A stretch of DNA of 24,969 nt from a virus, in IMG/VR virus record IMGVR_UViG_3300021962_000605, positions 1 to 24,969 of that record; one strand, given 5' to 3'. This document shows positions 1 to 24,969 of this stretch, piece after piece. Position 1 is the first letter of the stretch. Each line of letters starts with the position of its first letter. The position numbers and the translations under genes are program-made. The notes below the pieces were generated by a model. That model was not told the origin of the DNA. It made no database searches and saw only the letters and a list, made by a program, of their open reading frames with translations.

Positions 1-283
1 TCAATGTGTAAATCTGCTCTGTCTTGTTGTGGTTGTCCTCCGAGTATATGTTAAGCTTTGTAAGTATATCAACAAAGTCCCTAAGTACCGAACCCTTAAT
101 AGATGGAAGCGATTGCCTGACAATCGTAAGCGTTTTGCCATTCTCTTGAAGCAACTTAACTATAAACCAAATGAGAATGTTATAAGTTTTACCGCTTCTT
201 GATCCTCCTTGCATGACTGAGATGCGTTTGTCACTTTCTTGCAGTATCTCGTAAATCTTGTTCGTTTGTAAAGTAGCATTCAT
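1..283 (-). CDS. terL: Terminase large subunit, N-terminal part (cut by window edge)
   Basis: This is the ATPase end of the large terminase subunit, the motor that packages phage DNA into proheads. I translated it by hand: 94 codons are open from the ATG at 283 down to the left edge, so the C-terminal nuclease domain is outside the window. A Walker A motif, QGGSRSGKT, sits at residues 25-33. It is followed by an amphipathic stretch and the segment VRQSLPSIKGSVLRDF, which fits the region after Walker A in PBSX/T4-like large terminases. A possible promoter with a TACCTTTG element lies 27 bases upstream. The TerS-like gene precedes it on the same strand, with an unusually long 307-bp gap. The start is the first ATG in frame, preceded by an A-rich leader as in the neighbours. 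Confidence is high from the Walker motif plus context. Confidence 0.9.
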   Translation of the reverse strand, partial: MNATLQTNKIYEILQESDKRISVMQGGSRSGKTYNILIWFIVKLLQENGKTLTIVRQSLPSIKGSVLRDFVDILTKLNIYSEDNHNKTEQIYTL

Positions 284-309
284 TTTGTCTTAGTTATTGT
301 TGGGTCTAC

Positions 310-317
310 CAAAGGTA
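310..317 (-). promoter_or_regulatory. Possible -7 promoter element for terL
   Basis: The minus strand reads TACCTTTG, a full match to the Bacteroidota -7 consensus TAnnTTTG. It lies 27 bases upstream of the terL ATG, which would give a short leader. The region where a TTG/TTTG -33 element should be is a T-run without a clear TTG, so this is a moderate call. Confidence 0.4.
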
Positions 318-519
318 AGTTTAAAAAATAAAAAAAATTTGGGGAATGGGTTTACCATTTGAAAAGATATGGTTTTAGAGGGGGTCATCGTATATGGCAA
401 TGATATGAAGGTTGTGTAGACTACTTTTATTTTTGCGTCTTTATATGGCCGGCCCAAAAAAGTAATTTCTTTAAGTCCCCCCCATCGTATGGCGGGCCAT
501 TGGGTCAACCTTGCCAATA

Positions 520-532
520 CTAACAATGTTAG
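520..532. repeat. 13-bp palindrome CTAACAATGTTAG
   Basis: Perfect inverted repeat CTAACA-A-TGTTAG in the terS-terL spacer. Its size and symmetry fit a dimeric protein-binding site. It is too short and too poor in G and C, and lacks a T-run, to be a terminator. Function unknown. Confidence 0.4.
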
Positions 533-590
533 CATCCCTTATAACGTATATTATGTTAAATAGAGACGCAAAGCAATGAATAACAATATT

Positions 591-935
591 TTATGTATTA
601 TTACTTTCTTCTATCTGTACTGTCCTATTATCTTGTAACAATATATTTGGCTTGATTATTTCAATGGCTATCTGATTGAGGTTTCCTTCTATCTTGCTTT
701 CGATTTTTTGGGTTGGTAGGCCAATATAGTAGGCACAAAACAATTGGATGGCTTTCATGTCGCCCTCTTTAATCTTGTTATGCAGTTGTTTGAATACGTC
801 CGGGGCCATTGGATCAAGGCGTTGTATTATTTCCTCCTCCTCCAGTTTTCTTTTCCTACCTGCTCCAGGTCTTGCTCCTCCTCTTGTTTCTTTTCGCTTT
901 TCAATTAGCCTTTCCAGGGTTTTGTCTTGCAACAT
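591..935 (-). CDS. terS: Terminase small subunit-like DNA-binding protein
   Basis: This is a 114-residue, charged protein carrying the motif GGARPGAGRKRK (residues 19-30). That motif is typical of the basic N-terminal segment of many phage small terminase subunits and related DNA-binding proteins. TerS recognises the packaging site and hands the DNA to TerL. The middle (residues 40-75) is predicted helical (PMAPDVFKQLHNKIKEGD), consistent with a TerS oligomerisation or helical core. It lies immediately before terL on the same strand, which supports the role. The first ATG is used; the preceding small gene ends 50 bases upstream. The assignment rests on motif plus position. A different small DNA-binding protein remains possible. 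Confidence 0.7.
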   Translation of the reverse strand: MLQDKTLERLIEKRKETRGGARPGAGRKRKLEEEEIIQRLDPMAPDVFKQLHNKIKEGDMKAIQLFCAYYIGLPTQKIESKIEGNLNQIAIEIIKPNILLQDNRTVQIEESNNT

Positions 936-985
936 TAGTTTTGAATTTAGATTGAAATCAAATGCGTTCGCGTGTTGATTTTCAA

Positions 986-1204
986 TTAGTCTATCAATTT
1001 AGTATGGTTGTCTTGCTCCTTATCTTTTTGTTGAATCAATTCCATATTATGGGTAAATCCCTTGGGATCGTTAATCTTTTCGTATATACTGAATTTTACC
1101 CATTCACCAGTTTGATCATTAATGTACTGAATAAAGTCAGGTTTAAAAATGTTCAGATACAATCCTTTCGGGTTTTTCTTGATATAAAAGCCTTTCCGTT
1201 TCAT
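986..1204 (-). CDS. Hypothetical 72-residue protein
   Basis: Small lysine-rich protein starting KRKGFYIKKNPKG, with aromatic and charged residues mixed as in a folded domain and a polar, charged tail (QQKDKEQDNHTKLID). I do not recognise the family. It is the first gene of the leftward terS-terL unit and is divergent from the plus-strand island, with about 157 bases of AT-rich DNA between the two starts. Residue usage looks protein-like, whereas the plus-strand open frame across the same bases (962-1240) is hydrophobic and low in complexity. Real gene is likely; function unknown. Confidence 0.6.
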   Translation of the reverse strand: MKRKGFYIKKNPKGLYLNIFKPDFIQYINDQTGEWVKFSIYEKINDPKGFTHNMELIQQKDKEQDNHTKLID

Positions 1205-1361
1205 TACATAAAATTAAATACAAATTTCATAAAGTATTGATATTTATTTGTTTACATATCATTGAAATAAATATTTAAAAATAAATACATAAAAATTATA
1301 TTAAATTGATATTTATTCCTTAGCTTTATGAAATAATTAAAACAATTAAAACAAAACTATC
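1205..1361. promoter_or_regulatory. Divergent AT-rich control region
   Basis: Very AT-rich spacer between a leftward gene (start 1204) and the rightward island (start 1362), so promoters for both must lie here unless transcription comes from farther away. It holds an exact 13-bp direct repeat, ATTGATATTTATT, at 1236-1248 and 1305-1317. A near -7 element, TAGCTTTA, lies at 1321-1328 on the plus strand (7 of 8 positions to TAnnTTTG counting the free positions), but no well-spaced TTG was found. The rightward leader ends in A-rich sequence just before the ATG, as is usual in Bacteroidota. Confidence 0.45.
1236..1317 (+). repeat. 13-bp direct repeat pair ATTGATATTTATT
   Basis: Two exact copies at 1236-1248 and 1305-1317, 69 bases apart start to start, within the divergent spacer. 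In such AT-rich DNA chance is not excluded, but position between divergent genes makes a regulator site plausible. Confidence 0.4.
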
Positions 1362-1439
1362 ATGAAATCAATTTTCGCAATTATCGCAATTTTCGCCGGC
1401 ATTATTCTTTTTAACCTTGCCGCCTGGAATGTAATCTAA
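1362..1439 (+). CDS. 25-residue single-pass membrane peptide
   Basis: A short open frame, ATG at 1362 and stop at 1437-1439, found by eye. The product is almost one hydrophobic helix: a short basic start (MKS), then IFAIIAIFAGIILFNLAAW. It opens the plus-strand island, 32 bases before the Gp88-like gene, and has the same A-rich leader (AAAACTATC before ATG) as its neighbours. Codon composition is richer in GC than the surroundings. A membrane peptide of this size could be a small toxin, a holin-like factor or a leader peptide; nothing decides between them. Confidence 0.45.
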   Translation: MKSIFAIIAIFAGIILFNLAAWNVI

Positions 1440-1471
1440 TCAAATTTTATACACTAATTAAACTTTAAACA

Positions 1472-2209
1472 ATGCAAACAACATCAACAAAACAAATCCA
1501 ACAAAGCTACAAGCCTGTAAAAAATTTACTGTCTGATGGATCAACCAATACGAAGACAGCAAAAAACAATTTACAGACTTTCATCCTTTACCTTGCTCCA
1601 TCTGATATAATTGGCACTCACAATCTTTGCCCCATGGCATCAGCAGGCTGTAAAGCAAGCTGCTTATATTCAGCAGGTCGCGGAAGATTCAGCAATGTGC
1701 AATTATCCCGCATAAATAAAGCAAAATTTTGGGCATATGATAGGCAAGCTTTTTACATTCAATTGGCCAATGAACTCCTCAAAATTCATGATAAGTTAAT
1801 TAATCAGCGTATTGCAATACGTTTAAACGGGACATCTGACATAGACCATTTAAGTTTGCTTAAAAGATACACCGGTATTGATTTTCTTGATGGCTTTTAC
1901 TCTAAATTGCTTTTCTACGATTACACCAAAAATATTAATGTTTATAAGCGTTATTTTGGTACTAACTACAAATTAACTTTCTCTAAGTCAGAGACAAACT
2001 TTGATGAATGTCTTGAGGTAATCAACATGGGGGGCAATATTGCGGCAGTTTTTTCCGCTGAATTGCCGGATACATACGGCGGCATTCAAGTCATAAACGG
2101 TGACGAGTCAGACCTCAGGTATTTTGACCCTACCAATGTTATTGTTGGATTAAAGGCCAAAGGTGACGCTAAAAAAGATACTACTGGTTTTGTAATTAAT
2201 CAATACTAA
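1472..2209 (+). CDS. Gp88-like phage protein (Cys-rich, unknown function)
   Basis: This 245-residue protein matches, from memory, the phage family named after mycobacteriophage gene product 88. Signature features in order are: a TKTAKN segment near residues 27-32; LAPSDIIG at 41-48; the conserved cysteine cluster NLCPMASAGCKASCLYSAGR at 51-70 (C53, C60, C64, spacing C-x6-C-x3-C) with the following GRG; then a helical RINKAKFWAYDRQAFY segment; and a C-terminal half with alternating strands and helices (IAIRLNGTSD, LTFSKSE, NIAAVFSAE). The pattern of a cysteine cluster followed by barrel-like beta-alpha units suggests a metal- or Fe-S-binding enzyme, but no activity is established to my knowledge. 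It is the largest gene of the plus-strand island and is followed after 11 bases by a small cysteine-containing protein. Confidence 0.75.
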   Translation: MQTTSTKQIQQSYKPVKNLLSDGSTNTKTAKNNLQTFILYLAPSDIIGTHNLCPMASAGCKASCLYSAGRGRFSNVQLSRINKAKFWAYDRQAFYIQLANELLKIHDKLINQRIAIRLNGTSDIDHLSLLKRYTGIDFLDGFYSKLLFYDYTKNINVYKRYFGTNYKLTFSKSETNFDECLEVINMGGNIAAVFSAELPDTYGGIQVINGDESDLRYFDPTNVIVGLKAKGDAKKDTTGFVINQY

Positions 2210-2220
2210 AATAAAATATC

Positions 2221-2445
2221 ATGAAATTATTAACTGCAAAATTTAACGGAAGATGTAACGAGACAGGCACAAAGATTAATAAAGGTGAGCAATTTTACTA
2301 CGATTATGTAAATCGCAAAATATACTGCAAAAGTTACATAGATAATCAGCGGGAATGTAACAATACAAAAAGCTACATAGATGCTCAAGAGAATGCCTAT
2401 TTCGATCGTTTCATCTCATTAAATTACAGCAATGAAGATAGATAA
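2221..2445 (+). CDS. Small zinc-finger-like protein
   Basis: 74 residues. The N-terminal part, AKFNGRCNETGTKINKGEQF, resembles the short treble-clef or PARP-type modules (FxGxCxxTGxxIxKGE) that phages and hosts use to bind zinc or DNA. Here only C12, C36 and C46 are visible and the second Cys of the first knuckle is replaced (C-N-E-T), so metal binding may be lost or use other ligands. It sits 11 bases after the Gp88-like gene, so the two are probably co-transcribed. The next small ORF starts inside its last codons. Function unknown; accessory to the Gp88-like protein is a guess from context only. Confidence 0.65.
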   Translation: MKLLTAKFNGRCNETGTKINKGEQFYYDYVNRKIYCKSYIDNQRECNNTKSYIDAQENAYFDRFISLNYSNEDR

Positions 2446-2524
2446 ACAGCTTTTCAAATTAATTATTGCCTTAATTGTAGCCGGGTTAATTATTGGCCAA
2501 TTACAGGATGCAAACTGCCTATAA
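2432..2524 (+). CDS. 30-residue membrane peptide
   Basis: The open frame starts at the ATG at 2432, inside the end of the preceding gene (14-nt overlap), and stops at 2522-2524. After a basic start (MKIDKQLFK) comes a hydrophobic helix LIIALIVAGLIIG and a polar tail ending in Cys-Leu. The overlap with the upstream stop is a usual phage arrangement for coupled translation and supports it being real. It is the second single-helix peptide in this island. Function unknown. Confidence 0.45.
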   Translation: MKIDKQLFKLIIALIVAGLIIGQLQDANCL

Positions 2525-2534
2525 ATTAGGCAAT

Positions 2535-2578
2535 AACTCAGAGCAAAGAGCGAAGACAGAGCAATACTGTCCTGAGTT
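2535..2578 (+). other. Nested inverted repeats (possible RNA structure or operator)
   Basis: Outer arms AACTCAG (2535-2541) and CTGAGTT (2572-2578) enclose inner arms GACAG (2555-2559) and CTGTC (2567-2571), with a 7-nt loop AGCAATA. The two 3' arms abut exactly, so the fold is one stem of 7+5 bp with a 13-nt bulge on the 5' side. It lies 20 bases before the next ATG, on the sense strand of the island, and no T-run follows, so it is not an intrinsic terminator. Confidence 0.45.
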
Positions 2579-2598
2579 CCTCACTAAAAAACAAAACA

Positions 2599-2775
2599 AT
2601 GCAAACAGTAACTTTTGACAATCTTAAAATTGAGCGTGTAAATGATGATGTTTTTTATATCACATTAAATGACCTTGTTGTATATATTGACAATTCAACC
2701 GGTGAAAATTATGTTTCTTCATGGCTTGAATCAAATATTTTAGTAACATGTCAAAACATCCACACACCCCAATAA
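2599..2775 (+). CDS. Hypothetical 58-residue protein
   Basis: The open frame runs from the ATG at 2599 to TAA at 2773-2775. The product starts QTVTFDNLKIERVNDD and alternates hydrophobic and acidic residues (VFYITLNDLVVYIDNSTGE), suggesting a small beta-sheet domain. The leader AAAACAATG before the start is like that of the Gp88 gene, and the stop codon lies within the loop of the terminator that closes the island. Not recognised. Confidence comes from leader, composition and position. Confidence 0.5.
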   Translation: MQTVTFDNLKIERVNDDVFYITLNDLVVYIDNSTGENYVSSWLESNILVTCQNIHTPQ

Positions 2776-2790
2776 AATGGGGTTTTTTTT
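2766..2790 (+). terminator. Intrinsic terminator of the plus-strand island
   Basis: Stem ACCCC (2766-2770) and GGGGT (2779-2783), loop AATAAAAT, with an eight-base T tract at 2783-2790. The T tract exists only on the plus strand, so it terminates rightward transcription. It separates the island from the convergent DnaA-like gene, whose stop is at 2792. Confidence 0.8.
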
Positions 2791-2791
2791 G

Positions 2792-3211
2792 TTATGTATG
2801 ATTACTGTCAAAATTTAGGCTAATTCTATCAATTTCGCAACCATTACCAGAAAGGTATTGAATTATACTTTCCGTTTCCGCGTCGTGTGGTATCGTTACC
2901 ACTATGCGGGTAGGTATTAAGTATTTTTCCCGAATTAAGGTATTGACCTGTTCAATGAATTGGCAAGTTATATCATCATTTATGCTTACCATATCATTAA
3001 CCTTATTAAGGCCGTGAATTATTGTCGTATGATCGCGATTAAAAAATGACCCAATTTGAGCCAATTTAAGGCCCATTTTTTCGCGTGCAATATGATAGTA
3101 AACATGGCGACAAAGAACCAAGCCACGAGCCCGCGAAGTACCTAATATTTCATTTTCGGGTTGACCAGATACAAAGGAAATGACAGAAAGTAAATTTTGA
3201 CAAGTTAACAT
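2792..3211 (-). CDS. Stand-alone DnaA domain IV (origin-binding) protein
   Basis: 139 residues. Residues 5-75 match the C-terminal DNA-binding domain of DnaA: an ARGLVLCRHVYYHIARE helix, then the helix-turn-helix LKLAQIGSFFNRDHTTIIHG (49-68) that corresponds to the DnaA signature around RDHTTV. The AAA+ ATPase domain of full DnaA is absent. The remaining 60 residues (RIVVTIPHDAETESIIQYLS) form an extra domain I do not recognise. Such short proteins are seen in Bacteroidota phages. By homology it should bind DNA at DnaA-box-like sites, perhaps to load or divert host replication proteins or to regulate transcription. Its position beside the repeat-rich 3212-3711 block and downstream of the primase-helicase supports a replication role. 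Without an ATPase it cannot melt DNA by itself as DnaA does. Confidence 0.85.
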   Translation of the reverse strand: MLTCQNLLSVISFVSGQPENEILGTSRARGLVLCRHVYYHIAREKMGLKLAQIGSFFNRDHTTIIHGLNKVNDMVSINDDITCQFIEQVNTLIREKYLIPTRIVVTIPHDAETESIIQYLSGNGCEIDRISLNFDSNHT

Positions 3212-3231
3212 ATAGTTTTAGTTTAATTTAT

Positions 3232-3255
3232 TACAAAGTACCTTGCTATGCATAG
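3232..3255 (-). promoter_or_regulatory. Control site before the DnaA-like gene
   Basis: Contains the 10-mer TACAAAGTAC (3232-3241, plus strand), which recurs at 12229-12238 in the promoter of the HTH gene. Next to it is a perfect 10-bp palindrome, CTATGCATAG (3246-3255). Both lie 20 to 45 bases upstream of the ATG at 3211. No exact TAnnTTTG was found here (GTACTTTG is one base short), so an operator is better supported than a core promoter. Confidence 0.4.
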
Positions 3256-3337
3256 TAGCCTATTATTTATACCATTTGAATTGACTTTTTTAAAGTGTTT
3301 AAGATATCATGTTATTAAGTTAAAGTATTGGTATACC

Positions 3338-3437
3338 CAAAAACTCCCAACCGCCAAAAACCCCCAGGCAAAAACCCCCACCAAAAATCCCCAACCTGGT
3401 TGACAAAAATCCCCAAAAATCTCCACCAAAAATCCCT
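3338..3437 (+). repeat. Seven imperfect copies of CAAAAAYYCCY
   Basis: Copies start at 3338, 3355, 3369, 3382, 3404, 3414 and 3427, so spacing is 10 to 22 bases and not phased. The minus strand is correspondingly G-rich, with several GGGG and GGGGG runs separated by T-rich loops, which could form a G-quadruplex. A small dyad, CAACC-T-GGTTG, lies at 3392-3402 inside the array, and a perfect TGGTTAACCA palindrome follows at 3467-3476. Confidence 0.6.
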
Positions 3438-3501
3438 AAAAATATTTATATCATTTCGCACCAATCTGGTTAACCAAATAAAATACAAAAAATTAGTAGG
3501 T

Positions 3502-3517
3502 AACACGATAACACGAT
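3502..3517 (+). repeat. Tandem AACACGAT x2
   Basis: Two exact 8-bp units in immediate tandem (3502-3509 and 3510-3517) within the candidate origin block. Confidence 0.45.
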
Positions 3518-3565
3518 ATTTTCATCATTTCTATCTTTTCTATACACTATACTTTTCCAAAAAAA

Positions 3566-3581
3566 TTAGGGTGTACCCTAA
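3566..3581. repeat. Inverted repeat TTAGGGT-GT-ACCCTAA
   Basis: Perfect 7-bp arms around a 2-bp centre, a shape typical of a dimeric repressor or initiator site. It lies 13 bases before the first ATGRTGTTAA iteron. No T-run follows on either strand, so it is not a terminator. Confidence 0.5.
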
Positions 3582-3593
3582 AAAGTAAGAAAA

Positions 3594-3676
3594 ATGATGT
3601 TAATCGCGTATCCAAATTGATTATCAACCACTTAGCTATCAAAAATGATGTTAAAATGGTGTTAAGATGATGTTAA
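3594..3676 (+). repeat. Four iterons ATGRTGTTAA, three on an 11-bp period
   Basis: Copies at 3594-3603, 3645-3654, 3656-3665 (ATGGTGTTAA) and 3667-3676. The last three start exactly 11 bases apart, so the same face of the helix is presented each turn, as in plasmid and phage iterons bound cooperatively by an initiator. A weak DnaA-box-like word TTATCAACC (7 of 9 to TTATCCACA) lies between copies one and two at 3621-3629. Confidence 0.65.
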
Positions 3677-3711
3677 AACCAAAATCTCATGTTACCTAAC
3701 TATATGTCATA

Positions 3712-6216
3712 TTAAAAAAATTCATCATCTGTCTTTTTTTCAATATTAAAATTATATAACTTTTTCCCTCCCGACCCTTTATCCCTCTTATTTTTTAACA
3801 TGATCCCTAAAATGGAACACGATTCTTCAATCCCCTTGGTAAACCTTTTTACACTATAATCCTTCTTTTCAAACCCACTCATTGTTATAAAATCATTATA
3901 TAATTGTTCTAACTTTATCCACCCTGGTTGCTCCTCATATACACTCATCAAAAACTCCAAAAACTCCTCTCCGAACTGCACCCTGATCTGCTTCCTTTTA
4001 ATTTTGTCACTCGACTTGACTTCCAGCACTCCAAAGTCAAGGTATCCCTGTACCGCTTCAAACATCAAATTATAGAACCGATTCCATTCGTCTTTGTCCC
4101 AATCGTCAAAAAGCTTATGTCCAAATTCATCCTCCGGAGTCCTGGTTGGCCCGAAATATCCGCTAAATTCCAACACTTTCTGCCTCCTTTTAGCATGGTT
4201 ACCAGAGTTAGGAATCGTATAATTCGTTGTAAACATCACCTTTGGTGAATCCTTATAAGGGATAAAAAGTTCATCTTTGTTCTTCTTCTCTACTGTGATA
4301 CCTTCTGTGATTATTGAGTAAAAACCCTCAAAATCCACGTTCCTTCGAGTGTCCTCAATCGCCAAGATCCTTGTATCAAGGTCAACCCTTTGAAAAGCAA
4401 ACGACTTGTCAAATTTGAAGTTCTTCCCATCCACCCGAACAATGTTCAAAAGGTAACCCAATGCCTTTACAAATATTCCCTTCCCAGTCCCACCACCATT
4501 GGCTTCCTTCTCAGTTTCTTCAGCCAGGATTACCGAGAATGGGCGTGATGGGTCTTTATAATTGTGCAATAAATAGCCTATCAACCCAAGAGCATAGATA
4601 TACCTATCTGTATCATTGTCCGAAATCCGTTCAATAAACCTAAAATATTCAATCTTCGCAAGTTCAATATCATCTTCAAGTACAATGAAATGGTCGATTA
4701 CTTGCGTTTTCCATACTACTTTACCCAATTCCCCATACGACCTAAGAGTTATTGCATTTTTTGCAACTACTACTACACCATTCTTGAACGGGAAAAAAGC
4801 TTCATCCTTGGTATCCTTTAGAAACTCCAAGTTTGCTCTATCAAAAAACTCAAAGTAGGCATCAGAGAAGAAAATGCTCGCACCTTTATAAATCAACTCC
4901 AACAAGTCTTGTGGCGTGACTCCTCCATCAAACGAGTCGGGTAGCTTGTCAATGTAGTCCTTTATAAACCTTTTTATCTGCTCCGTTGATGCCTCCTCCA
5001 CAAACCCATCCTTTACCCTGATCAACCTATAAATGGTTGACCCACTATCGTAGAAGTAAAGCCTAAACCCACCATTTGTGACTAAAAATACTTGCAATTT
5101 GTATCTATTTATAGATGCCACCCCTTTATCATCAACATCCCAGAACGTGCAAATCTCCTCTCCCCACCTTGCATCAAGTTCATCAACCATCACCTTTGCA
5201 TCTTCAACGCTTTTATTGTGTTTTTTAACTAAAATCGTAATCAAATCATCCTTAGATGCCCCATCATTCCTCTTGGTAAACAACTCCCTCTCTACCCTAT
5301 CACCGAAGGATGTTTTTTTTTCTCCAAACCCCAAGTCAAGCAGCTTTCGTGCAGCCAGTTTAAAGTCACCATCACATTCCAATATGGCAAAAACTGCACT
5401 AAGCTTATACCCTTTCTGTACTTGAAATGGGGTGTTCACCGAAAAAACGCTAAATAATCCCATTCCTACGTTCCATGATCCACTATGCTCGGCACCCGAC
5501 CCTGGTCTAAGAAAATAAATCCTCTCACTATTTTGCTTCACTACCTTCCAACCATTCCTCTGCATCAGGTCAACAATATCTCCACGCCTATTGTAATCAT
5601 CAAATGGCGATACCCCATACTCCTTGGTTGACGGCCTCTGGTGTGCTTCAATTACTTGCTCTTCAAATATCTCGTTGAATGACCGCATAATCTCAAACAA
5701 CACCTCTCGTTCATCCGATGTTATAACATTGATGCCTTCTTGCTCGACTTCATAACCCGATGTAGGCGGTGCAACAACATATCCACCTTCTCCCCTTGTT
5801 TCAATAATGCAATAAGATTTGATGGAAGGGTTATTCTTTGCCTCTTCCAATGTCGGTAGTCGTTGTGCAAGCTTTTGATTTGCTTCAATCGCCTCGCATT
5901 TATAGATGAGGTGTTTGCCATTACTTCTAGTTTTTACAATGTGTAGTTTAAGGAACAAATCGTGGGGAATTGCACCTTTTATAGCCTCCCATAGGTCATA
6001 CGTTTCGTATTTCGTATCAATGTCAATCACCTCAACATTACCACTTACCGACCCACAAATAATCGCCACTCCTTTTGCCCTATTATCTGACATTTGACGG
6101 CTTAATTCCTCCTTGCTTACCATTTGCTCTTGGTACACCTTCCAAGGGAAAATAGCCTGTTTATTTTCATTTACAGCAATAGTGTTGATGCCTTGTTCTA
6201 AGTATTTAGTTACCAT
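3712..6216 (-). CDS. Bifunctional primase-helicase (prim-pol plus SF3-like helicase)
   Basis: 834 residues. The N-terminal part is a prim-pol (archaeo-eukaryotic primase) domain: catalytic acidic pair in VEVIDIDTKY (D65, D67), the following histidine strand NGKHLIYK (H102) and GEGGYVVAPPTSG (142-154). A linker at about 270-300 (SAVFAILECDGDFKLAARKL) resembles the helical PriCT region. The C-terminal part is a P-loop helicase of the D5/SF3 type: Walker A GGGTGKG (574-580), acidic Walker B ILAIED (617-622), sensor TTNYT with N665, and likely arginine finger in AKRRQK (675-680). It should prime and unwind phage DNA at the fork. It overlaps the SNase-like gene by 7 bases upstream, and its 3' end abuts the candidate origin. 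Length fits phage primase-helicases of this architecture. The start is the first ATG, chosen because of the overlap. Confidence 0.9.
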   Translation of the reverse strand: MVTKYLEQGINTIAVNENKQAIFPWKVYQEQMVSKEELSRQMSDNRAKGVAIICGSVSGNVEVIDIDTKYETYDLWEAIKGAIPHDLFLKLHIVKTRSNGKHLIYKCEAIEANQKLAQRLPTLEEAKNNPSIKSYCIIETRGEGGYVVAPPTSGYEVEQEGINVITSDEREVLFEIMRSFNEIFEEQVIEAHQRPSTKEYGVSPFDDYNRRGDIVDLMQRNGWKVVKQNSERIYFLRPGSGAEHSGSWNVGMGLFSVFSVNTPFQVQKGYKLSAVFAILECDGDFKLAARKLLDLGFGEKKTSFGDRVERELFTKRNDGASKDDLITILVKKHNKSVEDAKVMVDELDARWGEEICTFWDVDDKGVASINRYKLQVFLVTNGGFRLYFYDSGSTIYRLIRVKDGFVEEASTEQIKRFIKDYIDKLPDSFDGGVTPQDLLELIYKGASIFFSDAYFEFFDRANLEFLKDTKDEAFFPFKNGVVVVAKNAITLRSYGELGKVVWKTQVIDHFIVLEDDIELAKIEYFRFIERISDNDTDRYIYALGLIGYLLHNYKDPSRPFSVILAEETEKEANGGGTGKGIFVKALGYLLNIVRVDGKNFKFDKSFAFQRVDLDTRILAIEDTRRNVDFEGFYSIITEGITVEKKNKDELFIPYKDSPKVMFTTNYTIPNSGNHAKRRQKVLEFSGYFGPTRTPEDEFGHKLFDDWDKDEWNRFYNLMFEAVQGYLDFGVLEVKSSDKIKRKQIRVQFGEEFLEFLMSVYEEQPGWIKLEQLYNDFITMSGFEKKDYSVKRFTKGIEESCSILGIMLKNKRDKGSGGKKLYNFNIEKKTDDEFF

Positions 6217-6524
6217 GATAAGTTCTCCATTAATAAGTAATCGTTCACGCTGATCTTGTCCAAATGCCCATCATCAAAGAATGTGAAAATCTTCACAATT
6301 GGTCGACCATGTTGGTCAAGTTTGACCGAGTTAACATAAACAAGACTGTTTACTGGCATCAACTCTCTAAGCATCCTACCAGCCTTCTCCTCATGGTCAC
6401 CCAAGATGGCAACATTGTGCAATAAGCAATTGCTTGTATGGGTCATCCCAAACCCAAGGTCAAATGTGATGTTGATGATGCCGTTGTTCAAAACGCGATT
6501 GATTTTACCTTTAAAAGTGTACAT
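6210..6524 (-). CDS. Degenerate SNase-like (OB-fold) protein
   Basis: 104 residues. The start, YTFKGKINRVLNNGIINITF followed by DLGFGMT, follows the N-terminal strands of staphylococcal nuclease-like domains, which normally read KV.RVIDGDT...iDLGF....R.RL..I. Here the DGD of the turn is NNG and the RxRL strand reads SNCLL, so the Arg and Asp/Glu expected for metal binding and catalysis are not seen. It is probably a binding protein or an inactive nuclease. It sits between VRR-NUC and primase genes, overlaps the latter by 7 bases, and is surely part of the replication unit. The family assignment is by pattern and is moderate. An unrelated OB-fold protein is the alternative. Confidence 0.6.
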   Translation of the reverse strand: MYTFKGKINRVLNNGIINITFDLGFGMTHTSNCLLHNVAILGDHEEKAGRMLRELMPVNSLVYVNSVKLDQHGRPIVKIFTFFDDGHLDKISVNDYLLMENLSW

Positions 6525-6566
6525 AGTTATTGTTTTAGTATATAAAAAAAAACTTTGTATTGATGC

Positions 6567-6839
6567 TCAATATTCCTTATAGCAATGTATGTCAATATCC
6601 TCAATACACGTCACCACTCTCGCAAAAACACCCATCTTGTTCAGCTTCTCAATCATATATTTCTGCAATTCCGATACCACCCCTTTATCAGTCTTAATCT
6701 CCAACATTATGACTACCCCTTTCCTAATTGCCATCAGGTCACAAATCCCAGGTGTTGAGGTGGCAATAAGCTTGGTAACAAACCACCCATGATCTTTTAG
6801 CTTCTTAGCTACTTTTGTTTGTAGTTGTGATTCTTTCAT
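6567..6839 (-). CDS. VRR-NUC domain nuclease (PD-(D/E)XK)
   Basis: 90 residues, the usual size of a minimal phage VRR-NUC protein. Features in order are an N-terminal helix ESQLQTKVAKKLKDHGWF, a GICDLMAIRKG loop with catalytic D34, and strand VVIMLEIKT with E47 and K49 (the ExK part). A helix beginning VSELQKYMIEKLNKMG and a final strand ARVVTCIEDI complete the fold. Family members act on branched or flapped DNA; a Holliday-junction or replication-fork role is likely but not shown. Its first 35 bases overlap the 3' end of the methyltransferase gene, so the two are co-transcribed. Confidence 0.85.
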   Translation of the reverse strand: MKESQLQTKVAKKLKDHGWFVTKLIATSTPGICDLMAIRKGVVIMLEIKTDKGVVSELQKYMIEKLNKMGVFARVVTCIEDIDIHCYKEY

Positions 6840-7833
6840 ATTGTTCTATTGCTTTAAATATTTGATAAACTACTTGCGGAACTATTGCATTTCCTCCTGC
6901 TTTGATGGATTCGTTTCGCCATTTAGGAAAGGTAATAGAGTCCAATCTGTCGGAAATCCCATCATTTCCAATACAAATTGGGGAGACAGATGGGAACGAG
7001 TCCCAAGCATTTCGTTGATATGACTGCCCAAATCGTCCCCTTTCCAATTTTCTGTTTTCCAATGCATCCTCTCGTCTGATGTTCTTGGTGTAGGCAACAT
7101 CCCCTTCAGTGCTAAAATATGGAGATTGGGTGATGGTATTTCCTTCCCTTCTTGTTCCATTCTCTTTTTCCTTGCTTCCCAAGTTTCCAAACTCTCCTGA
7201 ATTGTCAATGCCCTTGGTGTTGGTAGCAATCCCCTCAATGCCATTTGGTCGAGTGGCATCGTGAATGGTTTGTGACCTTTGTCTACCAATCTCTCCATTC
7301 TCTGGTCGTATGCCTCGAAGTTGGTTTGTTCTCTCGCTTGTGCGAGTGGAGTGGGCAACAAACCAGATTCTGTCCCTACGGTGTGGGGCGTTGACGGCAC
7401 AAGCTGGAAGTAGAAACGGTGTAATTTCGTAGCCTTCAGCTTCCAGGTCAGCTTGCACTTCATCGAATACCACCCCTCCATTCCAATTAGTAAGTCCGCG
7501 AACGTTTTCGCCCACGACCCAACGCGGTTGAATTTCTCGAATTGCTCTAAGCATTTCCGGCCAGAGGTGGCGGTCATCTTCTTTTCCAAGTCGTTTTCCT
7601 GCACTTGAGTATGGTTGACAAGGGAATCCTCCTGTGAGAATATCAATTCTGTTTGCATATTTAGTAAAGTTAGATTTTTTTATATCAGTAAATTGTTCAG
7701 CATTCGGCCAGTAGTGATGTAGGACTTTTTGCCCAAATTCATTCCATTCACAATGGAATTTATTCTCCCATCCCATCCATTCTGCTGCTAAATCAAATCC
7801 ACCAATACCTGAAAATAGTGATCCGTGAGTCAT
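6805..7833 (-). CDS. C5 cytosine DNA methyltransferase
   Basis: 342 residues. It transfers a methyl group from S-adenosylmethionine to cytosine C5 in a specific DNA site. Motifs: I LFSGIGGFDLA (6-16); II with E29; IV GGFPCQPYSSAG (68-79) with catalytic C72; VI VGENVRGL (107-114); VIII APHRRDRIWFVA (149-160); X GGNAIVPQ (313-320). The region between VIII and IX, the target-recognition part, is hydrophilic and low in complexity (about 163-280). No restriction endonuclease partner is visible, so it is probably an orphan phage methyltransferase that masks the phage DNA. It overlaps the 71-residue gene upstream by 4 bases (ATGA) and VRR-NUC downstream. Most of the gene also carries a second long open frame, described separately. 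Confidence 0.95.
   Translation of the reverse strand: MTHGSLFSGIGGFDLAAEWMGWENKFHCEWNEFGQKVLHHYWPNAEQFTDIKKSNFTKYANRIDILTGGFPCQPYSSAGKRLGKEDDRHLWPEMLRAIREIQPRWVVGENVRGLTNWNGGVVFDEVQADLEAEGYEITPFLLPACAVNAPHRRDRIWFVAHSTRTSERTNQLRGIRPENGEIGRQRSQTIHDATRPNGIEGIATNTKGIDNSGEFGNLGSKEKENGTRREGNTITQSPYFSTEGDVAYTKNIRREDALENRKLERGRFGQSYQRNAWDSFPSVSPICIGNDGISDRLDSITFPKWRNESIKAGGNAIVPQVVYQIFKAIEQYERITTTNKSS
6882..7658 (-). CDS. 258-codon ORF overprinted inside the methyltransferase gene
   Basis: This open frame lies entirely within the methyltransferase gene on the same strand, in the +1 frame. It has its own ATG; an in-frame stop lies only eight codons upstream. The product has clear repeats: GLLPTPLAQA (near 98), GLLPTPRALT (near 143) and GMLPTPRTSD (near 190). 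A segment rich in Lys and aromatic residues, LTWKLKATKLHRFYFQLVPS, precedes them, and the C-terminus is LSPQFVLEMMGFPTDWTLLP. From memory, sequences with WPTP/LPTP repeats and a final MMGFP..WT are widespread as hypothetical proteins near phage C5 methyltransferases, so this is probably a conserved overprinted gene and not chance. Function unknown; a partner or specificity factor of the methyltransferase is a guess. Confidence 0.5.
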   Translation of the reverse strand: MQTELIFSQEDSLVNHTQVQENDLEKKMTATSGRKCLEQFEKFNRVGSWAKTFADLLIGMEGWYSMKCKLTWKLKATKLHRFYFQLVPSTPHTVGTESGLLPTPLAQAREQTNFEAYDQRMERLVDKGHKPFTMPLDQMALRGLLPTPRALTIQESLETWEARKKRMEQEGKEIPSPNLHILALKGMLPTPRTSDERMHWKTENWKGDDLGSHINEMLGTRSHLSPQFVLEMMGFPTDWTLLPFLNGETNPSKQEEMQ

Positions 7834-8045
7834 CTTATCTTAGTTTTATCGGGATTATTCCCTTTGTCATTAAACTTAACGTATTCATAGGTCGGGTAGA
7901 ACTCATCAAATAGTTCTTGCGACCCCCAGATGCCGTTCTGCATCTCAAACAACCACTCACCATCTCTAATCAACCACCTTGCATTTTTCCTCCTTTGGTT
8001 GCCCTTTATGTATTCGGTAATTGAACTTGTAGTTTTTTGTGCCAT
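7830..8045 (-). CDS. Hypothetical 71-residue protein
   Basis: Basic protein with many aromatic residues (RRKNARWLIRDGEWLFEMQNGIWG, in two stretches) and an acidic/basic tail. I do not recognise the family. Its stop overlaps the methyltransferase start in an ATGA arrangement, implying translational coupling. It may assist the methyltransferase, but only position suggests so. The ATG at 8045 follows a leader containing AACTATG, like other genes here. Upstream there are 38 bases to the end of the small membrane peptide gene. Confidence 0.65.
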   Translation of the reverse strand: MAQKTTSSITEYIKGNQRRKNARWLIRDGEWLFEMQNGIWGSQELFDEFYPTYEYVKFNDKGNNPDKTKIR

Positions 8046-8083
8046 AGTTTAATTGTTTTAGTTTTTAAGGTGATTTACTACGT

Positions 8084-8209
8084 TTATAAGCGTTTTATTA
8101 AACTTTTAAGTGTATAAAATGTTTGTGAGGCAATAAAAATAATGATAAAAACGGGAATAGATACAATTACAAAATATAAAACTGTTAAAATATATATAAA
8201 AAGCTTCAT
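8084..8209 (-). CDS. 41-residue membrane peptide
   Basis: A hand-found frame. The ATG at 8209 overlaps the helicase stop in an ATGA arrangement (8206-8209), the same coupling seen at several other junctions in this operon, which is the main support. The product is one long hydrophobic stretch (LFIYILTVLYFVIVSIPVF and on) ending in a basic tail, SLIKRL. It fills most of what otherwise would be a 160-base gap. A single-pass inner-membrane protein is likely; role unknown. Confidence 0.5.
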   Translation of the reverse strand: MKLFIYILTVLYFVIVSIPVFIIIFIASQTFYTLKSLIKRL

Positions 8210-9450
8210 AGGTAGTCCTTTTTAAATATGTTAGTAGTGTAGTCAGTCTTATCCATCACAGCTTTATATATCTTATCCTCAATCCCACCTTTGCTAAATA
8301 TCCAATGAATATTGGCATCTTTCGTACGATCTTTCGTTTGGATTCTTGCACGAGATTGGAAGTACGACACCGCACTAAAGTCAATGTTATAAAACACCAG
8401 GGCATCAGCAGTGCTAATGTTGACCCCTTCACGACCCGATTGGATTTGTGAAATGAACACCAAATTGGTTGACTCATTAAATGCTACCGGGTCAGTTGTC
8501 AAGTTTTCCGACCCAAAAACATACCTTATTGCCATCTCCTCCGCTATAAACTTATAGTAAATAGCTATCTTTTGACCTACAAACTTCTCCTTTATATAGT
8601 TAGCCTTTGTGTAGTCAAACACCTTGCCTATCCTCTCTGGTTCATCTACAATGACTGATCCGCTAAAGATTTGGTGTAGCTTCTGCATCAACTTTACCGC
8701 AGTATCGGCAAGCACCACCTCTCCATCCTTATTGGTCATTATCTTGTCAATGCGTAGCCTCTCCGCAAACTTATAGGTTGACTCTTGCATTTCTACATGA
8801 TGTACAGTTTCTTGTACAAATGATACAAATCCAGCCTCCTCTTGGGTGTAAGTAATGAACAAGTGCTTGCACGCCTCCATCACCATCTTCTCATCGGCAC
8901 GCTTGTAGTCATTGAACGATTGACCATTTATCATCATTTTTTTGATGTTTACATAGTCACTCGCCCATTTGTAGAAAGTCTTGTAATGGTCAAATGGTGA
9001 GTAACTACTAACCCAGAACTGATGGTAGAGTTGTGAATAGGACTCGGGGTGCGGAGTGCCACTCAAATAAATGATAGGCTTACCTATGCAAATCCTCTTC
9101 ATCTCTATTGTCCTACCACTTGGCTTAGGAAAAGCACCAAGAGAGTGTGCCTCATCAATGATGACAATGTCAAATGATTCGTGAACATTGCCGAGTTGCT
9201 CGTAGTTAGTGACAAATATTTGCAACGATGTTGCATATTCATCACGTTGCTTTAGGATGTCACTAATAGCTTTCTTTTTAGTGATGAAGAGAATCTTTGT
9301 TGCACCAAATTTATGAGCAGTAGCAATGGCGGTGAGGGTCTTGCCGGTTCTGACTTGCATTGCTAAGTATGCAATCTTATACGTTTGCAATAACTTGACC
9401 GCCTTGTCGCTTATTTCCTCTTGGTAATCTCTAAGCCTCATGGTCAACAT
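8206..9450 (-). CDS. SF2 (SNF2/DEAH-type) helicase
   Basis: 414 residues; an ATP-dependent DNA translocase. Motifs in order: Q-like LRDYQEEI near 6-13; motif I MQVRTGKT with K37; Ia region ILFITKKKAI; motif II DEAH (99-102); motif III SGTP (130-133); motif V GREGVNIS; motif VI YFQSRARIQ. The length and the compact second lobe fit phage helicases related to SNF2/UvsW-like enzymes that act in recombination and fork repair. It may start at 9450 or at the in-frame ATG at 9441 (MRLRDYQ, a more typical beginning). The previous gene overlaps its start by 20 bases and a membrane-peptide gene overlaps its stop. Confidence 0.9.
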   Translation of the reverse strand: MLTMRLRDYQEEISDKAVKLLQTYKIAYLAMQVRTGKTLTAIATAHKFGATKILFITKKKAISDILKQRDEYATSLQIFVTNYEQLGNVHESFDIVIIDEAHSLGAFPKPSGRTIEMKRICIGKPIIYLSGTPHPESYSQLYHQFWVSSYSPFDHYKTFYKWASDYVNIKKMMINGQSFNDYKRADEKMVMEACKHLFITYTQEEAGFVSFVQETVHHVEMQESTYKFAERLRIDKIMTNKDGEVVLADTAVKLMQKLHQIFSGSVIVDEPERIGKVFDYTKANYIKEKFVGQKIAIYYKFIAEEMAIRYVFGSENLTTDPVAFNESTNLVFISQIQSGREGVNISTADALVFYNIDFSAVSYFQSRARIQTKDRTKDANIHWIFSKGGIEDKIYKAVMDKTDYTTNIFKKDYL

Positions 9451-9625
9451 TTTGAGGAAGTATTACGCTTCTTACATATCCCATCATTCTAAATTGCTCG
9501 ACTATTGTTTGTAACTCTTGTACGGCTTCGCCAGAGTAGATCATGGCATCAATTAACTCTCCAAGTAGTTTGTGCCTTTCGTTGATGTTGAGGTCACCCC
9601 ATTTAGGCAATTGCATTTCGGACAT
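9431..9625 (-). CDS. Hypothetical 64-residue helical protein
   Basis: Mostly helical and acidic: LPKWGDLNINERHKLLGELI, then DAMIYSGEAVQELQTIVEQF and a short strand RSVILPQ. Composition and heptad-like spacing look like a folded all-alpha protein. I do not know the family. Its end overlaps the helicase start by 20 bases, and its start overlaps the zinc-ribbon frame by 73 bases. The ATG at 9625 follows an A-rich leader (AAAAAACAATCACT), like real starts in this genome. Confidence 0.65.
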   Translation of the reverse strand: MSEMQLPKWGDLNINERHKLLGELIDAMIYSGEAVQELQTIVEQFRMMGYVRSVILPQNVDHEA

Positions 9626-9702
9626 AGTGATTGTTTTTTAAGTGTTATAGTGTATAAAGATTTGCAGAGTCGGCATTTAATCCAAATCGGGTTCAACATC
9701 AT
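9553..9702 (-). CDS. Small zinc-ribbon protein (overlaps both neighbours)
   Basis: 49 residues if it starts at the ATG pair at 9702/9699; the frame is open upstream to 9744 but that start is TTG. Two CxxC knuckles, CRLC and CPKC, lie 13 residues apart, a classic rubredoxin-type zinc ribbon, and hard to get by chance. It overlaps the end of the 30-residue gene (26 nt) and the start of the 64-residue gene (73 nt), so three frames are used in sequence. A small DNA- or protein-binding zinc module is likely. Whether it is translated is uncertain because of the long overlap. Confidence 0.5.
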   Translation of the reverse strand: MMLNPIWIKCRLCKSLYTITLKKQSLCPKCNCLNGVTSTSTKGTNYLES

Positions 9703-9769
9703 GTTGCGTTTCATCTTCTTCGTAATAGTTGCCATAAGTTTCAAGTTGCCAAAGTTCGTAAGGGGTCAT
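9677..9769 (-). CDS. 30-residue acidic peptide
   Basis: A hand-found frame starting at ATG 9769, overlapping the stop of the upstream gene as ATGA (9766-9769). The product, MTPYELWQLETYGNYYEEDE and a further acidic tail, is strongly acidic and aromatic, unlike random AT-rich translation. It closes the apparent gap between the 110-residue gene and the zinc-ribbon gene. Function unknown. Confidence 0.5.
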   Translation of the reverse strand: MTPYELWQLETYGNYYEEDETQHDVEPDLD

Positions 9770-10098
9770 AAAATATTTATTTCAACTGTCTTTCCTTTTA
9801 AAATATCGGTTAGCAAGCCTTCAAGCATATCTCTTTGTTCTGGGTTTAGGAGTGCCACTTTCTCAATCAAGGAGTCGTAGGAAAAAGCATCGCTTGCAAT
9901 CTCTCTTCTCATTCCTTCTCTCACCTCATCTCCAAAGTGGGGATAGGTTATAACATCTCTAAATATCCAAGCAATTCGTTTAGAGTAATTGTCAAATATG
10001 ACTGCTCCACGAGTGCCTGGTGCTGACCGAACAAAGTCCTTTGCATACTCATCAGCAAGCTTTAGGTGATGAATGAAGCTAACAACGCTACTCCCCAT
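9766..10098 (-). CDS. Hypothetical 110-residue protein
   Basis: Soluble, mixed alpha/beta by appearance, with a conserved-looking middle (APGTRGAVIFDNYSKRIAWI) and a helical C-terminal part (LLNPEQRDMLEGLLTDILKG). I do not recognise it. It overlaps the MazG-like gene by 11 bases and is coupled by ATGA to the acidic peptide gene, so it belongs to the early/DNA-metabolism operon. No membrane segment or signal peptide is seen. Confidence 0.7.
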   Translation of the reverse strand: MGSSVVSFIHHLKLADEYAKDFVRSAPGTRGAVIFDNYSKRIAWIFRDVITYPHFGDEVREGMRREIASDAFSYDSLIEKVALLNPEQRDMLEGLLTDILKGKTVEINIL

Positions 10099-10279
10099 TT
10101 ATGTCCCTTTTCATACGTTCAAGATACAAAATCGCATCCATAAGTTCATCTTGTAAATGTTCCATCCAATCCTCTACATCAAGGTCATTGCGTTCAAGCG
10201 TGCATCCATACTTTGAGATGCCTCTTTGTGACCTTTGGTTGAACTTCTCAATTACTTTCTCTACTATTTTATCCTTCAT
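10088..10279 (-). CDS. MazG-like / all-alpha NTP-pyrophosphohydrolase-type small protein
   Basis: 63 residues. The pattern QRGISKYGCTLERNDLDVED followed by WMEHLQDELMDAILYLERMK matches the short phage proteins related to MazG and dUTPase-like all-alpha pyrophosphohydrolases. In these the helix with E..D (here E45, D48) helps bind magnesium and the nucleotide. It is shorter than full MazG (about 100 residues per domain), so it may be a minimal dimeric form or a binding module. It overlaps the nuclease gene upstream and the 110-residue gene downstream, by 11 bases each. A role in nucleotide pool cleaning is inferred from the family. Confidence 0.6.
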   Translation of the reverse strand: MKDKIVEKVIEKFNQRSQRGISKYGCTLERNDLDVEDWMEHLQDELMDAILYLERMKRDINGE

Positions 10280-11021
10280 TTTTCTTATGTGTTAGTTGGT
10301 AAGATGTTCTTTTTGGCTTTATGTCCTCATTGATTGACTTCCAAAGGTCAAAGGTTGTTTGGAATGTTTTCCAATCTTGCTCGCTTTCTTCCAAAGTTCT
10401 GGTCAATAGTTGCCACCCAATGCCTTGTATTGCACCACCCTTCCCGGCAGTCCTGGTCTTGGCATTTAGCCACAAAATAGCTACTCCTTCAACATGGTAG
10501 TCATATTCCTTCAAGAGTTCATTATAAGCCGCTAATTGCAACCAATACGAGTTGTGCATATTGTTGGATGTCTTTATGTCAACAAGATACTCCTTGCCAT
10601 TTATTTCAAGCACTCTGTCAACTGTCCCCGCGAACCCAAGCACATCGGATGAGAAGTGCATCTCCATCATACGCATCTTTGGGGATTGGGTATTACAAAA
10701 GTCAACATATCTCTCAAACATTGCCCACTCCATCATTTTGTATTTAGGCTTACCATTTTGGTTGACAAAGGTCACCTCTTCGTGTTGATCGTACTTCTCT
10801 GTGAGTTCATGCACGAGTGACCCTCTTTTGCCAGCCTCATCACGAATGGTGTCAGCATCGGAGCCAACATCTTTGAGCCATTTGAAAAACGCTGCATCCT
10901 TTGGGTAAGCCTCTAAAATTGTGGTTACTGATGGAACGTAGTTCCCATTCTCCGTAGCGTAGAACCGATTGTCAATGAACTCAATCCTACCTTTGTTGAT
11001 GTCAATGTTGAAATTTTGCAT
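10269..11021 (-). CDS. PD-(D/E)XK exonuclease, Cas4/RecB-like
   Basis: 250 residues. Motifs in order: a VPSVTTIL segment near 29-36, common at the start of this phage family; GSLVHE with H71; GFAGTVDRV with D135; LVDIKTS with D148 and K150; QLAAY (162-166). These are the conserved positions of the RecB/Cas4-type nuclease fold. No four-Cys Fe-S cluster of Cas4 is seen. Such phage enzymes resect DNA ends for recombination and act beside an SSB or annealing protein; the SSB-like gene is the nearest upstream protein gene, with the tRNA-like element between. No Cas1, Cas2 or repeats are nearby, so a CRISPR role is not suggested. Confidence 0.85.
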   Translation of the reverse strand: MQNFNIDINKGRIEFIDNRFYATENGNYVPSVTTILEAYPKDAAFFKWLKDVGSDADTIRDEAGKRGSLVHELTEKYDQHEEVTFVNQNGKPKYKMMEWAMFERYVDFCNTQSPKMRMMEMHFSSDVLGFAGTVDRVLEINGKEYLVDIKTSNNMHNSYWLQLAAYNELLKEYDYHVEGVAILWLNAKTRTAGKGGAIQGIGWQLLTRTLEESEQDWKTFQTTFDLWKSINEDIKPKRTSYQLTHKKNEG

Positions 11022-11042
11022 AGTATTTGTTTAAAAAGTGAG

Positions 11043-11129
11043 GACAAGGTGTGGGATTCGAACCCACATCTCCGCATTTTTGCGGATGCTACCCAAGTCG
11101 GTATTCATTCCCGATTACACCAACCTTGT
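11043..11129 (-). tRNA. tRNA-like gene, anticodon arm not resolvable
   Basis: On the minus strand, 5' ACAAGGT (11129-11123) pairs with 3' ACCTTGT (7 bp acceptor). The T arm is GTGGG-TTCGAAT-CCCAC, perfect. A D-arm-like GTGT...ATAC encloses AATCGGGA plus four extra bases, with a GAATGAAT tandem in the loop. A stem CCGC-AAAAAT-GCGG follows, like a long variable arm, giving 87 nt and no encoded CCA. I tested every 7-base window with T at the second position between the D and T arms, and none gives a 5-bp anticodon stem, so isotype is not assigned. It lies between the nuclease and SSB-like genes in the same direction. It could be a divergent type II tRNA, a decayed one, or a tRNA-like processing element. 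Confidence 0.6.
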
Positions 11130-11136
11130 CTATTGT

Positions 11137-11709
11137 TTAGAAGGGTGCTTCCTCTTCTATTGCTTGTGCCTTGCTACCACCAAAAAGTGATTTGGCATAG
11201 TTCTCTAAGAACTCCATTCTATCGCTATCATCCCAGGTTTCCTTGCCTTTGATTTTAACCTTTGTCAGGTCAGGCATACCATTTGGATTGTCCTTGGTGA
11301 AGAACCACTTCAACCCACCACCTTGGTTAAGGAAGATAACACTTTTCTTCTTATCTCCTTCAATTGTCAACTTGGGAGTGATTGTTACTCTATCACTAAG
11401 CTTTACATTTGGAAGAGTCTTGAGAAAGCTTGCAGAATAGCCAGAAGAGTAGTTCATTTCAAGCTGGTAGTTAACACCATTGCTTTCAACGTTTACAACA
11501 AGAAACTTACCATAGTCACCATCTTTGGTGTCAACACTTTTGATGATGCCTTCGAGTGAATCGTAGAACATCTCGTGAACTTCACGACCTGCTTTGTTAA
11601 CCCTTGATACTGACCCTTCAACTTTCTCTTTGAAACTCCTAACGAGTTTACCATTGCTAATAGACAAAAACACTTTTGATCCGCCTTGACTTTGATTTTG
11701 TAGTCCCAT
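11137..11709 (-). CDS. Single-stranded DNA-binding protein (phage SSB-like)
   Basis: 190 residues. A long beta-rich region (VFLSISNGKLVRSF, GKFLVVNVESNGVNYQLEMN, SDRVTITPKLTIEGDK) suits an OB fold. The C-terminus ends IEEEAPF, an acidic tip with terminal Pro-Phe like the DDDIPF tail by which bacterial SSB recruits partner proteins. The N-terminus (GLQNQSQGG) is flexible. It should coat single-stranded DNA in phage replication and recombination. It sits upstream of the Cas4/RecB-like nuclease and early in the operon, as phage SSB genes often do. The overall sequence is far from bacterial Ssb, so the call rests on the tail, composition and context. Confidence 0.7.
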   Translation of the reverse strand: MGLQNQSQGGSKVFLSISNGKLVRSFKEKVEGSVSRVNKAGREVHEMFYDSLEGIIKSVDTKDGDYGKFLVVNVESNGVNYQLEMNYSSGYSASFLKTLPNVKLSDRVTITPKLTIEGDKKKSVIFLNQGGGLKWFFTKDNPNGMPDLTKVKIKGKETWDDSDRMEFLENYAKSLFGGSKAQAIEEEAPF

Positions 11710-11711
11710 TT

Positions 11712-12029
11712 TTACTTGTTTTTATTGGTTATAAGTTGATGCTTTGCTTTGTAGTTCCTAAGTATCTCTCCCATCCTATCGTGATATATTTGGGAGTCTA
11801 TTGTCTGACTGTACTTGTACTCAAAATCCTCAATTTTATATCTTATCGTTTCGCAATTTGCAATTGACATATAATAAATGTCAAGGGTTATTGAGTTGTA
11901 CTCATCCCAAAATGCTGATGGGATTTCATAAAGGCTTTTTCTTTTTATTGGTGATTGTTTTTTTTCTTTACATAACACTATTAACGCGACCGCACTACAA
12001 CCCAGAATGAACAGGCATAGATATAGCAT
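11712..12029 (-). CDS. Hypothetical protein with N-terminal membrane segment
   Basis: 105 residues from the ATG at 12029; the frame is open to 12035 but that codon is TTG. The N-terminal helix LYLCLFILGCSAVALIVLC is either a membrane anchor or a lipoprotein signal (ILGC resembles a lipobox), followed by a basic stretch KEKKQSPIKRK and a soluble helical part (CETIRYKIEDFEYKYSQTID). The basic stretch after the helix suggests the C-terminal part stays in the cytoplasm. It overlaps the HTH gene by 35 bases and ends 2 bases before the SSB-like start. Function unknown. Confidence 0.6.
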   Translation of the reverse strand: MLYLCLFILGCSAVALIVLCKEKKQSPIKRKSLYEIPSAFWDEYNSITLDIYYMSIANCETIRYKIEDFEYKYSQTIDSQIYHDRMGEILRNYKAKHQLITNKNK

Positions 12030-12192
12030 CTTCAAGTTGGTTTAAAGTGTTAAGTAATTTGATGTAAGTGGACTGACGCATCTTGCCAGACTTCTCGGCA
12101 CGATTGACCGTAACTGTGGTAACGCCACTAAGGGAAGCAAGCTTCTCTTGGGTTAGACCTTTTCTTTTTCGTAGTTCTTTGATTTCTTTCAT
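11995..12192 (-). CDS. HTH transcriptional regulator (Cro/CI type)
   Basis: 65 residues from the ATG at 12192. Helix-turn-helix of the HTH_3 family: MKEIKELRKRKGLTQEKLAS followed by LSGVTTVTVNRAEKSGKM. It is the smallest form, an HTH with a short tail and no protease or oligomerisation domain, so Cro-like is more fitting than CI-like. The upstream frame is open to 12240 but begins with TTG and would lie upstream of the predicted transcription start, so 12192 is preferred. It is the first gene after the promoter at 12208-12243 and may control that promoter through the tandem ACAAAGT sites. No integrase or second repressor is present, so a lysogeny switch is not implied. Confidence 0.85.
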   Translation of the reverse strand: MKEIKELRKRKGLTQEKLASLSGVTTVTVNRAEKSGKMRQSTYIKLLNTLNQLEDAISMPVHSGL

Positions 12193-12207
12193 TGTAATTT
12201 GTTTTAG

Positions 12208-12243
12208 CAAAGATATGAATGTTTTATATACAAAGTACAAAGT
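12208..12243 (-). promoter_or_regulatory. Promoter of the HTH/DNA-metabolism operon with tandem ACAAAGT
   Basis: On the minus strand there is a perfect Bacteroidota -7 element, TATCTTTG (12215-12208). Two TTTG words lie upstream of it as -33 candidates, with 22 and 15 bases between each TTG and the -7 box. The -33 words are parts of a tandem 7-bp repeat, ACAAAGT x2 (plus strand, 12230-12243), which could be an operator. The expected start site is about 10 bases before the ATG at 12192. Confidence 0.65.
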
Positions 12244-12270
12244 TTATATATATTTCTTTTTATAATATAT

Positions 12271-12301
12271 AAAACAAACCCCCTCATAGAAATAAGGGGG
12301 G
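12271..12301 (-). terminator. Strong intrinsic terminator ending the late (virion/lysis) unit
   Basis: On the minus strand, stem CCCCCTTAT with ATGAGGGGG (9 bp, one G-U pair), loop TTCT, then TTTGTTTT. It follows the 75-residue acidic gene and precedes the HTH promoter, so it separates late from early transcription. On the plus strand the stem is followed by A residues, so it is one-directional. Confidence 0.8.
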
Positions 12302-12329
12302 AAAAAAAACAACCATCGAACCCAAACTG

Positions 12330-12557
12330 CTATTCGTTTATCAATGTAGAGTGCATGAATTTTACCGATATTTCCAACATCTCAAAGCACATCTTTCTTA
12401 GGTTCTCAACCCTTTTCACCTCGCTTTTTGTCATAGGATTCGCACTTTCAAGGAATGTCAACACCTCAACTGAGGCGTGTATATATTCGCTATAAGATAT
12501 CTCCTCAATAATCTCCTCAACCTCTTCTTCTTCTCCTAAAATGAGGTCATTTTCCAT
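12330..12557 (-). CDS. Hypothetical acidic 75-residue protein
   Basis: A very acidic N-terminus (LGEEEEVEEIIEEISYSEYI) is followed by helices with basic patches (TKSEVKRVENLRKMCFEMLE). It is probably all-alpha and cytoplasmic. Not recognised. It is the last gene of the leftward late unit: it starts 2 bases after the phosphoesterase stop and is followed by the terminator. Confidence 0.65.
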   Translation of the reverse strand: MENDLILGEEEEVEEIIEEISYSEYIHASVEVLTFLESANPMTKSEVKRVENLRKMCFEMLEISVKFMHSTLINE

Positions 12558-12559
12558 GA

Positions 12560-13531
12560 TTATAGGATTTTACCTTTATGTATTCTTTTGTTCCTTACCT
12601 CGAAGTCCTGACCATCAATATCTACTATTGCGAAGCCATGATTCCATTTGTTGATTGGTAGATATGCCGGATGAAGTTCACACAAGCAACCAAGCGACCA
12701 AGTAGTAATTATGTTTCCGTTCATATCACTTTCGGTATGGGAGGAGGACTGATGGTTATGACCTTGCATTGCTGAAACTTTTGCTCTAAGGAATAGTCCC
12801 CTGGCGATATTGACTGGTGAGAATACCGATCCACCAAATTCGTGACCATGCATCACATTCAAATCACCAGCCTTTATAATTCTTTTATCCTTTATTATCT
12901 CAATCCCTTCTGCTCTTGACTTGATGATATTCTCCAATTCAAACTCCTCTACCCCAACAATCTCGTGTGCCTTCATCCAAAGGAAATGGAAGTAGCGTTC
13001 TTCGTGGTTTCCAACCTTGAAATAAATCTTGGCATTGAATGTCTTTTTTAGTATATCCATGAACTCCTTAAATGTCTTTAGTTCATGTGCAAATGATCTT
13101 GCTTTAGGGTCTTTAGCAAATCGTGACAACCCAAAAAAGTCTAAGGTATCTCCATTCAAAAGGATGGCATCAGGCTTCTCCTTCTTTGCAAAATCAAAAG
13201 CACAAGTTAGACTCTCAATGTTGTGGTAAGGGATGTGAATGTCAGAAAGAACCAACAACCGCTTCGCTTTTAGGTCATAAGGTTCATATATTGCCTCATC
13301 CGACTCTGGTAAGTTGTATGGGTTCTTGGGTCTTTCGGGCATATCAATACTTTTTATTACTCGTTTAGGGTTACCCAATTTATGCTCAATCATTCTTAGT
13401 GCAGTTCTCGCGTGTTCAACTCCACTAAAAATTAAAGGATTATCATTATACATAATCCTTGCAAGTTTAAGCGTTGGCATATCATTGCCATATTTGTTAC
13501 GATATTCCCTTGCTAAGTTTACCTTTTTCAT
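12560..13531 (-). CDS. Calcineurin-like metallophosphoesterase
   Basis: 323 residues. All five blocks of the family are present: LSDIHIPYH (D97, H99), LNGDTLDFFG (G127, D128), VGNHEERY (N175, H176), VMHGHEFGG (H228, H230) and QGHNHQSSSH (H258, H260). These bind two metal ions and cleave phosphoesters. The first 85 residues form an extra N-terminal region with helix-turn-helix-like content (NLAREYRNKYGND, PTLKLARIMYND), which might bind DNA. In phages such enzymes may be DNA nucleases or phosphatases; the substrate is not known here. It overlaps the peptidase gene by 4 bases, and so is transcribed with the lysis genes. Confidence 0.9.
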   Translation of the reverse strand: MKKVNLAREYRNKYGNDMPTLKLARIMYNDNPLIFSGVEHARTALRMIEHKLGNPKRVIKSIDMPERPKNPYNLPESDEAIYEPYDLKAKRLLVLSDIHIPYHNIESLTCAFDFAKKEKPDAILLNGDTLDFFGLSRFAKDPKARSFAHELKTFKEFMDILKKTFNAKIYFKVGNHEERYFHFLWMKAHEIVGVEEFELENIIKSRAEGIEIIKDKRIIKAGDLNVMHGHEFGGSVFSPVNIARGLFLRAKVSAMQGHNHQSSSHTESDMNGNIITTWSLGCLCELHPAYLPINKWNHGFAIVDIDGQDFEVRNKRIHKGKIL

Positions 13532-14016
13532 ATCTTAACAAAGCCATTGGCATCAACTTTGTTCTTAATCTTCATATCAAGTAATTGTTTGACCGAGTAA
13601 CCAAATGTCTTTTGAAAGTGTGGAGCATCAGTAAACTTCCAATCTCCTCCCCATTCCCATCCGTATTGCTTAAATATTGTCACCACTTCTTGCCAATCGC
13701 TTCTACCATCACCATCGTAGTCACCTTTGGTGTCCCAAATAGCCTCTTTGCCATCTTTGATAAGCACTATATCTATCGCGAGTCCGTAGTTGTGGTAGCT
13801 ATACCCTCCACGAGCATTTGTAACGATTCTGCCAGGCTTTGTGCGACCTTGGGCATATAACCCATCTTGCTCTGCAAACGTGCGTAAAGTGTACGCAAAA
13901 CGACAATAACACCTACCAGTCAAGGCACGAGTTATTGTATAATATAATTCAAGGACTTCTTCTCTTACTTTTGGATGTAGGAGGTTGATCCTTTCAAGCG
14001 TTTTTGTATCAGTCAT
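13528..14016 (-). CDS. M15-type peptidase, endolysin (L-Ala-D-Glu or D-Ala-D-Ala peptidase)
   Basis: 162 residues, a compact endolysin. Zinc ligands of the M15/VanY family are present: SYHNYGLAID with H75 and D82, and DAPHFQ with H133. RTFAEQDGLYAQGRTKPG (45-62) is the usual substrate-binding loop. An insertion, DYDGDGRSDW (99-108), looks like a calcium-binding DxDGDGxxD loop. It should cut the peptide stems of host peptidoglycan at the end of infection. No signal peptide is seen, so export through a holin is expected, and small membrane proteins directly upstream (8-base overlap) fit that need. Confidence 0.9.
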   Translation of the reverse strand: MTDTKTLERINLLHPKVREEVLELYYTITRALTGRCYCRFAYTLRTFAEQDGLYAQGRTKPGRIVTNARGGYSYHNYGLAIDIVLIKDGKEAIWDTKGDYDGDGRSDWQEVVTIFKQYGWEWGGDWKFTDAPHFQKTFGYSVKQLLDMKIKNKVDANGFVKI

Positions 14017-14176
14017 TTTTCACATCATTGTCCTTGGCGAACAATCCGATGAGAAGAGTACCTAACCCGATAGCAATTTTAGATACATCTTTTGCTACAA
14101 CACCTTCAACAATCATTGGAAGTCCTGCAACTGCTCCGAAAATGGAGGTCTTGAAGTTTGCGATAATCTTTTTCAT
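14009..14176 (-). CDS. Small membrane protein, holin candidate
   Basis: 55 residues, a hand-found frame (ATG 14176, TGA 14009-14011). A basic, amphipathic start (KKIIANFKTS) is followed by two hydrophobic segments, IFGAVAGLPMIVEGVV and IAIGLGTLLIGLFA, and a polar tail AKDNDVKND. The start overlaps the stop of the upstream membrane/coiled-coil gene as ATGA, and the end overlaps the endolysin start by 8 bases. This position and the two-helix layout with a short turn suit a class II holin. The small size and uncertain second helix leave room for doubt. Confidence 0.7.
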   Translation of the reverse strand: MKKIIANFKTSIFGAVAGLPMIVEGVVAKDVSKIAIGLGTLLIGLFAKDNDVKND

Positions 14177-14418
14177 TTTTTATCTTCTTTATTTTGTAAT
14201 GCTATTTTTACCTCATTAATGCTTTCTTGAAGTTTGTCAAGCTTGATGGATATTTGGTCATCGGTCTTTTCTTTATTGGACATACGAATCTCCAATGCCG
14301 ATATTCTCACATCAGTTGTTTTCCAAAACATCAATGTAGCTGAAATGATAACAATGGATGCAGTCATTAACTCACCCATTGTTATTCCCAATCTCTTCTC
14401 AACTTGCTTGTTCTCCAT
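14173..14418 (-). CDS. Membrane protein with coiled-coil tail (holin or spanin-like)
   Basis: 81 residues from the ATG at 14418. The frame is open to 14493, but that codon is TTG and the upstream part overlaps another gene. One membrane helix (ELMTASIVIISATLMFW) is followed by a coiled coil (DVRISALEIRMSNKEKTDDQ, ISIKLDKLQESINEVKIALQ). This arrangement is like XhlA-type hemolysin/holin accessory proteins. Together with the next small membrane protein and the peptidase it makes a lysis cassette. Confidence 0.7.
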   Translation of the reverse strand: MENKQVEKRLGITMGELMTASIVIISATLMFWKTTDVRISALEIRMSNKEKTDDQISIKLDKLQESINEVKIALQNKEDKK

Positions 14419-14533
14419 TTTGTTTCTGCATTTCTTCTCCAATTGCTTGATTGGTTTCTTGCAATTGCTTTTGTAAGTACTCAATTTGTGCAAGGATGTC
14501 GTAGGCTTTTGCCTTCAGTTCAATTAGGTTCAT
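14399..14533 (-). CDS. 44-residue coiled-coil peptide
   Basis: A hand-found frame from ATG 14533 to TGA 14399-14401: NLIELKAKAYDILAQIEYLQ, then KQLQETNQAIGEEMQK and a short polar tail. It is clearly helical, with Leu/Ile at heptad positions, and resembles small peptides I associate with Bacteroidota phage lysis regions. It overlaps the next gene's ATG by 20 bases. Function unknown; it may pair with the coiled-coil tail of the neighbour. Confidence 0.6.
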   Translation of the reverse strand: MNLIELKAKAYDILAQIEYLQKQLQETNQAIGEEMQKQNGEQAS

Positions 14534-14557
14534 AGTATATATTTTATGGTAAATTTA

Positions 14558-14854
14558 CTAAATTATTGTCAAATTCAGCTTTCCCGCCACCCAATTATAT
14601 ATCCAATCATTTATTGCCATTGCGGGTTGGTTGCCCCAATCAATGTAGTCTTGACCGCTGATTGTGAGGTTTCCTTGTGCAACAGATTCCCCTTGTGATT
14701 CTACCCCTTCAGCATCTACATTCATTGTGAACATTTGCCAATAGTTCGTAGCACTTGATTCGTAGTTGTCATTAATGCCCGTTACTTGAAGGTACTGTGC
14801 TGATTTGCTTTCGCCATTTACCCATACATTGATAGGTGAGATTTGTTTCGCCAT
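14558..14854 (-). CDS. Small virion-type protein (hypothetical)
   Basis: 98 residues. Beta-rich: ISPINVWVNGESKSAQYLQV, then NYWQMFTMNVD, GNLTISGQDYIDWG and a C-terminal helix (NDWIYNWVAGKLNLTII). I associate this pattern (INVWVNG...GNLTIxGxDYxxWG) with small proteins between fibre and lysis genes of Bacteroidota phages; function unknown. It lies 18 bases after the fibre gene and probably belongs to the virion set. Confidence 0.7.
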   Translation of the reverse strand: MAKQISPINVWVNGESKSAQYLQVTGINDNYESSATNYWQMFTMNVDAEGVESQGESVAQGNLTISGQDYIDWGNQPAMAINDWIYNWVAGKLNLTII

Positions 14855-14872
14855 TTTTATTTGTTTTATATA

Positions 14873-16762
14873 TTAAACTATTTTAAGGAATCCACTTGCA
14901 TCTTTATAAATATCTCCCGAACTTAATCCCGTTGCTGAACTTGGTACGTTCGAAAGATTGATAATTCCATCTGATTTTATACGCATTCGTTCTACTGTAT
15001 CAGTTGTAAACGTAATAAACCCACCCCACCCGACACTTCTTCCACTTGCTATATTTAAAAGACCAGTTAACGGAGTATGCTTTATGTAACCATCTAAACC
15101 ACTTGCTCTAAATTCGACCCCAAATGGTATGCTTGTTGTTGTGCCATTAATGGTTAAAATTGGAGTAGCATCACTCACCTTCGCACTTCCCGAAACCTGC
15201 AACCTCTCCCCCGAATCAACGCTGGTTCCCACTAATAGGTTGCCACCGGAGGTGATTCTAATTCGTTCTGTTGCATTAGTTTTTATTGCAAAATCTGGAC
15301 TTGCACCACCTGCACCACTATACCAATCACAATTAATTGTTGCTACATTAGAATCCATTCCAAGAGTAACATATCTTCTTGTGCTATCATCTAAAAATAT
15401 TTTACCTCTTGCATTAAATGAATCAAAAGAAACATAAGGTGTTCCCGCCGTCACACTACTACTAAACCTCCCCGTACCATTCACATCCAACAAGTACGTC
15501 CCCTCCGTAGTCGTTCCCAAAAGCAGTCTGCCACTTGCTGTCAGCGTCATTGCTTGGGTTAATGTTATTGCTGAACCCGATGTGCCGGATGGGGCGTTGT
15601 ACCAATAATGGTTATTGCCGCTTATTTGATAAACTCCGGCAGTTCCATTAGCAATATATTTTGCCCCCACTCCTGCTATTGTAGAGTTATAATAGTTATT
15701 TGAAAGTAAAAGAGAATTGTTATTATTATACTGACTTAAAGATGAAATACTTCCTATTTGAAAAACATTCCAATCACTCGCCCACGCACTCGGCACTACT
15801 CCAAGACCGAGGTTGCCGGAGGAGTCAATTCTTGCACGTTCAACTGAATTGGTTGAAAACCTTAATGGTATTGCTGAAATTGTACCTATTGTACCTCCTG
15901 CATCATCACCATATACATAAGTCTTTCCGGTTGCAGCACCAACAACCATACTCGTTCCTGCTGCATCATATACTTGAAGTTTAAATGTTGGAGTCGCAGT
16001 TCCAATCCCCACATTCCCACTAAAATACCCATTCCCCGTGACCTGCAAACGATTTCCGTTGTCAACTACGGAATTTATCAAAACATTGCCACCTTGCGTA
16101 TTAAAGCACAATGGTTTAAAAGAACCACTACCTAAGTAAGTAGTTTCAATGACTGCCTTATCGTTATCGTGATGTAATTGTAATGTATTTTGAGTTGTTG
16201 CATTTGATGATACAATTCTAATACCATCGTAACTCAATGTTTGTACTACTTGAAATCTTGTGCTTGGAGTAGCAGTACCAATCCCCACATTAGTACCATT
16301 ATCAAATACTAAACTATTCCCCAACGCACTCCCACTTGTCCATTTAGGTAGGTAGTTCGTTGTACCCGTTCCGGTTACGGGGTTGGTTAAAGCGTTCTGC
16401 TTATTGTTAAATGTAGTCCAATCGGTGCTTGATAAATAACCATTCGTTGACCCACTCGCTTGGGAGATTGTGAACGCACCCGTTGTGTTATTATACGACA
16501 AAGGTGCTGATGCAGTTAATGCAGTTAATGCGATATATGCACTTGGGTTGGAGGCTAGGTAGTAGGTATTGCTATCCAACGATCCATCACCCTTTAGGAA
16601 TTGTGCCGATGTCCCACTTGCAATGTACTTCTGAAACCTTTGGTTTGCACCACCCGTTCCTATATATAGGTCATTTGTATCGGTAGTAAAAAGAGGTTCG
16701 CCAGCACTCCCAGTTGGTAATGACCCCGATGCACCTCTCTTTAATTGTAATTTATACGCCAT
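14873..16762 (-). CDS. Tail fibre protein (repetitive)
   Basis: 629 residues. The N-terminus, YKLQLKRGASGSLPTGSAGE then PLFTTDTNDLYIGTG, is the attachment domain seen at the start of many phage fibre proteins (RGTxAxLPtgxxGEpxftTDTndlyiG). The rest is low-complexity, Ser/Thr/Gly/Asn-rich beta repeats: a DWTTFNNKQ unit near 112-121, then repeated NVGIGTATPSTRFQV-type units, ending in ERMRIKSDGIINLS and FLKIV. No S74 chaperone peptidase motif is seen. It probably forms trimers on the tail tip that bind the host surface. It starts 9 bases after the other repetitive gene and shares DNA repeats with it, so variation by recombination is possible. Confidence 0.8.
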   Translation of the reverse strand: MAYKLQLKRGASGSLPTGSAGEPLFTTDTNDLYIGTGGANQRFQKYIASGTSAQFLKGDGSLDSNTYYLASNPSAYIALTALTASAPLSYNNTTGAFTISQASGSTNGYLSSTDWTTFNNKQNALTNPVTGTGTTNYLPKWTSGSALGNSLVFDNGTNVGIGTATPSTRFQVVQTLSYDGIRIVSSNATTQNTLQLHHDNDKAVIETTYLGSGSFKPLCFNTQGGNVLINSVVDNGNRLQVTGNGYFSGNVGIGTATPTFKLQVYDAAGTSMVVGAATGKTYVYGDDAGGTIGTISAIPLRFSTNSVERARIDSSGNLGLGVVPSAWASDWNVFQIGSISSLSQYNNNNSLLLSNNYYNSTIAGVGAKYIANGTAGVYQISGNNHYWYNAPSGTSGSAITLTQAMTLTASGRLLLGTTTEGTYLLDVNGTGRFSSSVTAGTPYVSFDSFNARGKIFLDDSTRRYVTLGMDSNVATINCDWYSGAGGASPDFAIKTNATERIRITSGGNLLVGTSVDSGERLQVSGSAKVSDATPILTINGTTTSIPFGVEFRASGLDGYIKHTPLTGLLNIASGRSVGWGGFITFTTDTVERMRIKSDGIINLSNVPSSATGLSSGDIYKDASGFLKIV

Positions 16763-16771
16763 TGTTGTTCT

Positions 16772-19135
16772 TTAAAAAGTTCCGTAATCTCCTACCTCAA
16801 AAGTCCTATTCGCACTCAAATCATACACCACACCATTTATTGTAATTGTCCTACTATCTGGCACTGCACCGAGTCCAGTCACAGTATAAGTTGGGATGTT
16901 AAGCGTAGCACCTATCAATGTCGCTGATCCGCTTGAACCCGTTGTGGTCAATGTAATGGCGTTCTGCTTCGCATTGAATGTTGACCAATCAGTAGAACTC
17001 AAAGCACCATTTGTACTACTACTTGACAAACCAAGCGACAAAGCTTGGGTGCTTAAACTCAGTCCATTTGCCGTTCCAAGTGTCACCGCATTGTGCCTTG
17101 CGGCAGTATTCGCCGCAACATCACTATTAGCACTCACTCTACCCTCTGTATAATAAAGGTTAGTACCCTCGGTCACTTGCGTTGTGGTATAGTCACCACT
17201 TGTAGCAACCACAGCACCAGTACGACCGAACACACTCGTAACCGCATCTGTGTTGTCATCAGTCCAACTCGCGGTGATAGTTCCAGCATCTTGTTGGGTG
17301 AGGGTCAAGGTCTTGGTCGTAGTACCCGTTACCGATGCACTCACAATCATATTATTGTAAGATGCATCCCAATTGATTGTATTGTCGGTAAGATAGCTTA
17401 TTGTTCCACTTGTACTCTTTACAATACCAGTACCACTTAATGCGTTTTGCTTATTGTTAAAAGTTGTCCAATCGGTTGAACTCAAATATCCGTTCTGACT
17501 TGCACTCGCTTGTTGGATGGTTAAAGTTGGTGTCTTGCCACCAGTTGAAAACAAAGGTGAAGTAGCACTAACACTTGTAACCTTCGCATTGAATGTTGTC
17601 CAATCGGCAGAATCCAAGTACCCTGGTTGTGATGCATTGGCAACGGGGATTGATACTGTGTTTACCGATCTTGATAGAGGTGCGGAGAAAGTAAGTACAT
17701 TCTCCTTACCATCAAAAGTCAACCAATCAACATTACTCAACTTACCCGTATTGCTTCCACTCGCAACTGGTAGGTTGAACGTATGAGTGCTTGTAAGAGA
17801 TTGTATATTAAAATCAGTCCCACTCGTACCAACCGCAAATGTCTGACTCAATGCAGTCAATCCATTGAGTGATGTGATTCCGGTGTCAATGTCAGAGGAT
17901 GGAACCCATATAGACCCATTATACTTCAATACGCTACCATTGACCGCACCACTTGTGTTTACATCATGCAACTCACCGAGTTCCCATCCGTTCATCACCT
18001 TGACATAAATCTTACCATGATTAGCGTGAGCATACTCAACGTAACCAATCACAATAAGATGTTGAGGTGCTGCGGGTTTTATGTTTGTAATCGCACCAGG
18101 TGTAGTTGGACTCAAATAAAGAACATCACCATCCACCCATGTTTCTCCTTGCAAAGAACCAGTTGTGTTAATGTCCTCTAACTGACCAACTGTGATGATG
18201 AAACCTTCTTGGTTTGTAGCGATTGTTTCAGTTACCAATCCTATTGTATCAGCACTATTGTTGTCGTTGTTTGCTTGTGCAAATGCAACTGCCAATCTTT
18301 GACCTGCTGCACCACTAACCCTAACCGCTTGGTATGCTGCCTTTGTTAATGTGGTATTAGGAGTAACCTTATTTACAATCCTTGCCACTAAGTCAACACC
18401 ATTCTTTAGTATAACAGTGCCACCTTTTAGCGTTGTTTCACTACTTCCAATTGTATTGTTCCATCTTGTTGTTCCTACTGTTGCCGTACCCGTTGGAGAT
18501 ACATCAAGAGTTAATTGACCTGCTTTTAGTTCATATTCGCCAAGATCAACATTTGTTGTTGCCCCAACATAAGGTACATAACCAGTCAAAGCAGGAAAAG
18601 TGGCAAGAGTGCCATCACCACGAACATATTGCAATGTAGTGCCAGACCCCGTTACTGAGATAGTGCCATTAGCCGTTAGAGGCGTATTGCTGACACTAAA
18701 TGCACTTGGCATAGACAAACCAACTGAGGTAAGTCCGGTGTCTATATCACTCCAAGAAGCTTGTATAGTGCCACCATCTTGTTGGTTAAGAGTAAGAGTC
18801 TTGGTTGTTGTGCCACTAACACTTGCACTATTTATCTTATCATTATAGGCTTGATCCCACTCACTTTGTTTTGTGGTTGTTGGAAGAGAGTACCCCGAAG
18901 CATAAGTAACCGCAAGAGTACCTGACTGCGTTAATGGACTATTTGCAACTGAGAACCCAGTTGGCATTGTAAGTCCAACACTCGTAATAACCGTAACCGC
19001 ACTTGATGATGAATAGTCCAAGCTTATGTAAACTGGTGCTATATCATTACCCGCAACTGTTATATTGGTAACATCATACGTTACCTTTATAACCGGGTTA
19101 GTTACATTATATACTATCTTTATTATCGTTGCCAT
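16772..19135 (-). CDS. Large repetitive tail fibre / baseplate protein
   Basis: 787 residues. The N-terminal about 50 residues are beta strands (IIKIVYNVTNPVIKVTYDVT). A non-repetitive central domain (about 230-390) contains RIVNKVTPNTTLTKAAYQAV followed by VLYLSPTTPGAITN, a fold seen inside fibre proteins. Around it are tandem units of DWxTFNxK (GYLSSTDWTTFNNKQ, GYLDSADWTTFNAK, GALSSTDWSTFNAKQ) and of TTTKTLTLTQQDAGTI. The C-terminus (GVVYDLSANRTFEVGDYGTF) is unlike a peptidase. It is likely a trimeric fibre or a fibre-connecting protein, and would be assembled with the downstream fibre. Confidence 0.75.
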   Translation of the reverse strand: MATIIKIVYNVTNPVIKVTYDVTNITVAGNDIAPVYISLDYSSSSAVTVITSVGLTMPTGFSVANSPLTQSGTLAVTYASGYSLPTTTKQSEWDQAYNDKINSASVSGTTTKTLTLNQQDGGTIQASWSDIDTGLTSVGLSMPSAFSVSNTPLTANGTISVTGSGTTLQYVRGDGTLATFPALTGYVPYVGATTNVDLGEYELKAGQLTLDVSPTGTATVGTTRWNNTIGSSETTLKGGTVILKNGVDLVARIVNKVTPNTTLTKAAYQAVRVSGAAGQRLAVAFAQANNDNNSADTIGLVTETIATNQEGFIITVGQLEDINTTGSLQGETWVDGDVLYLSPTTPGAITNIKPAAPQHLIVIGYVEYAHANHGKIYVKVMNGWELGELHDVNTSGAVNGSVLKYNGSIWVPSSDIDTGITSLNGLTALSQTFAVGTSGTDFNIQSLTSTHTFNLPVASGSNTGKLSNVDWLTFDGKENVLTFSAPLSRSVNTVSIPVANASQPGYLDSADWTTFNAKVTSVSATSPLFSTGGKTPTLTIQQASASQNGYLSSTDWTTFNNKQNALSGTGIVKSTSGTISYLTDNTINWDASYNNMIVSASVTGTTTKTLTLTQQDAGTITASWTDDNTDAVTSVFGRTGAVVATSGDYTTTQVTEGTNLYYTEGRVSANSDVAANTAARHNAVTLGTANGLSLSTQALSLGLSSSSTNGALSSTDWSTFNAKQNAITLTTTGSSGSATLIGATLNIPTYTVTGLGAVPDSRTITINGVVYDLSANRTFEVGDYGTF

Positions 19136-19474
19136 CTAAGATGTTATTTGTGTATCAACTTGTACATATCCTTGCATCCAAGTATATGAGTTTGCTCCAA
19201 TTGATACTTGCAATTCATAAGTAAACTCACCAGCGGTGTAGCCATTTGTGGTAGTAGGACTAAGCGTAACCCTTCTTGTAAAGTTGTCTATTTGTGCAAA
19301 AGTAGCATCCAACCACTCAAATATAACCGTTCCACTCGCGTTCTTTGCTTGTAACTTAAATACATAAGTGCTTACATTTATAGGCGTTGTTTCGCACTCA
19401 TCATCATAAAATGCGAGTGTCATCACCCATGTATCGCCCTTCTTTATCGGCCTTAAATTATGTTCGCCTATCAT
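19136..19474 (-). CDS. Small beta-rich baseplate protein
   Basis: 112 residues of alternating strands: DTWVMTLAFYDDECETTPIN, VSTYVFKLQAKNASGTVIFE, RRVTLSPTT and AGEFTYELQVS. This resembles the Ig-like N-terminal domain of baseplate proteins such as BppU or DUF2479 members, which attach fibres. Its TAG is directly followed by the fibre ATG. No membrane or signal segment. Function by position: connects tail tip and fibre; moderate. Confidence 0.55.
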   Translation of the reverse strand: MIGEHNLRPIKKGDTWVMTLAFYDDECETTPINVSTYVFKLQAKNASGTVIFEWLDATFAQIDNFTRRVTLSPTTTNGYTAGEFTYELQVSIGANSYTWMQGYVQVDTQITS

Positions 19475-19498
19475 ATTGTAAATTTAAGATAAATTGTA

Positions 19499-20119
19499 TT
19501 ATAATGCGATATAAGCTGCAATAACAGTAGTACCATTTAATGCAGTTCCTAAGTTTATAACAAATGTTCCAGGAGTAGGCTCGGTAACAGTATAATTGTA
19601 ATACCATTTGCCACCATATCCTACCGCTACAAGCTTATGGGTAGCTGTATCTCTACTTGGAATAACACCAAGTGCTACTACCTCATCATCAACAATTGTT
19701 AGTTCAGTAAACCCAGCAGTCCCTTGTAAAGTATAATTATAATTAGCGATACCACCAACTGTGCTATCAAGTGTTATATCTTGTATATAACAATCAAATT
19801 GATATATACGATAATTATTCTGAGCATCAATCATGTCAAGAAAAGCTATGTACTTTGTATCGGTTCCACTAAAGAAATCATCAAAGAATCCAATCGGATG
19901 CATATAGTTTTGTGCCATTTTTACCAATCCGCTTCCGCTAATTGTGAAGCCTCTTCTTCCCGTAATATATTCCCTATATAAACCATTGGTCTTAGGTGCT
20001 AATTCCAAGAAATCCCTACTCATCGTAATAGATGAGTTCTTGGCACAAGCCAATGGATAGACATTATTCTCGTTGAGATATGCTATTACTAACCCTTCTG
20101 CTTTTACTGGATCTGCCAT
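19499..20119 (-). CDS. Tail-tube-like protein
   Basis: 206 residues. ACAKNSSITMSRDFLELAPK followed by TNGLYREYITGRRGFTISGS resembles the conserved first half of tail tube proteins of siphoviruses. That half forms the inner beta-barrel; the rest is strands and Gly/Thr-rich loops (TELTIVDDEVVALG, YYNYTVTEPTPGTFVINLG). The major tail protein proper is probably the partial gene at the right edge, so this second copy may cap or terminate the tube at the tail tip. Its start overlaps the stop of the 800-residue gene by one base (TAATG). Confidence 0.6.
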   Translation of the reverse strand: MADPVKAEGLVIAYLNENNVYPLACAKNSSITMSRDFLELAPKTNGLYREYITGRRGFTISGSGLVKMAQNYMHPIGFFDDFFSGTDTKYIAFLDMIDAQNNYRIYQFDCYIQDITLDSTVGGIANYNYTLQGTAGFTELTIVDDEVVALGVIPSRDTATHKLVAVGYGGKWYYNYTVTEPTPGTFVINLGTALNGTTVIAAYIAL

Positions 20120-22521
20120 TATTTATATATATAACCTGATTGATATGGTGGATATAGTGAATCGTTATTGTTAAAAATAAGGTAACTACTTGTAACAGTT
20201 AACGATGTAATACTCGGACTTAATGTTAATTCAATGTCATCATTAGTATTTAAAATTACATTATTTACATCAAAATCCAAATCAACTGCAAATGGACTTG
20301 ATGTTGCTGTAATATTTATAGTTTTTAAGATAGCAGTATTTGTATAAAGTGTAAGATTTACAAGTACAGGAGTGCTTGAAACAGTAATACTTCCAACTAT
20401 TCTACATTTAAAATCAATTGTTATTGTTGGAACACCAGTATATCTAAGTTTATTACCAGTAATTACGCTAAAATACTGACCATAATTAAGCGTAATTGGC
20501 ACAAGACCATTTGTAGCTGCACTTGTATAAGTAGCACTTGTATTGATAAGGAAATCCCTATCATTGTCATATACTTCTACCAATGTAGCTTGCCAAGTAG
20601 CACTTGCAAAATCAATCTCTTTCATATTTGCTATATAGTATAGCTTATTTGGGTCATCATCAACAAATTTTATTGTGTTAATTAAACCAATAGGTTGTGA
20701 CCCGTATTTTAATCCGAAAAAGTTTACATCAATTTTATTACGATGGAATCTTGTTCTCTCCCAATTCGCTATTAAGTTCTGCTTCTTGAAAGGATAAGAC
20801 TCTTTTTGGTATCTGTATCTGTACCAGGTTGGAGTTGTTCTTAATGCATTATCTGCATCAAAAATACAACCCATTAGATTTGAGTTAGGCAAATCCTCCA
20901 AATATATCTCATCATCAAAATTTGCCCTAATATCTTCGGCTTTTGTAAATTTATCGTAATCGCCTGATATTTGATCTAAATATCTTCCATTTACTTTAGT
21001 GTCAATACTAAATTGAATATCTTTCCAGTTATTATCGTAAGATGAATTTTGTGTATTACTTAATAATAATCTTACTATCCCATCTCTAATTACTGGTTCA
21101 CTTGTAACAGTAAATGACAAATATCCATTTTCACTTGTACTATTATCACCTGGAGTAATAGTAAAATAAGTTTGGTTAGCATAAACCTTACTATCCCAAG
21201 TTGATGGGTAAATATCCCATACACCATCATTAGTCAAAGATGCTCTAAACGATGGTGCTGCATCAGCTTTATACAATAATTGACCAACTTTAAATGTAGG
21301 AATAGGACTTGATATAACACCGGTTTGATTCCATCTCCATTTAAAAGATAATGTAATTATATCTCCAGTTGTTACTTGAACATCACAACTTTGCCACCAG
21401 TTAAAAAATGTACCACTTGTTTCATTATCTAAGTAAAGAAAACTATCTGTGACTACACCAAAAGAATCTAAAGTATCTTTTCTATAATGGTCTTTTGTAG
21501 TAGCAGTTGGACTTTCTCTTGTGCCAGTATATGCATCCCAACTATCTACATCATAAAGATTAAATCCACTACCAGCAGTATTTAATGCACCTCTACTTAA
21601 ATTTTGATTACAAATCAATTCACTTGGCAATTCGTAAGTAAAATTAATTTGGTCAATCTTTGTTGGTCTATTAATAAAACGCAACATCTCTGGAGCAATA
21701 GGTTTTATATCCTCATTGACTCCTACCTCAATATCATATCTAACATTGCTAACTGTTGTACCTAAAAGAGTAATATTGAACTGTCTAAGACTTTGAGTAG
21801 TTGGCATAAATAACTCCTCTGGTCTAAATATTATCCACTTTCCCTTATATTGTAAAAGTGTTTGACTAAATGCTGAATTAATCTTATCAAGTACATTATA
21901 TTTATTATCATACTCTCCATCACCAATACTAAATGTTCTTGCATCTATATAACATTGACCTATTGATGGAGCATCAAGTATCGGATCCATTGAGGAATGG
22001 TATAGATTGCTTATTACCCTATGCTCTACAAATGTCTGTATAGTACCATAAGCAGCGTATTGTATCAATTCCCATGGAGTATATCTACCAATTAATTCAT
22101 CCCCTGCATTGTCCGCTAAAGGCTGGTTCTGCAATAATCCAAGACCCTCTGTTGCTTTTAATGATATAATGTGCTTTTGGTCTTGCCAACTTTCTTGAAA
22201 ATCATCTTGCAATAAATATCCATACCAGTAATATTGTACTGCACTTAAAAACTCAAAAGCTACATAGCAATATGTGTCTGCATTGCTAAGAAAGTCATCA
22301 ATTGATACAGTTGGCTGACTAATAAAATTTATAGTAGCTTGTTGAGGTCTTAATGGTTTATAAATATCTTCATCACTATTAAACTCTTGCAATACAAATG
22401 GATTTGATGCAGGTTCAAGATCAATAATACTACCACTATATCCATCTATATAAAAATCAACTTTGCAAGTATCATCTTGCAATGTCTTAAAAGTAATTCT
22501 ATATTTTATTCCGTATGCCAT
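20119..22521 (-). CDS. Tail tip / baseplate hub protein
   Basis: 800 residues. The N-terminal 120 (YGIKYRITFKTLQDDTCKVD and on) are beta-rich and resemble distal-tail-like attachment. The middle (YYWYGYLLQDDFQESWQDQK to about 250, with ISLKATEGLGLLQNQ) looks like a hub domain, and the C-terminal third is Ser/Thr/Asn-rich beta sandwich (SITVSSTPVLVNLTLYTN). No lysozyme or peptidase motif is visible. Directly after the tape measure gene (TAATG overlap of one base), the usual place of the distal tail or hub protein. I know it only as a type of large tail protein in Bacteroidota phages; exact role is inferred from position. Confidence 0.65.
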   Translation of the reverse strand: MAYGIKYRITFKTLQDDTCKVDFYIDGYSGSIIDLEPASNPFVLQEFNSDEDIYKPLRPQQATINFISQPTVSIDDFLSNADTYCYVAFEFLSAVQYYWYGYLLQDDFQESWQDQKHIISLKATEGLGLLQNQPLADNAGDELIGRYTPWELIQYAAYGTIQTFVEHRVISNLYHSSMDPILDAPSIGQCYIDARTFSIGDGEYDNKYNVLDKINSAFSQTLLQYKGKWIIFRPEELFMPTTQSLRQFNITLLGTTVSNVRYDIEVGVNEDIKPIAPEMLRFINRPTKIDQINFTYELPSELICNQNLSRGALNTAGSGFNLYDVDSWDAYTGTRESPTATTKDHYRKDTLDSFGVVTDSFLYLDNETSGTFFNWWQSCDVQVTTGDIITLSFKWRWNQTGVISSPIPTFKVGQLLYKADAAPSFRASLTNDGVWDIYPSTWDSKVYANQTYFTITPGDNSTSENGYLSFTVTSEPVIRDGIVRLLLSNTQNSSYDNNWKDIQFSIDTKVNGRYLDQISGDYDKFTKAEDIRANFDDEIYLEDLPNSNLMGCIFDADNALRTTPTWYRYRYQKESYPFKKQNLIANWERTRFHRNKIDVNFFGLKYGSQPIGLINTIKFVDDDPNKLYYIANMKEIDFASATWQATLVEVYDNDRDFLINTSATYTSAATNGLVPITLNYGQYFSVITGNKLRYTGVPTITIDFKCRIVGSITVSSTPVLVNLTLYTNTAILKTINITATSSPFAVDLDFDVNNVILNTNDDIELTLSPSITSLTVTSSYLIFNNNDSLYPPYQSGYIYK

Positions 22522-24248
22522 TATCCAACCCTTGATATTTGTGCGTTAGTCCTATTTATTGATCCAACTAAATCTGTTCCTCTTAAAACTAAATCTATCT
22601 TTTGACCTCCGCCTGTTGCCAATGGTCTTACGCCTTCAAATCTTGTATTTGCTCTAAATGCTGGAAGTATATTACCTATTGCAGAAAGAAATCCTCCACC
22701 TTGTGATAATCCTCCTGCAATTGGGCCTGCAAAAATAGTACCTAATAATTCTACTATTTTTGATGCTGCAATCTGTGCTACAATTTTAGCAATATTAGCT
22801 TTAATATTTTTCGCAAATTCATCAAATGTAAACTTACCAGTATTGATAAAATTCTCAAATGATTCTGCAATTGGATTAAAGAATACACCATCAATAACTT
22901 CTTTTGCCAATGCAAATTCTGCTGCAATAGCTTGTGTATCTAAAAACTTCTGATTTTTTATAATTTTAGCTTCACCAGAAATTATTGTTGGTACAAGTTC
23001 AGTTGCTCTTTCTTTAGATGTTTCTTTTCTATATTTAACTCTTGCTGCAATTAATTTATCAATAGATTTAACTTGTAAATTAGTTTGCCCTATTACATAT
23101 CTTGAAAATGCTTGTACTGGGCCTAATGCATTGCTTTCTCCAGTTATATTAGAATAAAATTCTCTTTCCTTTGCTTGTTTTTTTGTACTATCTGTTAATT
23201 TTCTTGTCTGTAAATCTATTTCTGCAATACCTTTTATTGTTGGATCAAGTAAATTAATATAAGATTGTGCAACTTTATTTAACTTTTCTTGCTCTATTTT
23301 ATTTTGTTTAATACTTTCTTTAGTATTATTAATTGCAATAAGTGCTTGTTGGCTTGCAGTTCTACCGGCACCAATTATAACTTCTCCTTCTTTTTTAACT
23401 TTATTATACGCAGCTTCACCGTTTGTTAAATCTTTTTGTAATTTCTTTTCTTCAATTTGAAGTGCAGTTAATTTCTCTGCATTTGAAGTTAAAATATTTG
23501 AAATAGCTGCCTCTTGTGCTTTTAGAATTAATAATTTTTGTATTGCTTTTGCATTTGCATTAATTATTTTTACTGATTCAGCAGTAGAAATATTTTCAAG
23601 TTTTATACCAGCTACAACATCAGGCCTAATTTTATTTAATTCAACATAAGCAGCTTGCCTATCCTTTAATGGTTTAGATAAATCGGTAAGAACTTTTGTA
23701 AGAATAGTTATTTCTGCACTTTCTGTCGCAGATGAACCTATTCCTTTTGCTAATTCTTTATTATATTCATTTTGTGCAACTGCTAAAAGATTTGTTTTAC
23801 CAAATAAAGCATCAATAGCATTACCAAGTCCGCCATACTTCATTGTCAATGTTGTGACAATAGCGGTTACCGCACTAAACGCAAGAAATATACCAGCAGG
23901 CCCCATTAATGAACCTTTAAGTTGTGATAATACAGAAGCACCATTTTTTGCTTCCATATTCATCTGACCAAATCCTTGTATAATACCTGGTAAGTTGTTC
24001 TGAATACCTATAAAACCAAATGGTAAATCTTGTAGTGTTAAAGATAATGCCGTTAATGAGTTTTGTGATGCCTTGCCAAATGACCTTGTTGATTCAGCCA
24101 TTTTTTCTGTGCTTTTTTGAAAAGCATCAGAACCTTTTTGTGCAGTAGTATTTACTTCATTTATGGATTTTTTTAAATCGGCATAGAATTTAGTAAGCTT
24201 TTGCGAAGCCTCTGATACATTTGCACCTACTTGTATATCTAAACTCAT
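22521..24248 (-). CDS. Tail tape measure protein
   Basis: 575 residues. The N-terminus is a long helical, Lys/Gln/Ser-rich region (ASQKLTKFYADLKKSINEVN, QKGSDAFQKSTEKMAE). A hydrophobic segment follows at about 110-140 (LKGSLMGPAGIFLAFSAVTA), then more coiled coil (LTALQIEEKKLQKDLTNGE). The C-terminus holds a Gly/Ile-rich membrane-like segment, VELLGTIFAGPIAGGLSQGG. By the rule of about 0.15 nm per residue the tail would be near 86 nm. It overlaps the chaperone stop by ATGA (24245-24248). Length is at the low end for siphoviruses. The order chaperones, tape measure, tail tip is classic. Confidence 0.85.
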   Translation of the reverse strand: MSLDIQVGANVSEASQKLTKFYADLKKSINEVNTTAQKGSDAFQKSTEKMAESTRSFGKASQNSLTALSLTLQDLPFGFIGIQNNLPGIIQGFGQMNMEAKNGASVLSQLKGSLMGPAGIFLAFSAVTAIVTTLTMKYGGLGNAIDALFGKTNLLAVAQNEYNKELAKGIGSSATESAEITILTKVLTDLSKPLKDRQAAYVELNKIRPDVVAGIKLENISTAESVKIINANAKAIQKLLILKAQEAAISNILTSNAEKLTALQIEEKKLQKDLTNGEAAYNKVKKEGEVIIGAGRTASQQALIAINNTKESIKQNKIEQEKLNKVAQSYINLLDPTIKGIAEIDLQTRKLTDSTKKQAKEREFYSNITGESNALGPVQAFSRYVIGQTNLQVKSIDKLIAARVKYRKETSKERATELVPTIISGEAKIIKNQKFLDTQAIAAEFALAKEVIDGVFFNPIAESFENFINTGKFTFDEFAKNIKANIAKIVAQIAASKIVELLGTIFAGPIAGGLSQGGGFLSAIGNILPAFRANTRFEGVRPLATGGGQKIDLVLRGTDLVGSINRTNAQISRVG

Positions 24249-24544
24249 TTTCCTAAGCGTTTAAAGATTTCTCTCATCTCATCTTCACTCATCACATTTT
24301 CGATATGCTCATCACCTGGTAATTCCCACAAAGCCTCTGGTGTTTTAGGTGCGGTCTTTGGGTCACCCATTAACCGCACCATTGTAAACATCAAAAGTCT
24401 TGTTTGCTTATATGCATCAATTTTCTTCCTTTCATTTCCCCTTATCATCAAAGAAAACTCCCTTGGACTTATTGAATAGAAGTCATTTGGCAAAAGGCAT
24501 AAATCACCAAACGCAAACGCTTCTATTTCTTCCCACGAGTAGTC
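24245..24544 (-). CDS. Tail assembly chaperone, -1 frame extension (gpT-like)
   Basis: This frame is open from the slippery site at 24544 to the stop at 24245-24247. It reads DYSWEEIEAFAFGDLCLLPN, then DFYSISPREFSLMIRGNERK and a helical acidic end. WEEIEAFAFG..L..PNDFY is a well-formed chaperone sequence, yet there is no ATG before the one in SLMIRG; an ORF starting at 24493 would need TTG. It is therefore best read as the C-terminal half of a fusion, made by -1 frameshifting from the upstream gene (115+99=214 residues), as with lambda gpGT. Confidence 0.8.
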   Translation of the reverse strand, partial: DYSWEEIEAFAFGDLCLLPNDFYSISPREFSLMIRGNERKKIDAYKQTRLLMFTMVRLMGDPKTAPKTPEALWELPGDEHIENVMSEDEMREIFKRLGK

Positions 24545-24888
24545 TTTTTTTTTGCTTCTGGTTTCTTCTCTTCTTCTTTTTGTTTCAAGAACTCATTTGA
24601 ACTCCAAACTTGTATGACTGACTTTACCTCATCCAATACTTGTTCGTTAGTTAAATTAGCCTCTATGAAGTCTACAAAGAACTCAAAGCTATGCTCAATC
24701 TCCACATCCTTTATCAAGCAATTGTTGTAATAACCACTATACAAAATATGAGCAATCCCAATCTCGTTTAGCTCATTATTTGAATATGCTTTACCTTCTA
24801 CGAATTTATCTGAAAGGTATCTGAAAGATGCCATTCCAAATTTTAGTCCAAGTTTAGTATCGTTAATAGTAATAGTAGTATAATTCAT
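24523..24888 (-). CDS. Tail assembly chaperone (gpG-like)
   Basis: 121 residues: INDTKLGLKFGMASFRYLSD then FVEGKAYSNNELNEIGIAHI are typical of small siphovirus chaperones that wrap the tape measure. It ends in a charged tail (KQKEEEKKPEAKKKTTRGKK) encoded by the A-rich slippery region. The stop TAG is at 24523-24525. It lies between the major tail protein and the tape measure, the expected place. The unshifted product and the frameshifted product are both needed in known systems. Confidence 0.85.
   Translation of the reverse strand: MNYTTITINDTKLGLKFGMASFRYLSDKFVEGKAYSNNELNEIGIAHILYSGYYNNCLIKDVEIEHSFEFFVDFIEANLTNEQVLDEVKSVIQVWSSNEFLKQKEEEKKPEAKKKTTRGKK
24544..24553 (-). promoter_or_regulatory. 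Slippery site for -1 programmed frameshift
   Basis: The minus strand reads nine A then G (GCA AAA AAA AAG ACT in the chaperone frame). It contains the canonical heptamer A_AAA_AAG at 24550-24544, the slippery sequence of E. coli dnaX. A slip of -1 leads straight into the open chaperone extension GAC TAC TCG TGG. No obvious downstream stem-loop was found by eye; a purine-rich stretch lies upstream (AGAAGAAGAGAAGAAA). Confidence 0.8.
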
Positions 24889-24890
24889 AA

Positions 24891-24969
24891 TTAGGCGGTT
24901 ACATCAACAATTCCGGTAGAAGTTACAGTACCAGAGAAATTGATAAATTCAGTAGTAGATTGGTTAAGA
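24891..24969 (-). CDS. Major tail protein, C-terminal end (cut by window edge)
   Basis: Only the last 25 codons and a TAA (24891-24893) lie in the window: LNQSTTEFINFSGTVTSTGI and VDVTA. The pattern of Ser/Thr-rich beta strands with FxGTVTSTG matches the end of phage major tail tube proteins. It is directly upstream of the chaperone pair, the invariant place of the major tail protein. Name given from context; the sequence alone is too short. Confidence 0.5.
   Translation of the reverse strand, partial: LNQSTTEFINFSGTVTSTGIVDVTA

Follow-up and report, generated by a model that had tools for sequence, protein, structure and literature searches.

M.EcoHK31I is a two-subunit C5-cytosine DNA methyltransferase (YGGCCR), and both of its polypeptides are needed for activity (Lee et al. 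1995, cited in PMC3404938). In PMC3404938, motifs I-VIII and X are placed on the large subunit and motif IX on the small subunit, and the predicted target-recognition domain (TRD) is assigned to the large subunit. In M.AquI-type split methyltransferases, the catalytic and recognition halves also lie on two polypeptides, with motifs IX and X together on a second, separate chain. The gene of the small subunit of M.EcoHK31I is, moreover, contained in that of the large one, in a different frame. In this study, we analysed a 24,969-bp virus record (the window) that comes from a tailed phage and contains genes for an endolysin, a tail fibre, the major tail protein, a tape measure and replication, and conclude that one of its genes very probably encodes, by dual coding, a two-subunit orphan C5-cytosine DNA methyltransferase whose TRD resides in the inner-frame protein, beta, rather than in the outer-frame catalytic protein, alpha.

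By analogy, M.EcoHK31I is the nearest characterised precedent. Compared by description rather than by sequence, it shares with the window locus motifs I-VIII and X on the larger chain and motif IX on the smaller one, where motif IX is assigned to beta from actinophage homologues and its direct profile match is weak. In the window locus the gene of the small subunit is nested in that of the large one in another frame, as is reported for M.EcoHK31I. The two differ in that the TRD of M.EcoHK31I is assigned to the large subunit in PMC3404938, whereas here beta holds the LPTP region homologous to a TRD, and the corresponding stretch of the large subunit is a neutral linker. They differ also in that M.EcoHK31I belongs to a bacterial restriction-modification system, whereas the present enzyme is a phage one without a recognised restriction enzyme in the window. 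With the M.AquI-type enzymes and the pair gp81/gp80 of actinophage Melvin, the locus shares the division of catalytic and recognition halves between two polypeptides. In those, however, IX and X sit together on the second chain and the genes are consecutive, whereas here X is in the alpha frame and the two genes overlap by 777 nt. The single-chain enzymes Sanjuju gp4, Aggie gp53 and prophiT46-2 gp23 likewise combine a catalytic half (I-VIII) with an LPTP-repeat TRD and motif IX, but in one chain and one frame and without the N-terminal domain of beta. Paenibacillus larvae phage Shelly carries the same protein pair, gp55 and gp56 (PHROG 363 for alpha and PHROG 1008 for beta), and its annotators flagged the internal gene, naming gp56 'g55 internal gene'. 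In the literature searched, we found no account describing members of this phage family as dual-coded enzymes of two subunits, nor one of the selection pattern or of the putative single-chain ancestors.

The alpha and beta reading frames of the window locus

The initial annotation had described an ATG-started frame of 258 codons in the +1 frame of a C5 methyltransferase gene on the same strand, preceded eight codons upstream by an in-frame stop, with three LPTP repeats in its product, and all of this agrees with the open reading frame list and the sequence (Table 1). The beta frame lies wholly within the alpha frame, its start offset by 175 nt (+1), and the +2 frame of the alpha gene has many stops. 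Along the DNA, the blocks I-VIII, TRD-IX and X follow the order of an ordinary C5 methyltransferase, with TRD-IX one base out of phase, and the end of alpha motif VIII (7354) nearly coincides with the start of the first LPTP repeat of beta (7361). Among the window ORFs scanned, no restriction enzyme was recognised, and the methyltransferase thus looks orphan. Directly 3' of its gene, at 6567-6839 (-), lies a 90-aa VRR-NUC/Hjc-like nuclease, which is probably a junction resolvase and may have an alternative role in restriction; VRR-NUC genes also occur near the methyltransferase in Bacteroides phages.

Table 1. Position, strand and basis of the features of the methyltransferase locus in the window
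Feature	Position	Strand	Basis
Alpha, C5-cytosine DNA methyltransferase catalytic subunit, 342 aa, motifs I-VIII and X	6805..7833	(-)	PF00145, PHROG 363, AlphaFold
Alpha motifs I-VIII	7354..7818	(-)	sequence, invariant residues
Alpha motif I, LFSGIGGFDLA	7786-7818	(-)	sequence
Alpha motif IV, GGFPCQPYSSAG	7597-7632	(-)	sequence; PCQ motif, catalytic Cys
Alpha motif VI, ENV	within 7492-7512	(-)	sequence
Alpha motif VIII, RRDRIWFVA	7354-7380	(-)	sequence
Alpha linker, residues 161-279	6997..7353	(-)	stop-free, neutral (dNN/dSN), predicted disordered
Alpha motif X, GNAIVPQVVYQIF, in C-terminal helix	6856..6894	(-)	sequence, AlphaFold
Beta, overprinted +1-frame gene, 258 aa, predicted DNA-recognition subunit (TRD and motif IX)	6882..7658	(-)	PHROG 1008, selection, start-codon test
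Beta N-terminal domain, residues 1-99, over alpha motifs IV-VIII	7362..7658	(-)	both frames constrained
Beta target-recognition region	6990..7361	(-)	dNN/dNS 0.26, actinophage single-chain homology
Beta LPTP repeats (three)	7341-7361, 7209-7229, 7080-7100	(-)	sequence
Beta motif IX-like segment, LSPQFVLEMMGFPTDWT, over alpha pre-X segment	6939..6989	(-)	both frames constrained

Alpha matches PF00145 (E 1.4e-44) and PHROG 363 (E 1.5e-71) and contains the catalytic half of the PF00145 family, namely motifs I, IV (PCQ), VI (ENV) and VIII; P70, C71, E108, N109, V110 and R154 are invariant in 64 aligned alpha sequences. The methyltransferase frame had been credited with all motifs of the family. 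It holds I-VIII and X only, and the TRD and motif IX, which in PF00145 members lie within the one chain between VIII and X, are not recognisable in it; both are in the +1 frame. A phmmer comparison of alpha with M.HhaI covered only residues 5-160. AlphaFold predicted a confident large domain and a motif X helix (residues 318-340) with high pLDDT, and pLDDT fell below 50 across nearly all of residues 184-300, a disordered loop of ~115 residues. Within positions 1-340 of this model, 210 residues aligned with M.HhaI (Z 24.4, rmsd 2.5; Foldseek E 9e-15), the helix 318-340 mapping onto the M.HhaI C-terminus. As modelled, alpha is the M.HhaI large domain plus motif X, with the small domain missing and a disordered loop in its place.

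Beta had no match in Pfam or NCBIfam. Residues 4-240 of its 258 matched PHROG 1008 ('DNA methyltransferase') with E 4.6e-22, covering model positions 37-279 of 329. The N-terminal domain, for which no known relative was found, contains a LTWKLK...FYFQLVPS hairpin with strands predicted at 68-75 and 81-88. The motif IX-like segment includes MMGFPTDWT, and M232, G233, P235, W238 and T239 are nearly invariant in 106 beta sequences. AlphaFold gave a poor model of beta alone (pLDDT 68.5, pTM 0.32), and neither Foldseek with this weak model nor a sequence search returned a usable match in the PDB. Alignment of the beta profile with ordinary C5 methyltransferases by hhalign gave only a weak overlap at motif IX (probability 0.9%, E 0.063).

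The identity of the C-terminal part of beta comes from actinophages. Three single chains, Gordonia phage Sanjuju gp4, Mycobacterium phage Aggie gp53 and prophiT46-2 gp23, contain I-VIII, then columns 97-210 of the beta profile, then X, all in one frame, with full-sequence E values at Z=1000 of 5e-15, 6e-12 and 1.5e-11, against a best E of 0.13 among 1,300 shuffles. In the split pairs Melvin gp81/80, Jarcob gp69/70 and PhluffyCoco gp42/43, all or most of I-VIII comes first and TRD-IX-X is in the second gene; PrincessTrina gp81/82 also matches. Because these enzymes have the same segment in frame between VIII and X, beta from about residue 97 on is shown, by sequence homology through this actinophage bridge, to correspond to the TRD and motif IX, in line with the earlier suggestion of a target-recognition module in the other frame. 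The N-terminal domain of beta (about residues 1-97) is absent from both single-chain and split relatives and therefore appears to have been added over alpha motifs IV-VIII. Altogether 556 phage records, almost all of them from actinophages, contain LPTP TRD-IX-X relatives as single-chain or split genes, annotated inconsistently as 'hypothetical protein' or 'DNA methylase'. The initial annotation had described LPTP/WPTP-repeat proteins as common beside phage C5 methyltransferases; for LPTP proteins this holds for some actinophages, where they follow the methyltransferase, whereas mostly they lie inside the methyltransferase gene.

Conservation and selection in the two frames

Scans for beta relatives by tblastn and by pattern yielded 365 in viral contigs (80 kept) and 69 in phage records. 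Beta lay in the +1 frame of alpha in all 85 first-round loci having both ORFs. When profiles of four modules (alpha N-half, alpha motif X, beta N-domain and beta motif IX) were run on 366 loci, the complete arrangement was found in 310, the others involving contig ends, weak motifs that were missed and register shifts. Modules in other registers occur at L091, L115, L184, L203, L419, L429, L433 and L435, some of which resemble single indels. In two viral scans queried with the alpha frame, the query covering the overlap and near relatives coming first, the beta N-domain was in the +1 frame at 160 of 160 loci, and in 136 of them one beta ORF extended as far as motif IX. A DNA pattern for EWLMG(F/Y)PxGWT alone hit places lying +1 to an alpha N-half in 70 of the 74 informative cases. 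The beta homologues in the +1 frame of methyltransferase genes show 27-79% identity, and +1-frame stops are rare in the related genes. Many related records annotate alpha alone, e.g. those of Bacteroides phages BKO1-TP3 and BS-TP4. A search with PHROG 1008 of 198 genomes of one phylum gave only 2 matches, one of them weak and 24 positions long. The closest cellular relatives are Bacteroidota, a plausible host group here. The negative control L497 (1192-2403; Methanobacteriales virus vir323) has a PHROG 116 C5 methyltransferase in an ordinary single frame with the canonical motif IX RRLTVREAARLQ.

For the selection analysis, substitutions in 48 phylogenetically independent pairs were classed as changing alpha, beta, both or neither, in an OLGenie-like count with bootstrap over pairs. 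With rates taken as uncorrected single-step counts, the beta frame 5' of the overlap had a dNN/dNS of 0.93 [0.71-1.18] and alpha a dNN/dSN of 0.16, like an ordinary gene. Over alpha motifs IV-VIII both frames were constrained (beta 0.42 [0.35-0.51]; alpha 0.16 [0.13-0.19]). Over the alpha linker beta stood at 0.26 [0.21-0.32] and alpha at 1.26 [1.11-1.42], both were again constrained over motif IX/pre-X (beta 0.34; alpha 0.40), and 3' of the overlap the values were 0.75 [0.61-1.01] and 0.24. Changes silent in alpha but not in beta occurred at ~60% of the control rate over IV-VIII and at ~20% over the linker, and this is the suppression of synonymous changes for which a check had been proposed. 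Within the linker, where alpha is neutral, the wobble moves to the beta frame; the amino acids of alpha are free to vary there and stops alone are excluded. The frame under selection changed at just the places predicted; this pattern was seen separately in 28 window-type and 20 other pairs, and again in a larger, non-independent set of 924 pairs. Beta is thus a conserved coding gene and not a by-product, and the conserved dual-coding locus proposed in the initial annotation, perhaps with a methyltransferase partner as its product, is borne out by +1 homologues and by selection in both frames. None of the three outcomes listed there as contradicting it occurred.

The start of beta was also examined. 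A stop-free reachable ATG 5' of the conserved beta core was present in 295 of 323 ORFs, about four times the 68 expected from synonymous recoding of alpha. Matches of at least 5 nt to the Shine-Dalgarno core preceded 24% of the beta ATGs, as compared with 4% at alpha control positions, and in L116, L128 and L146 AAAGGAG lies six to eight bases 5' of the ATG. No Shine-Dalgarno sequence was found before the beta ATG of the window; many Bacteroidota start translation without reliance on one.

Proposed mechanism and competing explanations

In our proposal, one mRNA would give both alpha and beta, the latter from the internal ATG in the +1 frame. Alpha would bind SAM and contribute the motif IV catalytic Cys, motifs VI and VIII and, past a meaningless disordered loop, motif X, and beta would supply its N-domain, target recognition (with the LPTP repeats) and motif IX. 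We infer that the two would assemble into a heterodimer methylating phage DNA at a sequence picked by beta, which would probably let the phage escape host restriction. The likely origin is a single-chain enzyme such as those of actinophages, whose TRD-IX part would have moved to the +1 frame between two compensating frame changes, beta then gaining its own start and N-domain. Somewhat more tentatively, we favour extending this to a whole family of C5 methyltransferases, very widespread among phages, that would be obligate dual-coded heterodimers. In these, the recognition domain would have left the single chain by a frame change, a new beta N-domain would have been overprinted on the catalytic motifs, the alpha linker would remain only as a stop-free tether to X, and one sub-clade would be phase-variable in both subunits through a repeat before motif IX.

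Could the blocks be joined in one fused chain by two programmed ribosomal frameshifts, +1 after VIII and back before X, with no separate beta? The canonical order of the blocks along the DNA would fit, as would the first LPTP repeat beginning where VIII ends, but we consider this improbable. Beta has its own ATG far more often than expected together with the Shine-Dalgarno enrichment, its N-domain is under selection (dNN/dNS 0.42) yet would not be translated in a frameshift product, and only uninterrupted translation of alpha would be expected to keep a neutral alpha linker free of stops. It is just as unlikely that beta, albeit a real overprinted protein, has a function of its own, e.g. as a regulator or restriction inhibitor, and is not the recognition half. 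In favour, beta lacks a Pfam match, no relative of its N-domain is known and its role in methylation is a prediction; on the other hand, the C-terminal two-thirds of beta is an in-frame part of single-chain C5 methyltransferases, and alpha lacks exactly that part.

Biased genes can have long +1 ORFs, and ordinary C5 methyltransferases reach 165 open +1 codons, so that the open frame might be taken for a by-product of codon usage or alpha conservation, or for a sequencing frameshift. This explanation can practically be dismissed, as the selection test already refutes it. When the overlap was recoded with the codon usage of the non-overlapping alpha N-terminus, the +1 frame was open in 0 of 20,000 recodings (mean 14.7 stops), and shuffling synonymous codons inside the alpha gene likewise gave 0 of 20,000, which rules out chance and codon bias; six ordinary single-chain C5 methyltransferases (SPR, Dcm and four phage enzymes) have 9-32 +1 stops each. 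Moreover, the wobble switches to the beta frame where alpha is neutral, and the frame is kept in homologues down to 27% identity. The intact state and conservation of the two ORFs also ruled out a sequencing frameshift or pseudogene in the window.

Few long, conserved overlaps in which two enzyme subunits are read out of frame with each other have been documented. With hundreds of loci, the frame read by selection becomes visible here base by base, including a chain kept open where its amino acids are irrelevant, and a two-subunit, dual-coded enzyme would provide a concrete route from a single chain to a heterodimer via a frame change. Phage genomes are also predicted to contain many recognition subunits that lack annotation, so that assays of the annotated methyltransferase gene alone may fail, and the specificity of these enzymes should be swappable via beta.

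Variant loci and repeat tracts

Several loci depart from the common arrangement. In L034 (3252-3765), L035 and L045, alpha is intact and beta is broken by a single in-frame stop, possibly reflecting inactivation, recoding or sequence error. L429 (about 4100-5100) encodes a C5 methyltransferase with a beta whose N-domain is of another type (SETWPRAGMTRSGTAYRLPPSAPL), the modules of the locus being distributed over three frames.

In a phage sub-clade that does not include the window, tracts of G8-9, (AG)8-9 or (AC)6 lie in the dual-coded linker, 65-87 nt 5' of motif IX, at a point where neither alpha nor beta is yet complete. The modules are in register in L162 and L193, one step out in L140, L141, L149, L152, L158, L164 and L353 and two steps out in L514, in which (AG)n is longer; L360 also bears a repeat. 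One slip would cut alpha from X and beta from IX together, and judging from these sequences the tracts may serve phase variation of both subunits at once. L141, L149, L152 and similar loci of this repeat-bearing clade contain an extra internal copy of the dual-coded motif IX/pre-X segment (NPxLxEWLMGYE in the beta frame, MADGLR in the alpha frame), which suggests a duplication of the recognition module.
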